Source: a virus
Strand: one strand, 5' to 3'
Length of the DNA stretch: 51,276 bases
IMG/VR virus record: IMGVR_UViG_3300030107_000818
Coordinates: 1 to 51,276 of that record
The translations under genes and the position numbers were made by a program. Every line of letters begins with the position of its first letter. Within the stretch, counting starts at the first letter, position 1. Positions 1 through 51,276 of the stretch are shown here, piece by piece. Under the pieces are notes generated by a model. That model ran no database searches. It was not told where the DNA came from and was given only the letters and a program-made list of their open reading frames with translations.

Positions 1-2093
1 CTAAGTGTAGTTTCGTTTGAATCTGCTGTAGCTCCTTCAAATATAATAGCATTTGAAGCTTCCATAGTAACTGTATCAACTTGAGTAGTTGTTCCTGAAA
101 CACTTAAATTAGGAACTAATAATGTTCCTGTACTTGGATTATATCTTAAAGCACCTGTGTCATCTAATAAACCATTTGATTCATCATGGAAGACTACAGG
201 GAAATTTGTGTTTGCTGTGCTGTCTGCAACTGTAGTTGTAGCAGCTAGTGTTGCATTTGCTACTGTAGTTCCTGCTATAACACTTGCTAAAGCAGTTCCA
301 TTTACTGTAATTGCATCGGCTTCTAAAGTACCATCTACATCTACATCTCCACTTATATCTAAAGTGGCTGCGTCTAGTTCACCTGTAATTGTTAAATTTC
401 TTAAGCCTGTGTAATCTTTATTAGAATCTAAGACAACACCTTTAGAAGCTATTGCTGTACCTACGGCAGTTGAACCTAAATCAAGATAATTAAGTTCACC
501 AACAACAACTGTTGCTCCGTCTAAAATATTTAGTTCGGCTGCTGTAGAGGTTACACCATCTAATATGTTTAATTCAGCTGCTGTAGAAGTTACACCATCT
601 AAAATATTTAATTCTGCCGCAGTACTTGTTACACCATCTAATATGTTTAACTCTGCTGCAGTACTTGTTACACCATCTAATATATTTAATTCAGCTGCTG
701 TACTTGTAACATTTGTTCCACCAATATCTAGTGTAGTCATTGAAACTTCACCTGCTACTGTCAAAACTCCATCAGCAAGAGTCATTAAATCTGTATCGTC
801 TGTATGTCCTATTGTTGTGCCATTAACTATTACATTATCAACTGTAAGAGTTGTAAGAGTTCCAAGGCTTGTAATATTAGGTTGTGCTGCTGTTGTAACT
901 GTAGCAGCAGTTCCTGTTGTATCTTGGTTTAATGTACCAACTGTAAAATCTAATGTATTATCTGAATCATCGTAGGCTACAGTTATTCCTGACTCTGTAT
1001 TAGAGCTAACCATAGCTCCAACTGTATCACTAATTGTTTCTGCAAGTGTAGTACCTCCAATAGTAATTGCGTCAGCTTCAAGAGTACCATCAATATCTGC
1101 GTCACCACTAATATCTAATGAAGCTGCATCTAGTTCTCCACTAATAGTAATATTTCTACCACCAGTAATATCTTTGTTTGCATCTGTTATAATAGCCTTA
1201 CTTGCTATTACTGTTCCATTTGTTATACCATCTATAAGGTTAATGTCTGTAGCACTAGCTGTTACACCATCAAGAATATTTAATTCAGCAGCTGTTGAAG
1301 TAACTCCGTCAAGGATATTTAATTCTGCTGCTGTCGATGTAACTCCGTCAAGGATATTTAATTCAGCTGCGGTTGCAGTAACACCATCTAAGATATTAAG
1401 TTCTGCTGCTGTTGCAGAAATTGCAGTACCGTTAAAGTTAATTGCATCTACATAAGCAACTCCATCAATATATAAATCTTTCCATTCAGAACCTGAAGCA
1501 CCTAAGTCATAAGTATTATCAGCACTTGGTAAAAGATGAGAAGCTACGTCTGCACTAAAGGCTACTGTATCAGAAGCTGCATCTCCAAATGTTAAATTAC
1601 CTGAAATTGTAGCATTACCTGTAACTGTAAGATTTCCACCTACTGCTAAATTACCAGAAATATCTGCAGCACCATTCATATCTATTGTAGTAGCTGCTAT
1701 TTGGATTTCAGTATCGGCAACTAAATCTAACTGTCCATCAGTACTTGAATAAATATAAATAGCAGTATCTCTAAACTGTACTTTTTCTGTGCTATCTATT
1801 AATAAATCATCTGAGAATTTAAAATAATCCTCGTCTTCCATCCATGTTAAAACACCATCGTTTGAATTAGCGTTAAAAGTAATAGCTATGTCGGTATCTG
1901 CACCTGTACCGAAACTTAAAGTATTACTATAAAGTGTTGAAAGTGGTCCACCATCACCTGTGGTGCTACCATCGTGTGTATGCCCTGAACTTACGTTAAA
2001 AGCATTTACTAATTGATTAAATTCATTGTTAAAAAGTGCAGCTGTAATGGTATCTCCATCACTAAATGAACTCTGTCTAGTATATGTTGCCAT
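1..2093 (-). CDS. Tail fibre / receptor-binding protein, N-terminal part (partial)
   Basis: This is an open frame starting at ATG 2091-2093, with AGGAGA upstream on the minus strand, and running off the left edge without a stop. The N-terminus carries an HTHDGS segment common in phage fibres. Two long related modules follow, each with about five tandem copies of a 12-residue repeat of the TAAELNILDGVT type (about 1240-1420 and 520-720) next to a beta-rich GELDAASLDISGD-like segment. Low-complexity repetitive beta structure of this kind is typical of long marine-phage fibres. Across a circular junction the frame stays open into the S74 protein at the right edge, so I infer this is the N-terminal part of that same protein. 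It lies directly downstream of the tail genes in the late operon. Receptor binding is inferred from family and position. Confidence 0.75.
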   Translation of the reverse strand, partial: MATYTRQSSFSDGDTITAALFNNEFNQLVNAFNVSSGHTHDGSTTGDGGPLSTLYSNTLSFGTGADTDIAITFNANSNDGVLTWMEDEDYFKFSDDLLIDSTEKVQFRDTAIYIYSSTDGQLDLVADTEIQIAATTIDMNGAADISGNLAVGGNLTVTGNATISGNLTFGDAASDTVAFSADVASHLLPSADNTYDLGASGSEWKDLYIDGVAYVDAINFNGTAISATAAELNILDGVTATAAELNILDGVTSTAAELNILDGVTSTAAELNILDGVTASATDINLIDGITNGTVIASKAIITDANKDITGGRNITISGELDAASLDISGDADIDGTLEADAITIGGTTLAETISDTVGAMVSSNTESGITVAYDDSDNTLDFTVGTLNQDTTGTAATVTTAAQPNITSLGTLTTLTVDNVIVNGTTIGHTDDTDLMTLADGVLTVAGEVSMTTLDIGGTNVTSTAAELNILDGVTSTAAELNILDGVTSTAAELNILDGVTSTAAELNILDGVTSTAAELNILDGATVVVGELNYLDLGSTAVGTAIASKGVVLDSNKDYTGLRNLTITGELDAATLDISGDVDVDGTLEADAITVNGTALASVIAGTTVANATLAATTTVADSTANTNFPVVFHDESNGLLDDTGALRYNPSTGTLLVPNLSVSGTTTQVDTVTMEASNAIIFEGATADSNETTL
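520..1425 (-). repeat. 36-bp tandem coding repeats in the fibre N-terminal half
   Basis: Two blocks (about 520-720 and 1240-1420), each of about five 12-codon units encoding TAAELNILDGVT-like residues, sit in two larger homologous modules, suggesting an old duplication inside the gene. Confidence 0.85.
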
Positions 2094-2109
2094 TTTGTGT
2101 TATCTCCTG

Positions 2110-3729
2110 TTATTGTCTCCCTGACGGTCTATAATTTATATATAGCCCATTAATTGCATACGGTGCATTTTTATCTGCACTAAAAATTCTAAAAAAATTA
2201 CTATGTCCACTTCCTGTTAAAGATTGTCTTACTAGTGGCTGTTGTGCTGCTCCAAATGTTGCAGAATTAAAAACAGCTGAACCAAATATCGCAGGCTGTG
2301 GTATAGAATCTAAAGTTATATCTGTTGGTTGTGGTGTTGTATTACTATCATAATCAAACCTATATCTTAAAGTAGGCTGACAGTCTCCTTCTGGAGTAAA
2401 AGATATTTTTACATAATCTAATGTTTTTAAAGTACCTAAATCTCCATAATCAAAATCTGGTGATTGATATTCTGCTTCAATGTTTGTTGAAGTTCCTGCA
2501 GGGTTAAAATCATTTCCAGTATCGTGATTATAAATATAACCATCTCTATCTCCATGATAGAACTTTTCTATGCCATTACTTGCAAATCCTGAAGTAATAG
2601 CGGGTGCTTGTATTCCTAATGTTTCTGACCATTCAAATCCTTTTGGTCTTAATACTCCTATGATACCTTTTGAAGTTGCTGAAGTATCAGAAGAAGTACT
2701 ATAAAACATTCTATATTGTGATTTGTCTCTAATTACTACACTACTAAATTGTAATGTATTTTTTGCAGCTACTATATCATTTATAATAGGCTGTATTGCT
2801 TGGCTAATAGTTCCTAACTCAACGTCGCCAATTCTTGCTGTACCTGCTACTGTTCTAAAACCATCTGGTGCTAAGAATATTAAGTCACCAGCTATCTCTT
2901 GAATTGTTTGTCCATCTATACAACCTACGTTTTTTGTAACCGGAACTACAGCTACAGTACTTGAATTGTTTATATTTTGTAGTTTAAATATTGAGTTTTG
3001 ACAAAAAATAAATAACTCATTACGGAAACTTTTTAAGCCTACAACTTTATCTTCTAAAGTTATACTACCTGAACCGGTACCACTAAAACTATCTATGTCA
3101 TTTGTTGCACTATAATAAATAGTGTTAGGTGTACTAGGGTCTCCAGCTACTACTAAGTGTTTATCATGTATAGTACAAAACTTAGCTGTTGTTGAACCAC
3201 TAATAGTTATTTGACTAACAAAGTAAGTTCTAGAAGATAAGGCATCTCCTGTTCCTGTCATCTTAAATAAAAATGGTTTATTGTTACCACTCTTATCTGT
3301 TATAATTAATTCACCATAATCTGAAGTACCTTCATATAAAGCAAACTCACATTGGTCTAAACTTGTTAAAGATAGTTCACTTCTACCAGTAAATGTAGAA
3401 TAATTATCTCCACTTGCAGATACACTAGCTTTATTTATTTGTAACCAACTTGTACCATCTTTACTAAAATATATATCATCTCCAGCTACTGCAACTGCTC
3501 CATCTGCATATACTGCCAAGCCTTCTATATCATTTGAAGTATTTGGTCTTGCAGCACTACCACCACCGAAAAGACTATAACCATTAATTCTTCTATAACC
3601 GCCTTCTATAGATACTTCAAAGTTTCTTAGCTTTGTTGCTAAACCCGGAGTTCTTAATAGTGCTAATGAGTTAGTAGACTTATTAAGTCCGCCTTCCATT
3701 GGCACACCAAAAGGCTGAGCAACTGACAC
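2110..3729 (-). CDS. Putative tail/hub structural protein (539 aa)
   Basis: The start is GTG 3729, with AGGAG 8-9 nt upstream on the minus strand. It overlaps the stop of the preceding adaptor gene (TAGTG). The N-terminus (GLNKSTNSLALLRTPG, then RNFEVSIEGGYRRINGY) matches the style of phage tail-tube or DNA-stabilisation proteins that begin with a list of fitted coordinates and then form a beta-propeller-like body. No enzyme motif is seen. Position between the head-tail adaptor and the fibre suggests a T7 gp12-like or P22 gp10-like tail nozzle. The structural role is firm by context; the exact homologue is uncertain. Confidence 0.6.
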   Translation of the reverse strand: MSVAQPFGVPMEGGLNKSTNSLALLRTPGLATKLRNFEVSIEGGYRRINGYSLFGGGSAARPNTSNDIEGLAVYADGAVAVAGDDIYFSKDGTSWLQINKASVSASGDNYSTFTGRSELSLTSLDQCEFALYEGTSDYGELIITDKSGNNKPFLFKMTGTGDALSSRTYFVSQITISGSTTAKFCTIHDKHLVVAGDPSTPNTIYYSATNDIDSFSGTGSGSITLEDKVVGLKSFRNELFIFCQNSIFKLQNINNSSTVAVVPVTKNVGCIDGQTIQEIAGDLIFLAPDGFRTVAGTARIGDVELGTISQAIQPIINDIVAAKNTLQFSSVVIRDKSQYRMFYSTSSDTSATSKGIIGVLRPKGFEWSETLGIQAPAITSGFASNGIEKFYHGDRDGYIYNHDTGNDFNPAGTSTNIEAEYQSPDFDYGDLGTLKTLDYVKISFTPEGDCQPTLRYRFDYDSNTTPQPTDITLDSIPQPAIFGSAVFNSATFGAAQQPLVRQSLTGSGHSNFFRIFSADKNAPYAINGLYINYRPSGRQ

Positions 3730-4502
3730 TAGAAATATCTCCTGTCGTCTGTCATGTCTTTAGGTTGTGGATTTATTAAATTAGATTTCATGTGTCTTAT
3801 ATTTTTTTTATATTCATCTAAAGCAAAAGCAGCTTGTTGTAAATTGTTTTTAAATTGATGTACATAATATCTAGCTCTAGCAGTTAATACATTGCTGTAT
3901 TGCTCTGGCATAGGAATAGTATCATCGTGTGCTGATAAAGCTGTTGGTTTAGTAAAAGCATAAAAATGCACATTATAAACTTTATCTGGTATTGGACTTA
4001 AGCCGAACTTTCTATGGTCTGGACTTTTAATAACATAAGCAGGTTCTCCATGAGAAGCATCTGAACCTTCAGCATCGTCTGAATTTTCACTGTCTCTATT
4101 ATATCTTTTCCAGTCAGCTAAAGTTAAAAATCTTAAACCTTTAGAAACATAAGGAGAAGACTCTCCACTTACATTTATTGTTGTTAAATAAAAATCATCC
4201 CAATCTACTGATGAATAGTCTGTAGTTATACTTGAACTACCAGATTTTAATGTATACCATCTTGTTCCTGCTACTGTTGCTACTGTTACGTTCCCATAAA
4301 AGGGGTCTGTACCTCCACTAACTGCAGCAGCAAAAAAAGGTAGTTGAGGTTCTTCGTTTGCGACATCAAATAGAGCTTTATTTAATGCATCTTTTACAAA
4401 ACCTTGAATGCCTGTCGCAGAGGCAAATGAAGCTGAAGTTAAAACAACCTCATTAAGTTCTCTTAATATTTCATTGCTTAAAGCTAAATATGTTGTTGCC
4501 AT
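3729..4502 (-). CDS. Putative head-tail adaptor / tail tubular protein A-like (257 aa)
   Basis: The product is 257 aa with ATG at 4502 preceded by AAAGGAATTTAA. The helical N-terminus (YLALSNEILRELNEV, then FVKDALNKALFDVA) resembles phage adaptor proteins of the T7 gp11 / P22 gp4 kind that sit under the portal. It lies between the capsid gene and the 539-aa tail gene, which is the usual adaptor position. The call rests on size, order and the N-terminal pattern, not on a decisive motif. Confidence 0.5.
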   Translation of the reverse strand: MATTYLALSNEILRELNEVVLTSASFASATGIQGFVKDALNKALFDVANEEPQLPFFAAAVSGGTDPFYGNVTVATVAGTRWYTLKSGSSSITTDYSSVDWDDFYLTTINVSGESSPYVSKGLRFLTLADWKRYNRDSENSDDAEGSDASHGEPAYVIKSPDHRKFGLSPIPDKVYNVHFYAFTKPTALSAHDDTIPMPEQYSNVLTARARYYVHQFKNNLQQAAFALDEYKKNIRHMKSNLINPQPKDMTDDRRYF

Positions 4503-4512
4503 TTAAATTCCT

Positions 4513-4620
4513 TTAACAAGGTCTAGCTTTTGGCATAGCCTTATTATTTTTTTTGTTCTTGTTGTTTTTTTTCTTTGGTCGCCCAACTTGGCTACCGTAT
4601 GTTCCTTTTCCGTAAGGCAT
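4513..4620 (-). CDS. Small basic protein (35 aa)
   Basis: A 35-codon frame starts at ATG 4618-4620 and ends just before the adaptor gene. The protein begins MPYGKGTYGSQVGRPKKK and is Lys/Asn-rich and very basic. Similar MPYGKGTYG-type peptides are commonly found next to capsid genes in marine phages. The function is unknown; a small nucleic-acid- or virion-associated peptide is a guess. It is shorter than most gene callers allow, but the composition and position support it. Confidence 0.6.
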   Translation of the reverse strand: MPYGKGTYGSQVGRPKKKNNKNKKNNKAMPKARPC

Positions 4621-4632
4621 AATTTTCCTTAT

Positions 4633-4660
4633 AAAAATGGAAGGCTCCGAAGAGCCTCCC
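4633..4660 (-). terminator. Rho-independent terminator after the capsid gene
   Basis: Read on the minus strand, GGCTC-TTCG-GAGCC (a UUCG tetraloop) is flanked by further G/C pairs with one bulge and followed by ATTTTTAT. It lies 10 nt after the capsid stop. It probably lowers expression of the downstream tail genes relative to the capsid. Confidence 0.75.
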
Positions 4661-4669
4661 TAGTTAGTC

Positions 4670-5641
4670 TTAGTCAATTCCGTAGAATGCACCTACAAGC
4701 GCTTCACTTCTTAGTACTTTCGCACCATATACATGAAGACCTCTAACTATGTCACCAAAGGAACTTGGGTCCCTGATAACTTCAGTTGAGAGGATTGTGT
4801 TTGCAGTAGCAACGGCTGAGATGTGACCACCTAAACATTTACCAGCAGCATTAGATGTGCTTGCAATGTTATTAGATTTGTACATATCAAATCCACGTAA
4901 TTTTCCACTTGATACTAAACCATTTCTAATTGAGCCTTGACCAGCGTTGTAGTCAACGGATAACAATTTAGAAGATGATTGACTTAGTACTTCATAGAAG
5001 TCAGGACTTGCAACAAACCAACGACCTTCTTCAGGTACGTTTTGTTCGTCTAAAAGTCTTGCCATTCTAGCCAATAGGTCTAGAGGGTCTGTTTCACCAG
5101 AAACTCCTAAGTCAATATTACCAGTACCATCATATACTCCAGCACCTAAGTCTGTTGCATTATCAGCACCTAACACATGGTCAGGTGAACTAGAAGATAA
5201 TCCAGAGAACATAGAAGCTATAACAGCTGCGTCGTATGAATCTTTAAGAGCATACGCAGCAGAACTTGAAGCTACTTCTTTCCAGTTAACATGTGACATA
5301 TTAGTCTCAATATCATCTACGATGAATTTGAAAGCTTTAGCACTATCAACTACAAGAGTAAGTTCTTGGTCTGTTAGCTTTGTTGCTGTAGTATCGCTAC
5401 CTCTTGTGTAATCAGACACAGAGATAACTGGTTCTTTAATAATCTTTACTGAATCTCCGAAAGCAGAAATTTCACCAGCATAGTCGGTGTTAGTAATAGC
5501 TTCTACTACCGAGGCTTTCCTAAAGAAGTTTAAAACCTTTTTAGAATAAACGGAAGGTAGGAAAAAACTATTAGCTTGTCCACTTACGGAGTTAGCAAAG
5601 TTGGCATTTGTATCTGTACTTGGTTCAAAATATTGAGCCAT
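4670..5641 (-). CDS. Major capsid protein (323 aa)
   Basis: The 323-aa product begins MAQYFEPSTDTNANFANSV and has FLPSVYSKKVLNFFRKASVV, a pattern typical of podoviral major capsid proteins with an HK97-type fold. Scaffold-like protein upstream and adaptor and tail genes downstream give the standard head-module order. A strong terminator follows immediately, which fits a very highly expressed virion protein. The start is ATG 5641 with AAAGGAGAAG upstream. Confidence 0.85.
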   Translation of the reverse strand: MAQYFEPSTDTNANFANSVSGQANSFFLPSVYSKKVLNFFRKASVVEAITNTDYAGEISAFGDSVKIIKEPVISVSDYTRGSDTTATKLTDQELTLVVDSAKAFKFIVDDIETNMSHVNWKEVASSSAAYALKDSYDAAVIASMFSGLSSSSPDHVLGADNATDLGAGVYDGTGNIDLGVSGETDPLDLLARMARLLDEQNVPEEGRWFVASPDFYEVLSQSSSKLLSVDYNAGQGSIRNGLVSSGKLRGFDMYKSNNIASTSNAAGKCLGGHISAVATANTILSTEVIRDPSSFGDIVRGLHVYGAKVLRSEALVGAFYGID

Positions 5642-5670
5642 GATACTTCTCCTTTTAAGTTATTAATAGT

Positions 5671-6558
5671 TTATCTAACGATTCTGCCATCTTGCATAGC
5701 ATCTGATATGTCCTGTTCGTACTTATCAAATTCTGCCATACTCATAGCAGCAATCTCCTGTTCGGACCAAACTTTATCCTGCTTTGGTTCAACACTTGTT
5801 GTTTTAGTTGAAACCATATCAGCAGCAGATTTAGTCCTAGAAGATGACTTTGTCTTTTTAGGAACATCCATTCCCATATCTCGCTTAAATAAATCTAAAG
5901 CACGAGAAGCTAAGTCGGCATCGTCACTGTTTGAGTAAATCCAAGATTGAATAGACTCAGGCTGTTCTTTTGCCCAACTATGAAAATCATCGCTATCTCT
6001 AATTTCTGAAAAATCAGGATGTCTTTGATTTAACCTTTTTTCTGCATCTTTTTGTATTAACTCTTGTTCTCTTTTTTGGAGTTTACCAAGGCGTTCTTCA
6101 AGAACTTTTGCTTTGGACTCGCTTTGTAAGTGAGCAACAGTTTCTACAACTTCATAAACATCAGGATAATTTTGTTTAAATTGTTCAAGTTCTTCTTCAG
6201 ATTTAGGAGCTTTATAGTCAGTTCTATTTTTAGTAGCTTCTTCTATTAGCTCTTTTTCTCTAAACTTAAATTCATTAAGTTTACTATCATAATGTTTTTT
6301 TAAGTCATCATAACGTTTTTTGTAGTCTGGTTTTTTATAAGGAGTATCCTTTTTACTTTCCAGTTCTTCTATATTTACACTTCCTTTAGCTTCAATATCA
6401 GTAATATCGTTACTATCAAAAAGTTTATTTTTTTCTGAAGGTTCTTCAAAATAAACATTATCTGATGAAATAAAAGGTTTTTCATCTATATCGTGCCAAT
6501 CTTTTTTAGCGTTATAAGGATTTGGCTTTTCCTGTTTTTTAGACTTTTGTTTAGTCAT
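5671..6558 (-). CDS. Scaffolding-like protein (295 aa)
   Basis: A highly charged, largely helical protein. The N-terminal half is rich in Lys, Glu and Asp, with coiled-coil heptads at about residues 75-170 (a run of charged helices ending KLQKREQELIQKDAEKR). The basic C-terminal part is followed by an acidic tail. There are no Cys residues. Placed directly before the capsid gene, this is the usual profile of a T7 gp9-like scaffold that fills the procapsid and leaves on packaging. The start is supported by TTAGGAGGAAAGAAT before ATG. Confidence 0.7.
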   Translation of the reverse strand: MTKQKSKKQEKPNPYNAKKDWHDIDEKPFISSDNVYFEEPSEKNKLFDSNDITDIEAKGSVNIEELESKKDTPYKKPDYKKRYDDLKKHYDSKLNEFKFREKELIEEATKNRTDYKAPKSEEELEQFKQNYPDVYEVVETVAHLQSESKAKVLEERLGKLQKREQELIQKDAEKRLNQRHPDFSEIRDSDDFHSWAKEQPESIQSWIYSNSDDADLASRALDLFKRDMGMDVPKKTKSSSRTKSAADMVSTKTTSVEPKQDKVWSEQEIAAMSMAEFDKYEQDISDAMQDGRIVR

Positions 6559-6699
6559 ATTCTTTCCTCCTAATCAGGGCTTCATTTAACAAGGTAGCTG
6601 CTATGTCGACTTGCAGGGCTTGTCTTGTAAAAGGTCGCCTTTCGGTTTAAATAAATAACAAGGTGCCTACGCTAATAGGGTAGCCTTGCTACTTTTAAG
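6559..6699 (-). other. Short intergenic stretch with candidate hairpins
   Basis: There is no gene here. On the minus strand CAAGG-CTAC can pair with GTAG...CCTTG (6659-6688), followed by an AT-rich tail, and AAAGG-CGA-CCTTT forms a second small hairpin near 6631-6643. These may be weak terminators or processing sites between the 196-aa gene and the scaffold gene. The octamer AACAAGGT occurs twice here and again at about 4513. Confidence 0.3.
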
Positions 6700-7290
6700 C
6701 TACTGGAAGTATCTATGTCTTGGGTCTAAAGGATTAGTAGCTACCATACCTTCATTAATTTCACTAGGTATAGTAGACTCATCTACTTTAGTCCCGAAAA
6801 CAGGAGAAGGTTTAACCTCTTCCTTTGCGACACCACCAACAGCCATTCCTTGTCTTGCATCTGCTTTAGCTTCAGCTTCTTTCATTACTGACATCAAAGT
6901 ATCAGTTCCGATTTCTTTTGCAGCTTTTGCAGTAAAGACAAATTCTCCGTCAGATAACCTTGCAGGTATACTGTCGGATACGCCATTACCCGGACCCTCT
7001 ACGAGTCCTGCTCCGGCAAATTCTTGAGCAACATCTATAACTTTATCAAAAAGCATAGCTAGTTCCTCGTCTTGTTCTAGTTTTGTTTCTAGCATTACTT
7101 CTTCTTCATCAGTTAATGCTTCATCTAAAATAAAATCTAAATAGTCCTCTTCCATTTCCATATCAGGGACCATATCTTGTTGTTCTGTTTCCATCTCAGG
7201 AACCATATCTTGTTGTTCTGTTTCTACGGGCATTAGTTCAGACATTTGCATATCTACACCTTCGCCTTCTTGCATAAATGACCTTGCCAT
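6700..7290 (-). CDS. Acidic virion-associated protein of unknown function (196 aa)
   Basis: A strongly acidic, Met-rich N-terminal half contains a perfect-looking tandem duplication of 11 residues (ETEQQDMVPEM then ETEQQDMVPDM, 33-bp period). The C-terminal half has GPGNGVSDSIPARLSDGEF, a motif widespread in phage structural and morphogenesis proteins of otherwise different kinds. It lies between portal and scaffold. A structural or assembly role is inferred; no enzyme motif is visible. Its start overlaps the stop of the small membrane-protein gene (TAATG). Confidence 0.6.
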   Translation of the reverse strand: MARSFMQEGEGVDMQMSELMPVETEQQDMVPEMETEQQDMVPDMEMEEDYLDFILDEALTDEEEVMLETKLEQDEELAMLFDKVIDVAQEFAGAGLVEGPGNGVSDSIPARLSDGEFVFTAKAAKEIGTDTLMSVMKEAEAKADARQGMAVGGVAKEEVKPSPVFGTKVDESTIPSEINEGMVATNPLDPRHRYFQ

Positions 7291-7466
7291 TATTTTTCCT
7301 TTGCTCTTCCTATATTAAGTGCAAACCAATCTATAACTTTATATGCTTTGCTTACTAAGTTGTCGTCGTGTGGTGTAGGTGTTAATGCAGCTATCATTGA
7401 ACAGATTGAAACTATCCAAGGTACTACTCCTACTATTTTTAAAATTGTATCTAATAAATCTAACAT
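7290..7466 (-). CDS. Small single-pass membrane protein (58 aa)
   Basis: ATG at 7464-7466 follows AGAGGAGAATTAA, a good ribosome site. Residues about 5-30 (TILKIVGVVPWIVSICSMIA) form one hydrophobic helix, followed by a polar C-terminal half. Its stop overlaps the next start, so it is translationally coupled. It could be a holin-like or other small inner-membrane protein; nothing in the sequence decides this. Confidence 0.55.
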   Translation of the reverse strand: MLDLLDTILKIVGVVPWIVSICSMIAALTPTPHDDNLVSKAYKVIDWFALNIGRAKEK

Positions 7467-7500
7467 TTAATTCTCCTCTGTTTTTCTATTTAAAGCTTCT

Positions 7501-9687
7501 TTAACCTGCAGGGGTAACTGCTCTAGGCGTACCAGAGAATTCACTTTCCCCTGCAACCGGAACATTTCCTGTTCCGATGTTGCCACCACCAGTGCCTGTA
7601 GGTCCAAGGTCTTGAGGTTCTGCAGGTGTTCCAGCAAGGCTTCCCATAGGTCCTTGTTCCCCACCAGCAAGTTCAGCTTCCGAGCCAACGTTTTGTCCAA
7701 CATTTTGCATTCCTATTATTTGTGCCATTATAGCAGCTTCTTCTGGGTCATTGAGTATTTCATCAGGGTCCAAGTCTAAGCTGTAGGCAAGTTCACTAAT
7801 TAATTTAGAAATCTTAACAAACGGTGCAATAGCTGGACTTTGTGCAGTTTGTAAGAACATAGTCAATCTTTGACTTCGTACTTCTTTCTGCATCAAGCTA
7901 TTAGTACCTGTTGCTTTAACTTCTAAATCACCTTTCACATCTAGCGAGCCTTCAAAGAACTGCATGTTCCATTGAAAAAAAGCTTCGCCTAACGGTTTTA
8001 ATAAAAAGTCATCAAGATTTTTGACAACAGTTTTTATATTTAAACTAGCAGCACCTAGTAACATAGACATACCAGAGGCAGTCCTTGTCATACTTTGTAC
8101 ACCAGTTTGACCGTGTGAATACGATGGTATGCCGGTCTGTTCGTCAGCAAGTTGTCTAAACTTGTCGAACATCATCATATTCTCTGGAGCAGTATTAGGA
8201 AACTTTAAACCGTGTATGGCTTGTCCCGGCATTCCAGCTTGTCGCCTGAATATTTTGCCCGGATATATTTCCATGCTCTGCCCACCAACTAAAGCTGATT
8301 CATCTACGTCAAAGACAAGTGAACCAGCCATCGCTAAATTATCAACAGCCATTCTTGCATGACCATTCATAATTTGTTGAGAATCATCCATATTCTCTGC
8401 TACTCCTATACCAAAGAAATTATATGGATTTCTTTCGTATGGAAAAGCATGATAAGGTAATCTATAAGGTGTAAATGGATTTATTACAGCTCTTAGTAGT
8501 TGATTACCGCAAACCCATGCGTTAATCTGTACCTCATCTAAATCATCTATACTATCATCTAATTCAATACCAACTTCTCTAGCATATTCGGCATCCATAA
8601 TACCCCAATATTCAAGAACTTCAAAATTACTTTGGTATTCATCAACTCTAGTATCATCTTTTAATTGACTTTCAAAATCTTTTTCTGTGTAGTTAGGTCC
8701 TTCAGTTAAACAGTTTCTAATAGCATCTTCATTAAAGTAAGGCATATTACGAAGCTGTCTTAATTGTGATTTGTTCATTTTATGTCTATGAACAATATAT
8801 TCACATTCTTCTATACTAGTGCTAGAAGGGTCTGGGTAAAAATCCCAACAACTAACAAATTCTATTCTTGGTACTCTAACTTCTAATGGGTTATAGTTTC
8901 TTGCTCCATCTTCACCCATATCCCATTTATTTAACTTTTTATTATAATTAAATGGTCCTTTAACTATTCCTGTGCCTAATAAAGATGCTTCTAATAAAGC
9001 ACTTCTTAATTCTGAAGAACCATTAGATTCATCTATTTGGTCATGGATAAGTTTTTCCATTCTTCTTGCAGCTTTTTGTGCCGGAGAGATTTCTAAAACT
9101 TGTGGATTTGGTTTAAGTCCTTCAACTAAATTATCTTCAACTGAATCTTCTAAAGTTTCACTGAATATACCCTTACCAAAAGTAGCTCCCGGATTTAAAG
9201 TACGTCCATCACCTTCATAACCTACATCATAAGGGTTATCAATTCTATTACCTATATCGTCTGGTAAAGAATTTTCAAGACCAACTTGAGGATTATTTAT
9301 ATCTAGGTGAGCATGTTCTAATTCACCTTCAGGTATTTTAGTTTCTTGAATACCAATCGGAAACTTACCTGTGCCAAAAATAACATCTACTAATTGTCCA
9401 AAAGATGCTAAGACTTTTGTTTTAGTTATCTTGACAAAAATTCTAGATTTTTCTGAATCTCTAAATTTAACTGATTTATTATAAAGACCTCTGTAATTTT
9501 CATAAGATTGTAACCATCTTTTTTCATCAGAGTTTCTAGCTTCTTCGGCTTGGAAAAAACGGCTTTGAATAATACCAACTAAGTTTTGTTTCTGGTCTAG
9601 CTCTAAAGTTAAATTCTTTCCAGCTTCGCCTTCAACATCCTCATAAATGTTGTCTGCATTTAAAAATGTATTTTCGTTGTCTGCCAT
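7501..9687 (-). CDS. Portal protein (728 aa)
   Basis: A long protein directly after TerL. The N-terminal region has helical RWLQSYENYRGLY and RIFVKITKTKVLASFGQLVD segments. A central segment has FVSCWDFYPDPSST and then YHAFPYERNPYNFFGIGVAE, and the region around MTRTASGMSMLLGAAS is the stem-forming helix pattern of large portal proteins. The C-terminus (last about 60 residues) is Gly/Pro-rich and low in complexity. Size exceeds T7 gp8 (about 536 aa) but fits P22/N4-like large portals. The ring at the packaging vertex through which DNA enters and leaves is the known family role. Confidence 0.85.
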   Translation of the reverse strand: MADNENTFLNADNIYEDVEGEAGKNLTLELDQKQNLVGIIQSRFFQAEEARNSDEKRWLQSYENYRGLYNKSVKFRDSEKSRIFVKITKTKVLASFGQLVDVIFGTGKFPIGIQETKIPEGELEHAHLDINNPQVGLENSLPDDIGNRIDNPYDVGYEGDGRTLNPGATFGKGIFSETLEDSVEDNLVEGLKPNPQVLEISPAQKAARRMEKLIHDQIDESNGSSELRSALLEASLLGTGIVKGPFNYNKKLNKWDMGEDGARNYNPLEVRVPRIEFVSCWDFYPDPSSTSIEECEYIVHRHKMNKSQLRQLRNMPYFNEDAIRNCLTEGPNYTEKDFESQLKDDTRVDEYQSNFEVLEYWGIMDAEYAREVGIELDDSIDDLDEVQINAWVCGNQLLRAVINPFTPYRLPYHAFPYERNPYNFFGIGVAENMDDSQQIMNGHARMAVDNLAMAGSLVFDVDESALVGGQSMEIYPGKIFRRQAGMPGQAIHGLKFPNTAPENMMMFDKFRQLADEQTGIPSYSHGQTGVQSMTRTASGMSMLLGAASLNIKTVVKNLDDFLLKPLGEAFFQWNMQFFEGSLDVKGDLEVKATGTNSLMQKEVRSQRLTMFLQTAQSPAIAPFVKISKLISELAYSLDLDPDEILNDPEEAAIMAQIIGMQNVGQNVGSEAELAGGEQGPMGSLAGTPAEPQDLGPTGTGGGNIGTGNVPVAGESEFSGTPRAVTPAG

Positions 9688-9692
9688 TTACC

Positions 9693-11468
9693 TTAATATC
9701 CAAATTTTGAATCAGCAGGACGATGCATCTCTCTCTTTAGTCCTCTAATTCTTTCTAACGGACTATCCACTCTTGGTCTGCTCATTATTAAATAACGTAG
9801 AGCATCATAAGCGTGGTCCGAAGCATGTGTATCTACATCCTCCGGATTAGTTTTAGACAAAGGTATGGACTGTAATTCTCGTATTAGATTTGGGCAAGTA
9901 TTAAATATCTGTAACCTTGGTCTACCGTTTTCTTTTATTTTCAGGAACTCATGTATTTGAATTTTACCTTGAATCCTGTTCTTATCAGCTCGTCTTAATT
10001 TATGACCAGCCTTAACTAAGGCTTCTCCAACAGTAGGACCAGTAGTACCGGTTCTAGCCCATGCGGCAGTATCTAATACACCCGGGACCGATAAAGGGTC
10101 CTCAAGTTCCATATTCCCTATTATACTGCCTAATTCTTCACCTGTCAAGCCTTTTTTGTATAATTCACGGTATATTATTAAAGTTCCATCATTTATATCA
10201 ATAGCACCCCATAAACAACAAGACTCAGCTGCGTATCCATAGTCAATCCCTTTAACCCTTTCCCAGTGTACAGGAATCTGAAAAGGAGTAACAATATGCT
10301 TAGTATTATCAAACTCTACAAAGGCTGCGCCTTCTGCTACATCCCAGTTTCCTTCTAGTAATTGTCTTCTTTGAATAGGTGGTAAAGATTTAAGCATCTG
10401 TTCATAAACACCATCTTTAGCTAAGTAAGGGTTGTCTACTAATTTAGCCGGAATAAACTTTCTGGTTAGACCATCTGAGCCTAAAAAGGATTTATTATCT
10501 TCATGGGGTTCAATATATCTTTTCTTTACCCAAGACGCACCGGCTCCACCGGGGTTAGCTGTACATCTTAAGTAAGTTTTAATGGAAGGGTCGGTGGTCC
10601 TTAGACGAGAAGCAAGATAATTCCAACTAAACTCCGTAGGTAGATGTGTGATTTCATCAAAGCCAATCCAAGAATAAGCTTGACCTTGGTATCTATACAC
10701 ATCGGCATCTCGTTCTAAGAACCCAAATTCTATTTTAGCACCACTAGGAAAATTCCACAACTTCTCTACTTCTCTAAATTTAGCACCGGGAAATGCTTGA
10801 GGATATAGTTCACGAGATTTATCAATCATCTCACGAAGTTCTGGCATAGACCTTCTTAATATTAAAGCACGATGAGCTTTTTTATGAGCATACCTAAGAG
10901 GGTCAACTAGCATGGCATAAGATTTACCACCACCAGCAGCTCCGCCATAGAGTACATCTTTTTCATCGGCAGCTAAGAAATCTGTTTGTGGTCCTTCATT
11001 GGCATGAAAAACAACATTAGCTTCTTTTAACTGTTCTTGAACATCTTCAGGTACTTCAGATAATTTATTTTCAGTAACAACATTAGAAGTTGTTTGTTCG
11101 GTAGCTTTTTTAATAACTTCTTCTTGAGCTTTAATAGTTTGCTCTTTATTATATAAAGCTTTTTTTTGTTTGGCTAATTTCTTTTTACGCTGAGCAATTT
11201 TCTTTTTGTGTTGTTCAGCTAGTGAAGGGTCTGAATCTAGATAATTCTTGAGGGCAACATGAGAAATGCTACGCCCTGCTTCTTGAGTAATTAAACGAGC
11301 AGCCTCTCTTAGAGAATACTTCTGTTCGCTAACGCCTTGTAGATATTTTTTTAAGGCTTTGAGTTCTTTAGGTATGGGTTTTAGATAACCCTCGATGTCA
11401 CTTAGTTCGTAACCAAAAGGAATAGTGTGACTTTTTCTTACTAGGTAATCTTTTGGTATGTCTTTCAT
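9693..11468 (-). CDS. Terminase large subunit (591 aa)
   Basis: This is the DNA-packaging ATPase and nuclease. Walker A is at residues 175-183 (GGAAGGGKS), Walker B with the catalytic Glu at 268-272 (IGFDE), and the coupling motif near 302-309 (CTANPGG). The RNase H-like nuclease domain has acidic residues at D409 (GIDYG), D466 (LDTAAW) and D551/D555 (DHAYDALRY). About 150 residues precede the ATPase, with a helix-turn-helix-like stretch (SLREAARLITQEAGRSISH, about 52-70) and a Lys-rich coiled coil (about 86-125). That extension is longer than in T7 gp19 and could contact DNA or TerS. Confidence 0.93.
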   Translation of the reverse strand: MKDIPKDYLVRKSHTIPFGYELSDIEGYLKPIPKELKALKKYLQGVSEQKYSLREAARLITQEAGRSISHVALKNYLDSDPSLAEQHKKKIAQRKKKLAKQKKALYNKEQTIKAQEEVIKKATEQTTSNVVTENKLSEVPEDVQEQLKEANVVFHANEGPQTDFLAADEKDVLYGGAAGGGKSYAMLVDPLRYAHKKAHRALILRRSMPELREMIDKSRELYPQAFPGAKFREVEKLWNFPSGAKIEFGFLERDADVYRYQGQAYSWIGFDEITHLPTEFSWNYLASRLRTTDPSIKTYLRCTANPGGAGASWVKKRYIEPHEDNKSFLGSDGLTRKFIPAKLVDNPYLAKDGVYEQMLKSLPPIQRRQLLEGNWDVAEGAAFVEFDNTKHIVTPFQIPVHWERVKGIDYGYAAESCCLWGAIDINDGTLIIYRELYKKGLTGEELGSIIGNMELEDPLSVPGVLDTAAWARTGTTGPTVGEALVKAGHKLRRADKNRIQGKIQIHEFLKIKENGRPRLQIFNTCPNLIRELQSIPLSKTNPEDVDTHASDHAYDALRYLIMSRPRVDSPLERIRGLKREMHRPADSKFGY

Positions 11469-11536
11469 AATCTTAAAAGCTGGGTCTTCCAGACATTAAG
11501 ATGGAATAAAACATCTGGAAAACCTCTTACGCTGAC

Positions 11537-11689
11537 TCAGTCTTTCGACTTCGTGCCTTTACTAAAGATAGCATCCCAGTTTTCTTCAAACTTTTTTCTA
11601 TCTTTAATTGGTCTTTGTTTAGAGCCTTTACCTAAAAAGGTTCCACTTTTTACCTTTAGCGGTTTGTCTTCTTTTCCTAATAAAGCCAT
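11537..11689 (-). CDS. Small basic hypothetical protein (50 aa)
   Basis: The product starts MALLGKEDKPLKVKSGTF; the rest is Lys-rich with an RKKFEENWDAIF helix. It lies one base after the stop of the next upstream small gene and ahead of terL. The function is unknown. Conserved spacing and a sensible protein-like composition support it as a real gene. Confidence 0.5.
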   Translation of the reverse strand: MALLGKEDKPLKVKSGTFLGKGSKQRPIKDRKKFEENWDAIFSKGTKSKD

Positions 11690-11690
11690 T

Positions 11691-11843
11691 TTATTTCTTT
11701 TTCTTGACTAAATCTTTATGTACCATTGTATAGGCTTCATTCTTTGCTGTAGTTTTATCGTCAGCTATATATCTACCGTTTGCATCACGGGTTCTAACTT
11801 TTACCCAGCCAAAGAAATTACCAACTTTTTCCCAAAAATTCAT
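11691..11843 (-). CDS. Small hypothetical protein (50 aa)
   Basis: ATG 11841-11843 follows AAAGAGGAAGC, a strong ribosome site. The N-terminus NFWEKVGNFFGWVKV is amphipathic and resembles that of the neighbouring 41-aa product (YFGWEDMVNWFKNLFKF), which may point to an old duplication. The C-terminus is Lys-rich. Function is unknown. Confidence 0.6.
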   Translation of the reverse strand: MNFWEKVGNFFGWVKVRTRDANGRYIADDKTTAKNEAYTMVHKDLVKKKK

Positions 11844-11889
11844 GCTTCCTCTTTTTTATTTTAATGTTTTAAATAATTTTTTATAAAAC

Positions 11890-12015
11890 TTACTTAGTCT
11901 TTTGAGACCTTTTTTTAGTATTCCTTTTAACATTTCTTCTTTTCTTAGGTTTTGGTTTAGTAAACTTAAATAAATTCTTAAACCAATTAACCATATCTTC
12001 CCAGCCAAAATACAT
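11890..12015 (-). CDS. Very small basic protein (41 aa)
   Basis: ATG at 12013-12015 overlaps the terS stop (TAATG), so translation is probably coupled to terS. An aromatic amphipathic N-terminus is followed by a strongly basic tail (PKPKKRRNVKRNTKKR). It could bind DNA or the membrane; no family is recognised. Confidence 0.5.
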   Translation of the reverse strand: MYFGWEDMVNWFKNLFKFTKPKPKKRRNVKRNTKKRSQKTK

Positions 12016-12434
12016 TATAATTCTCCTTCTTGTAATTCTTGTTCAGTATATTCTACGTCTATAGTTTGTTTTTCAGGGAGAATAAAGATTCCACCCTGAA
12101 CATTATGGTTGACATCAACCCTTTCTGTTTTCCCTAGTCCAACTCTATCAAGAACTGTTTGAGCAGCTTGTAGTTTTACATTGGCTTGAGGTATGGCATC
12201 TGCAGCTGTCATAACTTCAACAAGCTTAAAAGCTGCTTTAGGTGCTTCCCTTGCAAGTACATTCGAGGCTAATTCGACTATTTCTTCTTTTAAACTCTTT
12301 ATTACTTGGTAGTGATTTCCTGAGTATCCAGCAAGTTCCGCAGATAGTTTTAAATCTCCTTGCGTTTCAAGGATATTATCTAAAAACAATTGTTGTTTAT
12401 CGGTTAATTTTCTATTAGCTGGTAAATTACTCAT
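12015..12434 (-). CDS. Terminase small subunit (139 aa)
   Basis: TerS recognises phage DNA and starts packaging with TerL. The N-terminal domain has LTDKQQLFLDNILETQG, then a helix-turn-helix with SAELAGYSG (about 30-39), as in many terS families. A central oligomerisation helix and an acidic C-terminal tail follow. No Shine-Dalgarno precedes ATG 12434, and a TATAAT box ends 7 nt upstream of it, so the mRNA is predicted to be leaderless or nearly so. It is the first gene of the leftward late arm. Confidence 0.8.
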   Translation of the reverse strand: MSNLPANRKLTDKQQLFLDNILETQGDLKLSAELAGYSGNHYQVIKSLKEEIVELASNVLAREAPKAAFKLVEVMTAADAIPQANVKLQAAQTVLDRVGLGKTERVDVNHNVQGGIFILPEKQTIDVEYTEQELQEGEL

Positions 12435-12441
12435 ATATCTT

Positions 12442-12469
12442 ATTATAGAACTTTCTCAAGTTTTGTCAA
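12442..12469 (-). promoter_or_regulatory. Leftward sigma-70 promoter (late arm)
   Basis: On the minus strand TTGACA (12469-12464), a 16-nt spacer and TATAAT (12447-12442) form two perfect consensus hexamers. The predicted transcription start is at about 12435, one base before the terS ATG. It probably drives the structural arm using host RNA polymerase. Confidence 0.8.
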
Positions 12470-12505
12470 GAGTTAATTTAAAATACCAATAATGAGGATT
12501 AGGTA

Positions 12506-12534
12506 TTGACAAAAACAAAAACCAAGTGTATAAT
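12506..12534 (+). promoter_or_regulatory. Rightward sigma-70 promoter (early arm)
   Basis: TTGACA (12506-12511), a 17-nt spacer and TATAAT (12529-12534) form a perfect consensus with ideal spacing. The predicted start is about 12541. A hairpin GGGTTA-AATAG-TAACCC (12552-12568) would sit near the 5' end of the transcript, where it could protect the RNA. It is divergent from, and only about 37 bp from, the leftward promoter. Confidence 0.85.
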
Positions 12535-12540
12535 AACATT

Positions 12541-13085
12541 GTAGGTCGCCGGGGTTAAATAGTAACCCAGAAAAACTACTTCTAAAGTCTCAACAATCCC
12601 CCTCAGATACTCTCCCAAGGTTTATTAAGCCCTGATAAGTTACACTGGAGCCGAACTAACCTACTGTCTTAACACTTCAAAACTTCTAAAAATGTAGAAG
12701 CACTACATATATACACGGGTACGGGGGGGTGGCTCTGGCAGGGGGTATCTCTAAAGGACTTCAGAGCCTTTATATATATGTACGAGGACTTCAGAGAACT
12801 TCAGAGGACTTCAAAGACCATGAGGTAAGACTTAACAAGCATACAGAGGTCTTTAGAGTCTGTAAATTAATCTTCAAAGACTTCAAAAAACTTAACAGAC
12901 TTTTATAAACTTCTCAGACTTTCATAATCTAAACAGCAATAACTCTATACTTTAGAAACTTTAAAGACCATCAAAGCTTGGTAGGTCTATATTATTAATT
13001 CAGATTTAACAAACCATGAACATAGGCATTGTTAAGTTTAGAAAGTGGGCGAAAAAAAATTAAATGTATTTATTGTCTTAAAAAG
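12541..13085. other. Noncoding region with phased repeats; candidate origin or control region
   Basis: I see no gene in about 545 bp. The sequence ACTTCAGAG starts at 12758, 12788 and 12798, with the variant ACTTCAAAG at 12808, all in 10-bp register. Degenerate copies follow near 12871-12888. A G-rich tract (12716-12745) contains runs of 3, 7 and 5 G in an otherwise AT-rich genome. The region lies between the divergent promoters and the first early gene. Iteron-like origin, transcription-factor binding array and leader RNA are all possible. Confidence 0.5.
12716..12745 (+). other. G-rich tract, possible G-quadruplex
   Basis: Within ACGGGTACGGGGGGGTGG and then TGGCAGGGGG there are enough G-triplets on the plus strand for a four-tract structure with one long loop (about 11 nt). 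Such runs are rare elsewhere in this AT-rich sequence. Formation is unproven. Confidence 0.35.
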
Positions 13086-13113
13086 TTGCAATTAAAACCC
13101 ATTTGTGTATATT
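13086..13113 (+). promoter_or_regulatory. Promoter upstream of the first early gene
   Basis: TTGCAA (13086-13091), 16 nt, TATATT (13108-13113). The block AAAAAGTTGCAAT, and later AATAATCAAG, is repeated before the second early gene at the same spacing, which supports both as real promoters. Confidence 0.6.
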
Positions 13114-13159
13114 AATAATCAAGACGGCAATAACGCAGTCTGCAAAATAAGGAAAAAAT

Positions 13160-13417
13160 ATGAAAACTAGTATACACAGAGTTGAGGATATAACTAAAAG
13201 CAAGATTAAGAAGAGAAGACTAGAAGATGGAAGTGCGTCGTATTGTATGACTATCACAATTACTTATAATGACTTAAGCGATTGTAAAGGTCTAAAGGGA
13301 AGTTATTACGATAATAGTGATAAAACTATGTTCGGCGAAGTGGAAGTTGTAACTAGACTGACACTATTCGCAGAAACTAGAGAAGCATTAAAACTTAAAG
13401 CAGAAGCCCTGTCTTAA
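13160..13417 (+). CDS. Early hypothetical protein (85 aa)
   Basis: First gene of the rightward arm, with ATG after AAGGAAAAAAT. The N-terminus is basic (KSKIKKRRLEDG) and a beta-rich middle follows. No family is recognised. It stands alone between its own promoter and a strong terminator, so it is an independent unit and probably an early host-interaction protein by position. Confidence 0.7.
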   Translation: MKTSIHRVEDITKSKIKKRRLEDGSASYCMTITITYNDLSDCKGLKGSYYDNSDKTMFGEVEVVTRLTLFAETREALKLKAEALS

Positions 13418-13436
13418 CTTTTAAAGCTACCCTTTT

Positions 13437-13465
13437 AAACCCCCATTAATTTGGGGGTTTTTTTT
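13437..13465 (+). terminator. Rho-independent terminator
   Basis: AACCCCC (13438-13444) pairs with GGGGGTT (13453-13459) across an 8-nt loop, followed by a T run to 13465. It lies 20 nt after the 85-aa gene. Confidence 0.9.
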
Positions 13466-13502
13466 ACCTGTAACTACTGTATAAATGTACAGCATTAAAA
13501 AG

Positions 13503-13530
13503 TTGCAATAAATATTTATATATGCATAAT
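13503..13530 (+). promoter_or_regulatory. Early promoter, second copy
   Basis: TTGCAA (13503-13508), 16 nt, CATAAT (13525-13530). It shares AAAAAGTTGCAAT and AATAATCAAG with the promoter at 13086, and restarts transcription after the terminator at 13437. Confidence 0.6.
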
Positions 13531-13571
13531 AATAATCAAGGTTGTAATTAAATAACCTTTAAGGAGTAAAT

Positions 13572-13784
13572 ATGTTTTTATATATAGATGAAAATAATGA
13601 CAATATACTTATTAATAAATATATTGTTGAACATAATTTAGATAGTGATACTTTTTCTTTATGGTTGCTTGATTCTAATGGTATTGAAATTCACTATGAT
13701 GAATTTATAACTTATGATGAAGTCTATAAATATTTAGGTCAATTAAGATTTAATTATTTAGAAAGATTTAAGGAGAAAAAGTAG
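13572..13784 (+). CDS. Early hypothetical protein (70 aa)
   Basis: ATG follows TTTAAGGAGTAAAT. The protein is acidic and rich in Asn, Asp and Tyr (YIDENNDNILINKYI), with a helical basic C-terminus. No family is recognised. It is followed after one base by the next gene, so they form an operon. Confidence 0.6.
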   Translation: MFLYIDENNDNILINKYIVEHNLDSDTFSLWLLDSNGIEIHYDEFITYDEVYKYLGQLRFNYLERFKEKK

Positions 13785-13785
13785 A

Positions 13786-14064
13786 ATGAAAAAAGAAAAT
13801 TTAATTAATTGTGTTATTACGATTGATAAAAATGGTAATGATAAATGTTATGGTGGTGAATACTGTTCACAATTTGAAACTGTAAGAGAACTATACAACT
13901 ATTTTTATGACTTAATTAGAAAGGGCAGAATTAAAAGGTTTCTTGTGCTTGATTCTTTCCCCTCAATATATGTAAATTTCCAAGATGGTAACATAGTTAA
14001 AAAGGGCGTAGAAATGGAGTTTTTAGTAAAAACAGATAAGAATTCATCAAGTTATGAATGGTAA
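13786..14064 (+). CDS. Early hypothetical protein (92 aa)
   Basis: Mixed alpha/beta protein beginning MKKENLINCVITIDKNGND, with a central helix ETVRELYNYFYDLIRKGRIKR and a beta C-terminus. The ribosome site AAGGAGAAAAAG lies in the end of the previous gene. Function is unknown. Confidence 0.6.
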   Translation: MKKENLINCVITIDKNGNDKCYGGEYCSQFETVRELYNYFYDLIRKGRIKRFLVLDSFPSIYVNFQDGNIVKKGVEMEFLVKTDKNSSSYEW

Positions 14065-14091
14065 AGATTTAAACAAAAGGAGTAAATAAAA

Positions 14092-14271
14092 ATGGATAAT
14101 GTAAAGATTAAATTACCAAATACAATTGAGTTTGAGGAAGCATTTAAAAACTTTTTCAAAGCATACCCAAAGCTTAGGCATGAACCGATAATGTATATGT
14201 GTAGCTCTGAGGGTTATGATTATTTTAAACATTCTTTAACTAGAGAAAGTTATAAGACTTTAGAGGAGTAA
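14092..14271 (+). CDS. Early hypothetical protein (59 aa)
   Basis: ATG after AAAAGGAGTAAATAAAA. The protein begins MDNVKIKLPNTIEFEEAF, with Tyr- and His-rich middle and end. It is followed 6 nt later by the next gene with the same junction sequence. Function is unknown. Confidence 0.55.
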   Translation: MDNVKIKLPNTIEFEEAFKNFFKAYPKLRHEPIMYMCSSEGYDYFKHSLTRESYKTLEE

Positions 14272-14277
14272 ATAAAA

Positions 14278-14418
14278 ATGATTAATATAAAAAATATAGC
14301 AACATGGGAATTGAAAAACATGGTTAAGGCTTTAAATATGTTTGAAATTCTTAACACTGAGGAAGAAAATAGAAGATTAAAAGAAGCTAAAAAAGAATTA
14401 AATAAAAGGAGTAAATAA
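14278..14418 (+). CDS. Early small helical protein (46 aa)
   Basis: The product begins MINIKNIATWELKNMVKAL and ends in a charged helix and KRSK. Its last codons are themselves the AAAAGGAGTAAATAA junction that serves as ribosome site for the next gene. Function is unknown. Confidence 0.5.
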   Translation: MINIKNIATWELKNMVKALNMFEILNTEEENRRLKEAKKELNKRSK

Positions 14419-14421
14419 ATT

Positions 14422-14817
14422 ATGAGTAAATTACATTATACAAAATACCAAGAGAACTATAAGAATTATATTCTTGCTTGTTTAGATGATGAAGATTCTT
14501 TGATTGGTAAAAACCTATCAAGAGAAGAAAAGATTAAATATCTATTTGATAGATTTAATTCAGAATATGGATGGAAAGTTGGAAGAACTAGAAACGATAC
14601 CAAGCAAAATGTTATCGCTGAGTGGTTGAGTGGTTTGGCTATCCATATTCCTCATTCATATTGCGATATTATAGAATTAGCAAAAAATATGGGGTCAGTA
14701 GAATATGACTTATCAAGTGTTCAAGAAGATAGAATATGTGAGAACTATTGGAACTTCATGGCTTATATGATTTTATTATTAGAAGAAGAAATCAAAGATG
14801 TGAAAATAATCAATTAA
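14422..14817 (+). CDS. Early hypothetical protein (131 aa)
   Basis: A helical protein with SREEKIKYLFDRFNSEYGW, then VGRTRNDTKQNVIAEWLSGL and AIHIPHSYCDIIELAKNMG. This Tyr-Gly-Trp...Trp-Leu pattern is seen in unknown proteins of marine phages and plasmids. No catalytic motif is visible. It is the largest of the first early cluster, ahead of the 62-aa gene and a terminator. Confidence 0.65.
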   Translation: MSKLHYTKYQENYKNYILACLDDEDSLIGKNLSREEKIKYLFDRFNSEYGWKVGRTRNDTKQNVIAEWLSGLAIHIPHSYCDIIELAKNMGSVEYDLSSVQEDRICENYWNFMAYMILLLEEEIKDVKIIN

Positions 14818-14837
14818 TATAAAAGGAGTAAATAAAA

Positions 14838-15026
14838 ATGACTAACCAAGACTATAAAACTTATTATCATGCTAAAGGTAATTATATTATTAAGACTACT
14901 ACTACTAAAAGAAATAAAGTTATTAATATTGATAGAGTTATTATTGATAATTATTTAGCTGAGCCGTTACATAATTATTATCATTCAATATTATTATTTA
15001 GTTTGGCAGATGAATATAAAATATAA
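14838..15026 (+). CDS. Early hypothetical protein (62 aa)
   Basis: ATG after AAAAGGAGTAAATAAAA, the recurring junction. Thr/Lys/Tyr-rich (YIIKTTTTKRNKVINIDRVI). It is the last gene of this cluster before the terminator. Function is unknown. Confidence 0.55.
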   Translation: MTNQDYKTYYHAKGNYIIKTTTTKRNKVINIDRVIIDNYLAEPLHNYYHSILLFSLADEYKI

Positions 15027-15055
15027 TACCCTTAAAAACTTTAAAAGTTTTATAG

Positions 15056-15081
15056 CCCTCTTTAATTAGAGGGTTTTTTTT
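15056..15081 (+). terminator. Rho-independent terminator of first early cluster
   Basis: CCCTCT (15056-15061), loop TTAATT, AGAGGG (15068-15073), then eight T. It closes the 13.57-15.03 kb operon. An 11-bp inverted repeat, ATAATACCCTT (15023-15033) and AAGGGTATTAT (15151-15161), flanks it. Confidence 0.9.
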
Positions 15082-15167
15082 AGTTTCTACAACTTCATAG
15101 ACTTGGAAAAATAAAGTCCCCAAATTAATGAGGACTTCAGAAAATAATAAAAGGGTATTATTTTTAC

Positions 15168-15443
15168 TTAGAATTTCTTATGCAGTATCGTTGCCAAAAC
15201 TAAATCCTCTGCTTCAAAGTTGGGGTAAAATCCACCTTGAAAATATCTTGCAATAACTTCTAAAAAATTTTCTGCGTCTTGTTGCAAGTTGCTTAATTCT
15301 TTTTCAAAGTTATCATGAATATTATTTTCATCACATGATTTTTCAAAATTGTGAAACAGGTCAAGACCAAATTCACACACATCATTAGCTTCAGCATTTT
15401 CATACTGCTTTAAAGTTTTAATTTTATTATAAAGATTTCTCAT
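15168..15443 (-). CDS. Lone reverse-strand gene in the early arm, unknown (91 aa)
   Basis: An open frame opposite to all neighbours, with ATG preceded on the minus strand by AAAAGGATTAAAAATT. The protein is acidic and helical: MRNLYNKIKTLKQYENAEAN, then NFEKELSNLQQDAENFLEVI. A candidate minus-strand promoter lies at 15475-15503. Genes set against the early arm are often regulators, but no DNA-binding motif is visible. The coding call is good because no plus-strand gene overlaps it and codon composition is protein-like. Confidence 0.65.
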   Translation of the reverse strand: MRNLYNKIKTLKQYENAEANDVCEFGLDLFHNFEKSCDENNIHDNFEKELSNLQQDAENFLEVIARYFQGGFYPNFEAEDLVLATILHKKF

Positions 15444-15474
15444 AATTTTTAATCCTTTTAAATAATTAGTTTAA

Positions 15475-15503
15475 ATTAAAACATATTTATTTTATTATTG
15501 CAA
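15475..15503 (-). promoter_or_regulatory. Candidate promoter for the reverse-strand gene
   Basis: On the minus strand TTGCAA (15503-15498), 17 nt, TTTAAT (15480-15475), with TG one base upstream of the -10 box (TATGTTTTAAT). It has the same -35 box as the two early promoters. Confidence 0.45.
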
Positions 15504-16010
15504 GAAGTATTTTAATTTTGTTCTACATGGAACAATCAACTTGCATTAGCAAATAAATATTATTGTGTCAAGAAATATGACAAAAGTATTTATTTAGTTT
15601 TTTAATACTAGGGTATGACCATTTTAAAAAAACTTCTTAGAAGCTAAATTAAAGCTAGGCATAAGTAGTATTTATATATTTAAGTTTTAAACATAACTTA
15701 AACTAATAACACTTAGGGTAGAAAACTTAGCCCTAAAAAAAATTAATTCTTTAGGGCTAGACTGTAAGGGCTATATCGAATTCGGTAAAATTAAGTTGCC
15801 CTTACCAAGACTATAAACCTATATAGTCTATAGAGATTATATAGTATTCTTTTTAGTTTCTCAATAGTTATCTTTATATTCTTTACTGTTCTTTACTGTT
15901 TAGCTATATAGTCTATAAAGTAATAAGTTAAATTAATTGTTAAAAAAATTTGACTTTTGTTTTTAATTTATGTTTTAATGTTTATATTAATTATTTTAAG
16001 GAAAATAAAA
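15504..16010. other. Noncoding region with palindromes and direct repeats
   Basis: No gene is seen. An 18-bp palindrome TTGTTCTACATGGAACAA lies at 15518-15535. A long hairpin has arms TAGCCCTAAA and TTTAGGGCTA (about 15722-15755). GTAAGGGC and GCCCTTAC form a second pair just after it. CTATATAGTCTATA is directly repeated at 15819-15832 and 15904-15917, and CTTTACTGTT is tandemly repeated near 15881-15900. The stretch separates two early operons and could be an operator, an origin or a structured leader. Confidence 0.5.
15950..15979 (+). promoter_or_regulatory. Promoter of the second early cluster
   Basis: TTGACT (15950-15955), 18 nt, TTTAAT (15974-15979), with an extended -10 TG at 15971-15972. 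It lies about 30 nt before the ribosome site of the first gene in the cluster. Confidence 0.5.
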
Positions 16011-16184
16011 ATGAGTATAAAAGAAGTAGAAAAATTAACTGAATACGAGTTATTAAAAAGACTTGATGACAAGTTTTCTGATGTGGACTTTAGTGTGCGA
16101 GATTGTGCGACTAAAGGTGTAGTAGCTATAGTTTATTTTTATGAAGATAAATTTGGGGGAGAGAATTATGACAGTGACAGTTAA
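16011..16184 (+). CDS. Early hypothetical protein (57 aa)
   Basis: The frame is open from 15957, but ATG 16011 has TTAAGGAAAATAAAA just upstream and avoids a hydrophobic stretch that lies in the promoter. The protein begins MSIKEVEKLTEYELLKRL. Its end overlaps the next gene by 17 nt. Function is unknown. Confidence 0.6.
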   Translation: MSIKEVEKLTEYELLKRLDDKFSDVDFSVRDCATKGVVAIVYFYEDKFGGENYDSDS

Positions 16185-16341
16185 AAAACTTAGAGAAAAG
16201 TTAAAGAAGTTTGACGATAATGAGGAAGTAATTTTCTATCATTTAAAAGACCATGACCTTGAAAGTGTTGAGCTTGAAAGTGTTATAGAAACTGAACTAG
16301 GTGTTGAGTTTACAACAGGGAGAGTGCATGATGAAAGGTAA
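16168..16341 (+). CDS. Early hypothetical protein (57 aa)
   Basis: ATG 16168 follows GGGGGAGAGAATT, a better start than the in-frame 16141 codon. Begins MTVTVKKLREKLKKFDDNEE, then an acidic beta-like segment with the duplicated phrase LESVELESV. A short VKKLREKLKKFDDNEEVIF-type helix-strand pattern is common in small phage proteins of unknown role. Confidence 0.55.
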   Translation: MTVTVKKLREKLKKFDDNEEVIFYHLKDHDLESVELESVIETELGVEFTTGRVHDER

Positions 16342-16639
16342 TAGATTTGATTTAATTAAGGAAAATGAAGAGCCTTTAATTTCAGGTTGGTGTATATATA
16401 GGTGGCACTACGATAACTCCGAAAAACTTTGGGAAGCATTTGATAAAGATGAATTTGGACTGCAAACACACTTTACTTTTTATCCCAATGGAGTTTGGCT
16501 AACCAATAACTTTGACGACAAGAATAAATTAGAAAAACAAAAAGTTGTTTGGCAAAAACAAGTTACTTATTCAGATTTCATAGACATGATGTATAACGGA
16601 GATATTGATGGTCATTTATACGATTGGGAGAGTGAATGA
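16328..16639 (+). CDS. Early hypothetical protein (103 aa)
   Basis: The start is at the ATGATG pair 16328/16331 after GGGAGAG; the frame's earlier codon lacks a ribosome site. Trp/Tyr-rich beta protein (SGWCIYRWHYDNSEKLWEAF, then YPNGVWLTNNF), acidic C-terminus. No family is recognised. It overlaps the genes on both sides. Confidence 0.6.
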   Translation: MMKGNRFDLIKENEEPLISGWCIYRWHYDNSEKLWEAFDKDEFGLQTHFTFYPNGVWLTNNFDDKNKLEKQKVVWQKQVTYSDFIDMMYNGDIDGHLYDWESE

Positions 16640-16818
16640 TGTCAGCTAATGAAATGACAGACGATAATTTTATAAGGTTTCAAGATGATTTTTATGATTT
16701 ACTTGAAAAGTATGGAGTAAAAAATATTGATTGCGAACACAAACAATGGCAAGAAATATGTAAACTTAGAAATAAAGTTGTTGAATTTATTGAATCAGAA
16801 ACATGGGGGAGTGAATGA
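16636..16818 (+). CDS. Early hypothetical protein (60 aa)
   Basis: Starts at the ATGATG of the recurring GAGTGAATGATG junction, overlapping the previous stop. A helical acidic protein: NFIRFQDDFYDLLEKYGV, then EICKLRNKVVEFIE. Function is unknown. Confidence 0.55.
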   Translation: MMSANEMTDDNFIRFQDDFYDLLEKYGVKNIDCEHKQWQEICKLRNKVVEFIESETWGSE

Positions 16819-17045
16819 CAATTAAAGAAATTAAAATATCACTTGCAGATAAAATTTACGAAGATATTAAAAATGGTTTTGAAACAGGAGATACTTCTTG
16901 TTTTTATGAAACTTTAGTGGCTTTAGAAAACACCAAAAACAAAAAGGTTTTACAGTTTATGGTCGAATATATTATTCCTGAAAAAGATTGGCATAAATAC
17001 ATAGATGTAAGAACAAGCAAAAAAGGGGGGAATGATGAAAGGTAA
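16815..17045 (+). CDS. Early hypothetical protein (76 aa)
   Basis: ATG 16815 overlaps the previous stop (ATGA) after GGGGGAG. Mostly helical, with FETGDTSCFYETLVALEN and FMVEYIIPEKDW. Function is unknown. Its 3' end again carries the G-run and AATGATG junction. Confidence 0.55.
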   Translation: MTIKEIKISLADKIYEDIKNGFETGDTSCFYETLVALENTKNKKVLQFMVEYIIPEKDWHKYIDVRTSKKGGNDER

Positions 17046-17163
17046 GCTAACTAAACTTGATGAGTGGGTTTATAACAACAATATTAAATACCACCTATAC
17101 ACTAAGATACCTTTGTTGGTCTTAGTTGTTTTTTATGTAGTCTTTTTTATGGGAAGTGAATGA
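17032..17163 (+). CDS. Small single-pass membrane protein (43 aa)
   Basis: Starts at ATGATG 17032/17035 after GGGGGG. A polar N-terminus (KLTKLDEWVYNNN) is followed by one hydrophobic helix near the C-terminus (IPLLVLVVFYVVFFMG), giving an N-in or tail-anchored topology. Its coding end is the junction motif. Function is unknown. Confidence 0.5.
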   Translation: MMKGKLTKLDEWVYNNNIKYHLYTKIPLLVLVVFYVVFFMGSE

Positions 17164-17333
17164 TGACTGATAAAGATATATTAACTTTAATAAATAGTCT
17201 TTCTAGTTTGGAAGATTCAAAGAAAGTAGAAGTAGCAATTTTACTATTATCTACTATTATGATTCCACCACACGCTGAACAGACAGCAGGTTTTATGGTA
17301 GGTTTAAATGAGGAAGTGAATGATGATGACTGA
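17163..17333 (+). CDS. Early hypothetical protein (56 aa)
   Basis: ATG 17163 (or 17160, one codon earlier) at the GAATGATG junction. Begins MTDKDILTLINSLSSLED, with a helical KVEVAILLLSTIM stretch. It ends at TGA 17331-17333 and overlaps the next gene's start. Function is unknown. Confidence 0.5.
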   Translation: MTDKDILTLINSLSSLEDSKKVEVAILLLSTIMIPPHAEQTAGFMVGLNEEVNDDD

Positions 17334-17463
17334 CATATTTAACTTTGTTATGGGTGTTGCTATCCTCATAATCATGGCTTACTTTGTGTGGGTTATAACA
17401 GTAATTAATCATGGTAGAAAAAATAAGTCAGAAAAATTTGACAAGAGCAACAAAAAACTTTAA
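17320..17463 (+). CDS. Small membrane protein (47 aa)
   Basis: Three ATG codons in a row (17320, 17323, 17326). One strong membrane helix (FVMGVAILIIMAYFVWVITV) is followed by a basic tail (HGRKNKSEKF). It is the second small membrane peptide in the cluster. Function is unknown. Confidence 0.5.
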   Translation: MMMTDIFNFVMGVAILIIMAYFVWVITVINHGRKNKSEKFDKSNKKL

Positions 17464-17472
17464 GGTAGAATA

Positions 17473-17733
17473 ATGGAAGATTATATTAATGAGCAAATAC
17501 AAGAACATATAGCTTATGTGTTAGCAGGGCTAGATGTTTTTAGTGAACGAGAAGATTTGTTGATAGACCTATTCAACCATGTTGAAGCAGAACTATTGAC
17601 TGAGCCTGTGCCAGTTACAGATGAAAGGATTATTAAATCTGCGATTGGATTTATGGAGAACTTGTGTGCTGATGCTATTTCAGAAGCACAGTTAGAACAA
17701 ATGGCTAATGAAGCCCAAAGAAAACTAAACTAA
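17473..17733 (+). CDS. Early hypothetical protein (86 aa)
   Basis: ATG follows TTTAAGGTAGAATA. An acidic all-helical protein: EDYINEQIQEHIAYVLAGLD, then a C-terminal helical stretch. No motif is recognised. Last gene before the structured noncoding stretch at 17.74-17.95 kb. Confidence 0.6.
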   Translation: MEDYINEQIQEHIAYVLAGLDVFSEREDLLIDLFNHVEAELLTEPVPVTDERIIKSAIGFMENLCADAISEAQLEQMANEAQRKLN

Positions 17734-17743
17734 TTATGAGTTT

Positions 17744-17949
17744 GTGGCTAGGACAATCTAAGGAAACATTACTTAAATTTTTTATTTATTCCTTTATGAG
17801 TGTCTTAGCCACGATTTAACATGAGTGCGAGGGTTGATAGGGAAATTAGCAGTTAATGAACTATCTACTTGGTGCTGACAAGATTCACGAGGTCAGTTAA
17901 ATGAGACTTGTTAAACACTCAAGCCAAGTATTAACCCAACTGCCCACTC
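17744..17949 (+). ncRNA. Candidate structured RNA or leader element
   Basis: There is no convincing gene in 240 bases; a 27-codon frame from 17736 lacks a ribosome site. GTGGCTAGGACA (17744-17755) pairs with TGTCTTAGCCAC (17801-17812), one G-U, with inner AAGGAA/TTCCTT. Next, GAGTG (17823-17827)/CACTC (17945-17949) encloses GGGTTGAT (17831-17838)/ATTAACCC (17930-17937). That encloses a hairpin around AGTT-AATG-AACT and a stem ACTTGG (17867-17872)/CCAAGT (17924-17929), with CTGAC/GTCAG inside. This resembles a multi-branch fold ending 15 nt before a strong ribosome site. No known riboswitch family is recognised. Confidence 0.45.
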
Positions 17950-17973
17950 TTGTAATTATTTTAAGGAGATAAG

Positions 17974-18168
17974 ATGACTAAATTTACTATAACAGCTACC
18001 CAACCGGCAAGGTACAGCATTACCCTTGAAGCTAATACAGGTGCAGAAGCAATAGAGATTGCTAAAGAAACTAGCACTAGTGAATGGAAGTTTGAGGGCT
18101 ATGAAGATTGGGAACAGTATCAGGTTAGCTCTGTGCAATATCGTTTGGAGAATCTTAAACAGGAGTAA
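17974..18168 (+). CDS. Early hypothetical protein (64 aa)
   Basis: ATG after TTTTAAGGAGATAAG. Begins MTKFTITATQPARYSITLEA, with an alpha/beta pattern (AEAIEIAKETSTSEWKFEGY). Similar short proteins with a beta strand, then a helix of the EAxxxA type, are frequent in phages; the role is unknown. It lies directly downstream of the candidate structured RNA. Confidence 0.6.
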   Translation: MTKFTITATQPARYSITLEANTGAEAIEIAKETSTSEWKFEGYEDWEQYQVSSVQYRLENLKQE

Positions 18169-18170
18169 CT

Positions 18171-18410
18171 ATGAAACCATTTATTGATTTATGTAATGAA
18201 GTCGTAACAGAAATAGTTGATAAGACTAAAAAAGAAATGACAAAAACTAAGACTCCCTCGTCTAACATTGGACGCAATTTGGATTATGGCGAGGGTGGTC
18301 TTTCCTTTTTGGAAGAAAACTTTATAACCGAAGAAGAATTAGCAAATTGTTGTGAGTTTTGTGGCGAAGCTCTTGAAGATTGCACAGGCTATAAGTGTTG
18401 GATAAGATGA
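18171..18410 (+). CDS. Small Cys-containing protein, possible zinc knuckle (79 aa)
   Basis: The C-terminus has CCEFCGEALEDCTGYKC: two CxxC-type spacings that could bind one zinc ion. The N-terminal half is helical and charged. It begins 2 nt after the previous stop and overlaps the next start (ATGA). Function is unknown; metal binding is inferred from Cys spacing alone. Confidence 0.55.
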   Translation: MKPFIDLCNEVVTEIVDKTKKEMTKTKTPSSNIGRNLDYGEGGLSFLEENFITEEELANCCEFCGEALEDCTGYKCWIR

Positions 18411-18586
18411 AAAGGATAGACATTTTCTTTTGTAAAAAGTTTGACGAGTATTGTTACGACTGTTTAATATACAATGAAGTAGAAACACAAAAAAGTTTTT
18501 ATGACTACATAGAGGCTAATAAAAGTTTATTAGTTAGGCTTTATGTTGAAGAGAGGAGAAGAGAGAGGAGAGCGAGACTAAACTAA
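18407..18586 (+). CDS. Early hypothetical protein (59 aa)
   Basis: ATG 18407 overlaps the previous stop; a GTG at 18395 is an alternative. Begins MKRIDIFFCKKFDEYCYDC and ends in a very basic helix (EERRRERRARLN). Cys-rich N-terminus; it may act with the preceding Cys protein. Function is unknown. Confidence 0.5.
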   Translation: MKRIDIFFCKKFDEYCYDCLIYNEVETQKSFYDYIEANKSLLVRLYVEERRRERRARLN

Positions 18587-18600
18587 TGAAAGGAGAAAAT

Positions 18601-19317
18601 ATGAGAAATATATTAATATTTAGTTTAATAACTATTGTTATTGTAACTCTTAGTTACTTTGGTTTTAAAAGAGTAACTGATGATTTACAAAATTCGTTAG
18701 CAGAACTACAGGATTTAGAAGTTTCTGTAGTAAATATGACAGAGCAAGTTAATAATTTGCAAAGCTCTGTAGATGTAGTGGTAGAAGAAGTTGAGAATCT
18801 TAATAAGTCTAAAGCATGGACTACCAATAAATTAAGAAACTTAGAAATCTTTGCTGAAGTAATGGACACAGAAGCTAAGAACTTACGAGCAGACTTAGCT
18901 GACTTACATCTTTCAGTAGAAGCCCTAGCTAGTAAAACTGAATCAGAGTTTGAAGTTTTATCTTCAAGAATAGACGCAGAAATAGTTTCTGAAAATGAGG
19001 CTCTAGCAGACCAAGAAATTGAGACCCCTTATGAGGTATCAAATGAAGTGGATAAAGTCGTTACCGAGCCTGTGGCTTGTCCTCAACCGGTAAAAAATAG
19101 GAGTTATTCTTACTTCATACAGAATGTTAGTTTGAAAAAGTCAGTTGCCTTTAGAGTAATCTATGACTTAAAAGATGGAGAAGTTTATAATGTTGAATTT
19201 GAATCTAATCCACCAACTAATTTAAGAAGACCAACCATTAGGTATCTGAACAGTTTATATTTTGCTGACGCAACTGCTCAAAATTGTTCCATGCCTTTCA
19301 AAATAAATGTAAACTAA
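18601..19317 (+). CDS. Membrane-anchored coiled-coil protein with a TonB-C-like end (238 aa)
   Basis: ATG 18601 has AAAGGAGAAAAT upstream; an earlier ATG (18586) would place that site inside the gene. Residues about 4-22 form a membrane helix (ILIFSLITIVIVTLSYFGF). A long coiled coil follows (about 25-135), then an acidic linker. The last about 70 residues read VAFRVIYDLKDGEVYNVEF, then a Leu/Tyr-rich helix and a Cys. The strand-DG-x-V-x-NV-strand-helix order resembles the TonB C-terminal domain. The architecture would span the periplasm from the inner membrane, like TonB or a spanin. Function is inferred. Confidence 0.6.
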   Translation: MRNILIFSLITIVIVTLSYFGFKRVTDDLQNSLAELQDLEVSVVNMTEQVNNLQSSVDVVVEEVENLNKSKAWTTNKLRNLEIFAEVMDTEAKNLRADLADLHLSVEALASKTESEFEVLSSRIDAEIVSENEALADQEIETPYEVSNEVDKVVTEPVACPQPVKNRSYSYFIQNVSLKKSVAFRVIYDLKDGEVYNVEFESNPPTNLRRPTIRYLNSLYFADATAQNCSMPFKINVN

Positions 19318-19496
19318 TGAAGCAAACTATTATTTTAGATAAAGATAACTTCCAAAAGTTTGATAGGTATGTGGTTAAAAATCAAGACGATTTAAACTGG
19401 ACTTACTCGGTAGAACTTTTACACAGTAAGTATAAAGTAACACTATTGAATGAGGGAACTGTTTCCCTGTATGAAATAGTTAAACAAATGTCATAA
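19317..19496 (+). CDS. Early hypothetical protein (59 aa)
   Basis: ATG 19317 overlaps the previous stop (TAATG), a better start than the in-frame codon at 19284. Begins MKQTIILDKDNFQKFDRYVV. Function is unknown. A promoter follows, so it ends the second early cluster. Confidence 0.5.
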   Translation: MKQTIILDKDNFQKFDRYVVKNQDDLNWTYSVELLHSKYKVTLLNEGTVSLYEIVKQMS

Positions 19497-19502
19497 ATTC
19501 TA

Positions 19503-19530
19503 TTGACAAACTAATTTAGACATGCATAAT
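19503..19530 (+). promoter_or_regulatory. Promoter of the replication block
   Basis: TTGACA (19503-19508), 16 nt, CATAAT (19525-19530). The ATGCATAAT end is identical to the promoter at 13503. It lies just before the SSB ribosome site. Confidence 0.7.
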
Positions 19531-19565
19531 TTGATATGTAAACAAGCCAAAAGGAGAAATTGATT

Positions 19566-20003
19566 ATGGCAATACAAGAAGGAATAGCCTACTGGGCTAG
19601 TGTAACGACACCTAACACTAAGTTTGAGCCTGTGTATACAGTTGACTTAGTGGTTAGTGACGAAGTTGCCAACGACTTTGAATCTCGTGGTTATAAAGTA
19701 AAAGAGATAACTATGAATGACGAGGTTGTTGGAAAAGCAATAACTTTTAAAAGAAAGGTGAATGGTCCTAACGGAATGGTTAGACAACCACCTAAACTTT
19801 TAGATGGCAATAAAAATCCAATAGATGAACTTGTTGGTAACGGCTCTAAGGTTAGAGTCCAATACAATGAGTGGGAGACTTCTAATAAGTATGGAGACTT
19901 CAAAGGTTTGGATTTCCAAGCTATGCAAGTTATTGACTTAGTGCAATATAAATCAGGAGATGGCTCTGAATTTGAAGCCATCGAAGGAGGAGAAGAATTC
20001 TAA
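19566..20003 (+). CDS. Single-stranded DNA-binding protein, T7 gp2.5-like (145 aa)
   Basis: ATG 19566 after AAAAGGAGAAATTGATT. Beta-rich body with ITFKRKVNGPNG, IDELVGNGSKVRVQYNEWE and a LDFQAMQVIDLVQY strand pair, as in phage gp2.5-like OB-fold proteins. The acidic tail ends in Phe (EFEAIEGGEEF), like the gp2.5 tail that contacts polymerase and helicase. It is the first gene after its promoter, followed by primase-helicase and polymerase, which is the T7 order. It coats replication-fork ssDNA and aids recombination. Confidence 0.75.
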   Translation: MAIQEGIAYWASVTTPNTKFEPVYTVDLVVSDEVANDFESRGYKVKEITMNDEVVGKAITFKRKVNGPNGMVRQPPKLLDGNKNPIDELVGNGSKVRVQYNEWETSNKYGDFKGLDFQAMQVIDLVQYKSGDGSEFEAIEGGEEF

Positions 20004-20284
20004 TGGTTATTAGTATTAGAAACGATAAAGGCGAAGCAACTAATTATGATATCAATTTGATTGCAGACCAACAGAAAAAAACCAGTGCAACTGTAATGGT
20101 AAATAAAGTTGGTAACTTGCAAGTCATACTTGAAGCATTAGATTTTGCGAGCCGCACTCATAGAGCAAACTTAGAAGACCTTTTGAAGGGTTGTCCTGAG
20201 GCGAAGACAGAAGAGCCGGCTACTGAAACCGAAGAGGAAGAAGAAGTCGAAGCTGAAACTGAAGTAGCGGAAGAGAAAAGCTAA
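20003..20284 (+). CDS. Hypothetical protein with acidic tail (93 aa)
   Basis: ATG overlaps the SSB stop (TAATG). The N-terminal domain begins MVISIRNDKGEATNYDINLI, then a helical middle. The last about 25 residues are nearly all Glu/Thr/Ala (EEEEEVEAETEVAEE). It could be a partner of SSB or a DNA mimic; no family is recognised. Confidence 0.6.
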   Translation: MVISIRNDKGEATNYDINLIADQQKKTSATVMVNKVGNLQVILEALDFASRTHRANLEDLLKGCPEAKTEEPATETEEEEEVEAETEVAEEKS

Positions 20285-20336
20285 CTATGAGTTTTTGGGT
20301 AATGTATCCTAATATTACTCAGCATTAAATATAAAT

Positions 20337-20364
20337 GGGGTGTCTTCGGATACCCTATTTTTTT
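20337..20364 (+). terminator. Hairpin terminator or attenuator before the primase gene
   Basis: GGGTGTC-TTCG-GATACCC, a UUCG-capped 7-bp stem with one G-U, followed by seven T within TATTTTTTTG. It lies inside the operon 12 nt before the primase ATG, so partial readthrough would set the SSB/primase ratio. A 13-codon frame (20287-20328) precedes it without a clear ribosome site. Confidence 0.75.
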
Positions 20365-20375
20365 GAGGGTCAAAG

Positions 20376-22040
20376 ATGGAATCAGATTTAAAATTTAAAG
20401 ATTGTCATTTGCCTTGTCCGGCTTGTGGCTCAAGCGACGCTTTGTCAGTAAATGAAAATGGCTCAGCTAAATGCTTTAGTTGCGATGAATTTTTTCCGAA
20501 AGGGGTAGAAGACACAGGAACGAAGAAGAATAATAGTATGACGAAAACAGTAAGAGAACTTAATGTTCATGGCGGAGTCTTTGCTAAACTTACAGACCGA
20601 AGTATAGCTAGAGAGACTGCTGAAAAGTATGGAGTTAAAACAGTTTATGATAGTGCAGGGCAGATAGCTCAGCACATCTATCCGTTGTACATAAACAATG
20701 AGCTGACTGCTAATAAGATAAGGTATGTCAGAGATAAAAAGTTTAGCTATGATGTAAGCCCACAAGGAGTTGGTCTGTTTGGACAACAACTCTTTAAAGA
20801 AGGTGGGAAGTATCTAACGATTACTGAGGGAGAGTGTGATGCGATGGCAGCCTACGAGTTACTGGGTAGTAAGTGGGCTGTCGTTTCTATTATCAAAGGA
20901 GCGGCAGGAGCGGTTAGAGACATCAAAGAAAACTTAGAGTATGTAGAAAGTTTTGATAATGTTGTGCTTTGTTTTGACAAAGATAAACAAGGCATGGAAG
21001 CAGCGAAGAAAGTTGCTAGCATTTTAAAACCGGGCAAAGCTAAGATAGTAACACTACCTAATGGTTACAAAGACGCTAACGATATGTTGGTTAAAGGTAA
21101 ATACAAAGAGTTTACTTCAGCTTGGTGGGACGCTAAAGTTTTTACACCCGGCGGTATCATTAGAGTATCAGAAAAGAAAGACCAATTCTTAGACCGCCCT
21201 CGTAAAGAAAGCATACCTTACCCTTGGGAAGGATTGAATCAAAAACTTTACGGGCTTCGACAGGGCGAGTTAGTTACTCTTACTGGTGGCACAGGACTAG
21301 GTAAGTCTAGTGTAACTCGTGAGCTAGAACATTGGTTAATTAAAAACACCGAAGACAATGTAGGTATCATAGCCTTAGAAGAAGATTGGCGAAGAACAGT
21401 AGATGGTGTCTTGTCTATCGAAGCAGACGCTCGTTTGTATGTTGACCAAGAACGAGATAAGTTTGATGAAGATACTTTAATGGATATGTTTGATAAAGTC
21501 TTTGAAGACGATAGAGTTTTCATTCATGCTCACTTCGGCACCAATGAGATAGATGATATCTTTGCTAAACTTAGATACTTGATTGTTGGTTGTGATTGTA
21601 AATGGGTAGTAGTAGACCACCTACACATGCTTGTCAGTGCTTTAGGCGAAGGAGATGAACGAAGAGCCATTGATAATATTATGACTAGGCTTAGAAGTTT
21701 GGTTGAAGAAACCAATGCCGGTTTAATTTTAGTCTCACACCTAAGAAGAGTTGATGGTAACAAGGGACATGAGAATGGTATTGAAGTTTCATTATCACAT
21801 TTACGAGGCTCAAATAGCATTGGACAACTTAGTGATTGTGTGATAGCCTTAGAAAGAAATCAACAATCAGACGACCCTGATGAAGCTAGGACAACTCGAT
21901 TAAGAATATTAAAATCAAGATATACTGGTGATGTTGGGGTAGCTACTCACTTACTGTACGACAAAGAAACAGGGAGATTATCTGAGGGCTTCGACACAGA
22001 ACTTGATGTTGAAGATAATCAAGCCTCGATAGAATTTTAA
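20376..22040 (+). CDS. Primase-helicase, T7 gp4-like (554 aa)
   Basis: A fused primase and replicative helicase. The N-terminal zinc ribbon has Cys14, Cys17, Cys33 and Cys36 (CPACG...CFSC). The TOPRIM fold has the catalytic Glu at 151 (ITEGECDA) and D201/D203 (FDKDKQG). The C-terminal RecA-like helicase has Walker A at 303-311 (TGGTGLGKS) and Walker B with D414 (WVVVDHLH), then SHLRR near 466. It lays RNA primers and unwinds the fork with the adjacent polymerase. Full length for the family. The start ATG has GAGGGTC upstream, just after the terminator. Confidence 0.95.
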   Translation: MESDLKFKDCHLPCPACGSSDALSVNENGSAKCFSCDEFFPKGVEDTGTKKNNSMTKTVRELNVHGGVFAKLTDRSIARETAEKYGVKTVYDSAGQIAQHIYPLYINNELTANKIRYVRDKKFSYDVSPQGVGLFGQQLFKEGGKYLTITEGECDAMAAYELLGSKWAVVSIIKGAAGAVRDIKENLEYVESFDNVVLCFDKDKQGMEAAKKVASILKPGKAKIVTLPNGYKDANDMLVKGKYKEFTSAWWDAKVFTPGGIIRVSEKKDQFLDRPRKESIPYPWEGLNQKLYGLRQGELVTLTGGTGLGKSSVTRELEHWLIKNTEDNVGIIALEEDWRRTVDGVLSIEADARLYVDQERDKFDEDTLMDMFDKVFEDDRVFIHAHFGTNEIDDIFAKLRYLIVGCDCKWVVVDHLHMLVSALGEGDERRAIDNIMTRLRSLVEETNAGLILVSHLRRVDGNKGHENGIEVSLSHLRGSNSIGQLSDCVIALERNQQSDDPDEARTTRLRILKSRYTGDVGVATHLLYDKETGRLSEGFDTELDVEDNQASIEF

Positions 22041-23821
22041 TGGAATTAGTATTTGATATAGAAACAAACGGTTTACTTTGGGAATCTTCTTTTAAGAATG
22101 AAGAAGGGGAAGTAGAAACCCTACCACCTGCATCTGTAATCTGGTGCATTGTTGCTATTGATAATCAAGATAATGTTTATACTTTTAAACCTTCTCAAAT
22201 TGACGAGGGCATTGAGTTTTTAAAATCTGCTGATGTATTGGTTGGGCATAACATCATAGGTTTTGATATTCCTGCTATAGCTAGAATCAAACATGTTGAT
22301 TTATCTGAACATGTTAGAATCATTGATACTTTGACCCTATCAAGATTGCTACACCCTACTCGTGAGGGTGGGCATAGCCTAGAAAAGTGGGGGTGGAAAC
22401 TCAACTGCCCTAAGTCAACTGCTCCTATGTTTGATGAATACAGTGACTCAATGTTAGATTATTGTGTCCAAGATGTGAGGTTAAACAAGAAAGTTTTAGA
22501 GAAACTTAGGCAAGATGGGGTGGGTTTTGCTAAAGAATCAGTAGAAATAGAGCATGAAATAACAAAAATACTAACACAACAAGAACTAAATGGTTTTCTT
22601 TTTAATGAAAGACAAGCCATGGAATTATTAAGTTCTTTGAATCAGAGAAAGAAAGAAGTAGAAGATGAGGTACATGATACTTTTAAACCTAAGTGGGTTC
22701 CTATTAAAGAGGTTACACCTAAGTTAAAAAAAGATGGTACTTTATCTAAGTCAGGTTTAACTACTATAGAATATGAAGAGCGAGTAGCTGATAATGATAT
22801 TACTCCTTTCACTAGAAAAGAACTTAAAGAATTTAACTTAGGGTCTCGTCAACAGATAGGACAATATCTAATAGACTTTGGTTGGAAGCCAAAAAGATTT
22901 ACTCCAACTGGACAACCTATTGTAGATGAGGGAACATTAAGTAAAATATCACATATAAAAGAAGCTCAATTAATAGCTGAATATCTATTAATACAAAAAA
23001 GAGTAGGACAAATTGAATCTTGGTTGGATAGTTTGAAACCTGATAATCGTGTACATGGAGCAGTAATATCTACAGGTGCCATTACAGGTAGAATGACACA
23101 CAGAAATCCAAACATGGCTCAAGTCCCTGCTGTTTACAGTCCTTATGGTAAGGAATGCAGAGCTTGTTGGATAGTGGCTGAAGGTTATAAGCTAGTGGGC
23201 GTTGATGCTTCAGGATTAGAATTAAGAATGTTAGCCCACTATATGTCAGATAAGGAGTACATAAATGAAATTATCAACGGAGACATTCACACAACTAATA
23301 GAGAGTTTGCTGGTCTTAAATCAAGAGATGAGGCTAAGACTTTCATCTATGCACTTATATACGGTGCCGGAGATGAAAAAATTGGAAGCATCATTGAAGG
23401 AGATAGAAGAGATGGTAAACGGCTGCGAGAACAGTTTCTTAATAGTCTACCAACACTTAAGTCTCTTAAGACGAGAGTTGACCGAGCAGCTAGCAAAGGC
23501 TTCCTCAAAGGATTAGACGGAAGAAAAATATTTTTAAGACATAAACATGCCGCTTTAAATACTTTATTACAAGGAGGAGGAGCCATAGTAATGAAAAAAG
23601 CTTTGGTACTTTTAAATGATAAACTTAAAACTTGTAATATTGATTTTAAATTTGTGGCAAATATTCACGATGAATGGCAGATAGAAGTTAAAGATTCTCA
23701 AGCCAATCAAGCAGGACAATTAGCAGTACAAAGTATTCGAGATGCCGGAGAGTATTTTAACATGCGTTGTCCTCTTGATGGTGAATTCAAAGTAGGAGAC
23801 AATTGGAGTGAAACCCACTAA
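22040..23821 (+). CDS. DNA polymerase, family A, with 3'-5' exonuclease (593 aa)
   Basis: A replicative polymerase of T7 gp5 type. The exonuclease domain has D6/E8 (FDIETNG), N71 and D76 (GHNIIGFD), and Y141/D145 (YCVQD). The polymerase domain has motif A at D389 (VDASGLELR), motif B R429/K433/Y437 (RDEAKTFIYALIYGAG) and motif C H543-D544 (HDEW). Y437 is at the position of E. coli Phe762. Tyr here is common in virulent phages. No 5' nuclease domain. Start overlaps the primase stop (TAATG). Confidence 0.95.
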   Translation: MELVFDIETNGLLWESSFKNEEGEVETLPPASVIWCIVAIDNQDNVYTFKPSQIDEGIEFLKSADVLVGHNIIGFDIPAIARIKHVDLSEHVRIIDTLTLSRLLHPTREGGHSLEKWGWKLNCPKSTAPMFDEYSDSMLDYCVQDVRLNKKVLEKLRQDGVGFAKESVEIEHEITKILTQQELNGFLFNERQAMELLSSLNQRKKEVEDEVHDTFKPKWVPIKEVTPKLKKDGTLSKSGLTTIEYEERVADNDITPFTRKELKEFNLGSRQQIGQYLIDFGWKPKRFTPTGQPIVDEGTLSKISHIKEAQLIAEYLLIQKRVGQIESWLDSLKPDNRVHGAVISTGAITGRMTHRNPNMAQVPAVYSPYGKECRACWIVAEGYKLVGVDASGLELRMLAHYMSDKEYINEIINGDIHTTNREFAGLKSRDEAKTFIYALIYGAGDEKIGSIIEGDRRDGKRLREQFLNSLPTLKSLKTRVDRAASKGFLKGLDGRKIFLRHKHAALNTLLQGGGAIVMKKALVLLNDKLKTCNIDFKFVANIHDEWQIEVKDSQANQAGQLAVQSIRDAGEYFNMRCPLDGEFKVGDNWSETH

Positions 23822-24230
23822 AAAAGACCGGAAGAAATTTGATATAGATTTAAAGTTCGGTAGTATCAGAGAAGACAAAGTAGCAGAGATGCTATGTAAT
23901 AAACGAATAGAAGTCAAATCTGAAAGAGGTATGTGGATGGATACTGGAAACATAGCTATTGAATATGAAAGCTATGGTAAACCTTCTGGTATTGAAGCAA
24001 CTGAATCAGACTATTGGTTTCATCATCTTTGTGTCGGCGATAAAGAATACTGTACCTTAGTATTTCATACTGAAGTTTTAAGAACTATAGTTAAAGAACT
24101 AGATAGTTTTAAAACCGTAGCCGGAGGAGACCACAATGCTAGTAGAATGTGGTTAGTTAATTTACAAAAGCTATTTTCATCTGATGTTATCAAAGCTTTT
24201 AAGGAAATAGAAGATGAGCAAAAGAAATAA
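23808..24230 (+). CDS. Putative PD-(D/E)XK-type endonuclease (140 aa)
   Basis: GTG start at 23808 inside the polymerase end, with AGGAG about 9 nt upstream. The core reads RIEVKSERG, then NIAIEYESYGKPSGI and ATESDYWFHHLCV. The E-V-K and downstream E/D residues fit a PD-(D/E)XK nuclease site. The family assignment is by motif and position; T7 carries gp3 endonuclease in the comparable block. It may resolve junctions or cut host DNA. Catalysis is not proven. Confidence 0.55.
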   Translation: MKPTKKDRKKFDIDLKFGSIREDKVAEMLCNKRIEVKSERGMWMDTGNIAIEYESYGKPSGIEATESDYWFHHLCVGDKEYCTLVFHTEVLRTIVKELDSFKTVAGGDHNASRMWLVNLQKLFSSDVIKAFKEIEDEQKK

Positions 24231-25092
24231 AAATTTAGATACCTTAGTAGAAGATATCTATAGCACTATCGGAGTTCTTTCTGCCGGTGAAAAAATTAAA
24301 ATACCTAAGAAATTAATAGAAGAATTAGGTGTTGATATTGCTAGTTGTGTACAGGAGTGGGCTACTCCATTAAAAAGAAACAAAGCAACTACTCAAACAC
24401 TAAGAATGTCTAACATCGGTAAGCCTGAAAGGCAGCTGTGGTACGACATGCACGAAGAGAAAGATAAAGATTCTGAGTTGCAACCCTCTACCTTTATTAA
24501 ATTTTTATATGGACATATCTTAGAAGTGTTACTAATATTTTTTATTAAACTTGCAGGACATAGAGTTACAGCTGAGCAAAAAGCCGTATCTGTTAAAGGT
24601 ATTAAGGGACACATGGACTGTAAAATTGATGGAGAAGTAGTAGATATTAAGACTGCTTCTGGTTATTCTTTTAGAAAGTTTAGAGAAGGCACACTAGCAG
24701 AGCAAGATACCTTTGGATACATGGCTCAGCTTGCCGGATATGAAGAAGCAGAGAAGACAAACGGTGGTGGATTTTTAGCATTCAATAAAGAGACAGGAGA
24801 ATTAGCCTTGTTTCGTCCCCAAGACCTTGACAAACCTAATATAAAGTCTAAAATAGATAGAGTAAAAAAAATTATCAAGTCGGATTCTCCACCTGATTAT
24901 TGCTTTACTGCAGTACCGGAAGGTCAGTCTGGTAACATGAAGTTACCTAGAGAGTGTACTTTCTGCCCATATAAATTTACATGTCGAGCCTCTTCCAATG
25001 ATGGAAAGGGTCTTCGTGTTTTTAAATATGCTAAAGGACCAGTATATTTTACCAAGATAGTTAAGGAACCTAATGTAGAGGAATTATTATGA
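24214..25092 (+). CDS. PD-(D/E)XK exonuclease, RecB/Cas4-like (292 aa)
   Basis: Nuclease motifs: D135 (KGHMDCKIDG), D144-x-K146 (VVDIKTAS) and a following Q/Y motif (YMAQLAGY, about 169-176). The C-terminus has CTFCPYKFTC, a Cys cluster like that of iron-sulfur or zinc-binding RecB/Cas4 nucleases. It is in the T7 gp6 position by order (polymerase, nuclease, exonuclease), so I infer recycling of host DNA and primer removal. Overlaps its neighbour at both ends. Confidence 0.7.
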   Translation: MSKRNKNLDTLVEDIYSTIGVLSAGEKIKIPKKLIEELGVDIASCVQEWATPLKRNKATTQTLRMSNIGKPERQLWYDMHEEKDKDSELQPSTFIKFLYGHILEVLLIFFIKLAGHRVTAEQKAVSVKGIKGHMDCKIDGEVVDIKTASGYSFRKFREGTLAEQDTFGYMAQLAGYEEAEKTNGGGFLAFNKETGELALFRPQDLDKPNIKSKIDRVKKIIKSDSPPDYCFTAVPEGQSGNMKLPRECTFCPYKFTCRASSNDGKGLRVFKYAKGPVYFTKIVKEPNVEELL

Positions 25093-25346
25093 ATGGAAAA
25101 AAAGCAAAAAGATTAAGAAGAAAAAGCGAAGAACTATTAATTCAATGGTTGCAATCAATGGTTCCAGAAGGAGAAGATGCTACTAGGATTAGTTTAAAGA
25201 ACTTGAAAGAATTTTTACCAGAGCAAACTCACATCTATGCTAACAATAGATTTATGTTGAGTGCTTACTCATTGCGTTGGTTTTATAAACAAGTAAAGAA
25301 AAACCCAGATATAACATTAAAAGAATTAGGAATCCCAAATGTATAA
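25089..25346 (+). CDS. Hypothetical basic protein of the replication block (85 aa)
   Basis: Starts MNGKKAKRLRRKSEELLIQW; basic helical N-terminus, then ISLKNLKEFLPEQTHIYANN and SLRWFYKQVKKNPD. Proteins of this form occur beside exonuclease and RNR genes in marine phages; no function is known. Starts within the end of the exonuclease gene (ATGA). Confidence 0.65.
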   Translation: MNGKKAKRLRRKSEELLIQWLQSMVPEGEDATRISLKNLKEFLPEQTHIYANNRFMLSAYSLRWFYKQVKKNPDITLKELGIPNV

Positions 25347-25629
25347 ATTTAATGAAGATGATTTAATAGCAGAACTAAAAGATTATATTGATGATACATA
25401 CAAACAACATTATGCTATAAATAAATATCAAGCTACAGATATTATTATAGATGCAGGACACGGAGTAGGTTTTAGTATTGGTAATATAATTAAATATGCT
25501 AAAAGATACGGCAATAAAAATGGTTATAATAGAAAAGATATTATGAAGATATTACACTATGCAATTATATTATTATACATTCACGACGGCACAGACCCTT
25601 ATATAAAAAAGGATAATAATGGTAGATAA
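25339..25629 (+). CDS. DUF3310-like protein (96 aa)
   Basis: The C-terminal half reads GFSIGNIIKYAKRYGNKN, then a helix with KDIMKILHYAIILLY. The x-GNxIKYxxRxGxKN...D-x-K-A-x-x-Y pattern is the DUF3310 family, which includes the T7 gp1.7 nucleotide kinase. Such a role fits its place directly ahead of NrdA, but an active site is not obvious. Overlaps nrdA by 11 nt. Confidence 0.6.
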   Translation: MYKFNEDDLIAELKDYIDDTYKQHYAINKYQATDIIIDAGHGVGFSIGNIIKYAKRYGNKNGYNRKDIMKILHYAIILLYIHDGTDPYIKKDNNGR

Positions 25630-27508
25630 AATAGGAACAAAAGAATACTTAGGTATAAAAATAGATTACGACAATGAAAAAATTTTAGATAAATTTAGTT
25701 TAGATACTTTAAAAGATAGATATTTCACAGGAGAAGAAACACATGCACAAGAAGCATTCGCAAGAGCCTCCGTCTTCGGAGCCACCTTCAAAGGTGTCAC
25801 AGATTTTGAACTCGCTCAAAGACTTTATAACTACAGTTCCCGCTGTTGGTTTATGTTTAGCACCCCTATACTTAGTAACGGGGGAACCAAGCGTGGGCTT
25901 CCTATTAGCTGCTTCCTTAATTATGTACCTGACAGTAGGACTGGTCTTTCATCTCATTATGATGAGAACATTTGGTTGGCAAGCTCGGGTGGAGGTATCG
26001 GTGGATACTGGGGAGACGTTCGTAGTAATGGTATATCTACTGCTCACGGTAGTAAGTCTACTGGTTCAATCCCCTTTATGCATGTTGTAGACTCACAGAT
26101 GTTAGCCTTTAATCAAGGTGTAACAAGACGAGGAAGTTACGCAGCATACATGGATGTTTGGCACCCTGAGATTGAAGAGTTTATAAATATGAGAAAAGAA
26201 TCCGGTGGAGATATAAATAGAAAATGTTTAAACCTACACAATGGAGTTAATATTAATAATGAATTTCTTAAAGCAGTAGAAGAAGATGCTGATTGGAGAT
26301 TGATAGACCCTAAAACAAATGAGCCAACTAAAATTATTAATGCCAGAGAACTATGGTGGCAAATAATAAATGCTCGTGCTGAAACAGGAGAGCCTTACAT
26401 TGTCAATATAGATAAGTGTAACGAAGCTTTACCACAAAAACAAAAAGACTTAGGCTTAGAAATTAAACAAAGTAATCTATGTTCTGAAATAACTTTACCA
26501 ACAGATGAAGAAAGAACAGCTGTTTGTTGTTTGTCTTCAGTTAATTTAGAACACTTTGATGAATGGTCAAAAGATTCTTTTTTTATTGCAGATTTAATAA
26601 CAATGTTAGATAATGTATTACAACACTTTATTGATAATGCTATTGATACAGAAAAACTAGGAGAATATAATGCAAATTTTAAAAGGTTTAAAAAATACAT
26701 ACGAAAAGGTAAAAGAGGTTTTACTAAAGCTGCTTACTCAGCTTACAGAGAAAGGTCGATTGGCTTGGGAGCGATGGGGTTTCACGCCTACCTTCAATCT
26801 AAAAAAATCCCTTTTGAAAGTATCTATGCATCTGGATTTAATCATAAAGCGTTTAAGCACATCAAGACAAAATCTTTGGAATCTTCTGAAAGACTTGCTG
26901 ATTCGAGGGGGGAAGCTCCTGATATTTCTGGTAGTGGGTTTAGGTTTGCTCACCTTCTCGCTGTTGCTCCTAATGCTTCTTCTAGTATTATTTGTGGCGG
27001 AACATCTCCTTCGATTGAGCCGTACCGTGCTAATGTTTATACGCACAAAACTTTATCCGGAAGCTACCAAGTGAAAAATAAATATCTTGAAAAACTTTTT
27101 AAGGTTAAAGGAATTAAAGGTAAAAAATTAACTGAGTTATGGAAAGATATAGCCGGACAAGATGGTTCTGTTCAGCATTTAAAAGTATTAACTGAAGAAG
27201 AAAAAGAAATATTTAAAACAGCAAATGAAATAAATCAAATCTGGGTTGTAGAACATGCACATCAAAGACAAGATTTTATTTGTCAATCTCAATCAGTAAA
27301 TTTATTTTTTGTTTTACCTAAAGCTACTGAACCTCAAGCAGTACATGATGAATACATGCAGTATGTAAATGATGTGCATTGGTATGGAGCTAGTAAGTTA
27401 AAATCTTTATATTACTTTAGGTCAAACGCAGCTAGGAATGCTGAGAATGTAAATGTTAAAATACCTAGGATAAAACTAGATGAAGGTTGTATAGCTTGTG
27501 AGGGATAA
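25619..27508 (+). CDS. nrdA: Ribonucleotide reductase large subunit, class I (629 aa)
   Basis: Reduces ribonucleoside diphosphates to deoxy forms with the NrdB radical. Redox and radical residues: C98 (PISCFLN), N286-C288-E290 (SNLCSE), C304 (CCLSSVNL), the radical-transfer Tyr pair (LYYFRSN), and a C-terminal CxxC (CIACEG) for re-reduction. At 629 aa it lacks the N-terminal ATP-cone found in E. coli NrdA, so dATP feedback inhibition is probably absent. In operon with nrdB; two small genes lie between them. Start ATG 25619 overlaps the DUF3310-like gene. Confidence 0.95.
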   Translation: MVDKIGTKEYLGIKIDYDNEKILDKFSLDTLKDRYFTGEETHAQEAFARASVFGATFKGVTDFELAQRLYNYSSRCWFMFSTPILSNGGTKRGLPISCFLNYVPDSRTGLSSHYDENIWLASSGGGIGGYWGDVRSNGISTAHGSKSTGSIPFMHVVDSQMLAFNQGVTRRGSYAAYMDVWHPEIEEFINMRKESGGDINRKCLNLHNGVNINNEFLKAVEEDADWRLIDPKTNEPTKIINARELWWQIINARAETGEPYIVNIDKCNEALPQKQKDLGLEIKQSNLCSEITLPTDEERTAVCCLSSVNLEHFDEWSKDSFFIADLITMLDNVLQHFIDNAIDTEKLGEYNANFKRFKKYIRKGKRGFTKAAYSAYRERSIGLGAMGFHAYLQSKKIPFESIYASGFNHKAFKHIKTKSLESSERLADSRGEAPDISGSGFRFAHLLAVAPNASSSIICGGTSPSIEPYRANVYTHKTLSGSYQVKNKYLEKLFKVKGIKGKKLTELWKDIAGQDGSVQHLKVLTEEEKEIFKTANEINQIWVVEHAHQRQDFICQSQSVNLFFVLPKATEPQAVHDEYMQYVNDVHWYGASKLKSLYYFRSNAARNAENVNVKIPRIKLDEGCIACEG

Positions 27509-27663
27509 TGCCTAAGAAATCAAAGCTACAATTTACAACAGGACATAAACCAGTAACAGGAGCAAGAGGTAAGAAGACTTCTATCGGGAGAAACAATGTA
27601 GGTTTTTCTCGGATGAATAAAAACAAAAAGAGGTCTTGGAAGAAATATAGAGGACAAGGATAA
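27508..27663 (+). CDS. Small very basic protein (51 aa)
   Basis: ATG overlaps the nrdA stop (TAATG). Begins MPKKSKLQFTTGHKPVTG and ends KNKKRSWKKYRGQG; almost every third residue is Lys or Arg. Similar SIGRNN...KKYRGQG peptides are common in marine podoviruses. Nucleic-acid binding is likely from composition; the function is unknown. Confidence 0.65.
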   Translation: MPKKSKLQFTTGHKPVTGARGKKTSIGRNNVGFSRMNKNKKRSWKKYRGQG

Positions 27664-27684
27664 AAATTAAAAGAGGAAGAGTAA

Positions 27685-27912
27685 ATGAACGGAGAATTAT
27701 TTAAAGCTTTAGAAAAAAAATATGAAGCACAAAAAACGATAGCTAAGACTAATTTAAAATTATATCTTAGTGACCCAGTTGCAGTAGCTGACCATCCTGA
27801 TGTGGTTGAGACTATTGATAAGTTATTTAAAGAATACGCAGAAGCAGTAGAGTATATTAAAATATTAAGAGAACTAGATTATGAGCTTGTTGGGAACGAG
27901 AGAATACTATAA
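27685..27912 (+). CDS. Hypothetical protein between nrdA and nrdB (75 aa)
   Basis: ATG after AAGAGGAAGAGTAA. A helical protein (MNGELFKALEKKYEAQKTIA...) with no recognised motif. Overlaps nrdB by 32 nt. The placement between the two RNR subunits suggests co-expression, nothing more. Confidence 0.6.
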   Translation: MNGELFKALEKKYEAQKTIAKTNLKLYLSDPVAVADHPDVVETIDKLFKEYAEAVEYIKILRELDYELVGNERIL

Positions 27913-28891
27913 ACCATTTGATGATGCTTGGATGTTTGACTACTATGTCTTACAGAACCAAATGCATTGGATGCCAGAATCTGTACCCTTACATACAGAT
28001 GTCAAAGATTGGCAAGACCTTACTGATGTAGAAAAGAATTTACTTACACAGATATTTAGATTGTTTACTCAATCAGATGTAGATGTAGGTGCAGGTTATA
28101 TTGATAGGTACATGCGTATCTTTAAGAAACCAGAAGCTAGAATGATGATGGGTTCTTTTGCTAACATGGAATCTATTCACCAACATGCTTACAGTTTATT
28201 ACTTGATACTGTTGGTATGCCAGACAATGAATATAAAGCCTTTGCTGAATATGAAGAGATGTCTGACAAGCATGAGTACATCAATGATATTAAAACAACC
28301 AGACAAGATAAGAAAAGTATAGCTAAAACTTTAGCAGTCTATTCAGCTTTTACAGAAGGGTTACAATTATTTAGTAGCTTTGCAATCTTATTAAACTTCC
28401 CAAGATTCGGTAAGATGAAAGGTATGGGACAGATAGTTACATATTCTATTCGTGACGAATCTATGCATGTAGAAGCAATGACAAAATTATTCAGACAATT
28501 TATACAAGAAAATATAGATATATGGACAGATGAATTTAAAAAAGAAATATATCAGATATGCCGAGAGATGGTTAAGCTTGAAGATAAATTCTTAGATTTA
28601 GTTTTTGAAATGGGTAACATTCAAGGATTAACTAAAGAAGATATGTATAAGTATAATCGTTACATCGCAGATAGAAGACTTTTACAGTTAGGTCTTAAAA
28701 CTAACTACAATCAAAAAGAAAATCCTCTTACTTGGATAGATGAAGTAATGGGAGTTGAACATCAAAACTTTTTTGAGGGTCGAGCAACTTCTTATATGAA
28801 AGCAGGGCTAAGAGGACGACAAGATAAAGTTACATTTAGTAACTTGGAGAATACAAATGAGCCAGAAAGAAGCGAACCTAATAAGCTTTAA
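27881..28891 (+). CDS. nrdB: Ribonucleotide reductase small subunit (336 aa)
   Basis: Di-metal, Tyr-radical subunit. Ligands E97 and H100 and the radical Tyr104 are present in NMESIHQHAY (spacing as E115/H118/Y122 of E. coli). The first Asp ligand lies in TQSDVDVGAGYID (about 66-68). Downstream ligands are in YSIRDESMHVEAM. With the Tyr conserved, it is a class Ia/b type, not the Tyr-less Ic type. Length is normal for the family. Supplies dNTPs for phage replication in the host cytoplasm. Confidence 0.93.
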   Translation: MSLLGTREYYKPFDDAWMFDYYVLQNQMHWMPESVPLHTDVKDWQDLTDVEKNLLTQIFRLFTQSDVDVGAGYIDRYMRIFKKPEARMMMGSFANMESIHQHAYSLLLDTVGMPDNEYKAFAEYEEMSDKHEYINDIKTTRQDKKSIAKTLAVYSAFTEGLQLFSSFAILLNFPRFGKMKGMGQIVTYSIRDESMHVEAMTKLFRQFIQENIDIWTDEFKKEIYQICREMVKLEDKFLDLVFEMGNIQGLTKEDMYKYNRYIADRRLLQLGLKTNYNQKENPLTWIDEVMGVEHQNFFEGRATSYMKAGLRGRQDKVTFSNLENTNEPERSEPNKL

Positions 28892-29084
28892 AGTATTACT
28901 GACCAGAGAAAACAAAATAGTGACAGAACTTAGTATGCTTCCAGAGAATGAAGTTGATAATGTGTTTCCAATTTGTGAGAAAGAAATAATTAAAAATATT
29001 ATTAGAAACGCAAAGACTAAGTTAGACCCTCTACATAAGTTTTTAGAAAGAGAAGTTAATGCTTTAGTAACAAATGAAGTTTGA
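28857..29084 (+). CDS. Hypothetical protein (75 aa)
   Basis: Starts inside the nrdB end. Reads MSQKEANLISFKVLLTRENK, then acidic helices. No motif is recognised. Overlaps the following membrane-protein gene by 11 nt. Confidence 0.5.
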   Translation: MSQKEANLISFKVLLTRENKIVTELSMLPENEVDNVFPICEKEIIKNIIRNAKTKLDPLHKFLEREVNALVTNEV

Positions 29085-29364
29085 TTTAGAAGAATTAAAA
29101 AATTCCAAAAGGATATTTAAGTCGGCTACTCCGAAAGGAGATATGTCTTGGTATGTTAAATGGATATCAAGTTTTATAATTGTAACTGCTATGTCTTTAC
29201 GAGGCGTAGAAGGTATGCAATTATATGATTTAAGTTTATCTATTATAGGAGTATCAGGTTGGTTGTTCGTAGGATTACTTTGGAAAGACAGGGCATTAAT
29301 AATATTAAATGCAGTTGGTCTAGCTTTTTTAATAAAGAATCTTATTACTGCAATATTTTCTTAA
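29074..29364 (+). CDS. Small membrane protein (96 aa), DUF6552-like
   Basis: A basic soluble N-terminus (residues 1-26) is followed by MSWYVKWISSFIIVTAMSLR and two more hydrophobic helices (about 54-71 and 76-94). This Met-Ser-Trp-Tyr-Val-Lys-Trp pattern recurs in marine phage proteins. Function is unknown. Last gene of the rightward arm. Confidence 0.65.
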   Translation: MKFDLEELKNSKRIFKSATPKGDMSWYVKWISSFIIVTAMSLRGVEGMQLYDLSLSIIGVSGWLFVGLLWKDRALIILNAVGLAFLIKNLITAIFS

Positions 29365-29472
29365 TTTTTTAAAAATTGACCTCACACAATCTCGTGTAAG
29401 ACATTCTTTTAATGTTAGTAATGATATCCTTTGGATTTTTAATAAAAGTTCTTAGAGAGCCTCTGAGTAGCT
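29365..29472. other. Convergence of the two transcription arms
   Basis: About 108 bp between the last + gene and the last - gene. AATTTTT/AAAAATT lies just after the + stop. On the minus strand AGAGC-TACTCAGAG-GCTCT (29474-29456) overlaps the cyclase stop and is followed by ACTTTTATT, a possible weak terminator. No strong bidirectional terminator is evident. Confidence 0.4.
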
Positions 29473-31281
29473 CTACGAGGATTTAGCCTTATTTTGAGGG
29501 AAATATATGGTAATTGGCTCTGATTTACCCTTGACCATAATACTATCTATCTTTTCGTAATCAAAAACATCACCCGCTAGTTCTTTAGTGTACTCAGAAA
29601 TAATAATCTTCCATTGTTTGTAATCATTTCTACCAGCAGTTGCTTCAAGTCTAGCTGATAAATTAACTGCATCACCTACTACTGAGTAATCAAACCTAGT
29701 TTCACTTCCCATATTCCCCACAATACAAATTCCGGAGTTCACTCCAGTCCCTACATTGATAGGCGGTAAGTCTAATCCTTGTTCTTTAAATTGTTTATTT
29801 AGTTCTACTGTTGCTTGTTCTATTTCTATCGCAGATTTAATAGCTAACTCTGCATGGTTCTTACAAGGGAGAGGTGCATTCCAAAATGCCATAATACAAT
29901 CGCCCATATACTTATCTATGGTTCCACCATTAGCAAGGATAATTTTTGTCATCTTATCTAAGTAAGTATTGATAAGTTCTACTAGACCTTCAGGGTCATC
30001 ATTATTCTTAAATACTTCTGAGACAGGAGTAAAGCCCATAATGTCAGTAAACAAGAACGTCATCTCCTTTCTTTCACCACCTAGCTTAAGAAGCTCTGGA
30101 TTCTTTTGTAGCATAGCTACCATGTCTGGAGATAGATAAGTTCCAAATTGTTTTTTAATCTGTTGTCTAAGTTTGAACTGAGTTCTAAAGTTTAAATAGA
30201 ACTGTTGAGAAGCTATAACAAACATACTTATCAAACTCCAAGTAACATCTATTAGATATCCTATAGAAATAAAGTAATATCCTAAGTAGGCTACACCGGA
30301 CATTGCAGTTCCTGCTAATGCTATACCCCAAGTAAGTCCAAAGTAACTGACAACAAAAGCTACCAACAAGACTGAAGTGCATAATAATAATAGTTCAACA
30401 AACAATCTATAGTCTGGTATCTGAGGTGATTCAATTAAAATACTTTCAGCAAGAGCCGCTTGAATCTTGTGAGGTTCTAATAAGCCCTTTGGTGTAGCTA
30501 GTTGAGGCATTACTCCTGCTGCAGTTACTCCTACAAATACAAACTTATCTTTAACATCCATTTCTTTTAGTGTAGTTTGTGGAGTATCTACCCAACTTAT
30601 CCATTTTCTACCCATACTATCTGTATTTATTTCTGGCAGACCTCTGACTCTTATTTGTTCTATTCCATTTTCATTTGTTTTTATTTGATAGGTTGAAGCA
30701 TCTACTAAAGTTTTTAATACTTCAGTACCAAAAGCAGCCACCCAACCATCAGGTGTTTGTTGTAATAAAGGTAATCTTCTAACAAGGTTATCTACATCTA
30801 CTGGAGCAGATACCGCACCTTGAGAAGCAGAACTTTGTAGTTCGGGAATGTTTTGTAAAAAGCCTGGAGCTTTAGGTAAGACTACATCTGGACCAAGTAT
30901 AACTGTACCATGTGTCTTTGGGTATTCTCCATTATCAAATTCAGGCATAGCTAAGATACTAGGTGAATAACTTAGGGCTGTACTAAAATCTTTATCGCCA
31001 CCAAATCTATCTTCTTGAGGAAACAGTATAACCCAACCAACTCCAATAGCTCCGTTGTTTAATAAATCAATTTGAATTTGAGCAAGGTCTTGTCGAGGAA
31101 AAGGATAACCACCTCTTTCTTGTACATCTTCTTCTGTTATATTAAGAATAACAAAATGTCCAGAAGGCTCTGGAGTTTCTACAAAGGCATCAAAGGTTTT
31201 TAATCTTAGTATTTCTAAGGGTACAAAATTAAAAAGTAAAGGTACGATTAGTAGGGCTAGTAAAGGTATTGACCACTTCAT
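29473..31281 (-). CDS. CHASE2-domain adenylate/guanylate cyclase, class III (602 aa)
   Basis: An N-terminal membrane helix (about 3-20) leads into a CHASE2 sensor domain (about 25-285) in the periplasm. Three membrane helices (about 293-312, 315-335, 338-357) are followed by a class III cyclase domain (about 405-590). Metal ligands D413 (FTDIMGFT) and D461 (MGDCIMAFWNAP), base-selecting K457 and D531 (RFDYSVVGD), and N540 and R544 (AVNLSARLE) are all present, so it should be active. The Lys/Asp pair favours ATP, giving cAMP. One base separates it from the FecR gene. A second-messenger enzyme in a phage is unusual. Confidence 0.93.
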   Translation of the reverse strand: MKWSIPLLALLIVPLLFNFVPLEILRLKTFDAFVETPEPSGHFVILNITEEDVQERGGYPFPRQDLAQIQIDLLNNGAIGVGWVILFPQEDRFGGDKDFSTALSYSPSILAMPEFDNGEYPKTHGTVILGPDVVLPKAPGFLQNIPELQSSASQGAVSAPVDVDNLVRRLPLLQQTPDGWVAAFGTEVLKTLVDASTYQIKTNENGIEQIRVRGLPEINTDSMGRKWISWVDTPQTTLKEMDVKDKFVFVGVTAAGVMPQLATPKGLLEPHKIQAALAESILIESPQIPDYRLFVELLLLCTSVLLVAFVVSYFGLTWGIALAGTAMSGVAYLGYYFISIGYLIDVTWSLISMFVIASQQFYLNFRTQFKLRQQIKKQFGTYLSPDMVAMLQKNPELLKLGGERKEMTFLFTDIMGFTPVSEVFKNNDDPEGLVELINTYLDKMTKIILANGGTIDKYMGDCIMAFWNAPLPCKNHAELAIKSAIEIEQATVELNKQFKEQGLDLPPINVGTGVNSGICIVGNMGSETRFDYSVVGDAVNLSARLEATAGRNDYKQWKIIISEYTKELAGDVFDYEKIDSIMVKGKSEPITIYFPQNKAKSS

Positions 31282-31282
31282 A

Positions 31283-32395
31283 TTAACTGCTCTGTTTAAT
31301 TGTTATCTTAGAAGAGCTACCACCATTAACAATAATCTGTGTACTTTTACCGTTCTGTACAAGTATGACTGTATACGAGGCTGATTTATCTAAATCAATT
31401 CTTACAGTATCTTCTAAGGCTTTGTAGAAAGTTAAAGTATTATCAGTAGTAAAAGTATTGATTTGTGTTTCAGCATCAAAACCAAATGAAGTTCCTTTTA
31501 AATCTAAGTCAGCTTGTAATAAAGTTTCTGTTTGGTCAAGCTCATTGATATCTTCAATAATATTTAAAAGGTCTTCAAGAAAATTTACATCAAGATAATT
31601 TATATCAAGCTCATTAAACTCTAAATCATCTTGAGCTAAATAGTCTACATCTAAGTCTTCAAATTCTAAGTAGTCTACATCTAATATATTATTACTACTG
31701 GTATCTGTTGTTGTTTCAGTTAAACTTATTTCTTCTTTAGGTGGATTAACAATTAACATATTGTCAATTAACTGAGTAGTAATATCCAGTATAACTGGCT
31801 TAGATGGTTCAGTTTCAAACATAGAAACTGTAGTAGCTTGGAAGGGCTGATTAAGTACTACCTCACCTGCAGCAGTAGCTACAAGTATTTCTCCACTTGG
31901 AGTACCATCATCTTTAGGTAGTAATATGATAAGAGATTCACCTAGTTCATTTACTGTCAGAGTAAAGTCTGTACCACGAATTGACACATTAGCACTTGGT
32001 GTCTTAATAGCAATGTTTTCTTTATTGATGTTGTTTAGTTTACCAGTAATAAACCTAGCAGTTCCACTAGTAAAATTAAGAGCCATCCTAGATTTAGATG
32101 GATTAGGGTCATAAATAAATTCATCTATGAGCAATTCAGAATGCTCGGTCAGACGAACTTGAGTATTATTAAGAAAGGTAATACCCATCCTACCGTTAGA
32201 AGTTTCTACATTGTCAAAACTTTCTATACCAAAAGATAAGGCAGCATCATAAGGTGCATGTTCCCTAACGACCCTGCCATTACCTTTAAGTTCTGTAATA
32301 TTTCCTATGCTAACATCCGACTGCTGTTCCGCCGTCATCTTGTATGACGCAAACGCTGCCGTTATCACCAGAAGAAATAATCTTGAGCCAATCAT
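31283..32395 (-). CDS. Secreted FecR-domain protein (370 aa)
   Basis: Signal peptide (MIGSRLFLLVITAAFASYK). FecR domain (about 35-165): FDNVETSNGRMGITFLNNTQ, EHSELLIDEFIYDP, LNFTSGTARFITGK, and IKTPSANVSIRGTDF, the family's hallmark RGTDF. A Leu/Asp/Tyr-rich repetitive stretch (EFEDLDVDYL, NELDINYLDVNFL) follows at about 250-290, then a beta-rich end. FecR proteins are periplasmic signal transducers; in bacteria FecR-domain genes often sit beside CHASE2 cyclases, as here. Its start lies inside the curlin gene; M1 is preferred because it begins a signal peptide, though no strong ribosome site is seen. Confidence 0.88.
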   Translation of the reverse strand: MIGSRLFLLVITAAFASYKMTAEQQSDVSIGNITELKGNGRVVREHAPYDAALSFGIESFDNVETSNGRMGITFLNNTQVRLTEHSELLIDEFIYDPNPSKSRMALNFTSGTARFITGKLNNINKENIAIKTPSANVSIRGTDFTLTVNELGESLIILLPKDDGTPSGEILVATAAGEVVLNQPFQATTVSMFETEPSKPVILDITTQLIDNMLIVNPPKEEISLTETTTDTSSNNILDVDYLEFEDLDVDYLAQDDLEFNELDINYLDVNFLEDLLNIIEDINELDQTETLLQADLDLKGTSFGFDAETQINTFTTDNTLTFYKALEDTVRIDLDKSASYTVILVQNGKSTQIIVNGGSSSKITIKQSS

Positions 32396-33029
32396 TATTT
32401 AATGTACTTGCCTGTGTAATATTAAAAGTTCGTGAATCACCTGTCTGGTCTAGGTAAAAGTACCCGCCAGCATATCCACTACCGTCAAAAGTTACATTGT
32501 TGCTATCACCATCTATATCAACCCACGAAGTGCCACCATCATAATTGATGTCGAAATCCAATGTATTTGAACTCCCATTTATAACCCAGTCCAAGTCAGT
32601 ATTACTAGCCATAGAACTTGTCCCTACATTTAATGTAAAGTCATTGCTATCACCAGTAGCCTGAACATTGAAGTCTGAGCTATCAGCACCATAGGTATTA
32701 GTTGGGTCAACTTGAATAGTAAATTCATTTGAACTACCATCAAAATTAAAATAGCCTGTAATACTATCTCCTAAGATATCACCATAGAATAAGTTATTAT
32801 CTCCTATTTGGTTAATATCTAGAGTTAGTGTAGAGCCATCTAAGTCTAATGCAGTTAGGTTTCCTGCTTGAGAATTTAAACCACCGATGATGTTTCCACC
32901 ACCAAGCTGTTCTAAATCTATGTTAGCAGTATCGCCTGATTGGTCTATATAGATTTCATTATCATCCCCGTATATCAATGCACTCGTCAGCATCAACATC
33001 ACAAGGCTTATTAATTTCAAAGTTTTCAT
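32310..33029 (-). CDS. Secreted curlin-repeat protein, CsgA/CsgB-like (239 aa)
   Basis: Signal peptide (MKTLKLISLVMLMLTSALIYG). Repeats of the curlin type Q-x-G-x-x-x-N/A...Q: IYIDQSGDTANIDLEQLGG, TLDINQIGDNNLFYG, NVQATGDSNDFTLN, ININGSSN-like and YLDQTGDSRTFNITQAS, spaced about 20-40 residues, Asp/Asn/Ser/Gly rich and poor in charge-positive residues. The last residues hold two Cys (VCVIQ...VGC). The family forms extracellular amyloid after export through CsgG. Overlaps csgG by 68 nt and the FecR gene by 86 nt. Nucleator (CsgB) or subunit (CsgA) role cannot be told. Confidence 0.78.
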   Translation of the reverse strand: MKTLKLISLVMLMLTSALIYGDDNEIYIDQSGDTANIDLEQLGGGNIIGGLNSQAGNLTALDLDGSTLTLDINQIGDNNLFYGDILGDSITGYFNFDGSSNEFTIQVDPTNTYGADSSDFNVQATGDSNDFTLNVGTSSMASNTDLDWVINGSSNTLDFDINYDGGTSWVDIDGDSNNVTFDGSGYAGGYFYLDQTGDSRTFNITQASTLNNDWLKIISSGDNGSVCVIQDDGGTAVGC

Positions 33030-33822
33030 ATTTCCAATACCCTCTATTTATTCCTATTTTTATTAAATTTAATACGCCAGCTTCTATTGCCTTTTGCAAA
33101 GCTATAGAACCAGCTTCGTTCTCAGCGATGCCTCCTTCTATTTCTACGAGTTCAGTACCCATTTCAATAAAACGAAAAACATCTTGAGAAACACTTGTTG
33201 ATAAAATATTTTTAGAAACCGTAGTCTCCATCAACACTTCACCAGTAGACACAGAAACTATTCGTAATGAAATAGTAACTACATCTTCTCTATACTGAGT
33301 ACTATTACCTATGCCTAGATACCTAGCACCCAATCCCCCAGTTTCAATATTGGTATCATAAGATAAGACACCGCCCTGTATTATAAGACCAGCAAATAAT
33401 AAAGGTTGAAGTTTCCTATCCTCCTCAAAGTTTTCTCTGGTTGACCTAATAAGTTGTCGTTCTTTAGTAAGATTATCTAATCCTACTCTTTCAACAACTC
33501 TAAAAAATTGTCCATTAGCAGCATGTTTTAAAGCCCTAATGAGTAAAGCTTCAGGAGCTTGTGTGACTGCTGTGCTAAACATAGCAAAGCTACTGTTGCT
33601 TTTTCTTTGTCCTGTTAAATCTGAAAAGCTATTTGGATAGACAGCGATAATTGGTTTAAGTTCTGCAGGCGGTAAGTTTGCTAATTCTTCTGATTGTAAA
33701 TCTAAAACTTGAGCAGGTTTCCTGTCTTGTGATATAACTAAATCTTCGTTCTTCGCTATTACTGCACAACTAGAAAGTAAAATCGCCAATAGGCAAACTG
33801 ATAACTGTTGTATTCCCGTCAC
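32962..33822 (-). CDS. csgG: Curli secretion pore lipoprotein CsgG (286 aa)
   Basis: Lipoprotein signal with lipobox LSSC (Cys19). CsgG hallmarks: IIAVYPNSFSDLTGQRK, SSFAMFSTAVTQAPEALLI, GGLGARYLGIGNSTQYREDVV, ISLRIVSVSTGEVLMETTVSK and SVSQDVFRFIEMGTELVEIE. E. coli CsgG (277 aa) forms a nine-subunit outer-membrane channel that exports CsgA. The length and the transmembrane and constriction segments look intact. Located between csgF and the curlin gene, overlapping both. Outer-membrane delivery requires a host Lol system. Confidence 0.95.
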   Translation of the reverse strand: MTGIQQLSVCLLAILLSSCAVIAKNEDLVISQDRKPAQVLDLQSEELANLPPAELKPIIAVYPNSFSDLTGQRKSNSSFAMFSTAVTQAPEALLIRALKHAANGQFFRVVERVGLDNLTKERQLIRSTRENFEEDRKLQPLLFAGLIIQGGVLSYDTNIETGGLGARYLGIGNSTQYREDVVTISLRIVSVSTGEVLMETTVSKNILSTSVSQDVFRFIEMGTELVEIEGGIAENEAGSIALQKAIEAGVLNLIKIGINRGYWKYENFEINKPCDVDADECIDIRG

Positions 33823-34219
33823 TATCTGTAATCCTTAATGTTATAATTCCGTCGACAACTTCAAATTCTATGGTGTTGCCTTCTAATTCTAATATCCCGC
33901 TATCGCTAGGGGTTTCTCCAAATAAATTTTCTACTAATTGTCTAGATAGTTGTGCATAAATTCTAGACTCTAAATTTCTTACAAATCTTGCAAGTGTTGT
34001 GTTCTCTGCGTCTCTTTCTATTTGTTCTTGTAAAGCTTTTACTTCTTCTTTAATTGTCATCTTACGCATGTGTTCTTGATTCTCAATCGTAAGATAATGT
34101 GCTGAAGTTCCTATACCGCTAAAGCTAGGGCTTTTAAATTTATGTACCATTTCATCGGCATCAGCAAAGCCGCTAACACCTAGTACCAAGATTATAAATA
34201 TTGTACTTAGTATTTTCAT
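33770..34219 (-). CDS. csgF: Curli assembly factor CsgF (149 aa)
   Basis: ATG 34219 follows GAGGAAATAATAGAA and begins a signal peptide (MKILSTIFIILVLGVSGFAD); an upstream in-frame codon lies inside the 95-aa gene. Mature N-terminus DEMVHKFKSPSFSGIG matches the CsgF peptide F-x-x-P-x-F-G/S-G that enters the CsgG channel. The C-terminal part (IYAQLSRQLVENLFG, then EFEVVDGIITLRITDSDGN and TTVISLPIGDFTF) matches the strand end of CsgF. In E. coli CsgF couples secretion to nucleation. It overlaps csgG by 53 nt. Confidence 0.88.
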   Translation of the reverse strand: MKILSTIFIILVLGVSGFADADEMVHKFKSPSFSGIGTSAHYLTIENQEHMRKMTIKEEVKALQEQIERDAENTTLARFVRNLESRIYAQLSRQLVENLFGETPSDSGILELEGNTIEFEVVDGIITLRITDSDGNTTVISLPIGDFTF

Positions 34220-34232
34220 TTCTATTATTTCC

Positions 34233-34520
34233 TCAATCTTTTCGTTGGTCTTTTTTTCCATCTGCTCTTGCTAACTTATCTACATCTACGGGAACGCCCA
34301 TAGCGGTTCTACACATTGTATCTATTCTTATTATGTCATTATCTATTTGTCTTACTCTATCTATTAAAGCTACTATCATGCCGTGTTGTGCATCTAATTT
34401 CTTATGAACGTCGGCGATTAGGTGGTTAAATAGTTTCCACACTAAAAACCCTGCGGCAACAGCAAAGGCTGCTGGAATACCAACAGTTTCTAATAACTTC
34501 ATCCACTGAGTTGTATTCAT
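34233..34520 (-). CDS. Membrane-anchored coiled-coil protein (95 aa), lysis-associated?
   Basis: Residues about 10-30 are one membrane helix (VGIPAAFAVAAGFLVWKLF), followed by a helix with KKLDAQHGMIVALIDRVRQI and a charged tail. The topology resembles an inner-membrane spanin subunit or accessory holin. Located between the holin-like gene and csgF. Function is inferred from topology only. Confidence 0.5.
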   Translation of the reverse strand: MNTTQWMKLLETVGIPAAFAVAAGFLVWKLFNHLIADVHKKLDAQHGMIVALIDRVRQIDNDIIRIDTMCRTAMGVPVDVDKLARADGKKDQRKD

Positions 34521-34521
34521 A

Positions 34522-34965
34522 TTATTTTCCTTTTGCTAAACTACCACCAAAGTACATGCCAATAATAGCTGATACTAGGTTAGTATCTAACTGAGTTATT
34601 ACCAAGCCCTCGAAAGTTATCCATTCAAATATTTCTCTGCCTTCTGTAAAAAACATAAAGCCCGGATTCCACTGTGTATACCCTACTGTTACTAATACAT
34701 CTGGATAGTACACAGCAACTAGTTTAGGAAATACAACAATAGCAAACACAGAACTTAAAGCTATAATTCTTCTAGTCCAAGCAAAACCTTTATCTTTTTG
34801 TCCGGCTTCAATAGATTGCTTTCTAGCTTTCATATCAAACTCACCACGAGTTATAAGAAGCTTTTCATTTTCTGCTTTAGCCTTACGACTTTCAGCCCAG
34901 ATACTCATTACTCCGCCAAGAATTGTCGAGGCTAACATAGTAATTATTTCAAACGGAAAGCCCAT
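34522..34965 (-). CDS. Holin-like 3-TM protein (147 aa)
   Basis: N-terminal helix (IITMLASTILGGVMSIW), then a charged coil with LLITRGEFDMKARKQ, two C-terminal membrane helices (IIALSSVFAIVVFPKLVAVY and LVSAIIGMYFGGSLA). This order matches the GTA_holin_3TM group. A holin would make inner-membrane holes at lysis. Its start overlaps the stop of the preceding 49-aa gene. Confidence 0.6.
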   Translation of the reverse strand: MGFPFEIITMLASTILGGVMSIWAESRKAKAENEKLLITRGEFDMKARKQSIEAGQKDKGFAWTRRIIALSSVFAIVVFPKLVAVYYPDVLVTVGYTQWNPGFMFFTEGREIFEWITFEGLVITQLDTNLVSAIIGMYFGGSLAKGK

Positions 34966-35114
34966 TAAAATTCTCCTAACATAAACTTTTCCATCTCTTC
35001 TTCATACAAAGGTCTATAGTCTTCCATAGTAAACCAAGGTAAACCAAGATGTGTTCTAACCTTGCAGTTTTCCTGCCAAGCTTCTTCTAATTGTTTTTCA
35101 GTGTAGAGGAGCAT
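34965..35114 (-). CDS. Small hypothetical protein (49 aa)
   Basis: A 50-codon frame ending at the holin-like start (TAATG) and starting inside the end of the 1829-aa gene by 17 nt. Begins MLLYTEKQLEEAWQENCKVR; acidic, helical, with a THLGLPWFTMEDYRPLYEEE segment. Function is unknown. Confidence 0.55.
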   Translation of the reverse strand: MLLYTEKQLEEAWQENCKVRTHLGLPWFTMEDYRPLYEEEMEKFMLGEF

Positions 35115-38100
35115 TATTTTGTTTTATACCTATTTTTCTATAGTTAAAAGCATCTTGAATTGCATTACTAGTTAATTCATCATCAAGTTCATAGTTATCT
35201 CCTTCAAACCCTGTTTTAGCTTTAACAAAATTTTTCATAATTGTAGGGTCTTCAAAATTTAATTCATCGTTAACTCCTACTCCCATTCTATGAGCAATAT
35301 AGTCTTTAAAATTAGGATTATTAGGATTTTCTTTATCCATGTGTGCAAATTCTTCTAAATTACCTTTAGCAGGAGATAAAACATCTACCATATCACTAAT
35401 GCTAACAGCTCTTCTACCTCCTAAAACTTCTTGAGGGTTAATAAATTTTGAGTGGACATTTAAAACTCCTGCCCTTGTGCCATCATATAGAGTTTCAAAT
35501 TGCTCAAAAGTAGGGTCAGTATTGTTTTCATCTGATAATTTATTATTCCAGTCTATGTTGGTTTTAATAATATTTAGTGGGTTTCTGTTTAAAATATTTC
35601 TTTTCTTTTCATAAAAGTTAGGGTTTTCTATTATATCTTCAATTAACCTATCTTCTATTAGTTTAATAAGGTCTTCACCAACAACTTCTTCACCTTCAGC
35701 AAATCCTAGCCTACTTTTTAAATAAGGAAAGACCTCTCCAAAAGTACGACTTTCATAAAATCCTTTATCTGATTCCTCTGGTCTAACAGTATTTATAAAA
35801 TCTATTATTTTTTTATCTGAAGATTCTTCAAGATTATATTTATCTAAATATTTTTTTATTTCTTTTTCACTATAATCTTTTCCTGTTGCGTAATCATAAA
35901 GTCTATTTAACTCATAATCATTATTAACATTAAAGCCTATTTTTTGAAAAATATTTTTCCAAAGACCTGCATTCCATTCATTATGTCTTGCTAAAACTTC
36001 TTGTCTTGAAAGACCATAATGGTCCATATATGCTTTCATTTTATCTGGTAGTCCCCAAATTTTTCTATGTAAAGGAGGTCCTTTTTTAACAGAAACATCT
36101 TCACCTTCAGCAAAGCCTAGCCTGTCCATCTGTTCTTGATAAGGCTCGCCAGTAAAAGGATTGATACGGTCTGCTGGGTTCTCTTTTGTTTGAGGAACAT
36201 CTGGTCCTGATACTAAGCCACCTGTTACTCTTCTTTCTCTTATTTTTTCTGTTAGGCTTCTAGAGACTGTTTCACCTATACCTTCTTCCTCCATAAGCTC
36301 TTCAAAAAATTTTATATCTTGTTCGCTTATATTTTCTAAATCTAAAATAGGTAATTGTTTAAACTTCCAATTATTTGTCGCTATAGTATCTAAAATAGCT
36401 CTTTTATCTTCGTCACTTCTCATAACTTCTTCTAATAAAGTCCTGTAAGATTCTTCTCCTATTATAATAGGATGAAAATTATTTGTTAAAAATTGTAAGT
36501 CTGTTTTATTTTCTTTTTTAAAACTTGTATTATCTTTTATAATTTCTCCTAAAGTTAAAGGATTTATGTCAAAATATTTAGCAGCTTCTATAGCTTTTAT
36601 AGCTTCAACATAATCTCTGTAATAAGATGAGTTTATTTCTAAATGTTTGTTAAGAATATCTTGTAAAGAAATTGAACTATCAGTTTTTGCATCATTAATT
36701 AATTTATGTAATTCATTTCTATATTGCTTGTATGTACCATCTAAGCCTTTTAATTTAAATGATAATGCATTTTCTGCTTTTACTTCTGTAAGAGGATTAA
36801 ATCTTAAACCTGTAGCATTAACTATTAATTCTCTACCAGAATCTATAGGGTTGTCATATTTATCTTTAGGATTTTCCTCAGTTAATTCACGATAAATAGA
36901 GTTTCCTAATTTATTCTCTTTATATAATTGACGAATTGTTTGAGGTATAAGAGTTTCAAACGCATATTTAATTTTTTTACCAGTTATATCAAGAATGTCA
37001 TCAGTTTCAACAATACCTATTTTATTTTTAGTTTCACTATCCTCTGCTTGAAATAATATATCAATAGCTCTTTCAGTAAAAAGAGCCTCATCTACAAAAG
37101 GTTTAAAATATTCTTTTCCGCCTTCAAAAACAGCATCTGATATTCTTTTAAAAGCACTATCAGCAGGAGTATTAGGGTCTAGTAATTCTCTTAAAACACC
37201 TCTAATAGCATTATTTACAGGTGCATCTGGGTCAGTAAATTGTGTGTCTATATAATATAAATTACCTTCTTTGTTTGCCATATAAACCCACTCACTATTT
37301 TTTTCCCACGGCGCACCATATAAATTTTTATAATGTCTGTCATCTTCTTCTGTAACTCCAAATACGTAACGACTAGCAGCAGAAACTGCAGTAGTTCCAA
37401 AAGCACCATAAGTTATTTTACCTGCTAATCTATCAAAACCTCTTTGCATTAAAACTTTGTTATTAGATTTTATTTCAATAATACCTCTTTTGTAAGTTTC
37501 ATAAGTATTTCTAAATCTTTCAGCATGGAAAGAATAAAAATTACCAAAGGGTAAAGTTCTAAGTCTTTGCGCTCCAAAAGGAACTAACTCATAAGTTGGA
37601 AAGGTATTTCTAACTATGTCTGCTGCTTCTTGTTTTAGTTCTGCTAAACTTCTTTGAGTATTAATTGGTTTTAATTTTTCAGCCTGTTGTAAAACTTTTA
37701 ATTCTTTATCAAAAGCAGCTATTCTAAATAAATCATCTTCAGCTACATATAAATCTGTTGTTTTATTAAAAATTTCTTGTGCTTTATCTTTAGAAGCTTC
37801 TAAAATATTTTTATCTTTATTTTTTATAATAGAAGAATCTTTAAAAAAATCATCACCTACTTTTAATGTAGCTTGGTTATTAATTAATCTTTTAAAATCT
37901 CCAACTTTAACATTTTGATTAACAATTCCTAGCTCTAAAAATTCAGCATAAATTTTTTGTAATTCTTTATCTCCACCTTTAGTTAATCTGTCTTGTAAAA
38001 TTTTAAAAGCATTTCCTGTTTCAGCACTAAAAGGATTCATGCCATTTGAAAGCATTACAGTTCCTTGACCATAAGTATTTCTTAAATGAGTATAAAGATT

Positions 38101-40587
38101 ACCGACGGTAGCAGCAGCTTGACCATAACCTTTTGCCATTAAAAACATACTATAAACTTGTTCAGTTCTTTCCCTAATCTTGTTTTTATTAACAGTATTA
38201 AAAAGTCTTGCTATTTCTGGCGTAGTTTTTTTACCATTTAAAGCACCAAACTCTACACCTTTAATTGTTGCAGACTGAAATCTAAAAAAATCATCTTTTT
38301 GTCTTTGAGTTTTGGCAGAAGCAGCAAATTTTATAGCTTGTTTAGGTGTAAAGAAAATTTTATTATTTCCTGCTTTATACAGGTCATCATAAAGTTTAGC
38401 ATTAAATATATCATTTGATAAATTAGCAACAGTTCTAAAAATTCTTGTAGTAGCATCTTCTTTACCTAATAATTCTTGAATTGGTTTTGCAAATTGTTTT
38501 CTTTTTTTATAAACAATGTTTAAATTTCTCATTTTTTGATTTTTAAACATATCGTCTAAAAATTGTTTATAATCTTTACCCTTAGTACCATCTAATAAAT
38601 TTTTAATTTGTACTTCCATTCTGCTTCTTAAAGCATCATCAGATAAAGATTTATACCCGTAAGTACCTTTATTTTTTTTAACTAAATAATCTACTGCGTC
38701 ATCAATTAATTGTTGAGAAGGCTTAGACTTAACATCTTCAAATCTTCTGTAACTTTGTCTTAAATATTTACCAAGATTTTTTCTAATTTCTGTTTTAAGT
38801 TCACTAGAAATTCCTTTTTGTTGTAGTAATTGAGAGCTTAAATCATCAATAGTTTGCCTAATTTCTTTAAGTTGAGTTTTAACTTCTTTAGGTAAATTTT
38901 TATATAGCTTAGTTCTTGTAACATTGTTTTGCGCAGTTAAAATATCCTCCATAAATTTTTGTGCTTCATCAGCATTTTTAAAATACTTTTTATCTAATAA
39001 CTTTTTTAATTGAGTTTCTAAATTTGTAGCTAAGTTTTCTGCTCTGGAAGCCCATGCTATTTTTGCTTTATCAGAAGCTTTAATAATATTAAAAAGTTCT
39101 GCGTTTAAATATCCTTCTGATTTAAAATTCTTACCAATTTTTTGAAAAGCTCTGATAATTGGGTTACTAGAAAGCATTAAACTTTTGCTGGTATCTTCAA
39201 CAGTTTTTTTATCAATTTTACTTTTTGAATTTTTACTATTTTTTGAAGCTGAGTTTTTAACAGTTTCTTTAAATTGTTTTTTAGCTTCTGGTGTTAAATT
39301 TCTAAGTCCTTGCATTGCTGCAATAATACTATCTCGTGATACATTGTATGCACCTTTAGCCGTAGTAAAAATACCAGCAAGTCCACCTACTAAAAATAAA
39401 TCTTCAACTAGAAGCCCTAGTCTATTTTCAGCTTCTGATAATTCTGCGGGGTCTGTTAAATCTAAGTAATCAAAAAATTCTTCAGCTAAGTCACTTCTTT
39501 CAGACAACCATTCCCCTAAAGCATAAGCAAACCTGCCTTCTTCTGGGTCCAAACTAACTTGTAAAGCATACTGCGCTTTAGCATAAGTAGGCGCACCTCT
39601 AACCATTATTGTTCTAGCTCGGTTTGCTATATTAGCAGCAGTAGAAGTACCAGCAGTATAAGTTCCATATTTTTTAATAAAATCATCTACTTTTTTTTGA
39701 CTCTTCTTATCAACTAATTTAGTAAAACCTTTTTTACCTATAACATAATTAGCAACAAACTCACCTACACCGACAGTAAGTTGTCCAGCAGTTGTTTTAG
39801 GTTCTTTAGTTGTGTAAATTAAAGTGCCGTCGTCCTGCATTACAACTTCCATATTTTCATATCCTGCTAAACGACCACCAAAAGTAGCACCGGCAACATC
39901 AGCAAATTCATCGTATCTTTCTCCAGTACCAATTTTTTCTTTTAATTTAGTACCTCCAGCAATAGGACTTGTAGCCCAATCAACTAAACCTAAAACACTA
40001 TCATAAACAAAACCACCAAAATCTAGGGTTCCTGAAACAACTTCTTCAGCAAAATTACCTGATATTTTTTCAAGCTCATCAGGAATATAATCTCTTATTC
40101 CTTTTTCCTTTAAAGTAGTTACTGTTGTGCCAGCCTTTTGAGCTAAAATTCTTTGATATCTTTCTTTTTGTTTAGTATCTAATGAATCATAGTAAAGAGG
40201 AGTACCATCTTCATAGTACCCAATTTTTTGTCTTTTAGGAGCTGGTTTATTAGGATTTAAATAGTCAGGAAGATTATCTTCACCATAAAAAGATATAAAA
40301 TTTGTATAGCTTTCGCTTTTTTCTTTTTCAGATAAATTATTTATATTATAATTTAACTTTTCAATAGCTTCATTTAAAGGTAATTTGTCTGTTCCAAAAT
40401 AATTTTGTTTTTTATACTCTATAAGATTTAATGTTTTATCATCTAAATTTAAATTTTTATAATCATCAGAAAAAACATCTGTAACTCCTAAATCAATTAA
40501 TTGTTTATCTATAAATTCATTTAATTCTTTAGCATTACTAACATTATATAGTTTATATAAAGCTTGTTGTTCTTGACTATAATTCAT
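35098..40587 (-). CDS. Giant internal virion protein with C-terminal muramidase-like domain (1829 aa)
   Basis: The largest gene in the window. Mostly helical, Lys/Glu-rich. Two copies of RLGFAEGE lie in the C-terminal quarter, one after GLVSGPDVPQTKENPADRIN, a phrase common in these proteins. From about residue 1669 it reads NPLNIIKTNIDWNNK, FEQFETLYDGTRAGVLN and NPNFKDYIAHRMGV, the pattern of the N-P-G-N-I type peptidoglycan-hydrolase fold. By analogy with T7 gp16 it would be ejected into the cell and open the wall locally. No membrane helix is obvious. Start ATG 40587 lacks a strong ribosome site. Confidence 0.6.
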   Translation of the reverse strand: MNYSQEQQALYKLYNVSNAKELNEFIDKQLIDLGVTDVFSDDYKNLNLDDKTLNLIEYKKQNYFGTDKLPLNEAIEKLNYNINNLSEKEKSESYTNFISFYGEDNLPDYLNPNKPAPKRQKIGYYEDGTPLYYDSLDTKQKERYQRILAQKAGTTVTTLKEKGIRDYIPDELEKISGNFAEEVVSGTLDFGGFVYDSVLGLVDWATSPIAGGTKLKEKIGTGERYDEFADVAGATFGGRLAGYENMEVVMQDDGTLIYTTKEPKTTAGQLTVGVGEFVANYVIGKKGFTKLVDKKSQKKVDDFIKKYGTYTAGTSTAANIANRARTIMVRGAPTYAKAQYALQVSLDPEEGRFAYALGEWLSERSDLAEEFFDYLDLTDPAELSEAENRLGLLVEDLFLVGGLAGIFTTAKGAYNVSRDSIIAAMQGLRNLTPEAKKQFKETVKNSASKNSKNSKSKIDKKTVEDTSKSLMLSSNPIIRAFQKIGKNFKSEGYLNAELFNIIKASDKAKIAWASRAENLATNLETQLKKLLDKKYFKNADEAQKFMEDILTAQNNVTRTKLYKNLPKEVKTQLKEIRQTIDDLSSQLLQQKGISSELKTEIRKNLGKYLRQSYRRFEDVKSKPSQQLIDDAVDYLVKKNKGTYGYKSLSDDALRSRMEVQIKNLLDGTKGKDYKQFLDDMFKNQKMRNLNIVYKKRKQFAKPIQELLGKEDATTRIFRTVANLSNDIFNAKLYDDLYKAGNNKIFFTPKQAIKFAASAKTQRQKDDFFRFQSATIKGVEFGALNGKKTTPEIARLFNTVNKNKIRERTEQVYSMFLMAKGYGQAAATVGNLYTHLRNTYGQGTVMLSNGMNPFSAETGNAFKILQDRLTKGGDKELQKIYAEFLELGIVNQNVKVGDFKRLINNQATLKVGDDFFKDSSIIKNKDKNILEASKDKAQEIFNKTTDLYVAEDDLFRIAAFDKELKVLQQAEKLKPINTQRSLAELKQEAADIVRNTFPTYELVPFGAQRLRTLPFGNFYSFHAERFRNTYETYKRGIIEIKSNNKVLMQRGFDRLAGKITYGAFGTTAVSAASRYVFGVTEEDDRHYKNLYGAPWEKNSEWVYMANKEGNLYYIDTQFTDPDAPVNNAIRGVLRELLDPNTPADSAFKRISDAVFEGGKEYFKPFVDEALFTERAIDILFQAEDSETKNKIGIVETDDILDITGKKIKYAFETLIPQTIRQLYKENKLGNSIYRELTEENPKDKYDNPIDSGRELIVNATGLRFNPLTEVKAENALSFKLKGLDGTYKQYRNELHKLINDAKTDSSISLQDILNKHLEINSSYYRDYVEAIKAIEAAKYFDINPLTLGEIIKDNTSFKKENKTDLQFLTNNFHPIIIGEESYRTLLEEVMRSDEDKRAILDTIATNNWKFKQLPILDLENISEQDIKFFEELMEEEGIGETVSRSLTEKIRERRVTGGLVSGPDVPQTKENPADRINPFTGEPYQEQMDRLGFAEGEDVSVKKGPPLHRKIWGLPDKMKAYMDHYGLSRQEVLARHNEWNAGLWKNIFQKIGFNVNNDYELNRLYDYATGKDYSEKEIKKYLDKYNLEESSDKKIIDFINTVRPEESDKGFYESRTFGEVFPYLKSRLGFAEGEEVVGEDLIKLIEDRLIEDIIENPNFYEKKRNILNRNPLNIIKTNIDWNNKLSDENNTDPTFEQFETLYDGTRAGVLNVHSKFINPQEVLGGRRAVSISDMVDVLSPAKGNLEEFAHMDKENPNNPNFKDYIAHRMGVGVNDELNFEDPTIMKNFVKAKTGFEGDNYELDDELTSNAIQDAFNYRKIGIKQNNAPLH

Positions 40588-40601
40588 ATTTTTATATAAA
40601 T

Positions 40602-42263
40602 TTATGGACGAAAACTAGTGTCAGGATTTGTTCTAAAGTCATCTAAAAAATTACTTGATGAGCCTCCTGAGATAGAATCTATTACTTGATTTAAAACATT
40701 TGTTTTGTTTAGTTGGTAAAGATTATAAATATAATCATCGTACTTACCACTTTGTAAATTAACTTGTATTTGTGCATCACTTAAATTTTTAAACTCTGGA
40801 ACTACGTTTCTAAAGTGTTCAAATTGTCCTGCTGTTGTTGCATTAGCAATACTTGTTTTAAAATTATAAGCGTCATTTGTTCCGTCGTCTACACCTATAC
40901 CATTTTTAGCAAGCATAACTTCACTTGCTATTTCTGCCATATAAGTAGTTCTTATTGAATTAACTAATTGATTGTCAGCAGTTCCAAATTCTTTTAAAAT
41001 ACGGTCTTCTATAAACTTATTTCTTAGTTCATTTTTTCTTTCTGGGTCTAATTCAGGGTCTAGGTCATACAAGAAATCAACTGTACTATCTACTGAGTAT
41101 GTCAGTTTATCAATATAAGAAACCTCCATACCTAGTTGTTTAGCTGATAATTCTTTTATCCTGTATTTAAAGTCTCTATCATATTGTGATTGAGCAGCTA
41201 CCTCTTCATCTGTTGGATTATTTACATCAGCTACTTCTGGTCTTGGTCCCATTATTGCTACTACTTTATCTTTATTATCTTCTTGAATTGCCGTTAGTTG
41301 ATATGACACAGGTTCATCTAAATAACTTGTTAATACTGTGTTTACATTTCCTACAGTATAAACATTTCCGTCTTTAGATAGCCCTCTTGCATCTCTTAAT
41401 AAATTATCTTGTAAATTTTTGTCAACGCCTGCATCATCTAAAATTTCATAAGCTGATTCTATGTCTATAGTAAAGTTTTGAGATTCTGTTCTCAAATCTT
41501 CTATATTTATAGCTAAAGTTGTTTGAGCTTCATTATCTGTAAATAAATCTTTTCTTCTAGCAATTCTTTTATCAGCTAATTCTTTAGTGCTATTAATATC
41601 TTCTTTTAATTTTATTTCATCTCCACCTAAACCGGGGATAAAAGATAAAGCCTGATGAACAACACTTAAATTTTTTGGTTGAGTATAATACTTTTGCTTA
41701 GCTTTATAATAGTCATCGTAAGGCTTAAAGTAAGCTTCTTTAGTTCTAACCAAAACTTCTCTAGCATCTTCTCCTTCCCCTACTGTTATAGTAGGAACAC
41801 CTTTCATTTCATCTAGGTGTCTTTGATATAAAGTACCATCAATATAATTTCTTTTTAATTCTCGTTTTTTATTAATAAAATCTTGACTATATAAATCTTC
41901 TTCGCTAAAACCATCTATACTACCATAATTTTCGTTAAACCAATTTTCTGCTAAATCATCATAATAAGTGTATTGCTTATTAGAAGAAGCATTTATATCG
42001 TCATTAGTTTCAATAAGTTTTATTGATTTATCAAAGTCTGCTTGAAGTCCAGCATGTTTTAAAACTTTCTCATCTTCTAAAGCTTGTAAATTTTTTAAAA
42101 CTTTATTTTTTTTATTGTTTTCCCATATATCCATGAGAAATAAACCTACTTGTGCTTTTCTTTTTCTTTTTTGAAATTTTTTATCTCTATTAAAAGCTCC
42201 TTTGGCAATGTCATACCATGAACTTTGAGGACTTAATAAACTTTTAAAATTATCATCTGCCAT
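40602..42263 (-). CDS. Hypothetical virion protein (553 aa)
   Basis: A helical, charged protein beginning MADDNFKSLLSPQSSWYDIA, with a central KTKEAYFKPYDDYYKAKQKY and an Asp/Glu-rich remainder. No recognised domain. Between two other large internal-virion-type genes in the late arm, with ATG overlapping the stop of the upstream gene. Role as an internal core or ejection protein is inferred. Confidence 0.55.
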   Translation of the reverse strand: MADDNFKSLLSPQSSWYDIAKGAFNRDKKFQKRKRKAQVGLFLMDIWENNKKNKVLKNLQALEDEKVLKHAGLQADFDKSIKLIETNDDINASSNKQYTYYDDLAENWFNENYGSIDGFSEEDLYSQDFINKKRELKRNYIDGTLYQRHLDEMKGVPTITVGEGEDAREVLVRTKEAYFKPYDDYYKAKQKYYTQPKNLSVVHQALSFIPGLGGDEIKLKEDINSTKELADKRIARRKDLFTDNEAQTTLAINIEDLRTESQNFTIDIESAYEILDDAGVDKNLQDNLLRDARGLSKDGNVYTVGNVNTVLTSYLDEPVSYQLTAIQEDNKDKVVAIMGPRPEVADVNNPTDEEVAAQSQYDRDFKYRIKELSAKQLGMEVSYIDKLTYSVDSTVDFLYDLDPELDPERKNELRNKFIEDRILKEFGTADNQLVNSIRTTYMAEIASEVMLAKNGIGVDDGTNDAYNFKTSIANATTAGQFEHFRNVVPEFKNLSDAQIQVNLQSGKYDDYIYNLYQLNKTNVLNQVIDSISGGSSSNFLDDFRTNPDTSFRP

Positions 42264-42868
42264 TATTCTTCTCCTTTACTTAATAAACTTCCTTGTGTTT
42301 GTACTGGTTTTTCAACTCTTTCTAAAAGACTTGGTTGAATTTCAATATCTTCTACCATTTTTTGTATTTCTTCTGGCACTACTTTAGGATTAATTTGTTC
42401 TACACTTTTTCTTTTAATATCTTCTAAAGAAGCAACAGATTTTGATATTTTTTCAATTTGTTTATCAGGGTCCATAGTGGTAGGTCTATCATTGTCTCCT
42501 GCTTCTAGTTGATAATCTATCTCTGCTTTTTCGGCTAAAGCCATAATCATATACATTGTTGGTTCCATTAATAACATCATTAAATCAGGATTCCATTTAC
42601 CTTCAATAAAACCTGTATATAAAACAATAGAAGCAATATCTATTACCCCAACACCATTATTTAAAGAAATTAAAACATTGGCTGTAGTTTCAGGTATAGT
42701 TAAAACATCAAAAACTTCATACATAGCTTTACGAGGCTCAGTAAACTCTGGAGGTCTTTCCCAGTTATAAGGTTCTTCCGGAGAGTTTGTTAGACTTTGT
42801 CCGGGTATAGCTCTGCCACGATTTATTGACGAACCTAAAAATTTTTCTGCTTTTTCTGATATTGCCAT
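42263..42868 (-). CDS. Hypothetical virion protein (201 aa)
   Basis: Begins MAISEKAEKFLGSSINRGRA, Pro-rich early, then ANVLISLNNGVGVIDIASIV and MLLMEPTMYMIMALAEKAEI, two hydrophobic helices that could enter a membrane. Acidic C-terminal coil. Likely part of the ejection apparatus by position; otherwise unknown. Confidence 0.5.
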   Translation of the reverse strand: MAISEKAEKFLGSSINRGRAIPGQSLTNSPEEPYNWERPPEFTEPRKAMYEVFDVLTIPETTANVLISLNNGVGVIDIASIVLYTGFIEGKWNPDLMMLLMEPTMYMIMALAEKAEIDYQLEAGDNDRPTTMDPDKQIEKISKSVASLEDIKRKSVEQINPKVVPEEIQKMVEDIEIQPSLLERVEKPVQTQGSLLSKGEE

Positions 42869-42883
42869 AATTGTATCCTTATT

Positions 42884-43837
42884 TTATGTTGGCATAGGTA
42901 TTGTTGTACCTACCATTCCTTGATTATATTCTTGTAAATATTGTGGAGTACCAATACCAAAACTATAACTATTTGTAAGCTCTTTAAAGTTTGGTACTCT
43001 AGTTGCATTATTAGAAGCCATCCATTGTGAAGACATATCTTGAACATACATTTGCTGTGCAGCTTCAGTAGGTATTAAACCAGCAGGAGGTTTGCCTTGA
43101 TAAGCAGGTTCTTCTGTAAAATATTTATCCTGAATATATCCTCCTATTTCACCTCTAACAACATCTCCAGTAGCTTCTGAAATACTTTCAGGCATTACAT
43201 CTTCTGTAACAAACTGTTTTGTTTCAGCTAAAAATTTACGAGGATATTCTGAAAGTTCTAAAGTTTTATAATCTCTATCTGTTATAGGTGTATCAATAGA
43301 TTGTCCTGAAGCATCCATAGTAATTAAATCAGGTTCTTCGACTTTAAAATTTAAATCTGGAGATATATTTTCAGTTTCTAAACTTACAGGGTCAAATGAT
43401 TGTGTTAAATCAGCACTTACTTTTTCGACGCTTTCAGTTATTGTAGGACGTGAAGAAAGTTCCACAGAGCCATCTAAAACTTTTTTATCTAATTCACTTT
43501 GAAATAAATTAAAAGCTTCTTGATTTGAAGAAGCCTCATTAATAGAATTTAAAACATCTTTTGAGCTAGTTACAGTTTCTTGTATACTACTTGCTGTTCT
43601 TTGTAATGTTTCTGTTGTTACTTCTTCTGCTACCTCTCCTGCAACTGCTTCACTTATACCGGGGTCTACAGGAGGTGCGGCTGCAAATAAACTTTGCGCA
43701 CCTTGCATTAAACTTCTAGCTGCCCAACCCATAGCCATTGATAATCCTATGGTACCTACTATTCTACCTAACTTTGTAGAAAATAATTTTTTTACACCTT
43801 TTTTTAGACCTCTTCCCCATTTTCTAAATTTACCCAT
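42884..43837 (-). CDS. Hypothetical virion protein (317 aa)
   Basis: A basic N-terminus (GKFRKWGRGLKKGVKKLFST) precedes a helix IVGTIGLSMAMGWAARSLM and then a Ser/Glu-rich region. The C-terminus is NATRVPNFKELTNSYSFGIG and similar. No family is recognised. In operon with the 201- and 958-aa genes. Confidence 0.5.
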   Translation of the reverse strand: MGKFRKWGRGLKKGVKKLFSTKLGRIVGTIGLSMAMGWAARSLMQGAQSLFAAAPPVDPGISEAVAGEVAEEVTTETLQRTASSIQETVTSSKDVLNSINEASSNQEAFNLFQSELDKKVLDGSVELSSRPTITESVEKVSADLTQSFDPVSLETENISPDLNFKVEEPDLITMDASGQSIDTPITDRDYKTLELSEYPRKFLAETKQFVTEDVMPESISEATGDVVRGEIGGYIQDKYFTEEPAYQGKPPAGLIPTEAAQQMYVQDMSSQWMASNNATRVPNFKELTNSYSFGIGTPQYLQEYNQGMVGTTIPMPT

Positions 43838-43846
43838 ATTTTTCTC

Positions 43847-46723
43847 CTATCCTGAATATCTTCCTAAGTAACCACCACTATAAGAATTACCTACTGTTGT
43901 TAATAAACTTTCTAAATAATCATCATAAACTTTACCAGCGTCTCCTTCATTAGCTAAAGCTGTAGAAATAATTTGAGCTTTTCTATTTTCAGAACCTTCA
44001 AAAGCTCTAAAATCAAAATCAGCTTGGTCTCTTAATTCTTGCCAAAGAAATGACATGGCTTGTGATGACATATTAAAAGCATTCATAGCGTTTTGCATAT
44101 TAACTTGATTTTGTGCAGCTGTATTAACTAAATTAGATTGTCTTCGCCATTGAACATTTGACTGCTCAACTGCTGCTGCATTTTGAGCATTAAACTGGTC
44201 TCTTGCAAAGTCTTGCTGTGAATTAAACTGGTCTACTTGTGTACTTAATTGAGCATTAAATCTATCTACTTCAGTTTGTCTATTTGCATCTCTAGCAGCT
44301 GCAGCATTTAATTGAGTTGCATTAAATTGAGACATAGCGTTCATTTGTGAAGAATTATATTGTTCCATATTAGCTTCCATACTTGCTAAAAATTGCATTG
44401 TTTGATTTTCAGAAGTAGCTCCAAATTGTGCTGCTGCATTTTCAGCTGCTTGGTTTGACAATAATCTTTGTTGATTTTGTTGAGCTTTAAGTATATTAGC
44501 TTGCTGTTCATTAGATAAATTAGTCATATCATATTGTAAAAATGCTTGAGCATGTTGAGCTGCTACTTTAGTTCTAGCATCTAAATTAGCTAACTCTAGT
44601 GAAGCTAAAGTTGTAGCGTCTTGCATAATTGCTTGTTGTTCAGCATTAAAATCATTTAAAGTAACAGTTTGCATAAATTTACTATTAGCTAATTCTGTTT
44701 GTTGTTCAAAATTAAACTTAGTCATATCCATATTAGCAACAACAGAAGCTTTTTGCATAGCTGTTTGTTGGTCAACATTTAATTGTGCTAATCCTAACTG
44801 TTGTGCTAAGTCAGCATTTCTAATATTTAATTGCATTCTTGCATTTAAGTTAGCTAATTCTGTTTGTTGAGATGCATTTAATCTTTCTGACTCAGATTGA
44901 TTTTTTGCAGATAAATTAGCTAATCTTAATTGTTGCTCAGCAGACATATTAGCTTTATCCATGTCTTGCTTTAATTGAGCATTTCTTGATAAGAAATCTG
45001 CAGCTGTTTGCATTTCAACTAATCTAGCTTGATTTTCTGCGCTTTGGTCTGCACCAGCGGCTTGAGCTTCTATTTGTAACTCAGCTAAATTTACTTGTTG
45101 TTCGTTACCTAAATTTTGAGAATTTATTGCTTGTTGATTCTGTGAACGTAAAACAGCAGCTTGTTGTTGATTCTGCAAGTTTTGTGTTTTAGTTTGTTGT
45201 TTTTGTTCAGCAGTAGTTATAACAGCTTGTTGTGTAAATTGACTTTGTAATGTAGCCATTTGCTGAGCCATTTGAGCAGTCTGACTTGCAGCATCTTGTC
45301 TATTAGAAAGATTTTGCATTCTTAATTGCTGTTCTTGTGAAGACTGTTGTAAATTTGCTTGTTGTTGATTGCTTAAATTTTGAGCTGCTCTAGTTTGTAA
45401 AGCTTGTGCATTTCCTTGTGCCATTGGAAAAGCACTTTGAATAATTGCATTAAAAATAGCATCTCTACCTACTGTTGAAGGAAGCATTCCTCTCATTGCC
45501 ATATTTTGATTAACAACATCTACAGCTGGTTTAGCCCATATAGGTATTTCTCCATTTTCTAAACCACCTAATAAAATTTCCATCTGAGAAGATACTAAAG
45601 CTTCTGAAGGTAAAGCAGCAATAGCAGCTTGAACTTCTACTGGTTCAGTATCTACTTGAGCTTCTACACTTGCTGGGTCTTCTACAATAGCAGCTGAAAT
45701 ATCAGAAGGTAAATTACCAACTTCAGCTATCATATCAGCAGCAGCTCCTTGAGCAGCCACTCCTTTTACTATTCTTTGTTGTGCAGCTTCGTAATTAACT
45801 TGTTCAATTATTTGTGCTGCTTCTCTACCAACAGCATTTTCATCAACAATAGCATTTCTACTTCTTTCTTCTGCTAAAGGTGTTTCTGAAACTTGGCTAC
45901 CTAAACCTACAACAGCTTCAGTAAACGCTCCTGCTGAAATAGCGCCTTCAACATTACTAGCCATACTTGCAGCAACATCTTGCTCTACAATTTTTGCAGC
46001 TTGTGTAGGTCCATTAAGTTTAGCGTATTCTGTTAAATTTATTTTAGCTTGGTCACTAAAATTTCTAGTAGCTTCTTGAACATCAGCATCTAAATTTTTA
46101 GTTACAGCAGTGTAAGTTCCAGCTTCAATGTCTGTAAAATTAGCAGGTAAATCTGCTTTATCAATAATTGTTTCTCCTGCATCATCAGTAACAGTTGTAA
46201 CAGTTTCTACAGGTGCTAAAGCTGGTGCTGTTGTTGCTACTACTCTTTCATCAACTGTGGGAACACGCATAGCAGTTTCTTGTTGTTCTCTAATTCTAAC
46301 TCGTTCCCCTGTTACTGGGTCTATTTCAAAACCTGCATCTATTGCTGGGTCTATAATTGCTTCACCTTTAACTCCTAAACCAGCAGCAATATTTTCAGCT
46401 TCTCTTCCTGTTTTTCCAATTCTTTCTCTTCTTTCTTCCATTCTTACTTGGTCTGGAGGTGGAGCGTATGTTGGTGCTGGTGTGTTATTTGGGTCTGGTG
46501 TAGGTGCTGGCGGACCGGCTGGTTCTCCACCATTACCTCCATTATTAGATGTTTGACTATAACCTGCTTTTTGTCCTTTGGCTCCTTTACCTGTACCTCC
46601 GTAACTTAAGCCTCCTCCAGCTTGTAATACTTTTCTAATTACACCAATAACTGAGCCGCCTTCTCTATAGTCAGCTCTTTCAGATACTGTTCTTGTTCTT
46701 TTGTTTTTATTTTTTCTTGCCAT
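43847..46723 (-). CDS. Gln/Asn/Ala-rich repetitive virion protein (958 aa)
   Basis: An N-terminal basic, Gly/Pro-rich linker (MARKNKNKRTRTVSERADY..., then PAPTPDPNNTPAPTYAPP) is followed by a helical acidic segment. From about residue 430 to 880 there is a long series of imperfect repeats of the type QQTELANLNARMQLN and QAAMQ..., forming an extended helical coil rich in Gln, Asn and Ala and without Cys. Such coils occur in structural proteins of marine phages. Likely internal core or long tail-spanning protein. Antisense frames in this stretch are shadows. Confidence 0.6.
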   Translation of the reverse strand: MARKNKNKRTRTVSERADYREGGSVIGVIRKVLQAGGGLSYGGTGKGAKGQKAGYSQTSNNGGNGGEPAGPPAPTPDPNNTPAPTYAPPPDQVRMEERRERIGKTGREAENIAAGLGVKGEAIIDPAIDAGFEIDPVTGERVRIREQQETAMRVPTVDERVVATTAPALAPVETVTTVTDDAGETIIDKADLPANFTDIEAGTYTAVTKNLDADVQEATRNFSDQAKINLTEYAKLNGPTQAAKIVEQDVAASMASNVEGAISAGAFTEAVVGLGSQVSETPLAEERSRNAIVDENAVGREAAQIIEQVNYEAAQQRIVKGVAAQGAAADMIAEVGNLPSDISAAIVEDPASVEAQVDTEPVEVQAAIAALPSEALVSSQMEILLGGLENGEIPIWAKPAVDVVNQNMAMRGMLPSTVGRDAIFNAIIQSAFPMAQGNAQALQTRAAQNLSNQQQANLQQSSQEQQLRMQNLSNRQDAASQTAQMAQQMATLQSQFTQQAVITTAEQKQQTKTQNLQNQQQAAVLRSQNQQAINSQNLGNEQQVNLAELQIEAQAAGADQSAENQARLVEMQTAADFLSRNAQLKQDMDKANMSAEQQLRLANLSAKNQSESERLNASQQTELANLNARMQLNIRNADLAQQLGLAQLNVDQQTAMQKASVVANMDMTKFNFEQQTELANSKFMQTVTLNDFNAEQQAIMQDATTLASLELANLDARTKVAAQHAQAFLQYDMTNLSNEQQANILKAQQNQQRLLSNQAAENAAAQFGATSENQTMQFLASMEANMEQYNSSQMNAMSQFNATQLNAAAARDANRQTEVDRFNAQLSTQVDQFNSQQDFARDQFNAQNAAAVEQSNVQWRRQSNLVNTAAQNQVNMQNAMNAFNMSSQAMSFLWQELRDQADFDFRAFEGSENRKAQIISTALANEGDAGKVYDDYLESLLTTVGNSYSGGYLGRYSG

Positions 46724-46817
46724 TTTTCTTTTTCCTACTTTTTATAGTTTTTAAAAGCTTAGAAGGCTCACCTATAGCAATTAATACCGCTACTCCTTTA
46801 CCTTTTTTCTTAGCCAC
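46707..46817 (-). CDS. Small basic protein (36 aa), GTG start
   Basis: GTG at 46815-46817 overlaps the end of the 87-aa gene; the frame ends 16 nt into the 958-aa gene. Begins MAKKKGKGVAVLIAIGEPSK and ends in a Lys-rich stretch. Small KKKGKGVAVLIxIG peptides recur in phages. No ribosome site can be seen apart from the coding overlap, so the call is tentative. Confidence 0.45.
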   Translation of the reverse strand: MAKKKGKGVAVLIAIGEPSKLLKTIKSRKKKNGKKK

Positions 46818-47073
46818 TTTTACCCTTGTTATAAATCATTTCAAAAATCTTATCGATTTTTTCTCCTAGTTTTTCTAATCTATCCATTACTTGTTCCATT
46901 TCGTCTTTGACCTCTATTTTAGTTACATAATTTTTAGCTATGTCTTCTCTAGTTTTATTTAATAATATGTCTTGTCTTTTTAGCTCTGCAGTATTTTGTC
47001 TAATGTTATATAACAACGGAGCTACTACTAATGTAATAATTACATTCCAAACTAGATAGGGTGTAAATTCCAT
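46810..47073 (-). CDS. Membrane-anchored coiled-coil protein (87 aa)
   Basis: N-terminal helix (FTPYLVWNVIITLVVAPLLY) followed by a long coiled coil with LKRQDILLNKTREDIAKN, VMDRLEKLGEKIDKIF. Similar proteins beginning YLVWNVIITL occur near phage tail genes. An i-spanin-like or holin-accessory topology is possible. Function is unproven. Confidence 0.55.
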   Translation of the reverse strand: MEFTPYLVWNVIITLVVAPLLYNIRQNTAELKRQDILLNKTREDIAKNYVTKIEVKDEMEQVMDRLEKLGEKIDKIFEMIYNKGKSG

Positions 47074-47074
47074 G

Positions 47075-47773
47075 TTATTCTTCTTCTATTATATCCCAAC
47101 AATTTAAGTTGGAAGCTATTGTTCTTCTTTCTCCTTTCCCTTTAAATGGGTACACCATGTGTTGTAACCAAGAAGGAAATACTAATAGTTTACCTACCTC
47201 TGGTGTCATTACAAATGACTGTGGTGGTCTTAGTCTTTCTGAATCTAAAACTGAGTTCATTCCGTATTGAAATGATATACAGCCATCACTATGTCCAGAT
47301 TCGTTATACAGCGAATATGTAGGTGTGTTAGCTTCTGCTTTAGCTCCTATTTGTTCTGGAACTTTAGTCCAAGCAGTAGTGGATATTCCCATTACTGTTT
47401 TAGTGCCATGGTCATGTATGGGATTATAGTCTCCATCATAACTATGAACTGACCAAGTTTCATCTATCATTACTTGTTTAGGATTCTTAAGTTTTGTCCC
47501 AGCTCCTGAACTAGCAAAATAATTTATATAATCAGCTCCTAAGTTACAAACAAACTTGTTATACTCAATCATTCTTTCATCTTCATGGTCTAATAAAAGC
47601 TGTTCGCCTTTATGTATTTGTCCAACCAATGTATGTTTTAAAGATTGTCTATCTTTCTTTTCTTTATACTCATCCATGTAATCGTTTACAGAATCAATCA
47701 TACTTTGAGGCATGGTTGTTTCTAAAACAAACACAGACGGCATCACATGCATCTGAAAAGTCTGTTCTGTCAT
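47075..47773 (-). CDS. 2OG-Fe(II) oxygenase-like protein (232 aa)
   Basis: The iron-binding H-x-D...H triad fits IHDHG (HDH at about residue 125) and FPSWLQHMVYPF (distal His), followed by the 2OG-binding Arg in GERRTIASNLN. The order W...Y-x-GDYNPIHDH...PS-W-L-x-H-x-V-x-P-F...R-x-x-x-x-x-N is the 2OG-Fe(II)_5-like oxygenase fold found in many marine phages near tail genes. Substrate is unknown; a tail protein, cell-envelope component or small molecule are all possible. Confidence 0.7.
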   Translation of the reverse strand: MTEQTFQMHVMPSVFVLETTMPQSMIDSVNDYMDEYKEKKDRQSLKHTLVGQIHKGEQLLLDHEDERMIEYNKFVCNLGADYINYFASSGAGTKLKNPKQVMIDETWSVHSYDGDYNPIHDHGTKTVMGISTTAWTKVPEQIGAKAEANTPTYSLYNESGHSDGCISFQYGMNSVLDSERLRPPQSFVMTPEVGKLLVFPSWLQHMVYPFKGKGERRTIASNLNCWDIIEEE

Positions 47774-47776
47774 TTA

Positions 47777-48109
47777 TTAACTAGGTACGCTAAATCCGTT
47801 ATCTGGTGTACTTACTGCTGGTGGATTAGTAATAACACTATCTACTTGACTAGCAAATACTGCATCCCATTGAGATACAGGACATAGTGCTACTAGATTA
47901 GCATTACTCCAACTACCTTTAGCTTTAAGTGTAAAGTTTGCGTTACCATCGTCATCTAATTGTGGAACAGCAATACTGAAAGTAGTAGTGTAATAAGTAG
48001 AATCACCTTCACTATCATTTTCATACTGCATTTCTATATCCCACTTATCTACTTTACTAGATGAGTTTTCATAAGGAACGCACTTTACAATTTTTTTACT
48101 AACTGCCAT
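47777..48109 (-). CDS. Hypothetical tail-linked protein (110 aa)
   Basis: A beta-rich protein: MAVSKKIVKCVPYENSSSKV, then WDIEMQYENDSEGDSTYYTT and FTLKAKGSWSNANLVALCP. No family is recognised. Lies after the S74 fibre with 11 nt overlap, so perhaps a fibre-associated or chaperone protein. Confidence 0.5.
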   Translation of the reverse strand: MAVSKKIVKCVPYENSSSKVDKWDIEMQYENDSEGDSTYYTTTFSIAVPQLDDDGNANFTLKAKGSWSNANLVALCPVSQWDAVFASQVDSVITNPPAVSTPDNGFSVPS

Positions 48110-51100
48110 TTTCTTTCTCCTTTTCTAAATTTTCAATCCTTGACATGAGTATATCATATCCTTCCATATCTGTCAAGCCCTTTGGAGCATGAGAGTTTTT
48201 TTTCAGCTCCTCAACTTGTGCAGACAATTCCTGTACAGCTTTAACTAACATCGGTACAAACTTATTATATTTTAAACCATATTGATTGCCGTCATCACTT
48301 AAAGTTGTTGTAAGATTACTTTTGTCAGATATGTTATAACCATATTCTGATTCTAATTTTTCAACATCTTGTGCTAAAAATCCAACATCTAGCCAATCTT
48401 CTTTATGTGAACCATCTGGAACTATGTGGTTAAAGTCTTCACCTTTTTCTACATAGTTACTTCTTTTATCCCATTTATAGGTAACTGGCTCTAACTTATT
48501 AACAAATTCTAAGCCCATTGGCATAGGTTCTACGTCTGTTTTATCTCTCTTATCTGAGGCTACTGTCCAATCTACTTGAACGTGTGCTGCTGTAATATTT
48601 TCATCACCAAGTACAATCTCATTAGATTCAGTATCTATAGGTCCACCCGGGCTTCCAGATAGTCCTGCATCATGCCCTAATAAAAGATTGTTACTGCCAC
48701 TTGATAAGTTTTTACCAGCACTAGAACCAAGAGTAGTATTATTACTGCCTGTTACTGTGCCTACTCCTCCAGCTAAATTACCTATAAAAGTATTGTCTGA
48801 ACCTGTTGTTAAATTTTCTCCTGCTCTGTCTCCCATAGCAGTATTATTAGCTCCTGTAGTGCAGTCAGTTAAAGAAGCATAGCCAACTGAGGTATTCTGG
48901 TCTGCTGTAGTATTAGCATCAAGTGCGTAAGCACCAACAGCTGTATTGTGTGCTCCTGTTGTTAAAGATGCTCCTGCATCTGCTCCAACTGCTGTGTTAT
49001 TACTAGCAGTTGTTGCGTTCACTAAAGAATTTTTACCAACAGCTGTATTACTAGCACCTGTGGTATTAGTAAACAAGGCTTGATAGCCCAGTGCTGTATT
49101 GTAATCTGCTGTGGTATTGTTTGCTAAAGATGTTTTACCTACTGCTGTACACGCTGTTCCTGTAGTGTTATCAGTAAGTGCTTGATAGCCTATAGCTACG
49201 TTATCGTCAGCTGTGGTATTCTCATCAAGTGCGTAAGCACCAATGGCTACATTTTCTGTTCCTGTAGTATTTTCTTCTAAGGCTTGATAGCCAACAGCTA
49301 CGTTATTACTTGCTGTAGTATTTTTCTGTAGAGCTTCTTGACCTACTGCTGTGTTTGTTGCACCTGTGGTGTTTTCTTGTCCAGCTAAATAACCTACTGC
49401 TGTGTTTCCGTTACCTGTAGTATTTTCTTCTAGTGCTAATCCACCTACAGCTGTATTGGTTATTCCTGTAGTTAATTTGACAGCAGCTTGATAGCCAACA
49501 GCTACGTTATAAGTATCTGTATCACTACCAGGATTTGCAACTAAAAGTGCTTCATGCCCTATAGCTACGTTTCTATCCCCTAAAACATTAGCTCCTAATG
49601 CTTGTGCTCCTATAGCTACGTTAGTATTACCTCCAGTACAAGCATCTAAAGACTGATAACCGATTGCTACATTATCATTTGCTGTAGTATTGTTAGCTAA
49701 TGCATCTTTACCTATTCCAACATTTCTTTGTCCTGTAGTGTTTGCTCCCATAGCATGATTACCTATGGCTGTATTGTCGGAAGCTGTTGTATTTGCGTCT
49801 AATGCGTGTGCACCTATAGCTACATTTCTGTTTCCTGTTGTATTTACATCAAATGCTTCATAACCTATAGCTACATTAGCTGCACCTGTTGTGTTTAATG
49901 CACCTGCTGCATAACCGATTGCTACGTTTTCACTTGCTGTTGTATTAGCTCCTAATGATGCCGTTCCTATTGCTGTGTTATAGTCTCCTGTAGTATTAGC
50001 ATCTAAGGCTTGATAACCAAATGCTGCATTATAGTCTCCTGTAGTGTTTGCTGCTAATGCATAAAAACCTACTGCTGTGTTGTGACCACCAGTAGTATTA
50101 TTTGTCATAGCACTTTTACCAATAGCTGTGTTTTCACTAGCTGTAGTGTTTGCGTCAAGAGCAAAAGCTCCTACTGCTGTATTGTCAGAACCTGTAGTGT
50201 TTACATAAAGAGATTCTCTACCTACAGAAGTATTATCATGTCCTGTGGTATTTTGTCCTAAAGCACTTCTACCAAATGCTGAATTACTGTCTGCTGTAGT
50301 GTTTGCTGCTAATGCACCTTGTCCTACGGCTGTATTTCTTATTCCTGTGGTATTGGCATCCATTGCTAATCCACCGATTGCTGTATTTTCTTTACCTGTT
50401 GAATTGTTTGTAAGAGCAGCATAACCAATACCTATGTTGTAACTGTCTTCGTTGGTGCTTGGGTTGTATGTACTTAATGCACCATATCCTATAGCTATGT
50501 TTCTATCACCAACTTGGTTTGCATCTAAAGCATAATTACCAACTGCTACGTTTCTATCTCCTGTGGTATTAACTCCTAAAGCATCTCTACCAACTGCTAC
50601 ATTATCCCCACCTGTTGTGTTGGCATCTAATGCTAGATAACCTACAGCAACATTGTTGGAAGCTGTAGTATTAGCTCCTAAAGCAGCATAACCAATACCT
50701 ATGTTTGAATCCCCTGTTGTATTAGCGTCTAATGCTTGTCTTCCTACAGCTACATTACTAGCACCTGTAGTATTAGCAACTAAAGCATCTTGTCCTACTG
50801 CTGTGTTTGAACCACCTGTAGTATTTGCTGCTAAAGCTCCTGTTCCTACGGCTGTGTTTACAGTACCAGTAGTGTTTGCAGCTAATGCACTTTTTCCTAC
50901 TGCTGTGTTTGAATAGCCAGTAGTATTTGCTGCTAATGCTGACTTACCAAATGCTGCATTGTTAGAAGCTGTTGTATTTGCTGCTAAAGAGTTATGACCT
51001 ACAGCTGTATTAGCACTACCTGTAGTATTTGCTGAAATACTTAAATACCCTACAGCAGTGTTATTGTCTCCTGTTGTGTTAGCATCTAAGGCAGCAGAAC

Positions 51101-51276
51101 CTACTGCTACATGAGCAGAACCTGTAGTATTAGCTACTAAAGCATTGTGTCCTACAGCTGTGTTGTTATTAGAACCTGTTATTGCTCCTAATGCTGATTT
51201 ACCTATAGCTGTATTGTAGTCACCATCTGTTAAAGCATCACCTGCTTGGCTACCTATAATAGTATTTTCAACACCA
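48099..51276 (-). CDS. Tail fibre with S74 intramolecular chaperone, C-terminal part (partial)
   Basis: The open frame enters from the right edge and ends at 48099. About 50 tandem copies of a 17-residue (51-bp) repeat of the type NTAVGxxALxxNTTGxx form a beta-helical or YadA-head-like rod. The end (SDKRDKTDVEPMPMGLEFVN, then GFLAQDVEKLE and a C-terminal coiled coil) is a peptidase S74 domain with the autocleavage Ser at the S-D-K-R-D-K motif. Cleavage releases it after trimer folding. Codon frame and strand match the left-edge fibre gene. The inner ATG at 50361-50363 is not the true start. Confidence 0.9.
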   Translation of the reverse strand, partial: GVENTIIGSQAGDALTDGDYNTAIGKSALGAITGSNNNTAVGHNALVANTTGSAHVAVGSAALDANTTGDNNTAVGYLSISANTTGSANTAVGHNSLAANTTASNNAAFGKSALAANTTGYSNTAVGKSALAANTTGTVNTAVGTGALAANTTGGSNTAVGQDALVANTTGASNVAVGRQALDANTTGDSNIGIGYAALGANTTASNNVAVGYLALDANTTGGDNVAVGRDALGVNTTGDRNVAVGNYALDANQVGDRNIAIGYGALSTYNPSTNEDSYNIGIGYAALTNNSTGKENTAIGGLAMDANTTGIRNTAVGQGALAANTTADSNSAFGRSALGQNTTGHDNTSVGRESLYVNTTGSDNTAVGAFALDANTTASENTAIGKSAMTNNTTGGHNTAVGFYALAANTTGDYNAAFGYQALDANTTGDYNTAIGTASLGANTTASENVAIGYAAGALNTTGAANVAIGYEAFDVNTTGNRNVAIGAHALDANTTASDNTAIGNHAMGANTTGQRNVGIGKDALANNTTANDNVAIGYQSLDACTGGNTNVAIGAQALGANVLGDRNVAIGHEALLVANPGSDTDTYNVAVGYQAAVKLTTGITNTAVGGLALEENTTGNGNTAVGYLAGQENTTGATNTAVGQEALQKNTTASNNVAVGYQALEENTTGTENVAIGAYALDENTTADDNVAIGYQALTDNTTGTACTAVGKTSLANNTTADYNTALGYQALFTNTTGASNTAVGKNSLVNATTASNNTAVGADAGASLTTGAHNTAVGAYALDANTTADQNTSVGYASLTDCTTGANNTAMGDRAGENLTTGSDNTFIGNLAGGVGTVTGSNNTTLGSSAGKNLSSGSNNLLLGHDAGLSGSPGGPIDTESNEIVLGDENITAAHVQVDWTVASDKRDKTDVEPMPMGLEFVNKLEPVTYKWDKRSNYVEKGEDFNHIVPDGSHKEDWLDVGFLAQDVEKLESEYGYNISDKSNLTTTLSDDGNQYGLKYNKFVPMLVKAVQELSAQVEELKKNSHAPKGLTDMEGYDILMSRIENLEKEKENGS
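48650..51276 (-). repeat. 51-bp tandem coding repeats of the fibre rod
   Basis: Each unit reads N-T-A-V-G-x-x-A-L-x-x-N-T-T-G/A-x-x, with drift in the last residues and in codons. Period 17 codons. The array runs to the right edge and could hinder assembly. Confidence 0.9.

Follow-up and report, generated by a model that had tools for sequence, protein, structure and literature searches.

The interval at positions 17744–17949 of the window (the whole 51,276-nt stretch of DNA analysed here, an IMG/VR virus record) consists of three separately conserved RNA modules on the + strand, and is not translated: a long imperfect hairpin (module I) and, 3′ of it, an outer scaffold (module D) with another module (module E) nested in its insertion slot (Table 1). 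Close relatives swap or lose these modules as whole units. We read the arrangement as an exchangeable, probably trans-acting phage noncoding RNA cassette that would be excised from the early operon transcript, and put the probability of this reading at about one half.

The window phage is an uncultured HTVC103P-like marine phage. Its portal gene is 77–78% identical to those of Pelagibacter phages HTVC103P, 104P and 115P and its two-arm genome layout is common to all of them, which makes SAR11 the probable host. The + strand arm encodes a Gp2.5-like ssDNA-binding protein, a primase/helicase, a DNA polymerase, a Cas4-like exonuclease and a ribonucleotide reductase. For both genes flanking the interval a family search returned nothing above family cut-offs. 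The ribosome site that had been remarked past the structure is present, with AAGGAG 14 nt and the ATG 25 nt beyond the last stem. Promoter-like sites near the interval are no commoner than in shuffles, and no terminator-like site was found on the element. Elsewhere in the window, an ordinary intrinsic terminator (20338–20366; GGGGTGTC TTCG GATACCCT plus a T run) lies just before the primase/helicase gene, its hairpin being conserved at the same place in contigs L009, L014, L012 and L007. A noncoding stretch at 15700–15830, within a block (15723–16172) about 95% identical in L001, may be another RNA element; it contains hairpins around TAGGGCTA and GTAAGGGC/GCCCTTAC.

Table 1 Features of the interval and its flanks (positions in the window; paired segments separated by a slash).
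Feature	Position	Strand	Remarks
Upstream gene	17473–17733	+	86 aa; family: none found; protein homologues in L001, L002; DNA matches in L028, L009, L014
27-codon ATG frame over module I	17736–17819	+	not a conserved gene
Module I, long imperfect hairpin	17744–17812	+	
Module I outer stem	17744–17755/17801–17812	+	12 bp, one G-U; first stem of the preliminary description
Module I inner stem AAGGAA/TTCCTT	17760–17765/17789–17794	+	
Module D, outer scaffold	17823–17949	+	stem-junction fold, pseudoknot, insertion slot
Module D P1 GAGTG/CACTC	17823–17827/17945–17949	+	as in the preliminary description
Module D P2 GGGTT/AACCC	17831–17835/17933–17937	+	preliminary description: GGGTT(GAT)/(ATT)AACCC, 17831–17838/17930–17937
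Module D P3 GATAG/CTATC	17836–17840/17861–17865	+	
Module D pseudoknot GCAGTT/AACTGC	17849–17854/17938–17943	+	
Module D insertion slot	between 17865 and 17931	+	
Module E, inner module in the D slot	17867–17929	+	unpaired core invariant or nearly so
Module E P1 ACTTGG/CCAAGT	17867–17872/17924–17929	+	as in the preliminary description
Module E P2 GCTGAC/GTCAGT	17874–17879/17892–17897	+	preliminary description: CTGAC/GTCAG, 17875–17879/17892–17896
Ribosome site AAGGAG	17963–17968	+	
Downstream gene	17974–18168	+	64 aa; family: none found; homologues in L001, L002, L003

All stems named in the preliminary description exist when checked against the sequence. The 206-nt interval folds at −56.8 kcal/mol, compared with −41.1 ± 4.0 in shuffles (z −3.95), and none of 200 shuffles was as stable. 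The first hairpin supplies most of the excess (z −5.81); taken by itself, the multibranch part is weak (z −1.77), and for this second part the predicted structure is established by sequence comparison rather than by thermodynamics. What had been described as one multi-branch arrangement keeps its stems but is actually two RNA modules, one within the other, and the pseudoknot of module D, invisible to an ordinary fold, had been overlooked.

A module family was defined by a conserved core together with compensatory stem changes, and D, E and I show both. Covariation scores for E, I, D and D plus a permuted copy exceed slid controls and, with the exception of the pair-type count for I, all or almost all of 500 shuffles. 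Compensatory changes, the lack of which in homologues was to count against a structured noncoding RNA, are thus present in all three modules and back that proposal. The 12-bp stem of module I is 95.8% paired over eight homologues (L028, L009, L014, L052, L089, L103 and others), with both sides changed in 6 of 12 pairs, and its wobbles read G-U on the + strand in every case, never A-C, which points to a + strand RNA rather than a DNA palindrome. The 27-codon frame, conservation of which had been named as the other possible objection, was rejected as a gene: it is kept only among the closest relatives, has in-frame stops in the more distant homologues L028, L009, L089 and L103, and lacks an ATG in L014 and L052. 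Module I resembles T7-type RNase III sites in one respect, as an imperfect hairpin between two + strand genes, and it covaries.

Exchange is seen most directly in L001, L002 and L003, the flanks of which are about 95–98% identical to those in the window. L002 lacks the second structure, and the next gene comes straight after the hairpin; in L001 this structure is swapped for an unrelated folded sequence (modules B and A), a piece of which corresponds to the central part of the L028 element; and L003 carries yet another folded RNA at the same site. In sensitive blastn searches the ends of the second structure (17817–17867 and 17929–17951) match L028, L010 and L009, whereas its middle (17870–17926) matches L080 at 95%, which identifies it as an outer D containing an inner E.

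Module E was found by a pattern scan of IMG/VR in 22 contigs, in varied surroundings. Its core is nearly invariant and its closing stem varies (ACTTGG/CCAAGT, GTGTGG/CCACAC, TTTAG/CTAAA and others). Over 13 distinct rows 95.5% of cells are paired and both sides have changed in 7 of 12 pairs (0 of 500 shuffles), P2 being partly fixed by the search pattern except in L112 and L131, which were found by profile and are free of that limit. In L112 P2 reads AGATAC/GTATCT, and in the distant E of L131 (P1 ATCGG/CCGAT; P2 AGCAAT/ATTGCT) the stems are almost wholly replaced yet paired; this last copy was found by the model at an E-value of 1.6e-6 in 1.1 Mb (rough, as for all E-values from home-made models), on a contig retrieved for another module. 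A third helix, UGAG/CUCA, was considered and is not claimed, support for it in L087, L093 and L112 being inconsistent. In a different phage lineage, represented by L080 (1881–1970) and L090, module E immediately precedes the primase/helicase gene.

A scan with a 22-nt loop identified module D in 19 contigs. In an alignment of 14 distinct loci with slot contents removed, 97.6% of cells are paired over the 14 distinct sequences, with two-sided changes in 8 pairs (38 cells); covariation is found in P1, P2 and P3, the pseudoknot being invariant among those 14. In L140 (638–745) D is circularly permuted, its two halves having changed places; the permuted form is closed at the slot, and the former P1 encloses module A. 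Here the pseudoknot reads ACAGTT/AACTGT, a compensatory change from G-C to A-U, P2 and P3 are likewise changed on both sides, and 96 of 96 cells are paired in D/L140 rows registered by hand, with a bias toward structure (slid controls drop to 20–44%). The slot is empty, with CAAAG or similar, in L112, L118 and L124, and holds A in L028, L009, L110, L113, L114 and L115, O in L116 and L119, and E in the window. Near 440–300 of L119 (− strand), a tRNA-like sequence adjoins a module D.

Further modules of like kind (A, B, F, G, H, J, M, N and O) are found nearby, recognised by eye and by pattern, with the covariation analysis covering D, E and I. Module A (AAAGCCTAGATTNAATTCGGGG) is present in 28 contigs, with outer stems that differ yet pair by inspection, and in L087 and L104 modules E and M and a B-like module lie in series within a noncoding island of ~380–570 nt. 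Small pseudoknot-like motifs J, G, H and F form arrays (L028, 5340–5530; L009, 540–780; L003, 37–146), and the loop partner of J appears to covary (GATAC/GTATC vs GTTGTT/AACAAC). The mosaic distribution, nesting, and empty and filled sites would suit selfish or neutral RNA-encoding mobile modules without phage function, spread from phage to phage by recombination with hairpin stems as landing sites. We regard this as improbable, as such modules are not multi-copy within a genome here, stems that differ between contexts yet stay paired reflect long-term selection on structure, and an unsystematic look beside the cassette revealed no nuclease or transposase.

Each module is present as a single copy per record (E, 6/6; D, 8/8; A, 16/16; approximate, many records being fragments). 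The proteins encoded downstream fall into 10 unrelated clusters for E (15 proteins), 11 for D (16) and 11 for A (31), and neither these clusters nor a family search gave a common downstream gene. Unrelated downstream genes and single copies argue against a gene-specific riboswitch, as had been suggested for the interval, and several modules occur in arrays; single copies and gene indifference also argue against two other readings, a general stabiliser of mRNA deployed repeatedly and a proliferating selfish repeat. Assignment as a riboswitch by functionally coherent downstream genes was rejected for E and D, with 10–11 unrelated clusters each. Conserved cores with free stems, a pseudoknot and circular permutation do occur in hammerhead and twister ribozymes (PMC10085705), but riboswitch aptamers or self-cleaving ribozymes seem improbable, given no gene association and no Rfam match, and unlike modules adjacent in one phage would require several unlike ribozymes.

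The main rival to a trans-acting RNA is a role in cis, possible in our view if doubtful, in which the modules would lend stability to the downstream message at its 5′ end (e.g. by stalling an exoribonuclease) or insulate neighbouring genes. Instances of D, E and A are in sense with the surrounding ORFs in 35 of 37 cases, and the modules, always upstream of small genes, often lie 16–60 nt before the start codon; this location just upstream of ribosome sites fits a cis role too. The apical loop of D pairs just 3′ of its stem, as in ring-forming pseudoknots, and an interchangeable function would explain module swapping. However, a general stabiliser should recur at several genes of one phage, while each module occurs once per record, and strictly conserved unpaired cores and nesting exceed the needs of a barrier.

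Rfam 15 covariance models matched neither the interval nor the modules at the gathering threshold, so the preliminary description was correct in recognising no known family, and a relaxed scan of 17000–18700 gave only chance-level matches to miRNAs and similar. This absence of Rfam covariance-model matches extends to the conserved catalytic cores of hammerhead and twister. No tRNA or tmRNA was found in the interval, and a type III antitoxin (ToxI) was rejected, there being one copy per record in place of tandem repeats beside ToxN, with unmatched flanking genes. A glutamine riboswitch (RF01739, 53 bits) is present in a related marine phage contig (L052, 48–106, − strand). Searching a cultured phage collection by blastn with the window region and two related cassettes gave nothing, and a third related cassette gave just weak short matches to unrelated phages. 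Models of E and D did not match the examined portions of HTVC103P, 104P and 115P, exact-pattern scans for the E and A cores gave 0 matches in 84,980 bacterial species genomes, and searches of open-licence literature turned up no account of such modules.

In the reading that we prefer, the cassette, hairpin I followed by D with E plugged into its slot, would be transcribed within the early + strand operon, and hairpin I would let the host release it from the mRNA, its position and shape suggesting processing by RNase III. The folded D/E RNA would then act in trans, as gene indifference and single copy number suggest; most probably its invariant single-stranded core would bind a factor of the host or of a competitor. 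A trans role would account for the presence/absence polymorphism and swapping of the modules, their single copies and their indifference to the gene alongside. More tentatively, uncultured marine phages may share a pool of at least a dozen small RNA domains that fold independently and act in trans against hosts or rival elements. These would recombine as units, fit into one another's slots, withstand circular permutation and be swapped at hypervariable early-operon sites, a combinatorial system comparable, in RNA, to variable anti-defence gene loci. By Rfam 15 each module is a new structured-RNA family, and nesting, unit exchange and circular permutation with compensatory pseudoknot change amount to protein-like domain shuffling in natural RNA. 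This makes RNA domain recombination testable, and with it the question of why abundant marine phages keep swapping domains.

Natural circular permutations are found in hammerhead and twister ribozymes, and in HRIMA motifs (PMC10085705). As in D, a conserved core is combined with free stems and the order of halves is permuted between natural examples, but the sequence cores of the modules differ from those of either ribozyme and have no Rfam match. The early genes of T7 are separated by RNase III hairpins. Module I is similar in being a long, imperfectly paired hairpin, in having an internal loop and in lying between early genes, but it covaries and stands beside exchangeable RNA modules, and its cleavage is putative. 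ToxI RNAs, the antitoxins of type III toxin-antitoxin systems, and their phage-borne mimics are short pseudoknot RNAs acting in trans. They resemble the cassette as short phage-carried pseudoknot RNAs, but ToxI repeats one unit in tandem, while the units here are single copy with unlike neighbours. GOLLD and ROOL occur in phages or prophages. Together with OLE they are large ornate RNAs (Rfam; PMC12286853) and, like the cassette, large structured noncoding RNAs of several domains; each has one fixed architecture, whereas the units of the cassette are short (about 45–130 nt), interchangeable and nested.

Follow-up and report, generated by a model that had tools for sequence, protein, structure and literature searches.

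How a phage genome comes to encode the core of a curli secretion system next to a periplasmic sensor and a nucleotide cyclase, and what such a combination would do during infection, are the questions raised by positions 29473-34219, on the minus strand, of the window, i.e., the stretch of 51,276 nucleotides analyzed here from a 52.7-kb viral contig (IMG/VR record IMGVR_UViG_3300030107_000818). An earlier reading of the letters without database searches (the sequence-only reading) had treated this combination as apparently new. It had in fact already been published by Wittmers et al. (2022; PMC9599517), who reported CsgF, CsgG, CsgA/B, FecR, and adenylate cyclase as a single module from SAR11 myophages and from podophages of the HTVC023P type, and it also occurs in the cultured phages HTVC008M and Melnitz. 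As far as the searched literature extends, mostly without subscription journals, the obligate sixth gene p95, the apparent exchange of the cyclase output domain, the gap at the receiver of the signal, and a further carrier lineage are new.

Layout and inheritance of the module

Five genes claimed to overlap or nearly touch were all confirmed at the stated place. In the order of the minus strand they are csgF (33770..34219; Pfam CsgF, 4e-17; PHROG 35372), for a secreted CsgG-capping chaperone; csgG (32962..33822; Pfam CsgG, 5.6e-50; GTG start), for an outer-membrane lipoprotein pore; a gene for a curlin-like secreted protein with degenerate repeats and a predicted beta-solenoid (32310..33029; weak Curlin_rpt match and AlphaFold2 model); a gene for a FecR-domain periplasmic protein (31283..32395; Pfam FecR, 7.3e-11; fold match to PupR); and a gene for a CHASE2 sensor joined to a class III nucleotide cyclase (29473..31281; CHASE2, 2.9e-27; Guanylate_cyc, 1.4e-18). 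The matches of CsgG, CsgF, CHASE2, Guanylate_cyc, and FecR all exceeded the curated Pfam cut-offs. Overlaps of 53 nt (csgF/csgG), 68 nt (csgG/curlin), and 86 nt (curlin/FecR) are followed by a gap of 1 nt between FecR and the cyclase. For csgF, the ATG at 34219 yields a signal peptide, the mechanical open reading frame beginning at 34261. While the list of five genes thus stood, it had overlooked a sixth, p95 (34233..34520, minus strand), which always precedes csgF and encodes, by hydropathy, a small inner-membrane protein.

A hairpin of 10 pairs with a T-run (29379..29402, minus strand; tail CAATTTTTAA), found in the terminator scan as a consensus match only, lies just 3' of the cyclase gene and probably marks the end of the late transcript. 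Convergent with this end of the module, and following the ribonucleotide reductase genes, is a plus-strand gene for a DUF6552 membrane protein (29074-29364; Pfam, 1.5e-19). Immediately upstream of p95, positions 34522-34965 encode a membrane protein of 147 aa which, since it is retained in the closest relatives only, belongs to the phage lineage rather than to the module. A 2OG-Fe(II) oxygenase (47075-47773; Pfam, 3.4e-14) is located among the late genes.

The sequence-only reading had treated the cluster as a unit, and the unit held when marine viral contigs were searched for the gene order. Loci were collected from IMG/VR with CsgG, FecR, or the cyclase as the anchor: csgG was followed by curlin and FecR in all 115 distinct cases, FecR had csgG ahead of it in 100 of 100 cases, and 99 of 105 distinct FecRs were followed by the cyclase on the same strand. 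p95 was found upstream of csgF/csgG in each of the 143 loci with sufficient upstream sequence (100/100 distinct CsgG proteins), and the order p95-csgF-csgG-curlin-FecR was kept in every testable locus. The cyclase gene was adjacent but inverted in four contigs examined (L165/L246, L244, L245, and L249). All six genes were under purifying selection, with dN/dS values of 0.05-0.29 wherever at least a few changes were available for the calculation; such values, together with the identical gene order shared by over 100 distinct relatives, indicated that the module is not a chance assembly. An assembly artefact was ruled out by independent contigs having the same order and CsgG proteins 93-98% identical. 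With 263 relatives of CsgG and over 590 of FecR returned by the searches, marine viral contigs that carry the module number at least several hundred, and the phage lineages with it now come to at least three.

The pore, its putative cargo, and the sensor pair

The CsgG family profile matched the solved E. coli CsgG with an E-value of 7e-65, and the protein contains the block GGLGARYLGIG. The CsgG lipobox (LSSC) and the CsgG-binding N-terminal motif of CsgF (FKSPSFSG), both said to be retained, were found to be present. Two of the three E. coli CsgG residues that we take to form the constriction appear to be replaced in the profile alignment. As to the reported absence of CsgE, CsgC, and CsgD, the CsgE part was borne out, its profile giving no match in the whole record; the CsgH profile likewise found nothing there, in a weak search in which CsgH controls also stayed below the cut-off. 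Because alphaproteobacterial curli regions also lack CsgE, along with CsgC and CsgD (PMC9599517), the missing CsgE does not disqualify the module from curli membership.

The curlin assignment fared unevenly in profile searches. The window protein fell below the Curlin_rpt cut-off (E 0.013; 15.8 bits against 20.7 bits), whereas half of its family, 13 of 26 members, matched the profile, the best at 8.6e-6. Across 35 relatives the residues Q30, G32, Q41, G43, and N46, in the arrangement Q-x-G ... Q-x-G-x-x-N, were invariant, and the AlphaFold2 model (pLDDT 83.3, pTM 0.79) consisted of stacked short strands; a Foldseek search with this model listed many beta-helix proteins, none of them significant. 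We judge the protein to be a divergent curlin. It has two Q-x-G-x-x-N repeats versus 4-18 in the alphaproteobacterial curlins examined, and with so few canonical repeats and a score below the Pfam cut-off it may not form amyloid.

The sixth protein, p95 (95 aa), was characterized by hydropathy and family alignment as having one hydrophobic helix at about residues 9-27, a coiled-coil-like region, and a conserved [DE]GKxDxRKD tail. Of 50,697 phage records, only those of HTVC008M and the Melnitz strains contained it, and these phages are also the ones with the module csgG. A 1.5-kb record labelled as Salmonella phage also gives a csgG match. The gene at this position was called a histidine kinase by Wittmers et al. 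(2022; PMC9599517), an identity that was rejected on the basis of its size, its single membrane helix, and the lack of any histidine-kinase profile match in 19 family members; we take the published name to be a wrong label rather than the sign of a different module. Weak YvrJ matches were given by 8 of the 19 members, and weak XhlA profile matches were also seen in the family. We read p95 as a predicted small inner-membrane partner of the module.

The FecR-domain protein is composed of a FecR beta domain, an acidic disordered linker, a helix, and a small C-terminal beta domain, modelled at moderate confidence, that ends in ITIKQ. Its model matched PupR and other FecR-type anti-sigma periplasmic domains (E 1e-4). 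The cytoplasmic sigma-binding part is absent, the N-terminus being a signal-like helix only, and neither FecI nor FecA lies beside the gene, the neighbors being curlin and the cyclase. A C-terminal strand [ILV]x[ILV]xQ was common to all 143 distinct full-length relatives and to none of 10 bacterial FecR proteins near CHASE2 proteins, several of which were cut by the stretch fetched; endings of this type also occurred in 51 of 889 unrelated ORFs. Homology of this tail to curlin was rejected, as hhalign against the phage curlin profile returned a probability of 1.4%, and the resemblance is a lead only.

The cyclase has three predicted membrane helices and all of the catalytic residues (D413, K457, D461, S533, N540, and R544), so that its active site is, to judge by these residues, intact. 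Among its relatives the metal-binding Asp and the substrate Lys were conserved in 47 of 47, the Asn in 45, and the Arg in 46, and the Lys paired with Ser or Thr in the substrate pocket, from which cAMP is the presumed product, was kept in all but 1-2 of the 47. In the cyclase of Melnitz (L083, 7917-9968), the transition-state Asn is replaced by Ser (GDSVSTAAR) and the gene is retained; this enzyme may be weak or inactive. The catalytic domain also matches Pycsar cyclase (PycC) profiles (E 6.9e-23). The module as a Pycsar immunity system was rejected, no cNMP-binding domain being found in the record.

The two halves of the cyclase differ in history. Measured against the window protein, the sensor and catalytic halves show identities of 61% and 92%, respectively, in one relative (L034), of 79% and 44% in another (L009), and of 33% and 64% in HTVC008M. 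Two catalytic types account for 16 and 126 of 154 distinct proteins. Because of these discordant histories, the output domain appears to have been exchanged by recombination while the CHASE2 sensor stayed with the module.

Carriers, host, and bacterial counterparts

The large terminase of the window is 63-67% identical to those of the Pelagibacter phages HTVC103P, 104P, and 115P, and 19 proteins are shared with HTVC115P as against one with HTVC023P and two with 023Pt_psg01. Since the published podophage carriers are of the HTVC023P type, the present carrier represents, by its protein content, a further lineage of the HTVC103P/115P type. Neither csgG nor the module was found in its cultured relatives HTVC103P, 104P, and 115P; in HTVC115P, an Hsp20 gene and small genes lie between the reductase and the late genes.

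By relatedness to Pelagibacter phages only, the host is likely SAR11. No cNMP-binding domain was detected in the phage record, and 58 of 60 host-family genomes likewise gave none; the likely host family was defined as that of one bin titled Candidatus Pelagibacter, and its assignment rests on that title. The domain was found in 10 of 14 control genomes. One of the two positive host-family genomes, a 1.6-Mb bin, contains a phage contig with the module as well. Matches to the class III cyclase and CsgG occurred in two genomes of the family only, both of them on phage-module contigs. A presumed SAR11-family genome (L161, G101:C1) has a CHASE2 protein of its own with a FecR-domain gene nearby and no class III cyclase match. 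The supposed link of the module to cyclic-nucleotide signalling accordingly gained from the intact active site and lost from the scarcity of cNMP-binding domains: no receiver for the proposed signalling is known from the likely host family, where the usual CRP-type route seems unlikely.

Regarding its relation to known systems, the module has the same genes in the same order as that of Wittmers et al. (2022), in which the short gene called HK is followed by CsgF, CsgG, CsgA/B, FecR, and adenylate cyclase. It differs from the published module in its HTVC103P/115P-type carrier, its single curlin gene, and an upstream gene without kinase signature; CHASE2, present in the window cyclase, is not mentioned in that report (PMC9599517). 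HTVC008M (KC465899) and Melnitz (MZ577097) likewise contain p95-like, csgF, csgG, curlin, FecR, and cyclase genes but, unlike the window, with two genes for p95-like proteins and an additional curlin gene, and the window cyclase is 43% identical to that of HTVC008M and 32% identical to that of the Methylophilales phage Melnitz.

Alphaproteobacterial curli operons share the CsgF-CsgG-curlin core without CsgE or CsgD (PMC9599517). In all five true alphaproteobacterial csgFG operons examined, FecR, CHASE2, and p95 were absent within about 9 kb on either side, whereas the module has all three; this agrees with the published statement that FecR and the cyclase are not found in bacterial curli operons. 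On the other hand, 10 of 20 alphaproteobacterial loci with a CHASE2 protein had a FecR gene no more than about 4 kb away, and a periplasmic FecR-domain protein also stands beside a CHASE2 membrane sensor in the Burkholderia BiofilmReg operon, which is unlike the module in having a LysM-FecR, a histidine-kinase output, and a response regulator and no curli genes (PMC5192318). Because of these bacterial examples, FecR with CHASE2 is, as far as gene neighborhoods tell, a recurrent sensor pair. The module looks to have been assembled from two bacterial parts, the curli core and the FecR-CHASE2 pair, with the addition of p95. A bacterial source of the whole module was rejected, as 7 of 9 bacterial or archaeal genome matches were the phage module itself in marine bins. 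Contigs with the phage module (L087-L093, L108) had been binned as Maricaulis, Sphingobacteriales, Rhodobacteraceae, Flavobacteriaceae, and Pelagibacter, and "bacterial" curli genes of marine genome bins may consequently be phage contigs, a source of false curli records.

Possible roles of the module

Six genes in fixed order under purifying selection, with their predicted signal sequences, membrane helices, and evidently intact cyclase site, are the ground on which any functional account has to be built. The account that we favor, with roughly an even chance of being right, is curli-type surface export combined with a periplasmic sensor of export or of the envelope, p95 being an obligate partner. 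In this self-contained late phage module, CsgG and CsgF would provide an exit pore of the curli type (type VIII) across the infected cell's outer membrane, through which the curlin-like beta-solenoid would pass to the cell surface; the periplasmic FecR would monitor export or the envelope and feed the inner-membrane CHASE2 cyclase, with p95 as the obligate membrane partner; and the net effect would be a change of the infected-cell surface leading to adhesion, aggregation, or exclusion of rival phages. Cell clumping, superinfection exclusion, and aid to exit, the roles put forward in the sequence-only reading, are candidate outcomes. Coupling of FecR to CHASE2, and any to CsgG, is putative and suggested by gene association. 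A similar geometry is known from Sinorhizobium, whose CHASE2 cyclases answer a signal taken via an outer-membrane beta-barrel (PMC13001267). The weak curlin, the absence of CsgE, the replaced constriction residues, the lack of a cNMP receiver, and the lack of a significant Foldseek match all weigh against this account, as does the observation that Melnitz-infected cultures showed no clumping (PMC9004378).

A lysis or exit pore, as proposed for Melnitz (PMC9004378), would make CsgG-CsgF a gated, pinholin- or secretin-like channel whose opening is timed by the sensor and cyclase, with curlin serving as a plug or being a relic and p95 acting like a holin. The position of the module at the late-transcript end, before the terminator-like hairpin, would suit this role, as would the YvrJ and XhlA matches of p95 if read as holin-like. 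However, CsgG in the outer membrane could not depolarize the inner membrane as holins do, selection on curlin as strong as that on the pore and its presence in 115 of 115 cases argue against a relic, and the cultured phages HTVC103P, 104P, and 115P of the same lineage do without the module; we therefore regard a lysis pore as rather unlikely. Import of siderophores, vitamins, or other large molecules during infection, with FecR reporting iron or ligand status, has also been suggested (PMC9599517, PMC7029224) and would account for the FecR-type domain. It is made improbable by the export cap CsgF and curlin being kept in every testable module, by the lack of a TonB-dependent receptor in the module, and by the company of FecR, which is a CHASE2 cyclase and not FecA and FecI.

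The cyclase might instead serve in conflict between phages or between phage and host, where the cyclic nucleotide would act as a decoy or competitor for cyclic-nucleotide immunity or leave through the CsgG pore as an extracellular signal. Such a role would fit with the lack of a CRP-type receiver in the likely host or the phage, with the PycC profile match, and with an output domain swapped between two divergent types beside a constant sensor, as is often seen in conflict genes. PycC models, however, recognize class III cyclases generally, the module contains no Pycsar effector, and both cyclase types keep the adenylate pattern, so we give the conflict role little credence. Equally speculative is a full phage envelope relay without a CRP-type host reader, in which the curlin-strand-like tail of FecR would report export to the cyclase and p95 would serve as adaptor or receiver, while the exchange of catalytic halves would reflect selection for a different output between infected cells or against rivals.

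With curli-type surface export retained as the favored reading, the questions that follow concern the role of p95, the export of curlin, and the task of a cyclase in a host family mostly without cNMP-binding domains, and the published histidine kinase label is itself put in question by the p95 result. Given its presence in at least several hundred contigs and at least three lineages, the function of the module, whatever its nature, would be a frequent component of SAR11-type phage infection.

Follow-up and report, generated by a model that had tools for sequence, protein, structure and literature searches.

A CHASE2-linked class III adenylate cyclase, predicted to be competent, at the end of a curli cassette in a probable SAR11 phage

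Background

A type VIII secretion (T8SS) or curli cassette that includes a FecR protein and an adenylate cyclase was described in 2022 from pelagiphages of two families (PMC9599517), and the order reported there for the HTVC023P-type podoviral and the myoviral pelagiphages, CsgF-CsgG-curlin-FecR-cyclase, is also that of the locus analyzed here. The portions of that report covered here state that FecR and the cyclase are absent from bacterial curli operons, and its main text contains neither the term "CHASE2" nor the term "catalytic". Two further reports, in the portions covered, describe the CsgF/CsgG part (PMC7029224, PMC9004378), and the word "cyclase" does not occur in their main texts. An exact-phrase literature search for phage adenylate cyclases returned nothing, PMC9599517 having one in other words, and GenBank annotation names a cyclase in two phages, HTVC008M and Melnitz.

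The cyclase of Pelagibacter phage HTVC008M (KC465899, AGE60353.1, "adenylate/guanylyl cyclase") shows 42.7% identity over 95% to the one described here and belongs to the same cassette; this phage differs in being a myophage of the Kyanoviridae and in possessing a second curlin-like gene between FecR and the cyclase. The cyclase of Methylophilales phage Melnitz (MZ577097, QZI94833.1) shows 32.0% identity over 96%, again within the same cassette, with a Methylophilales strain rather than SAR11 as its host. Outside phages, the Burkholderia BiofilmReg operon, which has a link to biofilms, encodes a FecR protein predicted to lie outside the cytoplasm beside a CHASE2 signaling protein; its output is a histidine kinase, and the operon, in the portion of the description covered, has neither curli genes nor a cyclase gene (PMC5192318).

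The gene analyzed here adds one more member to a phage cassette already in the literature, and its active-site assignment is corrected below. Purifying selection on the cyclase, swapping of its domains, a bacterial operon of the same order (on a metagenome-derived contig) and the want of a recognizable cAMP reader were not found in the portions of the literature covered.

The phage and its curli cassette

The window, namely the whole stretch of 51,276 nucleotides analyzed here, comes from a viral record 52,674 bases long (IMGVR_UViG_3300030107_000818) with matches to terminase, portal, amidase, primase-helicase, DNA polymerase and ribonucleotide reductase. The terminase is nearest to those of the SAR11 HTCC7211 phages HTVC103P, HTVC104P and HTVC115P (63-68% identity; 1670 phage records with a match), so SAR11 is the likely host; as a candidate HTVC023P-type pelagiphage the virus was compared by terminase identity. 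The replication block also includes a Cas4-like exonuclease (24214-25092, plus strand; PHROG 1990, 1.2e-50). Nine phage records match the cyclase itself: HTVC008M accounts for two and Melnitz for four, and the other three matches are partial (two of these records are titled Acinetobacter phage).

The cyclase is the last gene of a CsgF-CsgG-curlin-FecR-cyclase cassette, whose features are as follows:

34233..34520, minus strand: small protein, 95 aa, one hydrophobic segment (by eye), no Pfam match
33770..34261, minus strand: CsgF, 163 aa (PF10614, 4e-17)
32962..33822, minus strand: CsgG, outer-membrane curli export pore, 286 aa (PF03783, 5.6e-50)
32310..33029, minus strand: curlin-repeat-like protein (CsgA/B-like fibre subunit), 239 aa (profile kinship to locus L088)
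31283..32395, minus strand: FecR-domain protein, 370 aa (PF04773, 7.3e-11)
29473..31281, minus strand: predicted CHASE2-class III adenylate cyclase, 602 aa (Pfam, alignment, model)
within 29473..31281, minus strand: metal-binding Asp 413 and 461, base-reading Lys457 and Ser533, Asn540, Arg544 (alignment)
29379..29402, minus strand: terminator-like hairpin of 10 pairs followed by a T-rich stretch, some 70 bases past the cyclase stop

The five genes that typify the pelagiphage cassette (csgF, csgG, curlin-repeat, FecR and cyclase) occur here in one run, the curlin call being made by profile kinship. The curlin-like protein has no Pfam match of its own at E 0.01; it displays a G..N motif at intervals of 22-33 residues, and its iterated profile matched both curlin-like genes of L088, a bacterial locus described below, with 129 and 155 bits, which are inflated because the profile was trained on such matches. 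One of these two genes was scanned and matches the curlin repeat (PF07012, Curlin_rpt). The predicted model of the window protein shows beta-rich repeats (pLDDT 82), and a fold search of the PDB with it gave no match at E 0.001 (FapC, E 0.67; the E. coli CsgA fibril, E 1.5), the search being therefore neutral on the curlin identity. The FecR protein has a hydrophobic N-terminus, which by eye reads as a signal peptide, and its stop codon ends one base before the cyclase ATG. The 95-aa protein, one or two copies of which lie directly 5' of csgF in relatives, occupies the place of the gene designated "HK" (histidine kinase) in the covered portion of PMC9599517; given its size and the want of a Pfam match, the product looks too small for a histidine kinase.

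The hairpin downstream of the cyclase is a possible end of the cassette transcript. Terminator-like sites in the region, as judged by consensus match, number 10 as against 2.5 +/- 1.8 in shuffles, and promoters show no excess over shuffles. On the plus strand at 29074-29364 lies a gene for a 96-aa protein with a DUF6552 match (1.5e-19) and a weak sugar-transporter (MtN3) match, for which 9 homologous ORFs were recovered among the loci compared, several of them close to the cyclase.

Domain architecture of the cyclase

The preliminary description had recognized a full-length class III cyclase in a phage, and this is borne out by an uninterrupted 602-codon ORF without internal stop, running on the minus strand from 31281 to 29473, and by two Pfam domains well above their cut-offs, namely CHASE2 at residues 10-304 (E 2.9e-27; 96.3 bits, cut-off 26.3) and Guanylate_cyc at residues 405-592 (E 1.4e-18; 67.6 bits, cut-off 21.9). 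The predicted model (mean pLDDT 88, pTM 0.64) agrees over some 200 residues with class III cyclases of solved structure (Foldseek, best E 9e-19), with TM-scores by target of 0.85-0.89 against Cya2 and CyaB. Fold, domain and active-site letters together mark the product as a class III nucleotidyl cyclase.

The layout is that of a CHASE2 receptor, with an N-terminal anchor, the CHASE2 domain, later membrane helices and a cytoplasmic output. Hydropathy indicates hydrophobic segments at 1-28, 288-325 and 337-358, and the predicted model has helices at 292-339 and 347-380, which leaves the number of helices after CHASE2 ambiguous. Thus, the CHASE2 sensor of the earlier reading stands, and its count of three membrane helices is plausible only, with hydropathy giving the N-terminal segment and two stretches and the model two helices.

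The active site and the probable product

In class IIIb adenylate cyclases, which respond to bicarbonate or CO2, the aspartate at the second base-specifying position is replaced by threonine (or serine). Spirulina CyaC (1wc1) and Pseudomonas CyaB (3r5g), which we take to be class IIIb enzymes, have in common with the window cyclase the catalytic fold, the metal-binding Asp pair, the Lys, and Ser/Thr at this second position; the CHASE2 sensor and the membrane anchor belong to the window cyclase. A predictive threonine is mentioned in the portion of PMC3383692 covered.

All six residues previously named as catalytic, namely D413, K457, D461, D531, N540 and R544, are present at those positions, and for five of them the assignment holds in the alignment. 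D413 and D461 align with the Asp residues of solved adenylate cyclases, and at K457 both CyaC and CyaB have Lys as well, whereas Cya2 (2w01, titled guanylyl cyclase) has Glu. The sixth, D531, is ruled out as a base-reading residue both by the alignment to solved cyclases, in which the Thr of CyaC and CyaB three residues before a conserved Gly aligns with S533, and by its variability in the viral rows. Among the matches listed, position 531 in the 82 viral rows including the window has Asp in 73, Ala in 7, Asn in 1 and Ser in 1; position 533 has Ser in 70, Thr in 11 and Asp in 1, so that Ser/Thr is found in 81/82. The earlier argument from a Lys/Asp pair to ATP, and so to cAMP, accordingly loses its Asp, the partner of K457 being S533; cAMP survives as the likely product given the Lys shared with CyaC and CyaB. 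The Lys/Ser pair is class IIIb-like as judged by alignment.

Among the same matches, D413, K457 and D461 are conserved in 83/83 viral rows, R544 in 82/82 and N540 in 81/82 (the 83 rows include the window as L001, a 99% identical L002, and L047, an incomplete row gapped at the last positions). The 83/83 is partly selected, as KYMGDCIM, which contains K457 and D461, was one of six patterns used to find the viral loci; the K and D are likewise retained in domain types in which this stretch reads DKYIGDAMM or DKFIGDAGM. D413, K457, D461, N540 and R544 are invariant across the 41 rows, viral and bacterial, of a separate alignment. The Melnitz cyclase (L083) differs in having Asp at the S533 position and Ser at the N540 position. 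Given these residues in a cultured phage, the activity of the Melnitz cyclase may be altered, and some phages may have a weak enzyme. The Melnitz authors observed that infected cells did not clump (PMC9004378).

Linkage of the cyclase to the cassette

Among CsgG-anchored phage loci (80 of 263 taken, 18 of the 80 excluded as too short), all 57 whose sequence continues for 3 kb or more beyond CsgG on its 3' side contain FecR; for the cyclase, assessable where 6.5 kb or more follow, the figure is 33/35, the two cassettes without it probably representing one virus kind. Conversely, in the cyclase-anchored viral set (80 of at least 598 loci) FecR is near and on the same strand in 50/57, and CsgG is near in 41/43 assessable loci, among the matches listed; all these counts include near-duplicate loci, and the two sets are partly drawn from the same contigs. 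A phage record of 1,499 bases titled Salmonella phage (OR851715.1) matches CsgG at 41.5% and is perhaps bacterial DNA filed as phage.

At nine loci among the matches listed, several of which resemble one another, the cyclase is encoded on the other strand yet adjoins the cassette, which argues that its retention is not mere co-transcription. Such an inversion might change the timing of transcription. The inverted loci are L005, L011, L012, L016, L018, L019, L020, L021 and L025.

Purifying selection and domain exchange

Whole-gene pairwise dN/dS was computed for relatives covering at least 80% of the gene (from L003-L014, L018, L030 and L056; 14 for the cyclase) and ranges over 0.09-0.25 in the 14 comparisons, values that are rough because dS is 0.9-1.9, some of the relatives also being near-copies of each other. 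As it has these values and a predicted model that matches solved class III cyclases, the gene is no chance ORF. By domain, dN/dS is 0.02-0.10 for the catalytic domain in the 8 relatives of the same catalytic type; against the other catalytic type it is 0.33 (L013) and 0.15 (L018). For CHASE2 it is 0.10-0.23 in all 10 relatives and 0.13-0.23 in the 8 of the same type. The cyclase is under purifying selection, which is strongest in the catalytic domain.

Comparison of the two domains further reveals that they have been exchanged between phages with the active sites kept. L013 and L018 share 83% of the window's CHASE2 and 47-48% of its cyclase domain, L010 shows the reverse with 63% and 93%, and L053 has 33% and 81%, respectively. 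In domain trees of 30 rows, which contain many weak and some long branches, L030 groups with L003 by CHASE2 (95, starred) and with L013 and L018 by the cyclase domain (94, 89; in a starred set of 9). A single CHASE2 clade of 18 rows (100, starred) contains three types of cyclase domain, typified by the window, L013 and L032, all of which retain both metal-binding Asp residues, the Lys and the Arg. We take this to mean that production of the signal is under selection while the parts that make it can be exchanged: that the enzyme is intact, strongly selected and assembled from interchanged sensor and catalytic domains argues for signal production itself as the selected function. The phage cyclase is complete and selectively maintained, and probably makes cAMP.

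Bacterial relatives

In the bacterial collection (80 of at least 565 loci), a FecR match is found in 22/80 loci and a CsgG match in 3/80. L084, L085, L086 and L087 fall in the phage clade (99), are of low GC and are probably phage contigs in metagenome-assembled genomes (MAGs). L088, from a Caulobacteraceae MAG, has the order CsgF-CsgG-curlin-curlin-FecR-cyclase, surrounded by a TonB receptor, a peptidase and glycosyltransferases; in contrast to the statement on bacterial curli operons in PMC9599517, in the portion covered, this contig thus combines FecR and a cyclase in one curli operon. In a full-length cyclase tree, built from the window together with 38 (of 82) viral and 29 (of 80) bacterial loci, L088 lies among the bacterial cyclases (99, 25 rows), and a role as donor of the phage cyclase is therefore not established. 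An operon of this type is rare, with FecR/cyclase in 0/18 other curli loci of its class or order examined with wide flanks (3 + 15, L227 having only about 5 kb downstream; the 15 stem from 34 strong CsgG matches of E 2.7e-46 or better, including that of L088's own genome, and one more is G189).

In ten loci, all but one titled Thalassospira, FecR lies directly 5' of a CHASE2 cyclase and the stretch examined contains no CsgG. A gene for PycTM, a Pycsar-type membrane effector (L088:10413-11006), lies about 440 bases downstream of the L088 cyclase. As a general bacterial pattern, a CHASE2-cyclase beside PycTM was rejected, with L088 the only case in a single-sequence search of 11,421 ORFs of the loci.

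The search for a cAMP reader

Two genomes, G213 and G303, matched without mismatch four SAR11 16S probe sequences, which a literature search did not return, and their relatives were counted as SAR11 by computed kinship alone, many of these genomes being smaller and possibly incomplete. Among the 41 genomes around G213, no class III cyclase, class I cyclase or CsgG was detected, and the cNMP-binding domain occurred in 3/41, none of these three being one of the 20 genomes that reach 1.2 Mb; around G303 it occurred in 4/61, the two sets overlapping. The same searches in 14 control genomes recovered class III cyclases in 5, a class I cyclase in 1, CsgG in 4 and the cNMP-binding domain in 10. The few cNMP-binding ORFs of the SAR11 group have 870 residues, and the one scanned (cut at 789) joins an acyltransferase domain and is not CRP. 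This rare large protein is found in L241, L242, L243 and L245, with the acyltransferase domain in L242. The host group thus appears to have neither its own cyclase nor CRP.

The phages gave a similar result: neither a cNMP-binding domain (PF00027) nor PycTM was found in any of 36 cyclase-bearing phage records (0/36 each), among which HTVC008M and Melnitz are whole and most others fragments; the set includes the window's own record and comprises mostly the longer ones behind the 83 viral loci, and the PycTM search had matches in only 2/14 control genomes. A phage-borne CRP or Pycsar effector was accordingly set aside for these 36 records, and the arrangement typical of Pycsar, with an effector encoded beside the cyclase, is not seen in them.

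A model for the cassette and its alternatives

The explanation that we favor, and hold to be probable on balance, is that the gene encodes a competent membrane-anchored class III (IIIb-like) adenylate cyclase, which forms the signaling end of a curli/type VIII secretion cassette in a probable SAR11 phage. The cassette would close the structural block of the minus strand and be expressed late together with that block, and CsgG and CsgF would export curlin-like fibres. The FecR-like protein, working in the periplasm, would signal the condition of the envelope or of the fibre export to CHASE2, which would switch cAMP production by a cytoplasmic homodimer. As the host group is apparently devoid of cyclase and CRP, the receptor would be an unrecognized phage or host protein, or the product may act outside a CRP circuit.

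A special case of this explanation is self-contained signaling through an unrecognized cyclic-nucleotide receptor of the phage's own, a version we consider doubtful. It would account for a catalytic domain so strongly selected in company with no known receptor, and PycTM does follow the cyclase in L088, the only bacterial operon recovered with this gene order; however, that neighbor is a single case, and the phage records, mostly fragments, yielded neither PF00027 nor PycTM.

A product other than cAMP (cGMP, cCMP or cUMP), as from a relative of Pycsar cyclases serving as a decoy or trigger against host defence, is distinctly improbable. The PADLOC PycC models do match the domain (best 6.9e-23), as is to be expected within one shared superfamily, but the Lys at 457 is that of CyaC and CyaB, with Glu in Cya2, and the neighbors are curli genes.

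We regard as very improbable the proposal of the preliminary description that phage cAMP reprograms host transcription, here through a host CRP-type factor. ATP as substrate is indicated by K457 and the solved relatives, and in model Gammaproteobacteria cAMP brings about csgD transcription, as stated in the portion of PMC9599517 covered; the same portion reports that pelagiphages have no CsgD, and the host is itself assigned from the terminase. The CRP route is unlikely given that genomes of the host group are mostly without cNMP-binding domains, in contrast to the controls, that none of the larger ones has one, that the scanned protein is an acyltransferase fusion, and that the 36 phage records lack the domain. 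The contrast drawn in the same description with phage enzymes that counter host defence may hold; the gene itself sits at the end of a curli-export cassette.

Least probable of all is a passenger gene that arrived with the curli genes and is functionless in the phage, for which the two assessable cassettes without cyclase and the altered site in Melnitz could be cited, but which is disfavored by the low dN/dS, above all in catalytic domains of like type, and by the replacement of domains, the other catalytic types on kindred sensors still being cyclases with their metal-binding and Lys residues.

Returning to the favored explanation of a cyclase at the signaling end of the cassette, a broader and quite tentative extension is that these phages install a complete signaling system of their own in a host group without a recognizable one, in which a FecR-CHASE2 envelope sensor, a shuffled cyclase output and an unrecognized receptor would time fibre export, lysis or superinfection exclusion. 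If SAR11 is indeed without a cAMP reader, the cassette would imply a novel cyclic-nucleotide receptor in a very abundant phage-host system of the ocean, or else an unusual role for cAMP.
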